DNA from: Rickettsiales bacterium
GTDB lineage: Bacteria > Pseudomonadota > Alphaproteobacteria > Rickettsiales > Rickettsiaceae
Assembly (NCBI GenBank): GCA_947505405.1
Contig: CANNHR010000003.1
Span: 1 to 50,577, forward strand
Length of the DNA: 50,577 nucleotides
Direction: 5' to 3'
Shown: one piece after another, positions 1 through 50,577 of the stretch
Position numbering within the stretch: position 1 is the stretch's first letter
Layout: each line of letters opens with the position of its first letter
The notes under the pieces: generated by a model
What the model saw: only the letters and a program-made list of their open reading frames with translations
Told to the model about the DNA's origin: nothing
Databases searched by the model: none
Made by a program: the position numbers and the translations under genes

Positions 1-393
1 CTTCGTTTGGCAAAGCTGAGTATTGCTAAAAATTAAGAGTTTTATCACATGTATAGGTGAGTTTTGGCGTTTTTTCCTATCCACGCAACAAAGCCGGCGC
101 GGGAATGACAATAAGGGATAGGAAAACCTCTGAAGGCATTTCCGACGGAGAGACTTCTTAAAAAGTCAGACTAACTCCGTCTCTTTTGAATTCGACAATA
201 CCAAAATGTTATCCTTCTAGGGCACCTGTCCCATGGCTGAATTCTAGCCTTCTCGCGGCTAGTGTGGTTAATAATATGGTTTTTAGCTGATAAAATATAA
301 AGCAACCTAAAATTATAAATGTATTTACATAATTAATTTGTTAAAAATGTAGATATATTTTATAACTTAAGAATAAGATATTAAAATCATATT
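1..393. repeat. Intergenic repeat debris, no gene seen
   Basis: No convincing reading frame is visible. Around 90-115 there is a half copy of the palindromic core also found near 4950 and 25660 (GCGCGGGAATGAC). At 133-155 there is a 23-base unit, AAGGCATTTCCGACGGAGAG followed by ACT, whose relatives lie at 4846-4869, 18123-18146, 22340-22362 and 25544-25567. From about 270 the sequence becomes very AT-rich and probably holds the promoter of the gene at 394, but no clear -35/-10 pair stands out. Confidence 0.5.
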
Positions 394-993
394 ATGGACA
401 ATATTTTAAAAATTTTTAAAAAAAATAATATCAACAATAGTCTTTATTTTTTACCTATTATAACAATGTTTATTCTGACTAATCTGATAAACTTGGTATT
501 AATTATTAGTCAGAACATAGTAATATGCTCTTGTATATATGTGTTGTTAGTTTTCACTGCGAATTTAATGTCAGAATTATCTGGCAAGAGAAAAACCATA
601 CAAACTCTAATAATATGCATACTGGTGAATACTCCCCTATTATTTAATATAAATTATCACATTAATGGCAACAAAATTAATGGCATTTTATTAGGTTCAT
701 TAATATCGATAATTATATCAATATATTGTGGTGTCAGTTTATTTTCAAAACTTAAATCTATTGATAATTTTCATATAAAGAATCTTCTTAGCTTACTTGT
801 TTGCTCTGTAGTTGATAGTATCACTATGTCAGTGTTTCTTTTACTAAATACCTTATCGATAAACAAAATAACATTTATATTTATATGTGATCTAATCTTT
901 AAATTTTCATATTCATTGACAATGAGTTTTTGTCTTATGTGTAGCATTTACTTATTACATCAAGTTAAAAATCGAAGCACCTCGTTGAATTAA
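394..993 (+). CDS. Probable VUT-family (YhhQ-like) membrane transporter
   Basis: A 199-residue, very hydrophobic protein with about six predicted membrane segments. Two stretches resemble the VUT family, which imports queuosine precursors: an acidic-then-basic loop after the second or third helix (residues about 55-68, TANLMSELSGKRK, compared with the family's NxxTExYGxxKA) and a segment near 130-150 (NLLSLLVCSVVDS) resembling the family's S-x-x-x-D motif. The similarity is weak, and the protein could be another small polytopic membrane protein. It stands alone, facing away from the convergent transporter at 1043. Base composition is among the most AT-rich in the window. Confidence 0.5.
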   Translation: MDNILKIFKKNNINNSLYFLPIITMFILTNLINLVLIISQNIVICSCIYVLLVFTANLMSELSGKRKTIQTLIICILVNTPLLFNINYHINGNKINGILLGSLISIIISIYCGVSLFSKLKSIDNFHIKNLLSLLVCSVVDSITMSVFLLLNTLSINKITFIFICDLIFKFSYSLTMSFCLMCSIYLLHQVKNRSTSLN

Positions 994-1042
994 TGTAAAT
1001 ATTAAAGGTGCAAAGAGGCGCCTAAGCTATTGAAGCTGAAAT

Positions 1043-2260
1043 TCAAGCATCTGATTTAGAAATGGAAATACTATAGTTAATGGGCTGCAATTCTGGGCTA
1101 ATTCGTTTACTCCACACAACTTCAAATACTCTACATAAAGCACCATTTGCAATTACATTGCAAGATGTGACAATAGGATCTAACACAACATTAAGAGCTA
1201 AAATAATGGCAATCATTTCTGCATTAAAATTCAAATATGTCTCATAAATAGGTAGCATAATGAAAATAGCCCCTCCTAAAATAGCAGCTGTTACAAAGCG
1301 CGCTAGTACAAATACACAACTAAATTGGATCCAAATTAATAATTCTGGGTCATGCCCAAAAAAGTTTCTGTAGATCAAAAAACATAAGAAAGCATTTACA
1401 ATACAGTCACCAACCTGTTGAATGTTAGTAGTAGCAGGGATGATCACTTTTGCCAAATTCTTATTTTGAAGATTCTTTGCTGTACCTTCTATTGTCCAAG
1501 GCATCGTTGATAGACTACATCCTGAAGTCAATGCTACACTTCCAGCTGGCAAAAGGTTCTTTATATGACGTATAACATTAATTAATGACCAGCCCGAACC
1601 TAAGATGAATAAAAATAAAATATATGAAAGTAAAAACAATATAAGCCAGAAAATCAAATTAGAATAGTGCGTTAGTATGTGATTTAGTAAGTTCATTTGA
1701 TACATTTGTGCAGCAAAACCTAGAATAAACAATGGAATAAGACGTGCAAAAACATTGACTAGCAGCCACTCCATTAATCTATAACTCCTATCTATTGATT
1801 GCTCTAAGAGTTTATTGCTATTAAAAGCTGCAATGCAACCCAATACCACCCCACCACATAACGCTCCTTTATCAGAAGACCACCAGATTGGTTTAACCAG
1901 TGGTAGCTGCCATAGCGCACTAAATTGAGCAGAAAATACAGTTGTTTCAAAAGAGAGGATAGTATCTGATACAACACTGGCGGCAAAGTAAGCGTACCAA
2001 ACTGAGCTAAAGTTAGAGATAGTTTCAAAAATTACTAGAGCTAGAATAAAAGCAATAGCTTGCTTCTTAAAAGCGCGAACGGTATGAGCAATAAATGCAC
2101 ATATTGTTAATGGCATAAGCCAGATCAAAAGCTCTTTGATCAGTAGGCTAATAGTATAGAAGAGTTGCTGCCATAGTAATGGCAAAAAATCTGCCAAAAT
2201 AACGTAAGACAGTAGGATAAGGATGATTTGAACACTTCTGTTCTTCAGTGCATACAACAT
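1043..2260 (-). CDS. Dicarboxylate/amino acid:cation symporter (DAACS family)
   Basis: A 405-residue polytopic inner-membrane protein of the GltP/DctA type, which takes up glutamate, aspartate or C4-dicarboxylates with Na+ or H+. The C-terminal half carries the family landmarks in order: a serine/threonine-rich re-entrant loop (LTSGCSLSTMPWTIEGTAKN), then a segment matching the NMDG helix (ATTNIQQVGD), then a segment matching the D-x3-T-x3-N helix (LDPIVTSCNVIANG). These signature residues are diverged from well-studied GltP proteins, so substrate and coupling ion are uncertain. It starts 7 bases after the oligopeptidase B stop and is probably the last gene of the minus-strand run. Confidence 0.8.
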   Translation of the reverse strand: MLYALKNRSVQIILILLSYVILADFLPLLWQQLFYTISLLIKELLIWLMPLTICAFIAHTVRAFKKQAIAFILALVIFETISNFSSVWYAYFAASVVSDTILSFETTVFSAQFSALWQLPLVKPIWWSSDKGALCGGVVLGCIAAFNSNKLLEQSIDRSYRLMEWLLVNVFARLIPLFILGFAAQMYQMNLLNHILTHYSNLIFWLILFLLSYILFLFILGSGWSLINVIRHIKNLLPAGSVALTSGCSLSTMPWTIEGTAKNLQNKNLAKVIIPATTNIQQVGDCIVNAFLCFLIYRNFFGHDPELLIWIQFSCVFVLARFVTAAILGGAIFIMLPIYETYLNFNAEMIAIILALNVVLDPIVTSCNVIANGALCRVFEVVWSKRISPELQPINYSISISKSDA

Positions 2261-2267
2261 AAAACAA

Positions 2268-4337
2268 CTATTTAATTTTAAAAATTTTAGTAATGAAAAC
2301 CAGGTCTTCAGCCGCTTCTTTTAAGTAATCAAATCTTCCAGATGCACCTGAATGGCCAAAACTCATATTTGTTTTAAAAATAATGACATTATCTCCGAGT
2401 TTTCGATCCCTTAGTCGGGCGACCCATTTTGCAGCTTCCCAATATCCAACACGAGGATCAGAGAGTCCGGCAGTTACAAATAGATTGGGATAGTTTTGGG
2501 TTGAGACGTTATCATAAGGCGAATAAGATTTCATATACTCAAAATAATCTTTCTCTTTTGGATTACCCCATTCTTTGTATTCTCCAGGAGTAAGCGGAAG
2601 ATTTTCATCTAGCATCGTGTTTAAAACATCTACAAACGGTACATGCGCAATTACTGCTTTAAATAATTCAGGCCTTTGGTTTATAACATTACCAACAAGC
2701 ATCCCGCCAGCACTGCCTCCGATAATCGCAATATTTCCATCGGATGTATAGTTTAGTTTAACAAGCTCATCCGCAACTGCAATAAAATCTGAAAACGTAC
2801 GTTTTTTATTAAGAAATTTAGCATCTTCATACCAGTTATGCCCAAGATCATCACCACCACGTGTATGTGCGATTGCATAGACAAATCCTCTGTTTACAAG
2901 TGAAATAGCGCTATTCCTAAACGATGGGGATACACTCAAGCCATAAGAACCATAGCCATATAGATATAGTGGATTTGATCCATCGCCTTTAAATAATGAT
3001 TTTTTATAAAATAAGCTGACGGGGACTTCGACTGAATCTGTTTTTACAAACAAGCGCTCAACTGCATATTCTTCGGGGTTAAAGCCACTCGGTATTTCTT
3101 GTACCTTAAGTGTCGATAGTTCATTTGAATTAAAATCATAGCTATAAACAGTATTCGGTCGTGCTAAAGAACTATAATCTACCCTAATATCGTTTTCTTC
3201 AAAGTTAGTTGAATATATGCCTGCTGTATATGCATTTTCTGGAAAACTTAAGACTTTCTCGGTTTCATTTTCTAAATTTCTAGCCATCAATTCACGTAAG
3301 CCTTTAACTTTATAATTCATCAATAGATAATCTTTAGTTAAATCAAAGCCGGACAGATATTTATCCTCTTTTTCTGTAATATATTTTGACCATGGTTTGG
3401 TAGAGGAATAATCTTTTGACTCTGTACGCAATATATGAAAATTCTTAGCTCCGTCATTAGTATGCTGATAGAAAAACTTTCCATTATGGTCTACAGAGTA
3501 CTGAATTCGGTCTTTTCTAGGCAGAATAATGCGTGGAATGAGGGTTTTGTCAGTCATTTTAATAAAATATATTTCATTACTATCATGACCACTTACAGTA
3601 ATAAAAATATATTTTTTGCTTGATGATTTCCCTACATTCGTATGGTATAATGGGTCTTTTTCATGTAAGATGAGTTTATCATCAGCATTTTTAGTTCCAA
3701 GTTTATGGAATAATACCTTGTCCCGACGCCACTTGTCATCTGTAGGGGTATAAAAAAAGCCGCTCTGGTCTTCATGCCAAACAATTGAACCTATTGTGTT
3801 ATCAATCTGGTCTTCAAGGAAAGTTTGAGTTTCTAGGTTAAAGACCTTCAATGTATATTTTTCTCCCCCTGTGAAATCAACTGAATAAGCCATTAATTTA
3901 TGATCTGGGCTGATAGAAAATGACCCTATAGAAGTGTATTTTTGATCTTTGGCAAGCTTATTTATATCAAGAAGTATTTCTTCGGAAGAGGACACAGAAC
4001 CTTTTTTACGACAATAGATGGCATAATCTTTATCTTCCTCAGTTCTCGTATAGTAAAAATAATCATCTTTCTTGATGTAAGTCGACTGATCGGCAAGTTT
4101 GATTCTGCCTTTAAGCTCCTCAAAGAGCATGTTTTTTTTATCAGCAAGGGGGGCCATGTAACTGTCAAAATATTTATTTTCTTTATTTAAATAAGAAAGC
4201 ACTGCTTCGTCAGTAATTTTATCTGGCCAGCCGCTTGCGCGCAGCCAATGATACTCATCTTGAACTTTTGTGCCGTGTAACTCAAATTCATACGGAATTT
4301 TTTTAGCAAATGGTGGGTTCATAGTCTCTTCTTTCAT
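2268..4337 (-). CDS. ptrB: Oligopeptidase B (S9A prolyl oligopeptidase family)
   Basis: A 689-residue serine peptidase that cleaves short peptides after Lys or Arg. It has an N-terminal beta-propeller and a C-terminal alpha/beta hydrolase domain. The catalytic triad is visible: Ser542 in GGSAGG, Asp627 in SDPRVGYWE and His662 in FGHSGASGR, each ten residues later than in E. coli OpdB. The start at 4337 is chosen because a strong Shine-Dalgarno (AAGGAGAT) lies 5 bases before it. An upstream in-frame ATG at 4388 would add 17 residues that look like a signal sequence, but no good ribosome binding site precedes it. The gene directly follows nrdR. Confidence 0.9.
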   Translation of the reverse strand: MKEETMNPPFAKKIPYEFELHGTKVQDEYHWLRASGWPDKITDEAVLSYLNKENKYFDSYMAPLADKKNMLFEELKGRIKLADQSTYIKKDDYFYYTRTEEDKDYAIYCRKKGSVSSSEEILLDINKLAKDQKYTSIGSFSISPDHKLMAYSVDFTGGEKYTLKVFNLETQTFLEDQIDNTIGSIVWHEDQSGFFYTPTDDKWRRDKVLFHKLGTKNADDKLILHEKDPLYHTNVGKSSSKKYIFITVSGHDSNEIYFIKMTDKTLIPRIILPRKDRIQYSVDHNGKFFYQHTNDGAKNFHILRTESKDYSSTKPWSKYITEKEDKYLSGFDLTKDYLLMNYKVKGLRELMARNLENETEKVLSFPENAYTAGIYSTNFEENDIRVDYSSLARPNTVYSYDFNSNELSTLKVQEIPSGFNPEEYAVERLFVKTDSVEVPVSLFYKKSLFKGDGSNPLYLYGYGSYGLSVSPSFRNSAISLVNRGFVYAIAHTRGGDDLGHNWYEDAKFLNKKRTFSDFIAVADELVKLNYTSDGNIAIIGGSAGGMLVGNVINQRPELFKAVIAHVPFVDVLNTMLDENLPLTPGEYKEWGNPKEKDYFEYMKSYSPYDNVSTQNYPNLFVTAGLSDPRVGYWEAAKWVARLRDRKLGDNVIIFKTNMSFGHSGASGRFDYLKEAAEDLVFITKIFKIK

Positions 4338-4340
4338 CAT

Positions 4341-4350
4341 ATCTCCTTGT
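4341..4350 (-). promoter_or_regulatory. Ribosome binding site deciding the ptrB start
   Basis: On the minus strand this reads ACAAGGAGAT, directly before two consecutive ATG codons (4340 and 4337). It lies inside the longer possible frame that starts at 4388, and it favours initiation at 4337 or 4340, which would give a cytosolic protein without the hydrophobic leader. Confidence 0.6.
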
Positions 4351-4389
4351 ATAAAAAACAGTATTAATACAGTAACAATTATCTTCATA

Positions 4390-4845
4390 TTATTGATTTT
4401 CTTTTATTTTTCCTATAAATTTTGCAAAATCTTTAGCAGTAGAGAAATCTTTATATACTGATGCAAATCTTATATAGGCTACTGGATCTATTTTAGCAAG
4501 TTCCTGCATTATCAATTTACCTATCATGCGTGATTGAACCTCTTTAGAGCTAGAGCTTTCTATTTCTAATGTTATTCTGTTTGCAATTTTTTCTATTTCT
4601 TCTTCAGTAAAATTTCTTTTTCTTAGGGCTGTTGTAATTGATTTTAGTATTTTTACTCTATCAAACGGCCTTTTAGCTCCGCTTCTTTTTACAATAATCA
4701 ACTCTCTTAGCTGTATTCTTTCGAAAGTAGTGAATCTACCTTTGCATTTCAAACATGATCTTCGGCGCCTAACTATCTTACCTTCATCGGTTTCACGCGA
4801 GTCTTTAACAACAGTATCTGGTGATTGACAAAAGGGACATTTCAT
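4390..4845 (-). CDS. nrdR: Transcriptional repressor NrdR
   Basis: A 151-residue protein of full family length. NrdR represses ribonucleotide reductase genes by sensing ATP/dATP. An N-terminal zinc ribbon is formed by Cys3, Cys6, Cys31 and Cys34, followed by the basic RRRRSC segment and an ATP-cone domain (residues about 49-139, starting IIVKRSGAKRPFDR). It lies directly downstream of glyA, an arrangement common in alphaproteobacteria. The 142-base gap to glyA is filled by a palindromic repeat that begins right at the nrdR start codon, so the repeat must form the nrdR leader. Confidence 0.95.
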   Translation of the reverse strand: MKCPFCQSPDTVVKDSRETDEGKIVRRRRSCLKCKGRFTTFERIQLRELIIVKRSGAKRPFDRVKILKSITTALRKRNFTEEEIEKIANRITLEIESSSSKEVQSRMIGKLIMQELAKIDPVAYIRFASVYKDFSTAKDFAKFIGKIKENQ

Positions 4846-4966
4846 AGTCGATCCGCCAGAAATGTTTTACAAAGGTTTAGTCTCTTTTTTATCATTCCCG
4901 CTCCAGGCGAAATCCAGTCTTTTCGCTGGTTTACCATGGATTCCCACCTGGCGCGGGCAATGACAC
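4846..4966. repeat. Palindromic repeat, family A copy 1 (glyA-nrdR gap)
   Basis: The flank reads GATCCGCCAGAAATGTTTTA (from 4850), then ACAAAGGTTT, followed by an imperfectly palindromic core at 4891-4964 that begins TCATTCCCGC and ends GCGGGCAATGAC. A second copy at 25544-25665 has the same flank in the same orientation, but its core is the reverse complement of this one. Both copies sit directly upstream of a start codon (nrdR here, pth there). Confidence 0.8.
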
Positions 4967-4987
4967 CGATATCGAGTTCATAGTTTA

Positions 4988-6241
4988 TTACTCATAAATA
5001 GGGAATTTTTTAGTTATTTCAATTGCTTTAGCGTACACTTCTTTCTCTATTTTAGTGTTATTTTCAGATTGTTTGAGCCCATCTAGTACATCTGCAATCA
5101 AATTTCCTACTATTCGAAACTCGCTTTCCTTAAATCCGCGAGTTGTACATGCTGGAGTGCCTAATCTTACTCCCGATGTAATAAATGGAGAAGTAGAGTC
5201 AAAAGGAACAGTATTTTTATTTGACGTGATCCCAGCTCTATCCAATGACTCTGACGCTAATTTCCCTGTAAGTCCATGTTTTCTGAGATCAAGTAATACA
5301 ATATGATTTACAGTTCCTCCAGTAAGAATATCATACCCCCTTTCCACAAGAGCCTTGCCAAGCGCCTTTGCATTTAATAATACTTGGTCTATATAAGATT
5401 TATAATCATCTGTTAGAGCTTCTTTGAATGCAACTGCTTTAGCGGCTATAATATGCATAAGTGGGCCACCTTGCAGGCCGGGAAATACGGCTTTATTTAG
5501 TTTTTGACCTATTTCCTCGTCATCAGACATAATAATACCACCACGAGGGCCTCTGAGAGTCTTATGAGTGGTTGAAGTCACGACATGTGCATGCGGAAAT
5601 GGGCTAGGGTGCTTACCAGTTGCAACGATTCCAGCGATATGGGCAATATCTGCCATGAGGAATGCACCAACTTTGTCAGCAATTGCCCTGAATTTAGCAA
5701 AATCAAGAGTTTGCGTATATGCAGAGTAGCCTGCAATAATAAGCTTAGGCTTATGTTCCAATGCTAATCTTTCTACTTCAGAGTAGTCAATTAAATAAGT
5801 TTTAGGGTCGACACCATAAAATACTGGTTTGAACCACCTACCGGAAAGGTTTGGAGCAGCTCCATGTGTTAAATGACCGCCGCAATCCAAAGACATACCT
5901 AAAATCTTATCTCCTGGAGTAAGTAGAGCCAAATATACCGCTTGATTCGCTTGCGAACCTGAGTGCGGTTGAACGTTTGCGTATGAACATTTAAATAATT
6001 GTTTCAACCTCTCAATGGCAAGTATTTCAGCTTTGTCTACTTCTTCACAGCCGCAATAGTATCTCTTACCAGCATAACCTTCGGCATATTTATTGGTCAT
6101 AATCGATCCTTGCGCTTCAAGGGTTGCTTTACTAACAAAATTCTCAGAAGCGATAAGTTCAATATTATGCTCTTGTCTTAGTTTTTCAGCGTTTATTGCG
6201 GCATAAATTTCTGGGTCTGATATATTCAGTTCTTTATTCAT
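4988..6241 (-). CDS. glyA: Serine hydroxymethyltransferase
   Basis: A 417-residue PLP enzyme that interconverts serine and glycine and supplies 5,10-methylene-tetrahydrofolate. The PLP-binding lysine is Lys227 in [14 protein letters not shown], and the conserved N-terminal ELIASENF and [14 protein letters not shown]-like segments are present (here ending RYYCGCE). Full length. The start is supported by AGGAGATGTAG just upstream. It follows the carboxylesterase with a 13-base gap and is probably co-transcribed with it. Confidence 0.97.
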
Positions 6242-6254
6242 CTACATCTCCTAC

Positions 6255-6896
6255 TTAAATTCCACGTAAAAAATTTAAAGCAAATTGCATTCCCTCATCA
6301 TCTATTGAATGAGTCAGATTAGGTATCAAATGCAACTGGTAACTTATGTTATTGTTCTCACAATATTTAGCAAATTCTTTACTCTGACTAGCTGGTACTA
6401 CATCATCATTAAGCCCATGAATTATACAAATTGGAGTGGATGTTGTTTTTAGCTCGGTTGGTTTAACTAATCTACCAGAGAATCCAACCATTCCAGCAAA
6501 GGGCTCCTTTTGCATTAGAGTAAGATAAGACGCTATCATGGTTCCTTGAGAAAAACCAACAAGAATTGTATCAGAGTTTCTTACGCTTAGTTCTTTTTGC
6601 TTATCTTCAATTATTTTCTGAAGCTTGGCAGAGTTACTTTTTACTAACTGCGAAATAGTTGCACTATCACGATCTCTCAGACTAAACCATTGTCTGCCAA
6701 ATGGAGCCATGTCATAAGGTTCCACGCCATGAGGAGAGATAAAATAGTAATTAGGCAATGATTCTTGGATAAATGGAACCAATCCAATAAGATCATGACC
6801 ATCAGAACCAACGCCGTGGAGTAACACAAGAAGCTTATCAGCCTTTCCCGAAAGAGGCTTTATTTCTGGATAATCAAGTATTTCTTCTGATTTCAT
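6255..6896 (-). CDS. Carboxylesterase / phospholipase-type alpha/beta hydrolase
   Basis: A 213-residue cytosolic hydrolase of the YpfH/EstB-like esterase family. It shows the oxyanion-hole segment LLHGVGSDGHDL, the nucleophile elbow GFSQGT (serine at about residue 115), an aspartate in HGLNDDVVP and a histidine in LTHSIDDEG. The substrate cannot be told from sequence; short-chain esters or lysophospholipids are usual for the family. It starts 2 bases after the nth stop and precedes glyA. Confidence 0.88.
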   Translation of the reverse strand: MKSEEILDYPEIKPLSGKADKLLVLLHGVGSDGHDLIGLVPFIQESLPNYYFISPHGVEPYDMAPFGRQWFSLRDRDSATISQLVKSNSAKLQKIIEDKQKELSVRNSDTILVGFSQGTMIASYLTLMQKEPFAGMVGFSGRLVKPTELKTTSTPICIIHGLNDDVVPASQSKEFAKYCENNNISYQLHLIPNLTHSIDDEGMQFALNFLRGI

Positions 6897-6898
6897 AG

Positions 6899-7549
6899 CT
6901 ATTTACCTGTATTAAGTTTCATTTTTTTGTAATATGAGCAATAAGCCGATATATTACATTCTAAGCACATTGGCGTCCTTGCTTTACATACGTACCTTCC
7001 ATGCAAAATTAACCAATGATGAGCATGAAAAAGCCATTTTTTGGGTATTTTTTTTAAAAGATCCTGTTCTACTTTTTCCGGGGACCTCCCAATGCTTAAT
7101 CCAATTCTATGTGCAACGCGAAAGACATGTGTATCCACGGGCATTGTTGGTTTTGCAAATGCGCAATTCAAAATTACATTCGCTGTCTTTCTACCAACAC
7201 CAGGTAATTTTATTAACTCTTCAAAATTGTCCGGAATAATCGAGTTATATTTATCGATCAAAATCTGGCAAAGTGCAATAATATTTTTTGCTTTTGAGTT
7301 ATATAAGCCTATGGTTTTTATGTAGGTTTTTAAATTAGTTTCTCCTAGTGAAAGTATTTTTTGAGGAGTATTGAATTGGGCAAAAAGATTTTTTGTTGCT
7401 TTATTTACCGAAATATCAGTCGCTTGTGCCGATAAGATAACGGCTACTGTTAGTGTAAAATTATTGGTATAGTCTAATTCAGTTTTAGGTGTTGGATCAG
7501 CATCGCTAAAAATTTGAAATATTTTTTCTATTTTGTCGTAGGATGTCAT
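6899..7549 (-). CDS. nth: Endonuclease III
   Basis: A 216-residue DNA glycosylase/AP lyase that removes oxidised pyrimidines. The helix-hairpin-helix [13 protein letters not shown] contains catalytic Lys121, and Asp139 lies in MPVDTHVFR, positions nearly identical to E. coli Nth (120 and 138). The 4Fe-4S cluster ligands are Cys188, Cys195, Cys198 and Cys204 with the standard C-x6-C-x2-C-x5-C spacing. It is the first gene of the minus-strand run. Confidence 0.96.
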
Positions 7550-7651
7550 GCTTTGCCTAGAGCTTGTTTCGAATTTATATTTATTTTATATTGCTAATTG
7601 TATATAATAGATAGGAAAATGACGCAACCTTTTGTTTATCAAGGATTAATT

Positions 7652-8026
7652 ATGAATGAAAACAAAATTTTTGATTTTATTAACGAACAGATTTCTACAA
7701 ATGAGGTAGTTCTCTTTATGAAAGGCACTGCAGATTTTCCGCAATGCGGCTTTTCTGCAATGGTTGTTGGTATATTGCAGACGCTTGGTTTAAAATTTAA
7801 GGATATCAATGTGCTTGAAAACCCAGACTTACGTCAGGGTATAAAAGATTTTGCCGAGTGGCCTACTATTCCCCAACTTTATATCGCAGGAGAGTTTGTT
7901 GGTGGCTGTGATATTGTTAGAGAGATGTTTGAGACCGGTGAATTATCTGCTTTAATCAAGGATATTCATAACGACCATACGAAGCCAGCAATGCAAGAAA
8001 GTGCAGCTATTGAAGCAAGCCAGTAA
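7652..8026 (+). CDS. grxD: Monothiol glutaredoxin Grx4 family
   Basis: A 124-residue monothiol glutaredoxin with the CGFS active site (Cys32) and the [20 protein letters not shown] glutathione-binding segment. These proteins carry and deliver 2Fe-2S clusters. An in-frame ATG upstream at 7598 would add 18 residues, but the start at 7652 matches the family N-terminus and has AAGGA upstream. The C-terminus has a short extra tail of about 20 residues. Divergent from nth across about 100 bases. Confidence 0.94.
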
Positions 8027-8039
8027 ATAAAAAAAACCA

Positions 8040-8245
8040 TTGTGTCGAGAAGCATGAAAGGTGATGTGACTAGGGTAAAAGTCGTCCTACCGCCGACTTA
8101 CTCGGTATCTTATTCTTTCGTTGTATGAGAGGATCTTGAGCCGAGGCACATGCGTGTAGGCACAAAACATGTTAGGCATGGACTTATTCTTTGTGACATC
8201 GACTACGCCTCCTTGTGATGACCGATATAACACAATTTAATTTAT
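8040..8245. repeat. Degenerate palindromic repeat, family B
   Basis: The stretch around 8090-8150 (CTCGGTATCTTATTCTTTCG, then TTGTATGAGAGGATC) aligns with the family B copy near 24790-24830 (CCGGTATCTTCTTCTATTGT, then ATGAGATCC). It is more decayed than the copies near 32.5 and 35.8 kb. No gene or clear terminator is visible in the 253-base gap. Confidence 0.45.
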
Positions 8246-8279
8246 TGAACAGTTTCGTAAAACTCGTGGTTTTTTATAG

Positions 8280-9215
8280 ATGACAGAAAATGCAATACTC
8301 ATTCAGAATCTGGTAAAAAAATATAATGAGAGCCGATCAGATGTCACTAATCATAGAGCATTAGATGATTTAAATCTTGCGATTCCAAGAGGGTCAATCT
8401 TTGGCCTGCTTGGTCCAAATGGTGCTGGTAAATCGACTTTAATAAATATTTTAGCTGGAACTGTAGTAAAAACTTATGGTGAAGTTAGAATTATGGGTAC
8501 TTCAATAGATGAATTTCCTAAAAAGGCACGATCATCAATTGGCATTGTTCCCCAAGAAGTTTCGTTTGATACATTCTTTCCAATTTATCAAGCGCTGGAA
8601 TTTTATGCGGGCTACTATGGAATTAAACCAAGCTTTCGTAAAACAGAGGAAATCTTAAAAGCCCTTAGTCTGTGGGATAAAAAAAATAGTTTTCCGCAGC
8701 AGCTTTCTGGCGGAATGAAAAGACGTTTTCTTATAGCCAAAGCGATGGTTCATTCACCGTCTGTGCTAATCCTTGATGAACCAACAGCTGGAGTAGATTT
8801 AGAGCTTCGCCTGCAGCTTTGGGAGTATGTAAAAACATTAAATAAGCAAGGAATGACTATTATTATTACAACTCACTACCTTGCAGAAGCGCAAGAATTA
8901 TGCGATGAAATCGCCTTTATCAATAAAGGAAAAATTATTAAGCAAGATACGAAACACAATCTGCTTCATGATCTTGGCACAAGACATATAGATGTTGAAT
9001 TTAATACTTCTGTAGATCTCACAATGGTTGAATTTGCTAATGGTTCGGTTGAAATATTGTCTGCAAACAAAATTCGTTTTCAGGTGAATGACGCTAGTGG
9101 AGATAATTATTCTCAGATACTAAAGAATATCAATGAGATAGGAGGCCAGATCAGAGATTTAAGCGTATCTCAACCAGACCTTGAAGTTATTTTTCATCAG
9201 ATTATGCAGGAATAA
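8280..9215 (+). CDS. ABC-2 type transporter ATP-binding protein
   Basis: A 311-residue ATPase with Walker A GPNGAGKST (about residue 49), signature LSGGMKRR, Walker B LILDEPTAGVD and an H-loop in TTHYLAEA. The family drives export of drugs, lipids or polysaccharides with a separate membrane permease (YadG/CcmA-like). No permease gene is next to it; ygfZ follows immediately. Its partner is either elsewhere in the genome or lost. The roughly 70-residue C-terminal extension is typical of the YadG-type subgroup. Confidence 0.85.
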   Translation: MTENAILIQNLVKKYNESRSDVTNHRALDDLNLAIPRGSIFGLLGPNGAGKSTLINILAGTVVKTYGEVRIMGTSIDEFPKKARSSIGIVPQEVSFDTFFPIYQALEFYAGYYGIKPSFRKTEEILKALSLWDKKNSFPQQLSGGMKRRFLIAKAMVHSPSVLILDEPTAGVDLELRLQLWEYVKTLNKQGMTIIITTHYLAEAQELCDEIAFINKGKIIKQDTKHNLLHDLGTRHIDVEFNTSVDLTMVEFANGSVEILSANKIRFQVNDASGDNYSQILKNINEIGGQIRDLSVSQPDLEVIFHQIMQE

Positions 9216-9222
9216 ATATAGT

Positions 9223-10035
9223 ATGTTCGAAATTCTAACCAATAGAGCCATTATTCATATCTTTGGCTCAGATAGTCAAAAATTTCTTCAAAGCCTTACC
9301 ACAAATGATGTAGTTAACAAAACATATACGTACAATTATCTCTTAAATAATCAAGGCAGATATTTGTATGATTTTTTTGTGTACCAGGATAATAGTGAAT
9401 CTTATTTTTTAGATGTCGATAAAAACAGTAGTGCGACTCTAATTAAGCGTCTATCTATGTATAAGTTAAGGAGTCGGATAGAAATCTGTGATGTTTCTGA
9501 ATTTTATGCAATGTTATACTCAGAATCAAAAGTAATGAACACAGTATTTTCGTTGCAAGATCCCCGATATAATAAACTTGGATTTAGATCTTTAATAAAA
9601 ACAGAGAATATCAACAAATTACAAAATAAAGTTAGCGATTTATACCTTAAAAACAAATATGACTTCTCTATTGTCGATGGTAATTTAGATTTGGTATCAG
9701 AGAAATCTATTCCAATTGAGTTTGGTGCTGAAGAATTAAATGCAATTGACTATAAAAAGGGGTGCTACGTTGGTCAAGAAGTCATTTCACGAGCAAAGTA
9801 CCAGGGGGTAGTCAGAAAGAAAATATTTAAACTACAGTGTGGCACGAATTTTGCCTTCATAGAACAAGGTGCTCAAGTAACTGATTTGGATGGAAATAAA
9901 GCGGGTAAATTATGCTCATTTTATAAAAATCTTGCTATAGGACTTCTTTGGGAAGAAAAATACTTGGGACTTACAGAAAAAAAAGTTATGATCAACGGCT
10001 GTGTATGGAATGTTATTGTACCGCTTTGGAGGTGA
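9223..10035 (+). CDS. ygfZ: YgfZ/CAF17 folate-binding protein
   Basis: A 270-residue tetrahydrofolate-binding protein of the GcvT superfamily that supports repair or assembly of 4Fe-4S proteins. The diagnostic motif KGCYVGQEV is present (about residues 180-188). The ATG at 9223 is preferred over an upstream in-frame TTG at 9181 because it matches the usual N-terminus (FEILTNRAIIHIFGSDSQ) and does not overlap the ABC ATPase. Its stop codon touches the left target duplication of the mobile element at 10043. A sigma-54-like sequence lies inside the gene at 9840-9855. Confidence 0.92.
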   Translation: MFEILTNRAIIHIFGSDSQKFLQSLTTNDVVNKTYTYNYLLNNQGRYLYDFFVYQDNSESYFLDVDKNSSATLIKRLSMYKLRSRIEICDVSEFYAMLYSESKVMNTVFSLQDPRYNKLGFRSLIKTENINKLQNKVSDLYLKNKYDFSIVDGNLDLVSEKSIPIEFGAEELNAIDYKKGCYVGQEVISRAKYQGVVRKKIFKLQCGTNFAFIEQGAQVTDLDGNKAGKLCSFYKNLAIGLLWEEKYLGLTEKKVMINGCVWNVIVPLWR

Positions 10036-10042
10036 GGACGCG

Positions 10043-10265
10043 AGTATTGTTAAATTTAAGTATAGATAAAAAGTGTGTTTGAGCAATAGCCATGAACCGC
10101 CATGGCGGTGACCACAAGGGAGCGTGGCCAGAAGGGTCATCCTGGGCCGAAGGCAGGCAGCCCCATTTAATTGAAGTTTGCGCTCTGGATGGCCACGTCG
10201 CCTTTTAGGCTCCTCGCCATGGCGAGTTTTTGAATGAATTAATCTATACTTAATTTAATAATACT
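10043..10265. mobile_element. Small non-coding mobile element (MITE-like)
   Basis: The left end (10043-10067, beginning AGTATTGTTAAATTTAAGTA) and right end (10242-10265) are near-perfect terminal inverted repeats of about 25 bases. An 8-base direct repeat, AGGACGCG, flanks the element exactly (10035-10042 and 10266-10273), as expected of a target-site duplication. No transposase is encoded. The inside contains nested palindromes (CCGCCATGGCGG, CTCGCCATGGCGAG) and a family-B-like fragment. It separates ygfZ from flbD. Confidence 0.8.
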
Positions 10266-10318
10266 AGGACGCGAATGTGCGAGAAATCGCAGCTGTAAAA
10301 TTAATTTCAGGAAATGAG

Positions 10319-11581
10319 ATGAGACTTTTAATTATCGGTGATATTAATAGCGAAATTAAAACAGCTATTGATATTGCAAGATCCAAGAACGCAAAAGTCG
10401 TTATGGTAGAGTCTTGTAGCCAAGGTGTAGATTTTTTGTGTCAAGGCAAGGGCGCTGATCTAGTTTTGGTAGATGTACAATTTGATATAAAATCACTAGT
10501 AACAGCTATGTACAATGAAAAGATATCGACGCCAGTAATAGCATACGGGGTCCAATGTTCTCCAAAGGATGCTGTTTTAGCTATTAAGTCTGGAGCCAGA
10601 GAGTTTTTACCTTTACCGCCGGATGAGAGACTGATAGCTGCAATTTTTGCTGCTCTTTCTGATAATTCAGTTAGCATTATTGGTAAGTCACAACCTATGC
10701 TCGATTCGATTGCTCTAGCAGATAAAATAGCTGCATCAGATGCAAATGTTCTGATCACGGGGAAGTCTGGAACTGGTAAGGAAGTATTTTCGAGCTATAT
10801 TCATAGCAAAAGTAAAAGGAAAGATAAATCATTTGTTGCTGTAAACTGTGCTGCAATTCCTGAAAATTTGCTTGAATCAGAGCTATTTGGTCATGAAAAG
10901 GGAGCTTTTACTGGTGCAGTTAGCAGACGGATTGGTAAATTCGAAGAATCATCGGGTGGCACTTTGTTGCTTGATGAAATTAGCGAAATGGATACACGCC
11001 TTCAGGCCAAATTACTTCGTGCGATTCAAGAAAAAGAAATAGACAGAGTTGGTGGCAATTCTCCAGTAAAGGTGGATTTAAGAATTATTGCTACTTCTAA
11101 CAGAGATTTGCAGAAAGAAATAGAGAAGGGTAACTTTAGAGAAGATCTTTATTTTAGACTAAATATCATTAATATAGGTCTGCCTTCTTTGCAAGAAAGA
11201 GGGCAAGACATTGAGCTGCTGGCAAATTATTTTATAAAAAAATATACAAAAAATAATGGCTTGAGTGAGAAAAAATTATCCCAATCTGCTCTTGATCAAA
11301 TGTTATCATATTCATGGCCTGGAAATGTTAGGGAACTTGAAAACGTTCTACATCGTGCAGTTCTAATCTCTGATTCCTCAGAGATTATGCCCATTGACAT
11401 AAATATCAAAGAAAGAGAAAAAGAAGCTACCGCACATCATGATATAGGTTCTTCCGATAGCGAAAAACGAATGGTATTTAATACTATTGGCTATTGTCTT
11501 GGGGATATGAGCAAGGCAGCCAGTATCTTAGGAGTTTCAATTGAAATATTGCGTGAAAAATTAGAAACTTATATGAAATAA
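10319..11581 (+). CDS. flbD: FlbD-type sigma-54 transcriptional activator
   Basis: A 420-residue activator with a degenerate receiver-like domain (residues about 1-115), an AAA+ sigma-54 activation domain and a C-terminal Fis-type helix-turn-helix. Visible motifs are Walker A GKSGTGKE, the sigma-54-contacting GAFTGA, Walker B GGTLLLDEISEMD and the R-finger region FREDLYFRLN. The N-terminus (MRLLIIGDI, then GADLVLVD and REFLPLPPDERLIAA) closely follows Caulobacter FlbD, the activator of late flagellar genes. ATG 10319 is chosen over GTG 10277 because it matches that N-terminus and AGGA precedes it. A sigma-54 promoter before flgE supports the role. Confidence 0.9.
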   Translation: MRLLIIGDINSEIKTAIDIARSKNAKVVMVESCSQGVDFLCQGKGADLVLVDVQFDIKSLVTAMYNEKISTPVIAYGVQCSPKDAVLAIKSGAREFLPLPPDERLIAAIFAALSDNSVSIIGKSQPMLDSIALADKIAASDANVLITGKSGTGKEVFSSYIHSKSKRKDKSFVAVNCAAIPENLLESELFGHEKGAFTGAVSRRIGKFEESSGGTLLLDEISEMDTRLQAKLLRAIQEKEIDRVGGNSPVKVDLRIIATSNRDLQKEIEKGNFREDLYFRLNIINIGLPSLQERGQDIELLANYFIKKYTKNNGLSEKKLSQSALDQMLSYSWPGNVRELENVLHRAVLISDSSEIMPIDINIKEREKEATAHHDIGSSDSEKRMVFNTIGYCLGDMSKAASILGVSIEILREKLETYMK

Positions 11582-11844
11582 GGTCTTTAAAAACCTAAAC
11601 TTACGCTGTCATGAGCGGTTCATAACAAGCGTAGCTGGCTTGACAAAAATGTGCCACTAGAGGAAAAATGCGCTTGGAAAATAGTGTCTGAATGAGCACG
11701 GCGCCACTAAGTGGTCTCTCGCCATTGTAAGTCTAAAAAGTGATATAATGAGATTGAAGTTAATTGAATTATATTAATTTTTAGACTTACAATGGCGAGA
11801 AGTAGGCCAGAAACGGCACTAGTCATCCTGAATTTATTTTGTTC
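11582..11844. repeat. Intergenic palindromes between flbD and tlc
   Basis: This region has no gene. An imperfect hairpin lies at 11601-11633 (TTACGCTGTCATGA against TTCATAACAAGCGTA), a possible flbD terminator without a T-run. A perfect 23-base inverted repeat follows, with arms 11717-11739 and 11778-11800 (outer bases TCTCGCCATTGTAAGTCTAA) around a 38-base AT-rich loop. The latter could be a folded RNA or a very short mobile element; no flanking target duplication was found. Confidence 0.6.
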
Positions 11845-11873
11845 TTGACTCACTCTACCTGTTTATATACTAT
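11845..11873 (+). promoter_or_regulatory. Candidate tlc promoter
   Basis: TTGACT at 11845-11850 and TACTAT at 11868-11873 are separated by 17 bases, a fair match to a vegetative sigma-70 promoter. The start codon of tlc is 42 bases downstream. Confidence 0.45.
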
Positions 11874-11915
11874 ACAGACCTAGCCGATGGGACAACATTT
11901 GGGTAGATCGATTTT

Positions 11916-13484
11916 ATGACGTATATTTCAGAAAACAACTTAAACACTGCTGAAGTTTCTGAAATTATTCCCCCGTCCTCTTCAAAATTTACAAAATTCC
12001 TAGACTATGTTTGGCCAATTCATAAACATGAGTTGCCGAAATTCTTGTCTATTACATTATTGATGTTTTGTATATTGGGAATTCAGAACCTAATTCGTGC
12101 GATGAAAGATAGTGTAATCAATACTATGATCGGTGTTGAAACAATTTCATTTCTTAAATTTTGGGGTGTCCTCCCGGCGGCATTCATAGTGACAATCATC
12201 TATGTTAAACTAGTGAGCGTCATGAAGGGAGAAAATATATTCTACCTAATAATGGCTATATTTTTAAGCTTCTTTTTCTTATTTGCATTTTACTTATTTC
12301 CTAATCATGAACTAATTCACTTGTCTCCAGAGACGGCAAATAAATTAGTGGCTAGTTTTCCGAATTTAAAATGGTTTATACTGCTCTTATCTAATTGGAG
12401 CTTCTCTCTGTTTTATGTAATAGCTGAGTTATGGCCAAATGCTATTTTTGCGCTGTTATTTTGGCAATTTGTAAATAAAATTACATCAGTAGATGAGTCC
12501 AAAAGATTCTATCCGCTTTTTGGGTTATTAGGGCAAACAGGATTATACTTATCTGGTACATTTTTAATAAATTTACAAGTTATGAATGATTACTTTACTA
12601 AGATATTTGAGCTTGGAGGAGGAGTCAGTGTAGTGTCGATTCAAATAGTTATGTCTGTTGTTACGATTCTTGGAATAATGGCACTCGGAGCATTTTGGGT
12701 TTTGAATCACAAAATTTTAGATATTGCTACAGCTGAGAACCTCCAATTTAGAGTCAAGAAGAACCAACTTACTTTAAAAGAAAGCTTTCAGATGATTGTT
12801 CAATCAAGGTACATAAGGTTGATCACTGTTTTACTTATTTGCTATGGTATTGCAATTAATCTGGTTGAAGGACCATGGAAAGCAGAAGCTGCAAAAATAT
12901 ATAAGACTCCGACTGAATTTGCTACGTTTATCGGTAGCTACCTGAGTTATACAGGAATATTGACAATTTTCTTTGTGTTACTAGGCTCCAATATTGTCAG
13001 GATGTTAGGTTGGCTTTCGGCTGCAGTTATAACGCCTCTTATGGTTTTAGTTACAGGGCTCGGCTTTTTTGTTGTTGCGAATTTTGATCCTGTAGCAACC
13101 TTTATGATGATGTCATTTGCATTTACTGATCCAATTATGCTTGCTGTTGTAATCGGTGCTATTCAAAATGTATTGAGTAAATCAAGCAAATATACTTTGT
13201 TTGATTCAACCAAAGAAATGTCATATGTTCCACTTGATGAGCAGCTTAAAACTAGAGGTAAAGCTGCAGCTGATATGATCGGTACTAAGCTTGGTAAGTC
13301 TACTAGTGCATTACTCCAGTCGATGATATTTGTTATATTTCCGGCTGCTACATACTCTTCAATTTCAGTATTTTTGATGTGCGTATTTACACTGATTTGT
13401 ATCATCTGGGTATGGACAGTTGTAGAGTTAAATAAAGAATACATACATGCCTGTGACTCTAAAGGCGATGAGAGCTTTTTCTAG
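11916..13484 (+). CDS. tlc: ATP/ADP (nucleotide) translocase, Tlc family
   Basis: A 522-residue inner-membrane nucleotide transporter with about 11-12 membrane segments, of the type intracellular bacteria and plastids use to exchange host ATP for ADP or to import other nucleotides. Family landmarks are visible: the N-terminal LIRAMKDSVINT, the ELWPNAIFALLFWQF segment, and the highly conserved DSTKEMSYVPLDEQLKTRGK and AADMIGTKLGKS segments near residues 428-465. This gene is the strongest sign of an obligate intracellular lifestyle. Substrate (ATP/ADP or another NTP) cannot be assigned by eye, since Rickettsiales usually have several paralogues. Confidence 0.96.
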   Translation: MTYISENNLNTAEVSEIIPPSSSKFTKFLDYVWPIHKHELPKFLSITLLMFCILGIQNLIRAMKDSVINTMIGVETISFLKFWGVLPAAFIVTIIYVKLVSVMKGENIFYLIMAIFLSFFFLFAFYLFPNHELIHLSPETANKLVASFPNLKWFILLLSNWSFSLFYVIAELWPNAIFALLFWQFVNKITSVDESKRFYPLFGLLGQTGLYLSGTFLINLQVMNDYFTKIFELGGGVSVVSIQIVMSVVTILGIMALGAFWVLNHKILDIATAENLQFRVKKNQLTLKESFQMIVQSRYIRLITVLLICYGIAINLVEGPWKAEAAKIYKTPTEFATFIGSYLSYTGILTIFFVLLGSNIVRMLGWLSAAVITPLMVLVTGLGFFVVANFDPVATFMMMSFAFTDPIMLAVVIGAIQNVLSKSSKYTLFDSTKEMSYVPLDEQLKTRGKAAADMIGTKLGKSTSALLQSMIFVIFPAATYSSISVFLMCVFTLICIIWVWTVVELNKEYIHACDSKGDESFF

Positions 13485-13536
13485 AACTTGCCTACTTAGA
13501 CTTCAATAATAGAATTTATATATTCAAATAAATAAT

Positions 13537-13555
13537 TGACTATTATATATAGTCA
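13537..13555. promoter_or_regulatory. Palindromic operator candidate of the toxin-antitoxin pair
   Basis: TGACTAT, a 5-base centre and ATAGTCA form a perfect 7-5-7 inverted repeat, 38 bases before the antitoxin start. Phd/VapB-type antitoxins usually bind such repeats to repress their own operon. It lies in an AT-rich stretch, so chance occurrence is possible. Confidence 0.45.
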
Positions 13556-13593
13556 TACTATATTGTAATTATAAATTAAATATTTTAAACAAA

Positions 13594-13827
13594 ATGATTA
13601 CTAGAATTGCAATAAGTCGCTTTAAGTCGCATTGCTTACAAATCATGGAAGAGTTACAAACAAAACATCAGTCAATTATTATCACTAAAAGGGACAAGCC
13701 AATAGCTCAAATAACACCATTTGATACAAAAAAGAAATCTTTATTCGGTATGTTAAAGGAAAAGGGTGAAATTAAGGGCGATATAATAAATCATATTGAA
13801 GTGCAATGGGATGCTGAGTATGAATGA
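13594..13827 (+). CDS. Phd/YefM-type antitoxin
   Basis: A 77-residue protein of the Phd/YefM family: an N-terminal DNA-binding fold (ITRIAISRFKSHCLQIMEEL, then IIITKRDKPIAQITPF, the classic strand pair) and a charged C-terminal tail that would wrap the toxin. Its last 8 bases overlap the PIN-domain toxin gene (ATGAATGA), typical of a two-gene toxin-antitoxin operon. It is expected to neutralise the toxin and repress its own promoter. Confidence 0.9.
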   Translation: MITRIAISRFKSHCLQIMEELQTKHQSIIITKRDKPIAQITPFDTKKKSLFGMLKEKGEIKGDIINHIEVQWDAEYE

Positions 13828-14236
13828 TCTAATAGTACTAGATACACACATTTTATTATGGTCAATTTTACAACCAGAAGAATTATCACAAGATATAAAA
13901 CACTATATTGATTCTGCTCAAGAAAATAATCAATTACTCTTAAGCTCAATCTCTTTATGGGAAATTGCTATGCTTAAATTTAAAAAAAGGATCAATATTT
14001 ACGAGCCTATCAAAGATTTTTTAGAGTCTATATCAAACATTAATGGATTATCGATCAAAGATTTATCGCCAGAAATCGTGGCTGAAAGCGTTCTGCTACT
14101 CGATGATTTTCACGGTGACCCAGCTGACCGAATTATAGTAGCTACTACAAAAGTTCACGGCGCCACATTAATTACTAAAGACCAGCAAATTCTAACTTGG
14201 GCCAACTTAGGACATATCAAATCTCTTTCAGCATAA
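13820..14236 (+). CDS. vapC: PIN-domain toxin, VapC family
   Basis: A 138-residue PIN-domain ribonuclease. The acidic metal-binding residues are in place: Asp in LIVLDTHILLW near the N-terminus, Glu in SISLWEIAMLKFK, and Asp in GDPADRIIVATT and LITKDQQIL. VapC toxins cleave tRNA or rRNA when the antitoxin is degraded. The start at 13820 is preferred over an in-frame ATG at 13796 because it matches the family N-terminus and gives the usual short overlap with the antitoxin. Confidence 0.9.
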   Translation: MNDLIVLDTHILLWSILQPEELSQDIKHYIDSAQENNQLLLSSISLWEIAMLKFKKRINIYEPIKDFLESISNINGLSIKDLSPEIVAESVLLLDDFHGDPADRIIVATTKVHGATLITKDQQILTWANLGHIKSLSA

Positions 14237-14288
14237 ATTGACTATAGTTTGAAGATACCAAAATTCACCACCAACCACTCTATTTTAA

Positions 14289-14317
14289 TTGAAAAGAGAC
14301 GATAAATATTGTATAAA
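14289..14317 (+). promoter_or_regulatory. Candidate ppdK promoter
   Basis: TTGAAA at 14289-14294 and TATAAA at 14312-14317 are exactly 17 bases apart, each five of six to consensus. The ppdK start is 65 bases further on. This is one of the best sigma-70-type promoters in the window. Confidence 0.6.
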
Positions 14318-14382
14318 GTGCGAGTTCAATACACAATACATTATCAATATTATCAAGACCTTTTTATAGAGAGCATTCTTCC

Positions 14383-17046
14383 ATGAACAAGCTAATATAT
14401 TATTTCGGCAAATGGTCTTCAGAAGGCGACTCTTCAATGAAAAATATACTTGGGGGCAAAGGAGCTAATTTAGCACAAATGTGCAAGCTTGGTCTCTCGA
14501 TACCACCTGGATTCACTATATCGAGCGAGCTTTGTAAAACATATTGTGCAAAGCAACCGCATTTGACACCAAGTTTCTTAGAAGAATTACACGAATCTAT
14601 CAATAAGTTAGAAGGAGAAGTTGGCAAGAAATTTGGTAGTGAAGTTAACCCATTACTAATCTCTGTTCGATCTGGTTCTAAGATATCAATGCCTGGAATG
14701 ATGGATACTATACTTAATCTTGGGATGAATGATGAAGTCGCAGCCTCGTTGGCAAAAATAACATCAAATCCTAGGTTTGCTTATGACAGTTACAGGCGTT
14801 TTTTAGAAATGTTTGCTACTGTTGTTTTTGAAATTTCAGGTTATCACTTTGAAGAAATTCTTGGCAATCATAAGAATAGTAACAACGTCAATAAAGATAG
14901 TGATTTAACTGAAGAAGACTTAAAAAAAATAATTATTGAATATAAGGCAATAATTAGGAAATACACTGGTAGAGACTTTGAATCAAACCCAATCGAGCAA
15001 CTCAAATGCGCTATCGAAGCGGTGTTAAAATCATGGATGAGTCCACGGGCGATAGCTTATCGCAAAATTCATAATATCGATGACGACATAGGTACAGCGG
15101 TAACCATTCAATCTATGGTGTTTGGTAACAAAGATGATAATTCAGCCACCGGAGTGGTATTCACCAGAAACCCATCTAATGGAGAGAGAAAAATTTTCGG
15201 TGAATTTCTTATTAATGCGCAAGGCGAGGATGTTGTTGCAGGCATTAGGACCCCTTTTTCAATATTAGCATCCAATGGTGGTGATGGCAGATCGATGCAA
15301 GAGCAAATGCCAAAGCAATATGAGGAATTAGTTCAAGTATGTAATAAGCTTGAGTCGCATTTCAAAGATATGCAAGATATTGAATTTACTATTGAAGAAG
15401 GTAAATTATATATCCTCCAAACAAGAAGAGGAAAAAGATCGGCAGCATCGGCTGTAAAAATAGCTGTTGATATGGTAAGTGAAGGAGTAATAGATAAGTG
15501 TGAGGCTCTTATGAGAATAGAGCCAGACTCTTTGAATCAACTTCTGCATACTGCTATTGATTACTCGTCTAATCCACAAGTAATCGCAACTGGTTTGCCT
15601 GCATCACCTGGAGCTAATACAGGTATAGTAGTTTTTTCACCCTATGACGCTGAAGATTTGGCGCATCATCATAAAGTGATTTTGGTGCGAAACGATACTA
15701 GCCCAGAAGATATTAAGGGTATGCATGTTTCTGTTGGGATAATTACTGCACGAGGCGGCATGACGTCTCACGCCGCTGTAGTTGCAAGAGGAATGGGCAA
15801 GCCATGTGTATGTGGCATTCATGGCTTAATAGTCAATGAAAAGAAAAAAATATTTACCACCGCTTCTGGTCATCAGGTTGTGCAAGGCGATACAATAACG
15901 ATAGATGGATCAACTGGTAAAATTATTGTTGGCGATGTTAAGTTGGTAGAACCAGGCTTTTCTGCATCGTTTAATACCATACTCGAATGGGCTGATCAAG
16001 AGAGAAGGCTTGAAATTAGAGCTAATGCGGAAACTGCTCTTGACGCGAATGTAGCACTTAAATTTGGCGCAAGTGGAATAGGTTTATGCAGAACAGAGCA
16101 TATGTTTTTTGACAATAAAAAGATCCCACTAGTGAGAGAGATGATTATAGCTCAAGGTTATGAGCAAAGACTGAGTGCGATCGAAAAGCTTAAGCCACTT
16201 CAGGTGGCCGACTTTAAATCTTTGTTTGAAATTATGGTTGGAAAGCCAGTTAATGTTAGGCTTCTTGATCCGCCATTGCACGAATTTCTGCCAACTGAGG
16301 AAAAAGATAAGCTACAACTAGCTGAGGCTTTGAATATACCGATTTCGCTTATAGATCACAGGCTGCATGCGCTTCACGAGATAAATCCTATGCTAGGTCA
16401 TAGAGGGTGTAGACTTGGCATTTCGTATCCGGAAATATACATCATGCAAGTGGAGGCAATGCTTGAAGCGATTGTTCAAGTGCAATCAGAGCAAAATACT
16501 CATTGTATTTTGGAGCTAATGATACCCCTGATTTCTGATGTAAAAGAACTAGAAAAAATCAATGGTTATGTACGCGAAACCATTGATTCAATGGAAGTAA
16601 AGTACCAAACAAAGTTCAATGTAAAACTCGGAACAATGATCGAATTGCCTAGGGCTGCTCTTACGGCTGATAAAATCGCAAATCACGTTGAGTATTTTAG
16701 CTTTGGTTCAAACGACCTAACGCAGACAACATATGGCATTTCAAGAGATGATATTAGCTCATTCTTGCCCGATTATATTGATAAAAAAATATTTCTCCGC
16801 GATCCTTTTGCTCAAATTGACATTGAAGGAGTGGGGAAGCTGATTAACATGGCAATAGAAAAAGGGAAATCAGTTAATCCGAAACTTACAATTGGTGTAT
16901 GCGGTGAACATGCAGGCGATCCTTACTCTATTGATTTCTTCCACCGCGCAGGTATGAACTATATTTCATGTTCTCCATATCGTATTCCAATAGCACGCGT
17001 TGCTGCTGCCAGAAGTAAAATTATGTCATCAAGAAGGTATGAATGA
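14383..17046 (+). CDS. ppdK: Pyruvate, phosphate dikinase
   Basis: An 887-residue full-length enzyme that interconverts pyruvate + ATP + Pi with phosphoenolpyruvate + AMP + PPi. Domains are in normal order: N-terminal nucleotide-binding domain ([10 protein letters not shown] at the start), central phosphohistidine domain with His463 in [15 protein letters not shown], and C-terminal PEP/pyruvate barrel with [16 protein letters not shown] and the [10 protein letters not shown] catalytic-cysteine motif. Common in Rickettsiales lacking normal glycolysis, where it probably makes PEP from host-derived pyruvate. Its last 4 bases overlap the prfA start (ATGA), so the two are co-translated. Confidence 0.97.
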
Positions 17047-18110
17047 GCTTTGAAGGTAATTTAGATAAAATCTTACAACGGCAAAATGAACTTTCAGAGA
17101 AACTTGCTAGCGGCATAAGGGGAGATGGTTTTGTTCAAGCATCTAAGGACTATTCTGAGCTCGAGCCGATTGTAGAAAAAATTTCTGAGTATAAAAAAGC
17201 AATAACTGATCTGGGCGGGGCGAAGGAAATAGTAAATGATCCTGATATTGATCATGAAACAAAAGAGCTGGCGGAAGAAGAGGTTAGAGAGTTAAATGTC
17301 AAATTAGCCAGACTGGAACATGAGGTGAAAGTTGCACTACTACCGAAGGACGAAGCTGATAGCAAAGGAGCGATAATTGAAATCCGGGGCGGTACTGGCG
17401 GAGAAGAGGCGGCCTTGTTTGCAGCAGATTTATTTACTATGTATCAAAGATATGCTGCCCTAAAAGGATGGAAATTTGAGATACTTTCAATTTCTGAAAT
17501 TGGAGTTGGTGGTTACAAAGATGCTTCAGCTCTAATCAAGGGCGATGGCGTCTTTTCTAGATTAAAATTTGAGTCTGGGGTTCATCGTGTTCAACGGGTC
17601 CCTCAAACAGAATCAAGTGGAAGAATTCATACTTCAGCTGCAACTGTGGCTGTTCTTCCTGAAGCAGAAGAAGTTGATATCAAAATTGAGGATAAAGATC
17701 TTAGGATCGATACCTACAGAGCTTCAGGCGCAGGTGGACAGCACGTAAATACCACAGATTCTGCTGTGCGTATTACTCATATACCAACTGGCGTTGTTGT
17801 GGCAATTCAAGATGAGAAATCGCAACATAAAAATAAAGCAAAGGCAATGAAGATTTTACGCTCTAGAATTTATGAAGAGGAAAGGAGAGCAAGAGAAGCA
17901 GAGCGTGCAAGCTCTCGGAGAGAGCAAATCGGATCTGGTGATCGCTCAGAACGCATCAGAACATACAATTTTCCACAAAGCAGGATAAGTGATCATCGCA
18001 TTAATTTAACATTATACAAAATCGACGAAGTACTGAGAGAAGGTAAATTAGATGAGTTTATCGATGCCTTGATTTCTGACGACGAAGCCAAAAGATTGGC
18101 CGAGGTTTAA
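17043..18110 (+). CDS. prfA: Peptide chain release factor 1
   Basis: A 355-residue release factor that recognises UAA and UAG. The peptidyl-hydrolysis motif GGQ is in [20 protein letters not shown], and the RF1-type body ([39 protein letters not shown]) is complete. It overlaps ppdK by 4 bases and is followed by a 38-base convergent gap before the CoA-transferase genes. Confidence 0.97.
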
Positions 18111-18122
18111 TATTATAAAAAC

Positions 18123-18146
18123 AAGGCATTTCCAAACGGAGAGACT
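18123..18146. repeat. Short dispersed repeat unit
   Basis: AAGGCATTTCCAAACGGAGA followed by GACT is a diverged copy of the unit at 133-155 and, in reverse, at 22340-22362. It fills most of the convergent prfA/scoB gap. It is not itself a hairpin, so it does not look like a terminator. Confidence 0.6.
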
Positions 18147-18148
18147 AA

Positions 18149-18787
18149 CTATCTACCATCAACAATTTTTGCTGAACTTCTTTGAAGAATATCATCGAAT
18201 GAAACTGATTCTGCCTTTTTAATAAGCTTCATTACAGCACGATCAACATCAAAAACGCCAATATCGGTGATAACTCTATCTACTACCGCAACTCCGGTTA
18301 AGGGCAGGGTGCATTTATCGACAAGTTTGGGTGCGCCATCTTTTGAATTATGAGTCATCAGAACCACCACTCTTTTAATATTCGCCACAAGATCCATAGC
18401 TCCACCCATTCCTTTAATCATTTTGCCAGGGACTGCCCAGTTAGCTAGATCGCCGCTGGTTGACACCTCGAGTGCACCAAGTATAGTAAGATCGATATGA
18501 CTTCCACGAATCATTGCAAATGATGCAGCACTGTCAAAGTAACTGCTTTGCGGGAGTTCTGTAATCGTCTGTTTACCAGCATTAATTAGGTCCGCATTTT
18601 CTTCGCCTTCATATGGAAATGGCCCCATTCCAAGCATACCATTTTCGCTCTGAAAACTGACATTGATTCCTTTTGGTATGAAGTTCGGAATATTTGTTGG
18701 CATACCAATACCAAGATTAATAAACTGCCCGTCTTTTACTTCCATTTCCGCTGCAATTTGGCACATTTCATCTATTGACCAGGACAT
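18149..18787 (-). CDS. scoB: 3-oxoacid CoA-transferase subunit B
   Basis: A 212-residue beta subunit of succinyl-CoA:3-oxoacid CoA-transferase. The catalytic glutamate is in QSENGMLGMGP (about residue 46), and the GMGGAMDLV loop is present. Together with subunit A it moves CoA between succinyl-CoA and acetoacetate or a related acid. Start and the subunit A stop share one base (TAATG), indicating translational coupling. Confidence 0.95.
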   Translation of the reverse strand: MSWSIDEMCQIAAEMEVKDGQFINLGIGMPTNIPNFIPKGINVSFQSENGMLGMGPFPYEGEENADLINAGKQTITELPQSSYFDSAASFAMIRGSHIDLTILGALEVSTSGDLANWAVPGKMIKGMGGAMDLVANIKRVVVLMTHNSKDGAPKLVDKCTLPLTGVAVVDRVITDIGVFDVDRAVMKLIKKAESVSFDDILQRSSAKIVDGR

Positions 18788-19494
18788 TATTCCGCCTCTC
18801 TAGTTCTTACGGTTACTTTTTCAATTCTTTTTTCATAGTTTTTACCTTTAAAAAGTCTATGAATATATATAGCAGGAGTGTGGATATTGGCTGGATCAAG
18901 CTCTCCGGTTTCAACAATTTCTTCTACTTCACAGATGGTAAGTTTGGCCGCTGTTGCCATTATTGGATTAAAATTTCTGGCAGTTTTGTTGTATATTACA
19001 TTGCCATATTTATCAGCCTTATAACCCTTGATAATAGCAACATCTGCAAGGATGCCTCTTTCCATTACATATTTTTCGCCGTTAAACTCTCTTATCTCTT
19101 TTCCTTCAGCAACAATTGTTCCGACCCCGGTTCTTGTATAGAATGCAGGAATGCCAGCCCCAGCGGCTCTGATTCTTTCAGCAAGAGTTCCTTGTGGGTT
19201 AAGCTCGAGTTCGAGAGTTCCATCTAGGTACATTTTCTCAAAAATTTTATTTTCGCCAACGTATGATGCTATCATCTTTTTAATCTGACCATTACGCAAC
19301 AGAATACCTAAGCCAAAATCATCAATACCGCAGTTATTGCTAACTACCGTTAGATCCTTCACTCCAGATTTGGCTATTGCTGAAATGATATTCTCGGGAA
19401 TTCCGCACAGGCCAAACCCGCCCGCATGTACGAGCATTCCGTCTCTCAATACGCCGGCTATGGCATCCTCTGCATTGTTAAAAAACTGGGTCAT
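18787..19494 (-). CDS. scoA: 3-oxoacid CoA-transferase subunit A
   Basis: A 235-residue alpha subunit with the typical glycine-rich start (GMLVHAGGFGLCGIPENII) and the GTLAERIRAAGAGIPAFYT segment that binds CoA. It forms a heteromeric enzyme with the following gene. The substrate is inferred from family (acetoacetate); other short 3-oxoacids are possible. Confidence 0.95.
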   Translation of the reverse strand: MTQFFNNAEDAIAGVLRDGMLVHAGGFGLCGIPENIISAIAKSGVKDLTVVSNNCGIDDFGLGILLRNGQIKKMIASYVGENKIFEKMYLDGTLELELNPQGTLAERIRAAGAGIPAFYTRTGVGTIVAEGKEIREFNGEKYVMERGILADVAIIKGYKADKYGNVIYNKTARNFNPIMATAAKLTICEVEEIVETGELDPANIHTPAIYIHRLFKGKNYEKRIEKVTVRTREAE

Positions 19495-19664
19495 TATTGG
19501 TTGAAACTCATTATTAATTATAAAACTATTCTATACACTACAATACAAGAAGGCAAAATTCTATTATTAGCACTATAGTTGTTTGTTGACTTGTGGTGCT
19601 TTATTGTTTACCAATTGCATATCTGGGATTTGTTAGAAAATTTAGATATATTAGATATATAATT

Positions 19665-20138
19665 ATGAAAAATCACTACATTATAAGAAAAAAACGACCA
19701 GATAATATTGAAATATTACGCAACATAATGAGCCGTTCTCTTGCGATCTGGGATTATTCTGTTTCACAAATAGAACAAGTAGTAAAGCAATTAGAAATCA
19801 CTCCAGAATTTCTAGATAAATCAGTATGTTACGTCGCAGAATTAAATGGTGAAATCAAAGGTTTCTTTTGCATAGCACCGAGTCAAAACGAGGAACTTAG
19901 CGAAGCTAAGTTTTATATTGAACCAGATAGTATTAGAGCAGGTCTTGGAACTTTGCTTTGGAATAAAGTTATTTTCGAACTAAGAAATGAAGGAGTAAAG
20001 TATTTTAAATTCCTAAGTGATGAAAACGCTCGAGGATTTTACGAAAAGCTAGGAGCTGTACAAGTTGCCCAGCAGTCTTCAGAGATAATAGAGGGGAGCA
20101 TGATTCCTATAATGAAATATACTATCATAGAAAATTAA
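19665..20138 (+). CDS. GNAT-family N-acetyltransferase
   Basis: A 157-residue acetyltransferase fold. The acetyl-CoA loop appears as IRAGLGTLLWNKVI (about residues 88-101), following YVAELNGEIKGFFCIAP, and the C-terminal RGFYEKLGAVQVAQ motif is clear. The substrate is unknown. ATG 19665 is preferred; an in-frame upstream start at 19593 would add 24 residues unlike the family. It precedes pgsA by 10 bases and may share its transcript. Confidence 0.85.
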   Translation: MKNHYIIRKKRPDNIEILRNIMSRSLAIWDYSVSQIEQVVKQLEITPEFLDKSVCYVAELNGEIKGFFCIAPSQNEELSEAKFYIEPDSIRAGLGTLLWNKVIFELRNEGVKYFKFLSDENARGFYEKLGAVQVAQQSSEIIEGSMIPIMKYTIIEN

Positions 20139-20148
20139 GTAGCTAGAA

Positions 20149-20697
20149 ATGCAAATTGATAAGAATATACCAAATTATCTGACTATAATAAGGCTCGTAT
20201 CGATCCCAATTATAGTAATGACATTTTATTTTGAGGATTCTAAGTTTGCTCATAGGGTCGGGGGAATTGTATTTGCTTTTGCCAGCTTAACTGATTTTTT
20301 TGATGGCTATTTGGCTAGAAAATATAATCTTATGTCTAGCTTTGGTAGAATGTTTGATCCAATAGCTGACAAAGTTTTGGTTGGTTGCGTATTAGTTATG
20401 CTTGTAAAAGACAATAGGGCGGATGAAATACCTTGCTTACTGATTCTTGCACGTGAGTTTGTTGTTGCTGGTTTTAGAGAGTTTTTAGCTCAGGTGCAGG
20501 TTAGTATACCGGTAAGCAGACTTGCCAAAGTTAAAACAACTATACAGATGGTTGCTATGACAATGCTTATTGTTGGATCTGTTGGTTCAGGCATAGCCTC
20601 CCTTGATTTAGTAGGGCATATAAGTCTTTGGATAGCGGCTATTTTAACGTTAGTGACAGGGTATTCTTATTTACAAGCATGCAGTAGGTATTTCTAG
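20149..20697 (+). CDS. pgsA: CDP-diacylglycerol--glycerol-3-phosphate 3-phosphatidyltransferase
   Basis: A 182-residue membrane enzyme making phosphatidylglycerophosphate, the first step to phosphatidylglycerol and cardiolipin. The CDP-alcohol phosphotransferase motif D-G-x2-A-R-x8-G-x3-D-x3-D is visible as [20 protein letters not shown] with the final Asp in IAD (residues about 47-69). About five membrane segments. Its stop overlaps the GTG start of the next gene by one base. Confidence 0.95.
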
Positions 20698-22133
20698 TGA
20701 GCACAAAAAAAATATTGGAACGAATTAATGGTAAAAATTATATTGCTGGAGATTGGTTTTCTAAAAAAGAGATTATTGAAGTTGAGAATCCATCAAACGG
20801 CAAAATAATTGGATATGTACCGAGCTCATCGGCTGAGGATATAATGAGAGCAGTTGATAACACCTGTAAAACAGCAAAATCATGGGCAGAATCGACAGTT
20901 GACCAGCGTTATGAAATACTACGAAAATGGCAAGAATTACAGCATCAGTATTTAAAAGAACTGACTGAGTTGCTTACTCTAGAGCAAGGCAAAGTCTTAG
21001 CTGAATCTCGGAAAGAAATTTTGTACGGTGAATCCTTTATCGACTGGTTTGCCTGTATTATTAAGTCTAGTAGTACATATGTAAGGCCTGGAAATTCATA
21101 TGAACATAAACTCATTGCTGAAAAAGAACCGATTGGTCCAGTAGCAGCGATTACTCCTTGGAACTTTCCTTGCGCTATGGTGATTAGAAAAATTGCACCC
21201 GCAATTGCTGCCGGTTGCAGTGTTATCCTCAAACCTTCCGAGCTTACACCTCTTTCAGCATTGGCTCAAGCTATGCTTCTTGAAGAAGCCGGTTTGCCAG
21301 CTGGTGTCTTAAATGTAGTTACTAGTGATGCCAAATTATTTGGTGATATAGTGTGTCGGGACTTCAGGATTCGTAAATTATCTTTTACTGGTTCAACAAG
21401 AGTAGGGAAATTATTATATGAAAAATCAGCAAACGCATTAAGAAAACTCTCACTAGAGCTAGGTGGAAATGCACCATATATTGTATTTGCTGATTGTGAT
21501 TTAGATAAAGTATCGGATGATTTAGTTGCAATTAAGGTCCGCTCTGGTGGTCAATCTTGCACTTCTCCGAATCGGATATTTATAGAGGCTCCAATTTATG
21601 ACAGATTCGTTGAATTAGTTGCACAAAAATTTAGCACCTGCAAAGTAGGGGATGGATTTATAGAATCCAATAAAATTGGACCTTTGATCAATGCTCAAGC
21701 TGTTGAAAAAATTAATCTTTTACTTCAAGATGCGCAGCAGAAGGGAGCAAAGATCATATGTGGTGGTGGGCATAATGGTAATTTCATGGAACCATCTGTT
21801 ATAAAAAATTGTACAGATGATATGAATATTTTTACCACCGAAATCTTTGGCCCCGTGATTGCTTGTTATTCATTTACTTCTGTAGAAGAGGTTGCCAGTA
21901 GAGCTAATAACACTGAATATGGGCTTCAATCTTATGTATATTCAAAGGATATAAGAAGAGCAAACTATATTGCATCTAGGCTTGATTTTAGCATGGTTTC
22001 AATTAACTCCTCATTTCCTGCAACAGCAAAAGCGCCGTTTAGTGGCAGAAAAGCTTCAGGATTTGGAGTTGAGGGTTCTAGTGAAGGATTAGACGAGTAT
22101 TTAGTTAATAAATATATTAATTTCAACTACTAG
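20697..22133 (+). CDS. NAD(P)-dependent aldehyde dehydrogenase, succinate-semialdehyde dehydrogenase-like
   Basis: A 478-residue aldehyde dehydrogenase. Conserved parts are AITPWNFPCAMVIRKIAPA (cofactor site), FTGSTRVGK, the catalytic Glu in LELGGNAPYIVF and the nucleophile Cys in GGQSCTSPNRIF. Overall layout is most like GabD (succinate semialdehyde to succinate), but GabD normally has GQTCVCANR here, so the substrate is uncertain. It begins with GTG overlapping the pgsA stop (TAGTG). Confidence 0.85.
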   Translation: MSTKKILERINGKNYIAGDWFSKKEIIEVENPSNGKIIGYVPSSSAEDIMRAVDNTCKTAKSWAESTVDQRYEILRKWQELQHQYLKELTELLTLEQGKVLAESRKEILYGESFIDWFACIIKSSSTYVRPGNSYEHKLIAEKEPIGPVAAITPWNFPCAMVIRKIAPAIAAGCSVILKPSELTPLSALAQAMLLEEAGLPAGVLNVVTSDAKLFGDIVCRDFRIRKLSFTGSTRVGKLLYEKSANALRKLSLELGGNAPYIVFADCDLDKVSDDLVAIKVRSGGQSCTSPNRIFIEAPIYDRFVELVAQKFSTCKVGDGFIESNKIGPLINAQAVEKINLLLQDAQQKGAKIICGGGHNGNFMEPSVIKNCTDDMNIFTTEIFGPVIACYSFTSVEEVASRANNTEYGLQSYVYSKDIRRANYIASRLDFSMVSINSSFPATAKAPFSGRKASGFGVEGSSEGLDEYLVNKYINFNY

Positions 22134-22136
22134 CAA

Positions 22137-22265
22137 CTTGAGCTGTCATTCTGAACTTGATTGAAGCTTGCGCCTGCCTTTGGCCTAGGATCTCGAGCAA
22201 CAAGGCCGTCATGAGGAAATTCTGTTGTCTGAGATCCCGAACTAAATTCGGGATGACTAAAGCTT
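22137..22265. repeat. Palindromic repeat, family B, reverse orientation
   Basis: The segment around 22148-22180 (GAACTTGATTGAAGCTTGCG, then CCTGCCTTT) is the reverse complement of the family B block near 24857-24888. It is followed by GAGATCCCGAACTAAATTCG and GGATGAC, an inverted pair typical of this family. Located in the convergent gap between the aldehyde dehydrogenase and the MFS transporter. Confidence 0.7.
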
Positions 22266-22339
22266 GTATCGTTTATCGACACAGAACAAGATACCACAGT
22301 GAGTTCCATAATCCATATTATGGAAAGTATATGTATAAA

Positions 22340-22362
22340 AGTCTCTCCGCCGGAAATGCCTT
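22340..22362. repeat. Short dispersed repeat unit, reverse copy
   Basis: AGTCTCTCCGCCGGAAATGC followed by CTT is the reverse complement of the 133-155 unit, differing at one base. It resembles the start of the family A flank (CCGCCAGAAATGTTTTA), so the two are probably one family. Confidence 0.7.
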
Positions 22363-22403
22363 AATTAAATAAAATTAAATAAGCTTAGCAGCTTAACCAA
22401 CGC

Positions 22404-23612
22404 TTAACCAACATTGAAGTTTTTTGGCTTTCTGTTACTATAATAAAATAACATAAGAGAAATTGAGAATAACGCTGCAAATAAATAAGCAAAGTTATTT
22501 ATTGTATTGCTATGAAATATTGAGATCATAAAACTGACCCCAGCGGTCATCAGATAATACATCGAACCAAAGATAGAACCAGCAGATCCTGTTACTTTGT
22601 GATAATCCTCAAGCGCATGCCGTAGCAGCATTGGTACAACCATAGCATGTCCCATAAGATGTATTGCCATTGGTCCAAAAATTAGCAGCGCAACATATGT
22701 CGCCTCTTCCGTATCAATTTGTGAGCCGATTAATAGCGTAGTACAGCCAATTGCACTTAGGATAAAACCAGCGATACGCACTTTAAGCGTACTGACAAAT
22801 TTACGAATTAGAACTCTGGTAATTAATCCTCCTGATAAGTTTGCAACGCTCAGAGCTAAAAACAGTTTGCCATAATTTGATGGAGACATATCTAATCTTT
22901 CAATAAAAATAAACGGTGCCTGGATATAAAAACCAAAGCAAATGCCGTTATATACTCCGACTATAAAAGCATAAGTAAGAAGCGTTTTGTCCCTTAATGC
23001 AACTTTTAAAACGTTAAAAAATCTGTTGCTCTTTGCTGCACCAATATACGCGTTAGTTTCAGGAAGAAATTTTACATATACAATGAGTAGTATCCCTGAC
23101 AACAAAATAAGAAAATCAAAAATATATTGCCACTGCTCAAAATATTCGATGATATACCCACCTATTGCGGAGCCGATGGATGGAACAAAGGCCATTATGG
23201 TTGAAACACTAGCATACACATATGATAATTCCCATCCTTTATAGGAATCACGCGCCATAGCTTGAGCGATTACAGATCCTACACTTGCACCATAGGCTTG
23301 AGCAAATCTAAATAAAATAAACATTTCTATATTAGTAGATTTACTTATAATAAAAGTAGCTATAATATAGAAACTAATGCCCAATAATACTACCGGCTTT
23401 CTGCCGTAAATATCTGATATTCTGCCTAAAGTAAAAATACCTAAGGCAAAACCAATATAGTAAGCCGTTGTTGATAACTGAGCAATGCTGCCGTCAGTAT
23501 TTAGCTGGTTGGCTATCTCAGGAAGTGCTGCTGAATAGACTGTCTCAGTCAGTATTGAAAGAGATATAAGGCAATAAAGCAAAATTGGTGGAACTTGTCC
23601 TATTACTTTCAT
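22404..23612 (-). CDS. MFS multidrug-type transporter, Bcr/CflA-like
   Basis: A 402-residue, 12-helix major facilitator. The loop between helices 2 and 3 carries FTLGRISDIYGRKPVVLLG, the MFS motif A, and the N-terminal TETVYSAALPEIANQLNT resembles the DMYLPALP region of Bcr/CflA drug:H+ antiporters. The exported substrate cannot be assigned. It ends the minus-strand run that starts with rplY and follows ychF by 9 bases. Confidence 0.85.
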   Translation of the reverse strand: MKVIGQVPPILLYCLISLSILTETVYSAALPEIANQLNTDGSIAQLSTTAYYIGFALGIFTLGRISDIYGRKPVVLLGISFYIIATFIISKSTNIEMFILFRFAQAYGASVGSVIAQAMARDSYKGWELSYVYASVSTIMAFVPSIGSAIGGYIIEYFEQWQYIFDFLILLSGILLIVYVKFLPETNAYIGAAKSNRFFNVLKVALRDKTLLTYAFIVGVYNGICFGFYIQAPFIFIERLDMSPSNYGKLFLALSVANLSGGLITRVLIRKFVSTLKVRIAGFILSAIGCTTLLIGSQIDTEEATYVALLIFGPMAIHLMGHAMVVPMLLRHALEDYHKVTGSAGSIFGSMYYLMTAGVSFMISIFHSNTINNFAYLFAALFSISLMLFYYSNRKPKNFNVG

Positions 23613-23621
23613 AACTATTTA

Positions 23622-24716
23622 CTAAACATTAAACCGAAAATGTACAACATCTCCGTCTTGCATAACGTAATCTTTTCCTTCTACTCGCATTTTGCCAAGT
23701 TCTTTTGCTCTAGTCTCACTGCCGATTTCAAGATATTCTTCACAAGAAATAACTTCAGCTCTAATAAAACCTTTTTCAAAGTCGGTATGTATAATACCAG
23801 CAGCAGCAGGCGCAAGAGATCCACTTACGAAAGTCCAAGCATGAGCTTCTTTTGGTCCTATTGTAAAAAATGACTTTAAGCCGAGAAGAGAATGCGCTGA
23901 TTTAATAATTTTACTAAGACCAGGTTCTGATAGATTAAGGCTTTCAAGGAATTCTTGTTTTTCTCCTTGGTCCTCCAAAATAGAAATTTCTGCTTCAATT
24001 TTAGAGGAAATAATTACTACATTTGCGCCTTCAGAAGCTGCTTTTTGTTCTACCCTTTGTGAATGAGCATTACCAGATATTGCTTCAGATTCTAGCACAT
24101 TGCACACATATAAAATTGGTTTTGAGGTAAGCAATTGCAGTGCAGCGAGTTCTTTTTTGTCAATTTTTCCTATCAGTGATCTAAGAGGCTTGCCCTCCTC
24201 TAGCACCTTTCTACAAATCTCTAGGAGTTCTACTTGCAACTGCAGTACTTTATCTGTCTTAGCTTTTTTTATTAAATTAGGCAGACGCTTATCAACCGAA
24301 TCTAAATCAGCGATTATTAGCTCTGTTTCGATTACTTCTGCATCTTCAACAGGATCAACCTTGCCATGTACGTGAGTAATATCTGCATCTTCAAAACAAC
24401 GAAGAACATGGATAATGGCATCAACTTCTCTAATATGGGATAAAAATTGATTACCAAGCCCTTCCCCTTTACTGGCGCCTTTAACAAGACCAGCGATATC
24501 AACAAATTCAATAAACGCAGGTATAATTTTAGCAGAACCAGCATTTTGAGCTAACTTATCCAGTCGAGAATCCGGCACTGGTACAATACCGGTATTTGGT
24601 TCAATCGTACAAAAAGGGTAATTTGCTGCTTCTGCATTGCTGCTTGCAGTTAAGGCATTAAATAAAGTTGATTTACCAACGTTAGGTAAACCAACGATTC
24701 CACATTTTAGTCTCAT
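23622..24716 (-). CDS. ychF: Ribosome-binding ATPase YchF
   Basis: A 364-residue Obg-family P-loop protein. G1 is GLPNVGKST, G3 is DIAGLVKGAS, and the usual NKxD specificity motif is replaced by a form of NxxE (YVCNVLESE), which in this family gives ATP rather than GTP preference. The C-terminal TGS-like domain (FFTIGPKEAHAWT, KGFIRAEVISCEE, KDYVMQDGDVVHFRFNV) is complete. Confidence 0.97.
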   Translation of the reverse strand: MRLKCGIVGLPNVGKSTLFNALTASSNAEAANYPFCTIEPNTGIVPVPDSRLDKLAQNAGSAKIIPAFIEFVDIAGLVKGASKGEGLGNQFLSHIREVDAIIHVLRCFEDADITHVHGKVDPVEDAEVIETELIIADLDSVDKRLPNLIKKAKTDKVLQLQVELLEICRKVLEEGKPLRSLIGKIDKKELAALQLLTSKPILYVCNVLESEAISGNAHSQRVEQKAASEGANVVIISSKIEAEISILEDQGEKQEFLESLNLSEPGLSKIIKSAHSLLGLKSFFTIGPKEAHAWTFVSGSLAPAAAGIIHTDFEKGFIRAEVISCEEYLEIGSETRAKELGKMRVEGKDYVMQDGDVVHFRFNV

Positions 24717-24748
24717 AATTAGTGTTCCTTACTTAATATTTCTTGTTG

Positions 24749-24912
24749 TTGAGTCAAGCTCAGGATGGACTTATTACATCCGTCATACCGGACTTGATCC
24801 GGTATCTTCTTCTATTGTATGAGATCCTGAATTTAATTCAGGATGACTTAAAACAAAGGCAGGCGCAAGCTTCAATCAAGTTCAGGATGACTAATAGAAC
24901 GTTCAGAATGCC
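24749..24912. repeat. Palindromic repeat, family B
   Basis: Contains the inverted pair CCGGACTTGATCCGG, the pair CCTGAATTTAATTCAGG and the block AAGGCAGGCGCAAGCTTCAA. The same blocks recur near 22.2, 31.8, 32.5 and 35.8 kb. It lies in the 258-base gap between ychF and pth, so it may sit in the ychF leader. Confidence 0.75.
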
Positions 24913-24974
24913 TTGCCATACGACGTTATTATTTCAATGCCCAGCATAACACAAAGCGATTCCGTGCGCTATCT

Positions 24975-25538
24975 TTAAACAGAAATTGCCTTTTTAAATG
25001 CTTCAATATCACCAGTAATTAAGAACTGTATCTTGCTAGTGATTAAATCAATATTCCTAAAAATAATTGATTCTTCTTCTTGAGAAAATTTTCCAAGTAC
25101 AAACGATGAAATATCGTAAGTTGGATCTTCTGGTCTTCCTACTCCTATCCTGATTCTATGGTAGTTTGGCCCAATATTCTTATCTAGGGATTTTAAGCCG
25201 TTATGTCCACCTGCTCCGCCTCCTAATTTATATCCTATCTTGCCAATAGATAGGTCGATATCATCATGAATGACTATAATCTTACTTGAGGAAATTTTGT
25301 AGTAAGAAGAAAGAGACTGCACTGCCTCACCAGATAGATTCATGTAAGTTTCTGGTTTGCAAAGTATAATACTTCCTAAGTCAGAATCCCCTAGTGCAAG
25401 TTGAGAATGAAATCTAGGCTTGTTTTGAAATGTTAGCTTATATTCTCTAGATAATTTATCTAGAGTCATAAACCCAACATTATGTCTGGTATCGCTATAT
25501 TCTCTACCAGGATTACCAAGCCCAACAATTAGAAACAT
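24975..25538 (-). CDS. pth: Peptidyl-tRNA hydrolase
   Basis: A 187-residue enzyme that releases peptides from stalled peptidyl-tRNA. Family motifs are FLIVGLGNPGREYSDTRHNV with catalytic His (about residue 19), PETYMNLSGEAV with Asn, and VIHDDIDL with Asp. The GGGAGGHNGLKSL loop is also present. It forms the usual pair with rplY, here separated by a 146-base palindromic repeat that begins just before the pth start. Confidence 0.97.
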   Translation of the reverse strand: MFLIVGLGNPGREYSDTRHNVGFMTLDKLSREYKLTFQNKPRFHSQLALGDSDLGSIILCKPETYMNLSGEAVQSLSSYYKISSSKIIVIHDDIDLSIGKIGYKLGGGAGGHNGLKSLDKNIGPNYHRIRIGVGRPEDPTYDISSFVLGKFSQEEESIIFRNIDLITSKIQFLITGDIEAFKKAISV

Positions 25539-25543
25539 TACTT

Positions 25544-25665
25544 AGTTGATCCGTCAAAAATGTTTTACAAAGGTTTTCCTCTCCTTTTTGTCATTTCCGC
25601 GCGAGGCGCGGTAATCCATGGCAAAACGGTGAAAAAGACTAGATTTCGCTTGGAGCGGGAATGAC
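25544..25665. repeat. Palindromic repeat, family A copy 2 (rplY-pth gap)
   Basis: The flank GATCCGTCAAAAATGTTTTA (from 25548), then CAAAGGTTT, matches copy 1 at 4850 in the same orientation. The core at 25590-25665 begins GTCATTTCCGCGCGAGGCGC and ends GAGCGGGAATGAC; its reverse complement aligns with the copy 1 core along nearly its whole length. The core is therefore flipped relative to the flank. Confidence 0.8.
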
Positions 25666-25684
25666 ATTGAGGGCTGTTAGATGC

Positions 25685-26299
25685 TTATTTTTTAGCAGCT
25701 TCAGCTGGTGGTGTAACTTCATCAATTTCATCAGATTTACCTTTTTTACCAACAATTGATGCTATAACAAAACTAGGGTTCTCTAAAAGCTTAGTACCTA
25801 CTGGTATAGGCGCATCTTTTGCTTTCAATGAAGATCCTATTAGCATTGAACTAACATCGATTTCTATTTTGCGTGGTAAGTTTCCTACTGGGCAAAGAAT
25901 TGTTAAGAATCTTTTTACTGTATTGAAGTAACCACCTCTTTTAACACCTAGACAACTATCTTTATTTAAATACACAACTGGTACATGCATTTTTTGCATT
26001 TTGCTTTCTAAAAAGACAAAATCAACATGGCTTACAATATCAGTGATTGGATGAAGTTGAATAGCTTTTGGCAGAACCTTGAATTTCTTTTGGCCAATTT
26101 CAAGTTCAAATAGCTGAGAAATATACTGTGGCTTTCTGTAATATTTAGTGATTTCCTTTTCTTCTACTGCAATTGATAAAGGTTCTTTACCTGCTCCATA
26201 GACTGTTGCTGGCACCATACCTTTTTTCCTCAAAGCTCTAGAAGCCCCGGTTCCCAATTCTTCACGCAGTTCTGCTGCTAGAGTTAATGCTTCACTCAT
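25685..26299 (-). CDS. rplY: 50S ribosomal protein L25 (CTC form)
   Basis: A 204-residue long-form L25 that binds 5S rRNA. The N-terminal L25 domain starts LAAELREELGTGASRALRKK and VPATVYGAGKEPLSIAV, followed by the C-terminal TL5/CTC domain with FNTVKRFLTILCPV and the IEIDVSSMLIGSSLKA segment. The lysine-rich tail ends in AEAAKK. It is the first gene of the pth-ychF run. Confidence 0.95.
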   Translation of the reverse strand: MSEALTLAAELREELGTGASRALRKKGMVPATVYGAGKEPLSIAVEEKEITKYYRKPQYISQLFELEIGQKKFKVLPKAIQLHPITDIVSHVDFVFLESKMQKMHVPVVYLNKDSCLGVKRGGYFNTVKRFLTILCPVGNLPRKIEIDVSSMLIGSSLKAKDAPIPVGTKLLENPSFVIASIVGKKGKSDEIDEVTPPAEAAKK

Positions 26300-26471
26300 T
26301 TTACTAAATCTCCAAAAATTATCTTCTTGAGCCCTGCGAGCTCTTTTATGTTTCAGACTTTTTAAGCCTCGTAATATATAGCGTTCCTACTCAACATTCA
26401 AGAGTTTTTTACAATTAACATAATCTGGTAAAAATAGCCAAATATTCGGTAGATTGATTTTGAGTAAATTG

Positions 26472-26477
26472 TTATAA
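26472..26477 (+). promoter_or_regulatory. Candidate -10 element of the AEC transporter gene
   Basis: A perfect TATAAT lies 56 bases before the start codon. Seventeen bases upstream the sequence is only TAGATT, a weak -35, so the promoter call rests mainly on the -10. Confidence 0.35.
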
Positions 26478-26532
26478 TGGACTATTCAACAACTCACCAC
26501 AAATATCAGTTTATTAAAAATTTAATTTTATT

Positions 26533-27468
26533 ATGGCAGTATTTAGTCTAGTATTTTTTAAGGTATTGTCTTCACTACTGAGCGTATTAATTGGATTTTT
26601 ATCAGGTAGATTTTCGAATGTAGAAAAGGATAGCATAGCTTCTTTACTATTCTATTTTGTTGCTCCTATTGTATTTTTTGCCATTCCAACAAGTGCCGAG
26701 CTAACGTTTAATTCTCTTGGAATTACGGCGCTAACTTTTACTTTGTGCACAATGTTAAGCCTTTTTAGCTACTGGCTATATGGAAAAGTTTGGCAGGATT
26801 CACATAGAAATATTTTAGCCCTATCTGCTGGAACTGGAAACAGCGGTTACGTAGTTTTGCCTATTGCAGCTGCGTTATTTGATGATCATACCCTTAGTAT
26901 TTATGCACTTGGCTTGATCGGTATTGCTATTTGCGAAGCTTCAGTTGGTTGCTATTTCTGCGCAAGAAGTGTTGGAACATTCAAGCAAAGCGTATTGCGA
27001 GTAGCAAGATTACCTATTTTAAATGCATTTTTCTTTGGTTGTATAATGAGCCTTTTAGGGTTCCATTTACCTGATTTTTTGGATGACTTCGTTGATAATA
27101 TGAGAGGGGCTTTCTCGATATTAGGTATGGTAACTATTGGACTTGCCTTGTCGAATATTAAAGAATTTAAGTTTGACATAAAATTTACTGCTGCAGCATT
27201 TGCTAGTAAGTTCCTGTTCTACCCTATGCTATTCAACATATTTATTTTGCTAGATCGTTTATATTTTAAATGGCTCGACGTCAACTATTATAACGCCTTA
27301 CAAATGCTATGTGTTGCACCAATGGCCACCAATAGGATTGTACTAGCGTCACTGTATAAAATTTATCCAGAGAAAGTCGCAACTGCAGTATTGCTTTCTC
27401 TGCTCTTTGTTTTACTATACATGCCCATTATGGCTACAATTTTCCTCGAAGGAGTTCTGACTACATAA
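26533..27468 (+). CDS. AEC-family (auxin efflux carrier type) transporter
   Basis: A 311-residue membrane protein with about ten helices. The N-terminal half (LIGFLSGRFSNVEKDSIASL, then FYFVAPIVFFAIP) and the mid segment ALSAGTGNSGYVVLPIAAALF match AEC proteins, which carry malate, malonate or other organic acids. The C-terminal half has the family pattern of APMATNRIVLASLYKI. The substrate is unknown. It precedes trxB by 30 bases. Confidence 0.85.
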   Translation: MAVFSLVFFKVLSSLLSVLIGFLSGRFSNVEKDSIASLLFYFVAPIVFFAIPTSAELTFNSLGITALTFTLCTMLSLFSYWLYGKVWQDSHRNILALSAGTGNSGYVVLPIAAALFDDHTLSIYALGLIGIAICEASVGCYFCARSVGTFKQSVLRVARLPILNAFFFGCIMSLLGFHLPDFLDDFVDNMRGAFSILGMVTIGLALSNIKEFKFDIKFTAAAFASKFLFYPMLFNIFILLDRLYFKWLDVNYYNALQMLCVAPMATNRIVLASLYKIYPEKVATAVLLSLLFVLLYMPIMATIFLEGVLTT

Positions 27469-27498
27469 TAAAAAATAAAACTTAAATTACGGTACAAT

Positions 27499-28443
27499 AT
27501 GGAACAATCTATCACTAAAACTAAAGTCCTTATTATTGGTTCAGGACCGGCGGGCTTAAGTGCCGCAATTTATGCAGCACGAGCGTCATTAGAACCTATT
27601 TTGATCCATGGAATGCAACCAGGTGGTCAGTTAACTATTACTACTGACGTTGAAAATTACCCTGGGTTTGCTGAAACAATTCAAGGCCCTTGGTTGATGC
27701 AAGAAATGGAGAAGCAGGCAGAAAAAGTCGGTACCAAGCTTGTTTATGACTATATTGAAAAAGTTGAGCTTAAGACAAAACCATTTAAGGCTTACACAGC
27801 GTCGGGAAATTTATACGAAGCTGATAGCATAATAATTTGTACAGGAGCTCAAGCTAAGTGGCTTGGAATTAAGTCGGAACAAGAATTTCAAGGCTTTGGA
27901 GTGTCCGGGTGCGCTACATGTGATGGATTCTTTTTTAAAGGCATGGATGTCGTAGTAATAGGTGGCGGAAACACCGCTGTTGAAGAAGCGTTATACCTTA
28001 CTAATCACGCCAAAAAAGTCTATATTGTTCATCGCCGAAATGAATTCAGAGCCGAGAAAATACTTCAAGATAGACTATTTGAAAATGATAAAATATCAGT
28101 AATTTGGGACGGTGTATTAGAGGAAGTTGTTGGTACTAGCAATCCTAAATCTGTAACGGGTGTAAAAATTAAAAATATTAAATCTGGCGAGATCTCAACT
28201 CTGGCGTGTGAGGGGGTATTTATTGCTATTGGACATAAGCCAAATACAGACATGTTTAGAGATCAAATAACGATGGATGAAGAAGGTTATATAATTACTG
28301 ACTCAAATTCCACTAAAACTAATATAAATGGAGTGTTTGCTGCTGGAGATGTTCAAGATAAAATTTATCGTCAAGCAGTAACTGCTGCAGGCACTGGATG
28401 TATGGCCGCTTTAGAAGCTGATAAATTCTTAAGAGGTGTGTAG
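27499..28443 (+). CDS. trxB: Thioredoxin reductase
   Basis: A 314-residue FAD- and NADPH-binding enzyme that keeps thioredoxin reduced. Visible are the FAD-binding IIGSGPAGLSAAIYAARA, the redox pair in CATCDGFFF (about residue 138), the NADPH-binding VVIGGGNTAVEEALYL, and the C-terminal GVFAAGDVQDKIYRQAVTAA. Its stop shares one base with the dnaB start (TAGTG). Confidence 0.97.
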   Translation: MEQSITKTKVLIIGSGPAGLSAAIYAARASLEPILIHGMQPGGQLTITTDVENYPGFAETIQGPWLMQEMEKQAEKVGTKLVYDYIEKVELKTKPFKAYTASGNLYEADSIIICTGAQAKWLGIKSEQEFQGFGVSGCATCDGFFFKGMDVVVIGGGNTAVEEALYLTNHAKKVYIVHRRNEFRAEKILQDRLFENDKISVIWDGVLEEVVGTSNPKSVTGVKIKNIKSGEISTLACEGVFIAIGHKPNTDMFRDQITMDEEGYIITDSNSTKTNINGVFAAGDVQDKIYRQAVTAAGTGCMAALEADKFLRGV

Positions 28444-29891
28444 TGAGTATGAATCAAACATTACTAGAGCACGATTTATTAAGAAAATTACCAGCTAATG
28501 TACATGCTGAACAGATGTTGCTTGGGGCTGTTCTTATTAACAGTGATTTAATTGAGCAAATAAATGAGTTCTTAAAAGCGGAACATTTTTACGAAAAACT
28601 TCATCAAAAAATCTATAATGCTATAGAAATACTAGTTGAAAAAGGTTTAACTGCTACCCCTGTTACCATAAAATCTATGCTTGAGAAAGATCCTTTGTAT
28701 CAAGAATTGAATGGTAATGAATATATTATTCGATTAACGACGATCGCTATGGTCGTGATCAATCCTTACGATTATGGTAAAATAATCTACGACTCGGCAA
28801 TCAAAAGGAATTTGATCACTATTGGTGAAGAGATTGTCAATGATGCTTATAATTCTACTCTAGAGCAAGGAGCGCCGGAACAGCTAGAAATTGCTGAAAC
28901 TAAACTTTACCTTCTTGCAAGTGAGGGCATGAAAGAAAAAGGCTTTATTACGATGAGAGAATCTGTTGCTGAATCACTCAGTAGCATAAATAGAGCTATG
29001 AAGAATACTGACCATATTACAGGTATTTCGACAGGTTATCTTGACCTAGATAATAAGCTTTCTGGTTTTCAAAATTCTGATTTAATTATAGTTGCTGGTC
29101 GTCCATCAATGGGCAAAACTGCATTTGCTATTAACTTTGCTTTTAATGCTTGCAAAGCTTTGCAGCGGAAGACTATGGAAGGTGAAAAACCTCCCGCAAT
29201 AGGATTTTTTTCTTTAGAAATGTCGTCAGAGCAGTTGGCAAGTCGTCTGCTTTCTATGATGGCGCGCGTCGATTCGACAAATCTGCGTAATGGTAAGGTC
29301 AATGAGGAGCATTATAATGATTTACGCAAAGCAGCAGCAGAATTGTCCGAAATGCCATTTTTTATAGACGACACCCCTGCTCTGTCGATTTCATCTGTTA
29401 GAGCTAGAGCAAGAAAGCTTAAAAGAAAACACAATTTAGGCATTATTTTTGTCGATTACTTACAATTACTTAGAGGTTCTAATAAATCTGAAAACAGAGT
29501 TCTAGAAATCTCTGAGATTACTCAAGGCCTTAAAGCGATTGCTAAAGAATTAAGCGTCCCTGTTATTGCGCTATCTCAGCTTTCAAGAGCGGTAGAACAA
29601 AGAGAAGATAAAAGGCCACTACTTTCTGATTTGCGCGAATCGGGCTCAATTGAACAAGACGCTGATTTAGTAATGTTTTTATATAGAGAGGAATATTACT
29701 TGCGCCGAAAAGAACCGGCCCCTGGTGATCCGAAATATTCCGAATGGCAAGAAAAACTTGATAAGGCTCATAATATAGCAGAAATATTGATTGCCAAACA
29801 CAGAAATGGAGCCGTGGGGAACGTGCAGCTATATTATGTTGATAAATTCTCCAGTATTGGTAATCTAGATAGATCGCATAAACAAAATTAA
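28443..29891 (+). CDS. dnaB: Replicative DNA helicase DnaB
   Basis: A 482-residue hexameric helicase for replication forks. The N-terminal domain (LPANVHAEQMLLGAVLINSD) and the RecA-like C-terminal domain are both complete: Walker A AGRPSMGKTAFA, Walker B IIFVDYLQLL, and SQLSRAVEQREDKRPLLSDL. No intein. The assigned start is a GTG overlapping trxB; an ATG two codons later (28449) is equally plausible. Confidence 0.97.
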   Translation: MSMNQTLLEHDLLRKLPANVHAEQMLLGAVLINSDLIEQINEFLKAEHFYEKLHQKIYNAIEILVEKGLTATPVTIKSMLEKDPLYQELNGNEYIIRLTTIAMVVINPYDYGKIIYDSAIKRNLITIGEEIVNDAYNSTLEQGAPEQLEIAETKLYLLASEGMKEKGFITMRESVAESLSSINRAMKNTDHITGISTGYLDLDNKLSGFQNSDLIIVAGRPSMGKTAFAINFAFNACKALQRKTMEGEKPPAIGFFSLEMSSEQLASRLLSMMARVDSTNLRNGKVNEEHYNDLRKAAAELSEMPFFIDDTPALSISSVRARARKLKRKHNLGIIFVDYLQLLRGSNKSENRVLEISEITQGLKAIAKELSVPVIALSQLSRAVEQREDKRPLLSDLRESGSIEQDADLVMFLYREEYYLRRKEPAPGDPKYSEWQEKLDKAHNIAEILIAKHRNGAVGNVQLYYVDKFSSIGNLDRSHKQN

Positions 29892-29907
29892 AAAACTTAT
29901 TAGTATT

Positions 29908-30996
29908 ATGACTGTACCAATAATTTTCGGTATTAGCAGCACAAAGCTTACTAAAGAAGAAATAGATCTATTTAGTGAACATAAGGCTGCCGGGTTTATT
30001 CTCTTTTCTCGTAATATTGAATCTAAAAAGCAACTGCTCGAACTAACTAGTGTACTCAAAGGCTTGTATCCAGAGAGAAAAATACCTATATTTGTGGATC
30101 AAGAAGGCGGTAGAATAGCAAGAATTAAGCCGCCAATTGGAGCCAGGCTTTATCCATCAGCCGAGCATTTTTCCAATATTTACAATGAAGATAGGTTAAG
30201 GGCAAAACGTGAGTTGAAGGCTAATTATATTCAACTGATGTCTGAGCTAAAGGAATTTGGTATAGATTCACCATGTGCTCCAGTTTGCGATTTATCTTTT
30301 GCAGGAGCAAGTGACGTTATCGGCGATAGAAGCTTTGGAAATACCCCTGAAAAAGTGGTTGATTTATGTAAGTCAGCTATATCTGGAATACAGCATTCTG
30401 GAGGCTTACCATTTATCAAGCATATTCCTGGGCATGGACGGGCCTTTGTCGATAGTCATTTTGATTTACCAGTTGTAGATACATCTCTTGAAGAACTAGA
30501 GGCGACTGATTTTAAGGTATTTGGAGAATTGATTGGTGAAAAAGTATGGGCAATGACAGCGCATATTGTATATTCATCAATCGACCCTCTGCTGCCTGCC
30601 ACAATATCTAAGCGAGTTGTAGATTATATTAGGAATAATATAGGCTTTAAAGGCAAACTAGTATCAGATGATTTATGCATGTATGCCTTACATGGCGAGA
30701 TAGGAAAAAAACGCTCTACGCTTAAAAAAGTAATAGAGCTTGCTCAAAGTAATTTGGTATGGAGAGAAGATTATTCTAAATCCTTAATGGAATTGTTCGA
30801 CATAAATACTCATCAAATTACTAATTTGGAGATAATTGAGTTGTGCAAAAAGAAATTAGCCGAATCTAAGACTGAATTTCTTGAAAGCCTTGCTAAAGTG
30901 ACTAGAATGAGCCTTGATGCCGGATGTGATTTAGCACTTCATTGCAGCGGAGATATAGACGAAATGCGCACTATTTGTAACGTTAATGTAAAATGA
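29908..30996 (+). CDS. nagZ: Beta-N-acetylhexosaminidase (GH3)
   Basis: A 362-residue glycoside hydrolase family 3 enzyme that removes N-acetylglucosamine from muropeptides during cell-wall recycling. NagZ signatures are present: [33 protein letters not shown] with the catalytic His, and the catalytic Asp in [11 protein letters not shown]. Cytosolic. It has about 20 more residues than E. coli NagZ at the C-terminus. It implies at least some peptidoglycan metabolism in this organism. Confidence 0.94.
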
Positions 30997-31006
30997 GGAA
31001 ATAAAA

Positions 31007-31648
31007 ATGACATATTGTAACTATTCTAACCAAGACAAGTACCCTTTTGAGTTACCAGAATTGCCTTACGAAAAGAAGGCATTTTCTCCACATTTTTCTC
31101 CGGAAACATTCGATTACCATCATGGCAAACACCATAACGCTTATGTTACCAATTTGAATAACCTACTTAAAGATAATAAGGAATTTACTGAAATGGATCT
31201 TGAACAGATTATTGCAAGATCTTGCAACTCTAATGCAGCAATTTTTAATAATGCAGCTCAAATCTGGAATCATACGTTTTTCTGGCACTCAATTAAGCCA
31301 AATGGTGGCGGAAAGCCTCATGGTAATATAGCTGGGCTTATTAATACTAACTTTGGTTCTTATGACAACTTTGTTACCGAGTTCAAACAAGCTGCGGTGT
31401 CTCAGTTTGGTAGCGGATGGGCATGGCTAGTTCATAATGCAAAAGATAAAAAACTTCAAATCGTCAAAACAGCAAATGCAGAAACACCCTTAACTCAAGG
31501 GTTAGACCCGTTAATAGCTTGTGATGTGTGGGAACATGCTTACTATATCGACTATAGAAACAAACGCCCAGATTATGTATCTATTTTTATTGAAAAAATG
31601 ATAAATTGGGATTTTGCTGAGATGCACCTCAACCGGTCAAGACAATAG
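31007..31648 (+). CDS. sodB: Superoxide dismutase (Fe/Mn)
   Basis: A 213-residue enzyme. Metal ligands are visible: His in [11 protein letters not shown], His in WNHTFFWHS, and Asp and His in [12 protein letters not shown]. The AAQIWNHTF and GSGWAWLV segments are typical of the iron-type enzyme. Start supported by GAGG upstream. It follows nagZ by 10 bases. Confidence 0.96.
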
Positions 31649-31734
31649 CGTAACTCACGAGAACGTCATGACGAAGGAGCGTTAGTGACTGCGGCCACCC
31701 TAAACACAACGAGTCATCTACCGTCTTTGGAGGT

Positions 31735-31850
31735 CATCCCGGGCGATATATGAAGTCATGCCGGACTTGATCCGGTATCTGGGGCAATGGAAGAAGATCC
31801 CAGGCCAAAGGCAGGCGCAGTAACGACAAAAGGTGAGCGGGAATGATAAA
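31735..31850. repeat. Palindromic repeat, family B (partial)
   Basis: Begins GTCATCCCGGGCGATATATG, as do the copies at 32.4 and 35.8 kb, then CCGGACTTGATCCGG and AAAGGCAGGCGCAG, and ends with a family-A-like end GAGCGGGAATGAT. It runs into the start of the MscS gene, where it supplies an alternative upstream ATG at 31843. Confidence 0.7.
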
Positions 31851-31863
31851 TGAGGTTATAAAA

Positions 31864-32370
31864 ATGGAAAATTATTCTGGCCTATTTCGACATCTACAAG
31901 AATTTATGCCTCAATTCATCTCGGGCCTTATCGCTATTGTTCCGTTTTTTATACTTTGGCTAATTTGCAAGCCAGTGTTTAATAAAATTCAGGCTAGGTC
32001 AAAAAAATCATCTAAGAATTCTGCTGTAGTTTATTTAGGTAAGTCTGTAAGCATAGCGATTTGGATTACCGCCCTATTGACTGTTCTTGGCACTTGGGGA
32101 GTTGATATCAGCGCTTTAGTTGCGGGGCTTGGTTTAACAGGATTTGCTATCGGTTATGCTCTAAAAGATGTATTAGTAAACAGTATAGCTGGAATAATGA
32201 TAATATTTTATAAAACTGTGGAAATTAATGCGCATGTATCTCTGCTAGAAGTTGAAGGAATAGTTATAGATATAGACCTAAGATATACTACAATTCAGGA
32301 CGATAAATCAAAGCATCTAATTCCCAACTCTCGCCTATTATCAGAAAAAATTACAATATTTAATGAGTAG
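31864..32370 (+). CDS. Short mechanosensitive channel protein, MscS family
   Basis: A 168-residue membrane protein. Two N-terminal helices are followed by the pore helix (VAGLGLTGFAIGYALKDVL) and the start of the beta domain (EVEGIVIDIDLRYTTIQ, then HLIPNSRLLSEKITIFN). The alpha/beta C-terminal domain of full-length MscS (about 286 residues) is missing. The start at 31864 has GAGG at good spacing; an ATG at 31843 lies in the adjoining repeat. It may be a minimal functional channel or a shortened relic. Confidence 0.8.
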   Translation: MENYSGLFRHLQEFMPQFISGLIAIVPFFILWLICKPVFNKIQARSKKSSKNSAVVYLGKSVSIAIWITALLTVLGTWGVDISALVAGLGLTGFAIGYALKDVLVNSIAGIMIIFYKTVEINAHVSLLEVEGIVIDIDLRYTTIQDDKSKHLIPNSRLLSEKITIFNE

Positions 32371-32412
32371 TTGCGTCATCCCGACAGGATGACAGTTTTA
32401 AGTCAGCCATAA

Positions 32413-32592
32413 CAGCCCAACAGTCATCCCGGGCGATATATGAAGCCCGGGCTTGACCCGGGATCTCGGGCAATAGGAGTATAATTAACTTTCCTTCTAC
32501 CTCCTGGGATCCTGAGTCAAGCTCAGGATGACTTAAAACGAAGGCAGGCGCAAGCTTCAGTCAAGCTCAGGATGACTAATAGTTCAGCATCA
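32413..32592. repeat. Family B repeat, copy downstream of flgE
   Basis: Blocks in order: GTCATCCCGGGCGATATATG, CCCGGGCTTGACCCGGGATC, AGTATAATTAACTTTCCTTC, CCTGGGATCCTGAGTCAAGC, AAGGCAGGCGCAAGCTTCAG and GTTCAGCAT. The same blocks recur in the same order and orientation at 35765-35950 on the other side of flgE. Confidence 0.85.
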
Positions 32593-32614
32593 CTGTTCTA
32601 AGCTCAGGAGACAT

Positions 32615-35600
32615 TTATCTAGCAAGTTCAGACAAAATGTTCTTAAAGTTCTCGTTATCAATAGCAGCAACTCTTGCGTTGGCACGAATTGCGTTACTCA
32701 GTTCTTGAACTTTTAGTAGCTCTTCTGTCGTATCAACGTTTGATGCTTCAAGCACTCCGCCAAGAGTTCTACCTGCGCCACCAACTCCTGCTTCTTTAAG
32801 AAGAAAATCTCCAGACTCACGGGTAATTTCAAAAGTACCATTACCACCAGCCACAAGACCGTTTGGATTAGCAAATACAGCCATTGGAACTTTGTAAAGC
32901 TTTCTATTTTCACCACTACTGAAAGTTCCGACAATATAACCATCAGGGCTGACTTCTAACTTAGTTAAAGTTCCAGCTCCCTGACCATCGCCTTGGATAA
33001 TTTCAACATTATTTGGGGCTTTAGTTTGGCTTACATTACCAGAAGTAATATCACTTAGCGTATTTTCCCAATCAATGGTGATATTGCTAGCAGTGCTACC
33101 ATTGTTTCTCTGAACTGGAATTGCGTCTTCGAATCCTTCTGGAATGCCTTGTAGCCTTCCATCTGTATCAAATTTAATGATACCTTGCCTAATGAGACCA
33201 TTACCTGTCGCTAAATTAGTAACCTGAAATACGCCATCTTTATCCTTTTGCGCTGTAAGCTCAACTGCCCATGTATTACTGTCAAGTTTTGCAAAATATA
33301 ACAATAAAGTATATGAAGATCCAAGGCTGTCGTATACAGTCAAAGGAACTGAATATGTAAGGCTACTCGCAAAATTAGCTATACCATTAGCTGAGGCACT
33401 CAAGTTTTTGTCAACATTTGCTGCATCATAAGTTTTATCATATGTAGTTTTTGCCTGATCAATAGAAAAATACTTCATAAATTGTGAACCATTGTTGACA
33501 GCAAAATTAGCTGCTAAACCGGCAACAAGATTTACTGGATTTGTATTACCATCACCAGTTGTAGCTGCCATGGGATTACCAAGCGGATCAAGCACTTTAA
33601 ACTCAATACTAGGCGAAGCATTACCACCCAAAAGAGCAGAATTAACAGCTGTGATTTTGTATGATATACCATTATTGATGGTTAGACCATCTATGACAGT
33701 AGGACCAGCTAAGTTTGTAAAAGAAATAAGATCTCCCACTGCATATCCATGGTTTGGCATATACATTCTAACTGAACTACCAGGAGCTGCATTACCACCA
33801 ACAGTTACAAACGATCTTGTATCCATAGCAGCAACACCGCCTGTTGCAATTTTTTTAATAGAGAATGGCCCTGCTACTGGGAGCACAGGACCAGGAGCAA
33901 CGCTTGCTGTTGGAGTTATATCAAAGGTTGAAGCACCACCACCTGCGGCATTGTTGTAGTTTGCAATTTCATAATATCCATCTGGAACTATAATATTTTC
34001 ACCGTTAACGGTTAACTTAGCACCAACACCAGAAATATATATAACATTACCATTTGCCCACGCCTCAGCAGGAAAAACCCCGGTAGCAGCTGTACCCCCA
34101 GGAAGAGTAATAGTAACAACTCCACCTACACCAGCAGTATCTAGAGTTGGGTTGTTAAATGTTTGGAATTGTTGTCCTGGAACTTTTTGCCATGTAGCTC
34201 CAGCGTTAATTGGAACAGCTGCAGGTGCAAGTATTGCGGCTGGAAAAAGAGCCGGATTTGCATCTTTCCGATTTATTGTAAATCCATTCGGATTAATACC
34301 AGAAATATAATATAAACCATCTGGTAATTGTGCTTGGCCCGTACCCGTGATCTTAACAAAATCACCTGCTTGCAAATTATGTCCTGGGGCACTAATAAAT
34401 ACCGAAGCCCTTCCTATTTCACCAGTTTGTTGTGTTGCACTACTAATAGCATTAAGTCCAAGTGAGTTGGCTTTTATATTGAAAACAGAGGTAGAAAGCA
34501 GCGAAGTAATTTTTAAATCTTTGCCTTCAATTGTGGCTTTAAGAGAATCTGTTGCTTGGTCCTTATTCACCGCATCTCTAAGACTAGCAAGACTATTAAA
34601 GCGTGTGGTTCCAAGTGGGGCTGGAGCAAGATTTACAAGACCCAATGCCTCAACTATGGTTCCTCCGCCATCATTGGCAAATACAATGCCGTCATTTGCT
34701 TTTGTTGGAGCAATATACAACCTTCCTTCTAAATCTACTTCAGCTTTTAAAGAACTGATTCTGTTGATAGCAGCTGCCAAACCATTGATTGTATTAAACG
34801 TTCTATTAGCCGCGCTCTCAGCTCCTTGAACTGCTGAAAACGTATATGCTTGTCCGGCCACTGTAATTCTTAACTTATGACCAACACTAAGCAGGCCAGG
34901 ACCAGGGACAGGAGCAAATGTAAAGGCTACCCCTGCACCAGTCGCACCAAAAATTGTGTTACCTGTTGCAACGTCAGGTCTTCTGGCAAGAACCATCCCA
35001 CCAAATGTTAAAACTTTATCGGCTTTGGCATCAGAGTGTAAAACAAATTCATCACCTAGCGATAAGCTCGATCCACCTAATTTTTCTGGAAACAGGATAT
35101 TATCAATTTTTTTACCTGTGTTTTTACCAGTACGATTCAATACTGCATCGACACCATTTCCTCTTAAAGCTTCTTGATCTGCATTAAGATTCATTGCAAT
35201 TGAAACGACAGTTGTCGCCACAGGAGCACCTTTAGTATTTGCAAAATTCACCGATTCTAGACTCTCAAGTAAAGATGTATTTTGCGGCAGTTCGCCTTTA
35301 TTATCTAGTTTCCAGGCTTTTAATAATTGATCTGCACCATTTTTCCAGAAGCCAAGCTCATCTTGTCTAAAGTCACCTCTTCTTGTAAATTTTGCAGTCC
35401 CTGTAGGGCTTTCAGATACCACAAGCAAGCCTGAGCCATCGATTGCTATGTCAGATACCACACCAGTGTTGATTATCTTACCTTGTATATCATTTGTTGA
35501 TCTTGTTTTACTATTAACATAGGATACTCCGCCTGAGCTTGTACCCACAAAAGAGTTAATGAATAAATTTTCTCTCTTTTTATGACCCCAAGCTTCTTTT

Positions 35601-35668
35601 GCGCCAACGTTACTTGAAAGTGTGTCATTTGACCTACTAAACATTGTTACTGTGGTTCCTTTCGACAT
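32615..35668 (-). CDS. flgE: Oversized flagellar hook protein FlgE
   Basis: A 1017-residue protein; FlgE is usually 400-600 residues. Hook-basal-body features are an N-terminal segment with DIAIDGSGLLVVSESP and FTRRGDFRQDELGFWKNGAD, and a C-terminal ASNVDTTEELLKVQELSNAI stretch ending in the heptad-like D0 helix. The extra central part (residues about 160-760) is glycine/alanine-rich and contains about three related repeats (GHNLQAGDFVKITG, NHGYAVGDLISFTN and a weaker third). The first 30 residues keep little of the normal FlgE D0 helix. The start at 35668 has GGAG upstream; a TTG at 35683 is less likely. A sigma-54 promoter precedes it. Confidence 0.85.
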   Translation of the reverse strand: MSKGTTVTMFSRSNDTLSSNVGAKEAWGHKKRENLFINSFVGTSSGGVSYVNSKTRSTNDIQGKIINTGVVSDIAIDGSGLLVVSESPTGTAKFTRRGDFRQDELGFWKNGADQLLKAWKLDNKGELPQNTSLLESLESVNFANTKGAPVATTVVSIAMNLNADQEALRGNGVDAVLNRTGKNTGKKIDNILFPEKLGGSSLSLGDEFVLHSDAKADKVLTFGGMVLARRPDVATGNTIFGATGAGVAFTFAPVPGPGLLSVGHKLRITVAGQAYTFSAVQGAESAANRTFNTINGLAAAINRISSLKAEVDLEGRLYIAPTKANDGIVFANDGGGTIVEALGLVNLAPAPLGTTRFNSLASLRDAVNKDQATDSLKATIEGKDLKITSLLSTSVFNIKANSLGLNAISSATQQTGEIGRASVFISAPGHNLQAGDFVKITGTGQAQLPDGLYYISGINPNGFTINRKDANPALFPAAILAPAAVPINAGATWQKVPGQQFQTFNNPTLDTAGVGGVVTITLPGGTAATGVFPAEAWANGNVIYISGVGAKLTVNGENIIVPDGYYEIANYNNAAGGGASTFDITPTASVAPGPVLPVAGPFSIKKIATGGVAAMDTRSFVTVGGNAAPGSSVRMYMPNHGYAVGDLISFTNLAGPTVIDGLTINNGISYKITAVNSALLGGNASPSIEFKVLDPLGNPMAATTGDGNTNPVNLVAGLAANFAVNNGSQFMKYFSIDQAKTTYDKTYDAANVDKNLSASANGIANFASSLTYSVPLTVYDSLGSSYTLLLYFAKLDSNTWAVELTAQKDKDGVFQVTNLATGNGLIRQGIIKFDTDGRLQGIPEGFEDAIPVQRNNGSTASNITIDWENTLSDITSGNVSQTKAPNNVEIIQGDGQGAGTLTKLEVSPDGYIVGTFSSGENRKLYKVPMAVFANPNGLVAGGNGTFEITRESGDFLLKEAGVGGAGRTLGGVLEASNVDTTEELLKVQELSNAIRANARVAAIDNENFKNILSELAR

Positions 35669-35719
35669 TTTTATTTTCTCCAAATAATTATTTAAAATAT
35701 TGCCTTATGTGGCTATAGG

Positions 35720-35735
35720 TGCATAAAGCGTGCCA
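35720..35735 (-). promoter_or_regulatory. Sigma-54 promoter of flgE
   Basis: On the minus strand this reads TGGCACGCTTTATGCA. The consensus is TGGCACG, four bases, TTGCW; only one base (A for T) differs and the GG-to-GC spacing is exact. Transcription would start near 35709, about 40 bases before the flgE ATG. Such promoters need an activator; flbD at 10319 encodes the matching type. Confidence 0.8.
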
Positions 35736-35764
35736 AAAATTATTTTTTAGCAAAAATAATTAAT

Positions 35765-35950
35765 CAGCTCAACAGTCATCCCGGGCGATATATGAAGTCA
35801 TCCCGTGACTTGATCCGGGATCTCGGGCAACAGGAGTATAATTAACTTTCCTTCTACCTCCTGGGATCCTGAATCAAGTTCAGGATGACTTAAAACGAAG
35901 GCAGGCGCAAGCTTCAGTCAAGTTCAGGATTGTTTTAAGTTCAGCATAAC
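35765..35950. repeat. Family B repeat, copy upstream of flgE
   Basis: Nearly identical in order and sequence to 32413-32592: GTCATCCCGGGCGATATATG, GACTTGATCCGGGATCTCGG, AGTATAATTAACTTTCCTTC, CCTGGGATCCTGAATCAAGT and AAGGCAGGCGCAAGCTTCAG. It occupies most of the 371-base divergent gap between flgE and gltX. The rest of that gap holds the flgE sigma-54 promoter and the gltX leader. Confidence 0.85.
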
Positions 35951-36039
35951 ATATGCAGTATTTTTGCGGACAAACACACTATCCTTGCGAGTTTTCAAGA
36001 TATATGATAGCATTCGCTTTTTCAATGGCCAATTTTATT

Positions 36040-37368
36040 ATGACAAAAGTAATTACTCGCTTTGCCCCCTCGCCTACAGGCAAACTTCATATCGGCAACG
36101 TAAGAACCGCTCTAATAAATTGGTTATATGCTAGAGGGCATAATGGGGAATTTATCCTCCGTATGGACGACACCGACTTCAATCGCTCCCGCAAGGAATA
36201 TCAAATAGCGATTGAAGAGGATTTAAAATGGCTGGGTTTAGTTTGGGATAGATCGTTTAATCAGCTTAGCAGAATTGATAAATACGAAGCAACTAAACTA
36301 GAGCTAGTTGCCAAACATAGGCTATATCCGTGCTATGAAACTCCCGAGGAACTGGACATAAAAAGAAAGTTCCAATTATCAAGTGGTAACCCGCCAATAT
36401 ACGATCGCGCTGCATTAAAACTAACCGGGGCGCAGATTGCAGCATATGAGCAGCAAGGCAGAAAACCACATTATCGTTTCTTAATTAATGATGCTGACAT
36501 AGTTTGGCAAGACATGATCAAAGGTGAAATCAAGTACCATGGATCAAAATTAAGCGATCCAGTGATTATTCGTGCTGATGGGAGCATGACTTATATGCTT
36601 TGCTCTACTATAGATGATATAGACTATAATATCTCGCACGTAATAAGAGGCGAAGATCATGTAAGCAATACTGCAATTCAAATACAAATGTTCGAAGCAC
36701 TTGGAGCTAAGCCTCCGTCTTTTGGTCACTTAAGCCTTGTTAAATCTAAAGAAGACAAAATTTCCAAACGCGAAGGCGGCTATGATATCGCAGCTATAAG
36801 AGAAGAACAAAACATTGAAGCCATGGCGATTAATAGTTTTTTGGCATTAATTGGTACGTCCAATCCAGTTAGCATAAGCAGAAATCTAGATGAGTTGATT
36901 GAGAAGTTTGACATCAGTACATACTCAAAAAGTCCAACAACATACATGCCATTGGAACTAGAGCATCTCAACCATAAACTTGTAATTACACTGGAGTTCA
37001 ATGATATCAAGAATTACCTACAAAAAAACGACCTAAACCAAGTTGATGAAAGCTTTTGGCTAGCAATAAGGCCGAATTTACAAAAACTCTCTGACATAAA
37101 AGAATGGTGGCAAATCTGTCATGCTCCAACTAGGGCTCAAGGGCTTGATCAAACACTACTTGACGTTGCAGCAAACACTCTTCCTGCCGCAATAAATGAA
37201 TCTACCTGGCTAGAGTGGACAAAAATAGTCTCGCAAAATAGTGGTAAAAAAGGAAAGGATTTGTATATGCCTCTGCGTCTGGCACTTACAGGTAAAACTA
37301 GTGGTCCAGAACTAAAAACTATACTACCACTCTTAAGTAGAGACGAAATATTATCGCGCCTAAAGTGA
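36040..37368 (+). CDS. gltX: Glutamate--tRNA ligase
   Basis: A class I synthetase of 442 residues from this start. The HIGH motif appears as [19 protein letters not shown] and the KMSKS motif as [10 protein letters not shown]. Longer in-frame starts exist at 35953, 36004 and 36025, but homology to other GltX proteins begins at [11 protein letters not shown], so 36040 is preferred; no start has a strong ribosome binding site. It may charge both tRNA-Glu and tRNA-Gln, as is usual in Rickettsiales with GatCAB, but this is inference. Confidence 0.94.
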
Positions 37369-37384
37369 GAATCATCGTCATCAA

Positions 37385-37459
37385 CAGGGACCCGCGCCTC
37401 GCGCAGAATGACAGCTAGAGCATGAGGGCTAGTAAGTGCTTAAAAAGATAAGTACTTAC
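37385..37459. repeat. Family A fragment and hairpin downstream of gltX
   Basis: CCGCGCCTCGCGCAGAATGA (37392-37411) is a half core of family A. It is followed by a hairpin with arms GTAAGTGCTT (37432-37441) and AAGTACTTAC (37450-37459), one mismatch. There is no T-run on either side, so terminator function is unproven. Confidence 0.5.
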
Positions 37460-37496
37460 AAAGATTGACGCATATAGTCTATCTATGGTGTAAATT

Positions 37497-37509
37497 AAGA
37501 ATGGTGGGC
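37497..37509. repeat. Putative attachment-site repeat, distal copy
   Basis: AAGAATGGTGGGC is an exact 13-base copy of 39557-39569, which spans the 3' end and CCA of tRNA-Ile. The two copies are in direct orientation and enclose the AbiE pair and the rhodanese gene. Confidence 0.5.
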
Positions 37510-37532
37510 GGTAGTGGACTATACTAGAACTT

Positions 37533-38402
37533 CTAACCAAAGCTGATCTGCCGTGCTAAATCTTTCATTAAATAGGTTAAAAAACTCCACAAATTATCCT
37601 GCTCTACAATTTGATTAATTTGATCTATTGATAAAAACCGGCGCATTTCTTGCTTAAATTCCAATTGAATATCCTTGTTTTCTGTTAACTGATGGAGCCT
37701 TTCATTCAATAAATTTAAAAACTGCTCAGTTTTATAATTTCGATCTTGAAGCTTTTTAGGTATTAATTCAAATCTAGGTTTTGTTCCTTTTTGATGAAGC
37801 CATAAAATATCCCATAAATCACGATATTTTATACGATTTGATCTAAGTGCAAACGCAACTATTTTATCCGCATAAATCTCTTCCAAACTCTCGACCTGTA
37901 TAATTAGTCCGCTAGTGCCCATATCGATTCCATACGGATTTAATAGCATCATAGGTTGTTTTTCATACGATGGCAAGGCGCATATGTCTATATTAATCCT
38001 TTGTGCCGGGAAATGATTTTGCAGAGGCCTGGTTTCCATTTTGATTTTCCAAGTATCAACATTTGTATGATCTTTTATGGGCTCGCTTACTTTAACCGGA
38101 AGACCATATTTATCTTTTAAGTTTTCGATTAATATTTCCCCCATTTCGCTTAAAGCACCTCGATTAAAATTACTCCCACCAGTAAAATCAAGATCTTCGC
38201 TTAATCGCACGCCCCCATAGCAGGCCCTAATAGCGGTTCCGCCTATAAATGTAAGATTTTCTAGCAAACCATTATGACTAAGCACTCTTAAAATGTCATG
38301 ATGTAGTAATTCTTTTTCAACAACTACTCTTAATGGAGATAGTTTTGGTTGATTTTTCAGGGCCTGGGTAACTAATGTATCAAATAAATTCATTTGCAGC
38401 AT
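37533..38402 (-). CDS. AbiEii/AbiGii-family nucleotidyltransferase toxin
   Basis: A 289-residue protein with the AbiEii nucleotidyltransferase motif: FIGGTAIRACYGGVRLSEDL followed by DFTGG (about residues 52-77), and a later KIVAFALRSNRIKYRDLWDI segment conserved in the family. In the AbiE system this enzyme is the toxin and modifies tRNA acceptor ends or related targets; phage defence by abortive infection is the known role of the family. It overlaps the antitoxin gene by 23 bases; an ATG at 38393 is an alternative start. Confidence 0.9.
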   Translation of the reverse strand: MLQMNLFDTLVTQALKNQPKLSPLRVVVEKELLHHDILRVLSHNGLLENLTFIGGTAIRACYGGVRLSEDLDFTGGSNFNRGALSEMGEILIENLKDKYGLPVKVSEPIKDHTNVDTWKIKMETRPLQNHFPAQRINIDICALPSYEKQPMMLLNPYGIDMGTSGLIIQVESLEEIYADKIVAFALRSNRIKYRDLWDILWLHQKGTKPRFELIPKKLQDRNYKTEQFLNLLNERLHQLTENKDIQLEFKQEMRRFLSIDQINQIVEQDNLWSFLTYLMKDLARQISFG

Positions 38403-38919
38403 TCCAATCGATTAAATCACAATTTCTGTGCGTAGCCCTCATGTCTCTAATAGCTAAAGTCACACTTGCTCGCCATAACCTACAATTTGCATCATAGCTT
38501 AACTGGTTCATTATAGTTGTTGGTTTTTGACTAGTATGAACGAATTCTATCGTTCCGTAATCACTGCAGGGAATAATGCTACTTCGTCCAGACGACATAA
38601 TCGAAATCGAATTTATAGGAATTTGAGAGATAACACCAGCATCGCTTAACGCCGTCTCTAAGCTGATATAATTTAATTCACTGGCGCGCAAGTAGGCTGC
38701 AATGTGGAATAATATGAGGCCCGAGGGTGGCATAGCACGTTTATAAAGAAACAAGCCACGGCATAGTCTGGTTAAGTGCCCCGCATTTACAGCTCTGCTA
38801 ATTAAAGCTTTGAAAGCGTTATCAGACAAATTAGGATACAGGGCCCTTAGACCACGAAATGGAAACAAATAATGTTCATTATTTGCATTTTGATCAAGCC
38901 AGTTAGTTAGATGTTTCAT
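38380..38919 (-). CDS. AbiEi-family antitoxin / transcriptional repressor
   Basis: A 179-residue protein with an N-terminal winged-helix domain (YPNLSDNAFKALISRAVNAG, HLTRLCRGLFLY) and the C-terminal AbiEi antitoxin domain (LNYISLETALSDAGVISQIP, FVHT). Start set at ATG 38919; a TTG three codons upstream is possible but would lie in the operator. It should block the toxin and repress the operon through the perfect palindrome at 38928-38968. Confidence 0.88.
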   Translation of the reverse strand: MKHLTNWLDQNANNEHYLFPFRGLRALYPNLSDNAFKALISRAVNAGHLTRLCRGLFLYKRAMPPSGLILFHIAAYLRASELNYISLETALSDAGVISQIPINSISIMSSGRSSIIPCSDYGTIEFVHTSQKPTTIMNQLSYDANCRLWRASVTLAIRDMRATHRNCDLIDWNAANEFI

Positions 38920-38927
38920 AAATGACA

Positions 38928-38968
38928 ACTCTACAGTAGGTTATGTTAATTGTAACCTACTGTAGAGT
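38928..38968. promoter_or_regulatory. Perfect palindromic operator of the AbiE pair
   Basis: ACTCTACAGTAGGTTA (38928-38943) is followed by a 9-base spacer and TAACCTACTGTAGAGT (38953-38968). The 16-base arms match perfectly. It begins 8 bases before the antitoxin start codon. AbiEi proteins are known to repress their operons by binding paired inverted repeats at this place. Confidence 0.8.
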
Positions 38969-39001
38969 CTTGTGCAAGATTAAATTTAAGAAATCAACGA
39001 A

Positions 39002-39457
39002 TTATTTTTCAATTTTATACTTATGATCTTTCCAGCTTTGAAAACCGCCCTTCATCTCTTTTGCAGGATAGCCCAAAGAGGCAAATTTCTTAGCAGCCTT
39101 TTGCCCTAAATTACATAATAACTCGTAGCAATAAACATAATTATAGCCATCTTTCCTTAAACCAGGAAATTCAGTTTGATTACCTTCAAATCTATCCCAC
39201 TTATCAAATGGTAAATTAATAGCTCCTGGAATATGACCAGCTTTAAAATCAGCTTCTCTTCTTACGTCGACTATTGTTATATCCTTCGATCCAAGTGCTG
39301 CTTTAGCGCCACCAGGGTTTGTTGTAAAATTCATCTCGTCTTCAAAGTACTTTACAGCAGCCGCGATATCTTGAATTTTATTGTGATTCTTATTACCAGT
39401 CATTTGACAACAGCCAGATAACCATATTGCAACTAAAAATAAAATATAATTTTTCAT
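39002..39457 (-). CDS. Rhodanese-domain lipoprotein
   Basis: A 151-residue exported protein. The signal peptide ends in a lipobox (LSGC, lipid on Cys16), so it is anchored in a membrane on the periplasmic side. The single rhodanese domain shows VDVRREADFKAGHIPGAINL and an active-site loop with a candidate cysteine in YCYELLCNLGQKAA, plus GGFQSWKDH at the end. Possible roles are sulfur transfer or thiol chemistry; the substrate is unknown. A palindrome overlaps its likely promoter. Confidence 0.88.
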   Translation of the reverse strand: MKNYILFLVAIWLSGCCQMTGNKNHNKIQDIAAAVKYFEDEMNFTTNPGGAKAALGSKDITIVDVRREADFKAGHIPGAINLPFDKWDRFEGNQTEFPGLRKDGYNYVYCYELLCNLGQKAAKKFASLGYPAKEMKGGFQSWKDHKYKIEK

Positions 39458-39486
39458 AAATTAAACCTCTAAGTTAATAGAAGTAA

Positions 39487-39535
39487 TTATTACGCGGTGA
39501 GTTAGATTATGTCAATATGAAAATGATTTTCATAT
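39487..39535 (-). promoter_or_regulatory. Promoter and palindromic operator of the rhodanese gene
   Basis: TTGACA (39515-39510, minus strand) and a -10-like AATAAT or TAATAA (about 39491-39487) are 17-18 bases apart. A 21-base perfect palindrome, ATATGAAAAT-g-ATTTTCATAT (39515-39535), abuts the -35. Its centre, TGAAAATGATTTTCA, matches a 7-1-7 Fur box (TGATAATnATTATCA) with two mismatches; an ArsR-type site is an alternative. Confidence 0.55.
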
Positions 39536-39561
39536 AATACAATTATAAGAAAAAAGAAGAA

Positions 39562-39638
<77 letters not shown>

Positions 39639-39741
39639 ATTCTTGCGCGGGAATTTTATTGTATTAGAACAAATTAGTCAAGGATAAATACACTGCGTGT
39701 ACGCGGCAGTGCTAAACAAAAATTTTGGCATAAGTCACCAC

Positions 39742-39770
39742 TTGACAAAGTGATGTAAAAGTGTTACGCT
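39742..39770 (+). promoter_or_regulatory. Candidate promoter of the RHH/RelE pair
   Basis: A consensus TTGACA (39742-39747) is followed after 17 bases by TACGCT (39765-39770), a weak -10. The transcript would begin about 150 bases before the antitoxin start, making a long leader. Confidence 0.45.
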
Positions 39771-39798
39771 GTCATATATAGTAAATTAACTTGAGGTA

Positions 39799-39925
39799 GG
39801 GATAGTTAATTTTCAAAGAGAGCTTACAGGGCTTACAAGTGTAAGCAAGCACAGCCCAGACTCGCTAAATTGGTTAGCCCTGCTTCAAGTGAAAGAAACT
39901 ATAGAAGAAACAGGAGGTACACATC
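39799..39925 (+). promoter_or_regulatory. Structured RNA leader of the RHH/RelE pair
   Basis: An outer stem pairs ATAGTT (39802-39807) with AACTAT (39897-39902) and TTTCA (39811-39815) with TGAAA (39890-39894). Inside, CAGGGCT (39827-39833) can pair with AGCCCTG (39876-39882), or GCTTAC (39831-39836) with GTAAGC (39841-39846); the two share bases 39831-39833 and exclude each other. An ideal ribosome binding site (AGGAGG) follows. No known RNA family was recognised. Confidence 0.5.
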
Positions 39926-40147
39926 ATGGCAACGAAAAACCCAAGAATCAATGTCACTTTTGAAGAAGCGACCGCGGGTCTGCTCTCTAGCTTAGCTCAC
40001 CTGGAGCATAAGTCTGTGGCAAGTCTTGTTAGAGAACTAGCTCTTGAAGCACTCGAAATGCGCGAGGATTTCTATTTATCTAGAGTGGCGGAGCAGCTTG
40101 ATAAAGAAGGGGCTAAAACCTATAGTCACGATGACGCATGGAAATAA
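39926..40147 (+). CDS. Ribbon-helix-helix-type antitoxin
   Basis: A 73-residue protein. The N-terminal NPRINVTFEEATAGLLSSLA and the following VASLVRELALEALEMRE have the strand-helix-helix pattern of RHH/CopG-like DNA-binding antitoxins. The C-terminal tail (QLDKEGAKTYSHDDAWK) is typical of RelB-like toxin-binding tails. It overlaps the next gene by 10 bases and has a strong AGGAGG ribosome binding site. Confidence 0.85.
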   Translation: MATKNPRINVTFEEATAGLLSSLAHLEHKSVASLVRELALEALEMREDFYLSRVAEQLDKEGAKTYSHDDAWK

Positions 40148-40413
40148 AATACCATGTACTATATCTGGAAGAAGTGATACGCAAACATATTCCTGGTCTC
40201 TCTTCGAGCACTAGAACACTTGTTAAACGGGCTATTGAAGAACGTTTAGTGATAGACCCTATTGGCTTTGGAAAACCATTGCGCTACAGCCTTAAAGGGC
40301 ATAGACGTCTCAGAGTCAGTGATTATCGCATCGTCTATCGGATTGAACCAGAAATAAAAACCGTGATTATCGTTGCTATTAAGCACCGGAAAGATGTTTA
40401 TGAAGATACTTAA
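40138..40413 (+). CDS. RelE/ParE-family toxin
   Basis: A 91-residue protein with the RelE-type fold: helices rich in charge, then GKPLRYSLKGHRRLRVSDYR, IVYRIEPEIKTVIIVAIKHR and KDVYED, the standard basic C-terminal strand set. RelE toxins cleave mRNA in the ribosome; ParE relatives poison gyrase. The arginine-rich centre and HRKDVYE ending favour RelE. Forms an operon with the preceding antitoxin. Confidence 0.9.
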   Translation: MEIKYHVLYLEEVIRKHIPGLSSSTRTLVKRAIEERLVIDPIGFGKPLRYSLKGHRRLRVSDYRIVYRIEPEIKTVIIVAIKHRKDVYEDT

Positions 40414-40439
40414 TACCGAGCGAGGATTTAGCAAGAGGT

Positions 40440-41138
40440 CTAATTGTCTAAACACCTAACCCATGCTTCCCAATCCCTTTCTCCTAGATTCTTTTCAAAC
40501 GAAAGTATGTCTATGCGCGCTTGTTTACAAATACCATGACTTGGAATAATTAGCTCAGAATGACAAGAAAGCGCGGCAATTTGCGTCTTGCATGCGAGTT
40601 CTAGATGATAGCAGTAAAATAATGCTTCTTGAATTGTTCCGCCGCATGTAATAAATCCATGATTACGCAGAAACATTACTTTTTTATCAGCAAGATCCAT
40701 GACCATTGGATCTCCATGCTCTGAATCATCAAGCGCAAGCGCATTATAATCATGGTAACTCACATTTTCATAAAAATGTAGAGCCCATTGGCTGATCGGT
40801 AGCAATCCACTTTTCATAGCAGATACTGCAACAGTTGCTACGGTATGCAGGTGAAAAATAGAATTTAGCATTGGACGATTGCGATAAATACTTCCATGAA
40901 TCACATATCCTGTTTTATTATACTGCTTTTCTTTCCCTTCAATGATTTCACCATTCAAAGAAACTTTTAATAAACATGAAGGGGTGACTTCGTCAAAACG
41001 ATAACCAAACGGATATATGTAATAGTAATCAGCATCTTTTGGTCTAGCGGATAAATGAGTGTATGTATGATCATCCATACCAAGCTGTGCGATTATTCTA
41101 TAAGCATAGGCAAGATCTTCTTTAATTTTAATATCCAT
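40440..41138 (-). CDS. Class II aldolase/adducin-family protein
   Basis: A 232-residue protein with the zinc-binding histidines of class II aldolases: [13 protein letters not shown] and the later [20 protein letters not shown]. Family members include fuculose-phosphate aldolase and ribulose-phosphate 4-epimerase, but the divergent subgroup typical of alphaproteobacteria has unknown substrates. The start at 41138 has GAGGG upstream; a TTG at 41150 is possible. It begins 13 bases after comM ends and is likely co-transcribed. Confidence 0.88.
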
Positions 41139-41151
41139 AAAATCCCTCAAA

Positions 41152-42690
41152 TTACGCCGCCTCTAACCGATAATAGTCCATTTGCCTATAACTTAAAGCT
41201 TCTGCTATATGATCTTTTCTCACATGGTTTGAAGCAGATAAGTCTGCAATAGTTCTGGCAACTCTTAGTACGCGATTATACGCACGCATAGATAGTCTAA
41301 ATTTTTTAGCAGCTTCATTAAGAATATCTCTGCCTTCATCACCAGGGATTGCATAATCGATAAGTAGTTGGCCATCAAGGCCATTATTCAGCCTTATATT
41401 ATACCCTTCATAACGTTGAGCTTGAATTTCATGTGCGCGTTTCACTCTTTTTGCAACACATTGGCTAGACTCTTCCTCTGATGCAGATAGTATCTGTTCA
41501 TATGCAAAGCTCTCTTCTGAGCTGCCAACTTCTATATGCAGATCAAACCGATCTAAAATTGGTCCAGATATTTTCGATTGGTAACTAGTTGCGCAGGACG
41601 GTGCCCTACTGCACGCCTTAAATGGGTCATTCAAATAGCCGCATTTGCACGGATTCATAGCCGCTATTAATTGAAAATTTGCTGGATATTTAATGTGCGC
41701 CCCAGAACGAGAAATCAGCACTTCTTTTGCCTCTAAAGGCTGGCGAAGAGACTCAATCACTCCTGTATTGAATTCCGGTAATTCATCTAAAAACAACACG
41801 CCATTATGTGCTAAAGAAATTTCTCCTGGCTTCACTCTTCTGCCAGCTCCGCCTCCAACCATAGCAGCTACAGTGCATGAGTGATGTGGAGCTCTAAATG
41901 GGCGTTCTTTGGTCAAGCAACCATTTTCTAAATTACCTGCGATACTAGCAATGGTGCTGCATTCAAGAATCTCTGTAGGCGAAAGCTCGGGCATTATACC
42001 GGGTAACCTGGCAGCTAGCATTGATTTTCCAGCACCAGGAGGGCCAAACATCAATAGGTTATGACCACCAGCTGCAACAATTTCTAGCGCTCGTTTAGCA
42101 ACTCTCTGACCTCGTATATCCTTTAAATCTGGGTAGCATACATCGGAGTTAAACAAGCCAGCTACAGGTTGGTTCAGGCTTTGTGTGCCCTTGAAGTGAT
42201 TCACCAATTCAAGCAAATTACTTGGAGCAAGTATATTATCATTACCTGACCATGCAGCTTCAGCGCCATTGTCTTTCGAGCAGATCAGGCCCTTGCCACG
42301 CGCGGTTGCGCCCATAGCAACAGGCAACACTCCACTAACTGGTAATATAGCTCCATCAAGCGCCAATTCTCCCAGAATGAGGTAATTACTTATTTCATCG
42401 GAAGGTAATGCTCCCATACTAGCCAGAATCCCAGCACTAATGGCCAAGTCAAAATGACTACCCTCTTTTACAAGATCTGCAGGAGCTAGGTTGATCAGTA
42501 TTTTTTTTGCCGGTAAGCTCAATCCAATTGACGATAAAGCTGCTCTGACTCTCTCTTTCGACTCGGCGATAGTTTTGTCAGCAAGACCAACGATAATAAA
42601 CTTAGGTATCCCAGGTTCAATCTGAACCTGGACATCCACATCAATAATATCAATGCCATTAAAAGCTAAGCTTGTTACTTTGGTGATCAT
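41152..42690 (-). CDS. comM: ComM / YifB-type AAA+ ATPase (Mg-chelatase-like)
   Basis: A 512-residue protein. The N-terminal Lon-protease-like domain ([40 protein letters not shown]) is followed by the ATPase domain with Walker [21 protein letters not shown] and Walker [12 protein letters not shown], and a C-terminal helical domain ([16 protein letters not shown]). ComM is a hexameric helicase that helps branch migration during natural transformation. Full length. Confidence 0.95.
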
Positions 42691-42699
42691 TTATAGTTT

Positions 42700-42780
42700 C
42701 TCAAGTACCGCCCATGGCGAGTGACCTTTGGGAGCGTTAAAAACGTCATCCTGAACTTGTTTCAGGATTGACTCTTTGCC
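42700..42780. repeat. Short palindromic repeat between comM and hslU
   Basis: GCCCATGGCGAGTGACCTTT, GGGAGCGTTAAAAACGTCAT and CCTGAACTTGTTTCAGG resemble blocks inside the mobile element at 10100-10150 (GCCATGGCGGTGACC, GGGAGCGTGGCC, GTCATCCTGGG). The final pair forms a small hairpin that could act as an RNA signal between the two genes. Confidence 0.45.
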
Positions 42781-42789
42781 AGCGTGAAT

Positions 42790-44115
42790 TTATAATATAA
42801 ATTTTGCTAAATCTATATTTTTCATAAAACCAGAGAGCTGTTTATCGACAAACTTTCTATCAATCTTTACCTTCTTATTGCTCGTATCACCAGCTTCAAA
42901 ACTCACTTCTTCAAGCAAATTTTCAAGAATAGTGTGTAGCCTTCTTGCACCAATGTTTTCTATTTCTACATTGAAATTCGCAGCATAGGTAGCTATTGAT
43001 TCAATTGCATCCTCAGTAAACTCAAGAGCTACTCCTTCTGTGCCAATCAATGCTGTATATTGCTTGATTAAACTTGATTCAGGCTCAGTCAAAATTTTTA
43101 CTAGATCATCTTTGGTTAAAGCCGTCATTTCTACTCGAATTGGCAGACGTCCTTGCAATTCTGGCAGCAAGTCTGAAGGCTTGGATAAATGAAAGGCTCC
43201 TGAGGCTATAAACAACACATGATCAGTTTTAATTGTGCCATATTTTGTTACAACACTTGTACCTTCAATCAGTGGAAGTAAGTCTCTCTGTACTCCTTCT
43301 CTGCTCACTTCTGGCCCCTTCCCTTCTGATCTAGAGGTAATTTTATCTATCTCATCCAAAAACACTATACCATCATTTTCAACTGAGTTTACTGCCACAG
43401 CGATGGTCTTCTCCTCATCAATCATTTTGTCTGATTCTTCTGATGTAATGATACTTAGAGACTCAGCAACTGTCAGCTTTTTTTGCTTCATTTTATCGCC
43501 GCCAAAGGCCTTACCTAACATATCACTTATATTTAAAACTCCCATAGCAGCACCTGGCATTCCTGGGATTTCAAAACTACCACCTCCAACTGGAATGTCC
43601 TTAACACCAATTTCAATTTCAGTCGCATCAAGCTCGCCATTTAAAATCTTTACCCTGAACTTATCCCGTGTCTCAGAAGAAGCTGATTTGCCTACGACCG
43701 AATCTAGAATGCGCTCTACCGCTCTGAGTTTAGCTTTTTCTTCAACTTCTTTCTTAGCTTTTTCTTTTTGATATGAAACTGCTATTTCCACTAGATCACG
43801 AATTATCGATTCTACATCACGCCCGACATAACCTACTTCAGTAAATTTTGTCGCCTCAACTTTGATAAATGGTGATTCCGCTAGTTTTGCCAGTCTTCTT
43901 GCTATTTCAGTTTTACCAACACCAGTGGAACCTATCATCAAAATATTTTTTGGTACAATCTCACTTCTCATTGGCTCTGGCACTTGAACGCGGCGATATC
44001 GATTACGCAGCGCAACAGCTACAGCTTTTTTTGCTGATGTTTGGCCTACAATAAACCTATCAAGCTCTGCAACTATTTCAGCTGGAGTTAAACCCATTTT
44101 ATTTTTTGAACTCAT
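42790..44115 (-). CDS. hslU: ATP-dependent protease ATPase subunit HslU
   Basis: A 441-residue AAA+ unfoldase. It has the N-terminal [20 protein letters not shown], Walker [18 protein letters not shown] (the usual Pro after Gly is Ser here), the I domain, Walker [12 protein letters not shown], and the C-terminal [18 protein letters not shown] and DLAKFIL that engage HslV. Its start overlaps the hslV stop by 4 bases (ATGA). Confidence 0.97.
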
Positions 44116-44672
44116 TTAACCTTCTCAATAATAATATTATGGTTTGAAAACACACAAATATCTGCTGCAATATTCATAGATTTCAGCGCTATTTCCTCAG
44201 CATTCATCTTAGTCTCAATAGACATTAGTGCTTTAGCCGCTGAGAGGGCAAAGAACCCACCTGAACCAATAGCAGCTATATTATCTTCTGGCTCTATTAC
44301 ATCACCATTTCCTGTAACAATTAATATATTATCTTTATCCGCCACAATTAACATAGCTTCAAGCCGACGTAAGTATTTGTCTGTACGCCAATCTTTAGCA
44401 AGCTCGACCGCACTTCGCAGCAACTGATTTGAATATTTATCAAGCTTAGCTTCTAATCTTTCAAATAAAGTAAAAGCATCGGCTGTTGATCCAGCAAAGC
44501 CAGCAACAATTTTATTACCAGATAGGGTTCTTAGCTTCCTTGCAGTGGCTTTAACTATATTATTTCCAAGAGAAACTTGGCCATCGGCAGCAATCACAAT
44601 ATCTTTGCCTTTTTTTAGACAAAGTATGGTGGTGCCGTGATGACTGGGGCTACGCGTTGAATTATCAGACAT
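44112..44672 (-). CDS. hslV: ATP-dependent protease subunit HslV
   Basis: A 186-residue threonine peptidase. The catalytic Thr is Thr14 in [12 protein letters not shown], exposed after removal of a 13-residue propeptide; later motifs are [29 protein letters not shown] and [15 protein letters not shown]. It forms the HslVU protease with the next gene. Confidence 0.97.
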
Positions 44673-44805
44673 AATTATATTTCTTATTTAGTTTTTATAA
44701 ATGAGCTTGTATAAATAGCATAAGTGATAGATAATTACCCTCATTCTAAATTGCAAGCAATCTTGAAAGATAATATTAAGAAGAGTCAATCGAAACAAGG
44801 ATATA

Positions 44806-45162
44806 ATGTACAATAAGAATAATATTTTTGCCAAAATCATTAGCGGAGAAATTCCAGCTGAAAAACTTTATGAAGACGAGATACTAGTTGCAATCAAAGA
44901 TGTTAACCCTGCTGCACCAATACATATACTTGTAATGCCTAAAGGAGAATATATCGATTTTGCTGATTTTGTTGAAAAAGCCTCTTCTGCTGAAATCACT
45001 CATTACTTCAAAACTATTGCAACCATTGCTAAAGATAATGGTGCTACTGAGTATCGCACTGTGAGTAACAAAGGTTTATCTTCGGGGCAATCCGTATTTC
45101 ATTTCCATACCCACATTTTAAGTGGATCAAAAAATATTAATCTAGTAGATAAAAACCTATGA
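44806..45162 (+). CDS. HIT-family nucleotide phosphoramidase (HinT-like)
   Basis: A 118-residue protein with the HIT triad HFHTHIL near the C-terminus and the N-terminal [19 protein letters not shown] typical of HinT. These enzymes hydrolyse adenosine phosphoramidates and acyl-adenylates. The start has AAGGA upstream. Its last 4 bases overlap the asd start. Confidence 0.93.
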
Positions 45163-46166
45163 AAAAGAAATATGTAATTGCTGTGGTCGGTGCAACAGGA
45201 AATGTTGGCCGAGAGGTTTTAAACTATTTATCTAGCAGGAATTTTCCTGTTAAACAAGTAATTACCCTAGCTTCAGAGAGATCAGTAGCTCGCCTTGTTA
45301 GTTTTGGTGACGAAACACTAAAAGTAGAGCAGATGAAAGGGTTTGATTTTTCTGGCGTAGATATCGCTTTTTTTTGTGCTGGCTCAGAAGTATCAAGAAA
45401 ATATGCTAAAGAAGCTGTAAGCAAAGGGTGTATTGTAATTGATAAGTCGTCATTATTCAGACTTGATGATGATGTACCATTGATTGTTCCAGAAGCAAAC
45501 TTGCAAGTTCTCAAAAACTTCAAAGCTGGTATCATTGCGAATCCAAATTGTTGTACTATACCATTATCTGTTGTACTAAAGCCCCTTGACAATGCAGTTA
45601 AAATTAAAAGAGTTGTCATCTCAACTTATCAATCAGTATCTGGAGCTGGCAAGTTGGCTATGGATGAATTATACAAACAAACAAAAGCTAAGTTTGTCTT
45701 TGAAAGCCTTGATCCTCGTGTTTTTCCAAAGCAAATAGCTTTTAACTTATTTCCACATATTGGAGAATTCAGAGAAGATGGTTCCACCGATGAAGAATAT
45801 AAAATTCAAGAAGAGCTTAAAAAAATAATGGGAAATCACCTCAGTCCTACTGTAACTTGTGTTCGAGTGCCAGTTTTTGTTTCTCACTCAATGTCAGTTA
45901 ATGTAGAATTCGAAGATAAGATGGATGCAAATGAAGCTGAAGAATTATTGTACGAAGCTGATGGAGTTGTCGTTCATAGCCTTGAAAACGAAATGAAATA
46001 TGCAACTCCAATAGATGCGGTTGAAAGTGACGATGTATTTGTTTCAAGAATACGAAATGACTACTCGAAAGCAAATTGTATAAATATGTGGATTTGTGCA
46101 GATAATTTAAGAAAAGGCGCTGCACTTAACGCAGTCCAAATAGCTGAAGAGCTTATAAAAAATTGA
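45159..46166 (+). CDS. asd: Aspartate-semialdehyde dehydrogenase
   Basis: A 335-residue enzyme of the lysine/diaminopimelate pathway. The NADP-binding start is [16 protein letters not shown], the catalytic Cys is in [13 protein letters not shown], and [17 protein letters not shown] is the usual follow-on. Full length. With nagZ it suggests that diaminopimelate and cell-wall metabolism persist. Confidence 0.97.
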
Positions 46167-46184
46167 TGTTGATTAAAAATTAGT

Positions 46185-47078
46185 ATGGAACTATCTGAAG
46201 ATGTCATTGAATTAGTACGTAAGCACAAAGCTAAGTTTGCTTCCTTCAAGTATCTGGGAGATGATGGTTTTTTAAAGCAGATTGATGTTTCAGCAAGCTC
46301 CTTAGAGAACAATTTTTTCTTTGCGTCAAACAATATTAGCTTATATCCAATTAAGTCAAAGGCTTTTGTTGACCCCTTTAGAAGTGCATTAACCACAACT
46401 TTTTACTGCGAAAATCACAACAGTAAAATGAACGCACGCAATATAGCCAAAAAAATTTATACCTCAGCTAATCATCCTTTATTTAATGAATATTTTGCTC
46501 AAATTAGCTTTTGGGTTATAAGCGAGAATTCTCGAAATAATAATTTGGCTTACATAGCAGACCCAATTGATCAGCACGCAAATTTAAGAGCAGATATAAT
46601 TTCTACTTTAGAAACTGTCGGAATCGAGTCAACTGCTCACTATCATGGCAAAGCAAATAATGAATCTGTGATTGGCATTAAGGGCAAAACCGTGATCGAT
46701 CTTGCAGATAATATTGTTATTGCTAAGTTTATAATAGCTAACGTCTCAGCTAGCTACGGTATGTGCGTTAGCTTTATCTTCAATGAAAATATTAATTTGA
46801 ACCTGCTTTTAAAAAGTAAAAAAACTGAAATTGATGCAGTTTATGCTTCTTTAATGGCGAGATCAAAACAAGCTTCAGCTTTCTCAACTCAAACTAATGA
46901 GTATTTTTTTGAATTAAAAGAAATACATCATTATAAAGTTGATAACGAAGTAGCACTGCATATTGAACTAGTAACTTTAGAACAGTTTATTCCATATTTA
47001 TGTTTAGTTGAATTACTTTCATATGAAATTAATTCGAAATTGGTGGAAAAAGAGTTGTCATTATTCTTCAAAAAATAA
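46185..47078 (+). CDS. Truncated glutamine-synthetase-like protein, catalytic residues lost
   Basis: A 297-residue intact frame; bacterial GlnA is about 470. It follows the GlnA pattern in order: beta-grasp start (KFASFKYLGDDGFLKQIDVS), VDPFRSALTTTFYCE (GlnA VIDPF-TL--RCDI), NARNIAKKIY (DPRSIAKRA), IADPIDQHANLRADI (VPPVDSAQDIRSEM), TLETVGIESTAHYHGKANNE ([20 protein letters not shown]), IVIAKFIIANVSASYGMCVS (IYKYVVHNVAHRFGKTAT) and a C-terminal PYLCLVELLSYEI. The GPEPEF glutamates (here YFAQISF) and the HHHE motif (here HYHG) are changed, and the region with the later metal/ATP ligands is deleted. Probably not a synthetase; function unknown. It lies 18 bases after asd. Confidence 0.75.
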   Translation: MELSEDVIELVRKHKAKFASFKYLGDDGFLKQIDVSASSLENNFFFASNNISLYPIKSKAFVDPFRSALTTTFYCENHNSKMNARNIAKKIYTSANHPLFNEYFAQISFWVISENSRNNNLAYIADPIDQHANLRADIISTLETVGIESTAHYHGKANNESVIGIKGKTVIDLADNIVIAKFIIANVSASYGMCVSFIFNENINLNLLLKSKKTEIDAVYASLMARSKQASAFSTQTNEYFFELKEIHHYKVDNEVALHIELVTLEQFIPYLCLVELLSYEINSKLVEKELSLFFKK

Positions 47079-47105
47079 ATAATTGATTAATTTTTGTTTA
47101 TTTTC

Positions 47106-47134
47106 TTGCGATTCTAAGTAAGTTAGTATATAGA
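47106..47134 (+). promoter_or_regulatory. Candidate promoter of the type I secretion operon
   Basis: TTGCGA (47106-47111) and TATAGA (47129-47134) are 17 bases apart, four and five of six to consensus. The ABC transporter start is 47 bases further. Confidence 0.45.
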
Positions 47135-47181
47135 TTTACAAAGTAATAATTTTTTAATGTCTGGATGGTAACATACACGTT

Positions 47182-48942
47182 ATGCAGCAAAAGTTTAATG
47201 AAATAGAACAAAAAGAAAATCCTTTAAAGGTAGCTCTAGGGAAGTGTAGAGCGGCTTTTAAAATAACGTTTGTCTTTGCCTTCATTATTAATTTACTTAT
47301 GTTGGTGACACCGTTATATTCTTTGCAAGTACTTGATAGAGTTATAGGAAGTGGTAATATAGAGACTCTATTGATGTTGTCTATTATCATTGCCTTTATA
47401 TATTTCATCCATACACTTTTACAAATAGCTAGGTCGTTTACCTTAATTAAGGTTGGCGAATGGCTTGATAACACCTTATCACCGATATTATTTGGTCATT
47501 CAATTTCTGCATCTGCAACAAGAGTTGATCCTGCTTCAAGCCAAATGCTTAGAGATTTTCAAACGCTCAAAACATTCCTGACCAGTACAGGAATTAATAC
47601 AGTTTTCGATGCGCCTTGGAGTATCGTATACATAATCATAATATTTTTAATACACCCATATATTGGTTATATTACTATTGCAGGCGCGGTGATTATTGTT
47701 GGTTTTGCTTTTTTTAATGCCATTGCTACGAATAAAACTCTAAATGAAGCAACTGAGTATTCTATTAAAGGAATGGGTCAAGCTGAAATCGCTAATAGAA
47801 ACGCTGAAGCCGTTGAAGCTATGGGTATGATTAGGAACGTTAAAAAAAACTGGGCAAAGTTTAATGAAGCCTCACTGGCAAAACAATCAATAGCTAGCTA
47901 CAGAAATGGTGTTATTTCCAACTTCTCTAGATTTGTTCGCAATGTGATGCAGATGGCTGTTACTGGTATGGGCGCTTATGTGGTTGTAAAAACTAATGGT
48001 CAAGACATGACAACAGGAGGTATGATTGCCAGCTCTATTATCGTGGGTAAGGCACTTGCACCGTTTGATAACGCTATTGGTATGTGGAAAAGTATTAGCA
48101 GTACAATGAAATCTTACAAAAACATTAACGAGTCATTTGCCAAACATACACAGAGAGAGCAAGCGATGCCAATACCCCATGTAGATGGGCATTTGGCGGT
48201 TGAGAATGTATATTATTCAGCTCCCGTGGTTTCTGTTATGCCAGTACCGTCTATGCCAAGGCATATTCTTAAGGGTATTTCGTTTGCTATCCAACCTGGT
48301 GAGATTTTAGCGATAGTTGGACCTAGCGCCGCAGGAAAATCTACACTTGCTAAACTAATTGTTGGAGTTTGGGCTGCTTCATCTGGATCAGTGCGTCTGG
48401 ATGGGGGAAATGTATATACTTGGAACAGAGAAAATTTTGGTGAGCATGTAGGCTATTTGCCTCAAGGTATAGAGCTGTTTAGTGGTAGCGTTAAGGAAAA
48501 TATTGCTAGAATGTCTGACCAAGTAAACCCAGAAAAAGTTATTGAAGCTGCAAAAATGTGCGGCGCGCATGAAATGATCCTTAGATTCCAAGATGGATAT
48601 GATTCTGATATTGGCTCTGCTGGATCGAATTTATCTGGTGGGCAAAAACAAAGAATTGGCCTAGCCAGAGCTTTTTATGGTAACCCAAAACTAGTTGTGC
48701 TTGATGAGCCAAATGCTAACCTAGATGAGGCAGGAGAACTGGCTTTAGCATCTGCTCTTGCTGAAGCTAGAAAAAAGAAAATAACTGTAATTGTTATTTC
48801 TCATCGCCCTTCTGTTTTATCAGAAGTTGATAAAATTATGGTAATACAAGATGGAGCAATTGCAAGCTTCGGGTCAAAGGAAGAGATCCACGGGCGTATA
48901 CAAATGCTCAAGAATGGTATGATACATATTAATGATAAATAA
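47182..48942 (+). CDS. Type I secretion ABC transporter (PrtD-like permease/ATPase)
   Basis: A 586-residue fusion of a six-helix membrane domain and an ATPase, of the PrtD/AprD/HlyB export class without an N-terminal peptidase domain. Seen in order: LLMLVTPLYSLQVLDRVIGS, Walker A GPSAAGKSTLAKLIVG, signature LSGGQKQRIGLARAFYG and Walker B LVVLDEPNANLDEAG, the last typical of PrtD. With the adaptor gene that follows and a TolC-type channel it would export proteins straight to the outside. No obvious substrate gene is nearby. Confidence 0.95.
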   Translation: MQQKFNEIEQKENPLKVALGKCRAAFKITFVFAFIINLLMLVTPLYSLQVLDRVIGSGNIETLLMLSIIIAFIYFIHTLLQIARSFTLIKVGEWLDNTLSPILFGHSISASATRVDPASSQMLRDFQTLKTFLTSTGINTVFDAPWSIVYIIIIFLIHPYIGYITIAGAVIIVGFAFFNAIATNKTLNEATEYSIKGMGQAEIANRNAEAVEAMGMIRNVKKNWAKFNEASLAKQSIASYRNGVISNFSRFVRNVMQMAVTGMGAYVVVKTNGQDMTTGGMIASSIIVGKALAPFDNAIGMWKSISSTMKSYKNINESFAKHTQREQAMPIPHVDGHLAVENVYYSAPVVSVMPVPSMPRHILKGISFAIQPGEILAIVGPSAAGKSTLAKLIVGVWAASSGSVRLDGGNVYTWNRENFGEHVGYLPQGIELFSGSVKENIARMSDQVNPEKVIEAAKMCGAHEMILRFQDGYDSDIGSAGSNLSGGQKQRIGLARAFYGNPKLVVLDEPNANLDEAGELALASALAEARKKKITVIVISHRPSVLSEVDKIMVIQDGAIASFGSKEEIHGRIQMLKNGMIHINDK

Positions 48943-48983
48943 CAAGTTACGCTAATTCGGAATTAGATTAAAAACAAGGAAGC

Positions 48984-49013
48984 AATAAGGCTCAAAGCGG
49001 TTCTCGCCTTATT
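48984..49013. terminator. Hairpin between the two type I secretion genes
   Basis: AATAAGGC (48984-48991) and GCCTTATT (49006-49013) are perfect 8-base arms with a 14-base loop. No T-run follows, so it is more likely an RNA stability or attenuation hairpin than a full terminator. Confidence 0.4.
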
Positions 49014-49061
49014 ACAAAATAGAGAATATAATAGTTTTTAGTGGTATTAATATATAAATCT

Positions 49062-50577
49062 ATGTCAGATAAAGATAACAAACTAACACCTGAGAGGATA
49101 CAACAACTTCAACAGTTGCAGCAAATTTTGATGCAGCAAAAAGGAGCTTCTGGTGCGCCTAATCAAATGCCTGCTGGTCTTCCTCTTATGCCTAAAGCGC
49201 CAGTCACGTTGACTCCAAAAGGGTTGTTAATTGCCATAATACAGGGCATGCAAAACAGCGTGAAATTTGTTGATCAATTTATTAATCTTATTGTTAAAGA
49301 AGATGGCGGAAATGCAAATGACGTAGTCAAAAGTGCTAGATCTCCTATATTATTTGGAGTATTTGTTACTGTTTTCTTTGTTATATTGGGTACTATTTGG
49401 GCCGCAACAGCGCCTCTAGATAGCGCAGCTGTTGCAATTGGTACTGTTGTTAGTAGCACCCAGAAAAAAATAATCAATCATCAAGAAGGCGGTATACTTA
49501 AGGCAGTTTTTGTTAAACTAGGTGATGTTGTAAAAAAAGGTGACAAACTGATAGAATTGGACGATACCAGGACAAAGTCTGAGTATGAGAATGTGCTTAA
49601 TCAATATAGAACTCTTGTAGCAACTGAAAGCAGATTACTCGCAGAAATTAATCACGATACAGAGATTATCTATCCACCATTTTTACTTAAAGATATATCG
49701 GAACCAGATGTTGCAAAAATCATTGAAACTCAAAATAGCTTATTCAGTTCAAAAAATAAAGTTATATCAGCAGAAAGAGATTCACTAAGACAAAAAACTA
49801 AGCAATTAGAGAAGCAGATTGAAGGATATGGCGCTAAAAAAGTAGCTCTTGAAAAAACACTCGAAGTAACTTTAGATAGGTTAGATGCAACCAAGAAACT
49901 TAATGCAAAAGGGTTCGCCCAAAAAGCTGCCCTACTCGAGCTTGAAGCAAAAGAAGCTAGTATACAAAGCGAATTAGCAATGACTGATACAGAAGTAGCT
50001 AGGTCAGAACAAGAAATAACTAAAACCGATATAGACTTAATAAACTTAGATAGCAAATTCGTTACACAGACATTAAATGAGCTTAAAGAAGCACAAGCTC
50101 AGCTTGCTGGGCACCGAGAAAGATTCTTCTATCTTCAAGAAGCTCTGGGTAGAGTGGTTTTAAAATCACCGGTCGATGGCGTGGTTAATAACCTCAATTT
50201 CCATACTATTGGTAGCTCCATACCTCCTGGCCAAACCATTGTAGAGATTTCTCCAATTGATGATCTTTTAGTTATCGAAGCAAAAGTTGAGCCTAAATCT
50301 ATTGATTCTATAAAAATAGGCCTTGTTTCAAAAATTAGATTTAGTGCATTTAAATCAAGAACCACTCCATTGTTCACAGGTAAAATAATTTCTCTATCAC
50401 CAGACCTAGTTATGGATCACCAAAGAGGTCCGGGTGATCCGCTTGCAAGCGGTTATTACTTGGCACGCATTGAGCTTGATATGGATAAGTTTAAGGAAAT
50501 AGCTCGCACAAGAAAACTAGAACTTCATCCTGGTATGCAAGCCGAGGTTCAAATAGTTACTGGTACTAGAACCCTCT
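49062..50577 (+). CDS. Type I secretion adaptor, HlyD/PrtE family (cut by window end)
   Basis: 505 codons of an open frame that runs off the window. A glutamine-rich cytoplasmic start, one membrane helix (about residues 95-115, LFGVFVTVFFVILGTIWAAT), the lipoyl/barrel half IINHQEGGILKAVFVKLGD with KKGDKLIELDDT, a long coiled coil (about 180-350) and the second barrel half LKSPVDGVVNNLNFHTIGS. It bridges the inner-membrane ABC transporter and a TolC-like channel. The first ~90 residues before the helix are longer than usual. Confidence 0.93.
   Translation, partial: MSDKDNKLTPERIQQLQQLQQILMQQKGASGAPNQMPAGLPLMPKAPVTLTPKGLLIAIIQGMQNSVKFVDQFINLIVKEDGGNANDVVKSARSPILFGVFVTVFFVILGTIWAATAPLDSAAVAIGTVVSSTQKKIINHQEGGILKAVFVKLGDVVKKGDKLIELDDTRTKSEYENVLNQYRTLVATESRLLAEINHDTEIIYPPFLLKDISEPDVAKIIETQNSLFSSKNKVISAERDSLRQKTKQLEKQIEGYGAKKVALEKTLEVTLDRLDATKKLNAKGFAQKAALLELEAKEASIQSELAMTDTEVARSEQEITKTDIDLINLDSKFVTQTLNELKEAQAQLAGHRERFFYLQEALGRVVLKSPVDGVVNNLNFHTIGSSIPPGQTIVEISPIDDLLVIEAKVEPKSIDSIKIGLVSKIRFSAFKSRTTPLFTGKIISLSPDLVMDHQRGPGDPLASGYYLARIELDMDKFKEIARTRKLELHPGMQAEVQIVTGTRTL

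Follow-up and report, generated by a model that had tools for sequence, protein, structure and literature searches.

The hook gene flgE in the DNA analysed here (the window: 50,577 nucleotides of contig CANNHR010000003.1, assembly GCA_947505405.1, from a Rickettsiales bacterium) is preceded by a sequence resembling a sigma-54 promoter. We asked whether this sequence could work as a promoter in a relative of Rickettsia and which regulators it would answer to. The evidence makes it likely that a sigma-54-dependent promoter drives flgE within a small late-flagellar regulon, in which FlbD opens the promoters and FliX reports on assembly. The features concerned are listed in Table 1.

Table 1. Features of the window that bear on the putative flgE promoter.
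Feature	Position	Strand	Evidence
Sigma-54 (−24/−12) promoter of flgE (predicted)	35720..35735	−	TGGCACGCTTTATGCA; identical in G256
Predicted transcription start (+1)	35709..35709	−	12 nt 3' of the −12 C; from sigma-54 promoter geometry
Predicted leader of flgE (about 41 nt) carrying the ribosome-binding site GGAG	35669..35709	−	kept in G256
flgE, encoding a flagellar hook protein of 1017 aa with a divergent N-terminus	32615..35668	−	FlgE_D2 58.3 bits, Flg_bbr_C 23.5 bits
FlbD-type sigma-54 activator	10319..11581	+	Sigma54_activat 235.9 bits; NF050807 FlbD 588.7 bits
GAFTGA sigma-54 contact loop, FlbD residues 195–200	10901..10918	+	alignment with FlbD of 19 other genomes
TLC ATP/ADP transporter (context; host-dependence marker)	11916..13484	+	PF03219 582.2 bits

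The window's own genome (G000) was assembled into 1,470,356 bases on 98 contigs and was 93.5% complete. The 1.47 Mb assembly and the ATP/ADP translocase suggest a host-dependent or intracellular organism. Its family, f1, is presumably Rickettsiaceae; a second family in the comparison, f10, is perhaps Midichloriaceae. The flgE product also matched TIGR03506 (149.2 bits, cut-off 70.25). It had no Flg_bb_rod match, and its N-terminus was unlike the usual hook/rod start, as was also seen in L076 and L079–L081. The FlgE of G247 (L078), unlike the other FlgE proteins of the family, had an N-terminus that looked canonical. The same genome contained a second long ORF (L077, contig C43) with an FlgE_D2 match of 50.9 bits and a start that did not look flagellar; it was scored for an upstream site and left out of the count because of this N-terminus unlike FlgE. 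A hook gene 65% identical in its best segment to that of the window was present on a metagenome-assembled contig labelled Rickettsia typhi (L153). This species label is probably a placeholder; we take R. typhi to be non-flagellate.

Read from 35735 to 35720 on the minus strand, TGGCACGCTTTATGCA had a single mismatch (A for T, position 12) to TGGCACG-N4-TTGCW, which we take to be the sigma-54 consensus, and the spacing of its GG and GC elements was standard. Setting the C of GC at 35721 as −12 placed the predicted start at about 35709, and GGAG was read directly before the flgE ATG at 35668. The description in an earlier note, of a site one base off the consensus with exact GG/GC spacing and about 40 bases between the expected transcript start and the ATG, was thereby borne out, with a predicted distance of about 41 nt. 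In the 250 nt before flgE, the score of the site was matched by none of 400 shuffles. The window also contained five copies, with at most three mismatches, of palindromic repeats of the type GATCCTGAATCAAGTTCAGGATGA (35865–35888, and at 24783, 31756, 32508 and 42746), one of them inside the gltX/flgE gap; shuffles yielded none.

Site numbers were uninformative. The window contained eight sites with at most two mismatches, where 5.6 were expected; this number was reached in 18 of 100 shuffles. Across the whole genome, 14 sites with no more than one mismatch were counted in G000, compared with four for the reversed pattern, which is a biased control. Three further genomes of the same genus gave 17 against 1 (G232) and 7 against 1 (G250), both lacking rpoN, and 13 against 3 (G256), which encodes rpoN. 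Because genomes without rpoN gave similar figures (G232 in particular), site counts in the window or genome-wide were rejected as evidence. We then counted sites in a promoter position, defined as outside same-strand ORFs with an ORF start at most 150 nt away, with the start of flgE in G000 set at a TTG 15 nt 5' of the ATG. G000 had 6 such sites among its 14 and G256 had 4 among 13; G232 had 1 among 17 and G250 none among 7. Pooled, this was 10/27 versus 1/24 (Fisher p 0.006), with the caveat that matches in the sister genome are not independent. The case for a flgE promoter rests on position and conservation, not on motif count.

Near-consensus sites in G000 lay before flgE, fliK-flgD, fliD-fliS and two flagellin-like ORFs, at 36–200 nt from the ORF start, so that the search for more sites before flagellar genes proposed in the earlier note was productive. 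In fliK-flgD, the FliK domain scored 27.2 bits, just below the cut-off of 29.8, and FlgD_ig 69.9; in fliD-fliS, FliD_C scored 62.2 and FliS 51.0 bits. The flagellin-like ORFs (404 and 398 aa) were related to each other and matched flagellin families weakly (Flagellin_N, E 4.4e-4; NCBIfam flagellin model, E 0.009); judged from their sequence, they are probably filament genes. By analogy, this small late set, comprising genes for hook, hook length, cap and probably filament, would resemble the sigma-54/FlbD targets of Caulobacter. A site 5' of flgK fell within an ORF. Two sites, on C58 and C21, were excluded from the regulon, since the C58 site overlapped a divergent ORF start and neither ORF matched flagellar families; both were still counted as promoter-like in the position tally. 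Sigma-54-like sites outside the regulon were noted before ORFs of 551 aa (L119:5349-5364, a site also present in G256) and 457 aa (L120:3103-3118), neither of which had a flagellar match.

Comparison with the sister genome G256 gave box identities of 16/16 for flgE and the two flagellin-like genes (fla1, fla2) and 15/16 for fliK and fliD. In an ungapped comparison of the DNA 50 to 20 nt 5' of the box, identity was 9/30 for flgE, 5/30 for fliD and 7/30 for each of fla1 and fla2. The exception was fliK (29/30), whose upstream DNA is largely taken up by the tail of the ORF before it. At the other four promoters, the boxes thus appear as conserved islands within diverged DNA. Around flgE, the box, leader and start were kept, and the sequence upstream was largely unalike and contained repeats; the DNA shared by the two genomes comprised the box and what follows it, not the region 100 nt upstream.

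Conservation of the flgE site was assessed in 40 stretches of upstream DNA from 39 further genomes of the order, G247 contributing two; up to 250 nt of each was scored against shuffles, and scoring in G000 started from the same TTG. There were 19 rpoN-encoding genomes in f1 and f10, five of which (G235, G009, G060, G098 and G114) had no FlgE_D2 match and were left out. All 14 testable genomes had a site of at least 13 bits no more than 86 nt from the flgE start, with 0 to 4 of 400 shuffles per genome reaching its score. The weakest site (13.1 bits) was that of G253, for which the assumed flgE start had been shifted 54 nt downstream after the first result. TGGCA and TGC were invariant and the GG and GC elements present in all 14 sites, the matrix used for selection favouring these bases. 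The absence of a site excess in the window and the similar genome-wide numbers without rpoN are what one would expect if the 16-mer merely resembled the consensus by chance. Against this stand the shuffle results, in G000 and in each of the 14 genomes, and the enrichment of promoter-position sites in G000 and G256 over G232 and G250, so that a chance match deserves hardly any weight.

The site was absent before flgE in five flagellates without rpoN (G120, G145, G173, G243 and G255). A sixth, G183, had none in its 228 nt, which is not a full negative. This control is weakened because flgE in the first five lies 13–109 nt behind a same-strand ORF and may share its transcript; six rpoN-encoding f10 genomes with gaps of 41–91 nt nonetheless had the box in the gap. 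Sites of at least 15 bits were also absent from the 1.3–1.6 kb before flgE in the same five rpoN-lacking flagellates. In the deeper families, one of 20 genomes (G020) had a site of at least 13 bits no farther than 100 nt from flgE, a gene that is preceded there by another one, and G054 had one at 224 nt. In all 20, flgE lay 9–105 nt behind a same-strand ORF, and 10 of them had a site of at least 15 bits farther upstream, within the 1.1–1.35 kb scanned. G037, a 66% complete genome in which rpoN was not found and the best site scored 11.8 bits, was grouped with these families. Placing the promoter directly before flgE therefore seems to be a feature of f1 and f10.

The rpoN gene, whose absence the earlier note had named as the main argument against its proposal, was found on contig C26 of G000. 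It is an open frame with all three Pfam domains (AID 50.3, CBD 161.2, DBD 183.4 bits) and ARRTVAKYRE, presumably the RpoN box, and its product shares 92% identity with the G256 counterpart. The activator gene described in the earlier note as FlbD-type, with an intact GAFTGA loop, was present as well. NF050807 (FlbD) was its best match among 29 matching NCBIfam families; because the score falls below the curated cut-off of 750, which was passed in one of 261 genomes of the order, we name it FlbD-type and not a proven FlbD equivalog. In an alignment of 21 rows, in which the G114 row is another ORF and the G253 row starts late owing to the choice of start, the protein displayed a Walker A stretch (GKSGTGKE), GAFTGA and LLLDEIS. 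The FlbD of G253, G126, G132 and G006 had GSFTGA instead of GAFTGA. The receiver lysine and the acceptor aspartate of such proteins have roles in phosphorylation. In the protein of the window, a leucine (FLPLPP) replaced the conserved lysine and the aspartate was kept at the usual acceptor place; Response_reg scored 20.4 bits, under the cut-off of 30.2. As far as the alignment tells, a receiver without the usual switch lysine fits Caulobacter FlbD. A Pfam HTH family was not matched at E 0.001, and the C-terminal stretch aligned with that of most relatives. The FlbD of G253 stopped short of the C-terminal HTH region, and this genome had no FliX match either.

In G000, FliX was encoded on contig C23 (PF10768, 76 bits; cut-off 25), and RpoN, FlbD and FliX all read open. 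Two stops were listed for the FlbD match; they coincide with or follow the stop codon of the gene itself, so such counts call for care. FliA was not found above the NCBIfam cut-off in any of 43 genomes. A by-eye comparison of five promoter regions in two genomes and of the 14 flgE leaders revealed no convincing FlbD-binding (ftr-like) sites. A one-mismatch site at 9840–9855, kept in G256, was rejected as a flbD promoter, since it sits within a coding ORF and starts 479 nt 5' of flbD; no counterpart was present in the 710–800 nt before flbD of five other family members (best score 11.6 bits, G247).

Among 261 genomes of the order, rpoN was found in 85, an FlgE/F/G match (any TIGR03506 match at E 0.001, taken as flagellar) in 104, and an FlbD-type protein of at least 430 bits in 80. 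Both rpoN and flagellar genes occurred in 84 genomes, rpoN alone in 1, flagellar genes alone in 20 and neither in 156. For rpoN and FlbD, the corresponding numbers were 73, 12, 7 and 169. The genomes being related, Fisher values for these co-occurrences overstate independence. The single genome with rpoN and no FlgE/F/G match was G022, so that sigma-54 may serve a different purpose in one deeper family or more. The seven genomes with FlbD and no rpoN fell among the 20 flagellar ones without rpoN and were 61–89% complete, so their rpoN may be absent from the assembly only. FlbD of at least 430 bits without flagellar genes was seen in none of the 261 genomes. In f1, rpoN and FlbD of at least 430 bits were found in one and the same set of seven among 51 genomes, and FliX accompanied them in six of the seven. 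Overall, FliX was present in 29 of 45 genomes tested, with no match in the 10 rpoN-lacking flagellates among them or in four genomes with rpoN (G253, G050, G029 and G098).

The box could also be a working sigma-54 promoter driven by another activator, such as an NtrX- or NtrC-like protein, with FlbD employed elsewhere. FlbD-binding sites were not found in the promoter regions compared, many genomes of the order have extra FlbD-model matches below 370 bits, and weak matches to this model also occur in f1 genomes without rpoN (G133, G204 and G220). In G000 itself, however, FlbD is the only protein to pass E 1e-60 in a search with the FlbD model, and the shared distribution of rpoN and FlbD in f1, mostly with FliX, also speaks for FlbD as the partner. 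We regard another activator as unlikely.

Flagellar genes in f1 were found in these seven genomes and in three genomes of 0.6 Mb (G214, G217 and G238; L159–L161). The latter had FlgF- and FlgG-like matches and weak FlgK matches (17.8–26.6 bits), with no match to RpoN, FlbD, FliX or FlgE_D2; a stripped flagellum is perhaps retained there for a different use. Within the genus of G000, G232 and G250 lacked rpoN, FlbD, FlgE/F/G, FliX and FlgK all together. Regulators that seem to be decaying were observed in three genomes (G114, G098 and G009; L147, L148 and L168–L170): in G114, four stop codons interrupted the FlbD match and four the FliX match, RpoN of G098 was in two pieces, and G009 had one stop in RpoN and one in FlbD. 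Five flagellates without rpoN (G120, G145, G173, G243 and G255) kept FlgK (86–101 bits), and late structures can therefore persist without sigma-54.

Such decaying copies, together with flagellates that manage without sigma-54, are what a relic would look like elsewhere in the order; rpoN, FlbD and the site would then be leftovers in G000, with flgE transcribed from a sigma-70 promoter or silent. This seems to us highly improbable, as all three regulators are open in G000 and the boxes of four of the five promoters form conserved islands in diverged DNA. We hypothesize, although the balance tips slightly towards doubt, that sigma-54 has become a one-purpose factor in the two reduced families f1 and f10: RpoN, FlbD and FliX would be kept only for the timing of hook and filament genes and would be lost with the flagella, in some lineages before them, the late genes then being expressed without sigma-54 or sigma-28.

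The box, its conservation, RpoN, FlbD, FliX and the downstream gene set can be read from the DNA itself, and a sigma-54 promoter opened by FlbD would connect them as follows. RNA polymerase with RpoN would occupy the −24/−12 box and be held there in the closed state. FlbD, an AAA+ ATPase with a GAFTGA loop and a receiver without the switch lysine, would bind and act as the activator that opens the promoter. FliX would signal to FlbD once the basal body and export apparatus are complete, serving as an assembly checkpoint. The same switch would control expression of fliK-flgD, fliD-fliS and the two flagellin-like genes. A host-dependent relative of Rickettsia thus appears to keep the Caulobacter switch, by which hook and filament genes are turned on only after the base of the flagellum has been built. 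The earlier note had suggested a working cascade in a reduced intracellular bacterium; its components and sites are in place, and its function in the cell and the intracellular life are what we infer.

Knowledge of Rickettsiales flagella comes from genes and from a small number of direct observations, and control of their timing was not described in the literature found. In the accessible literature, which left most subscription papers outside its scope, no report of sigma-54 control of Rickettsiales flagella was found; the passages seen of PMC13063649, PMC7397232, PMC8116508 and PMC12316311 do not treat it. Within the literature searched, this would be a Caulobacter-type system in a lineage without an earlier report. 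Promoter, activator and checkpoint protein together would provide a direct molecular marker of a motile stage; from the way these genes were lost together, one could learn in which order the regulon was dismantled during adaptation to hosts.

The sections consulted of studies on Rickettsiales flagella (Trichorickettsia, Lyticum, Midichloria and aquatic relatives) describe flagellar genes among reduced, host-associated members, along with numerous independent losses (PMC10847448, PMC9352585). The genome studied here likewise carries flagellar genes and is presumably that of a reduced, host-associated member. To those two papers, in whose main text the words 'rpoN' and 'sigma' are absent, the present analysis adds transcription control.

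In Caulobacter, according to the parts of the papers available to us, a late flagellar set is under sigma-54 and FlbD (PMC3096577, PMC3930126), key receiver residues are missing from FlbD, which is regulated by FliX and not by phosphorylation (PMC3096577), and FliA is dispensed with (PMC3930126). The system proposed here resembles the class III/IV genes of Caulobacter crescentus, as described there (PMC3096577, PMC3930126), in having RpoN, FliX and an activator of the FlbD type whose receiver is degenerate, in the lack of FliA above the cut-off, and in the sigma-54 boxes that precede hook, fliK and flagellin-like genes. Unlike in Caulobacter, flgE stands alone here, opposite gltX and with its own box, and flgD follows fliK elsewhere; ftr sites were not found, the regulon seen is small, and an ATP/ADP translocase is present. 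In polar flagellates, FlrC, FleR and FlgR with their sensor kinases are sigma-54 activators that link assembly of the export apparatus to hook genes, as outlined in the portion seen of PMC7064773. The coupling of export-apparatus assembly to hook genes through a sigma-54 activator would be common to both systems. In contrast to FlgR, the activator of the window fits the FlbD model (588.7 bits) better than the FlgR model (301.3 bits), and it is accompanied by FliX.
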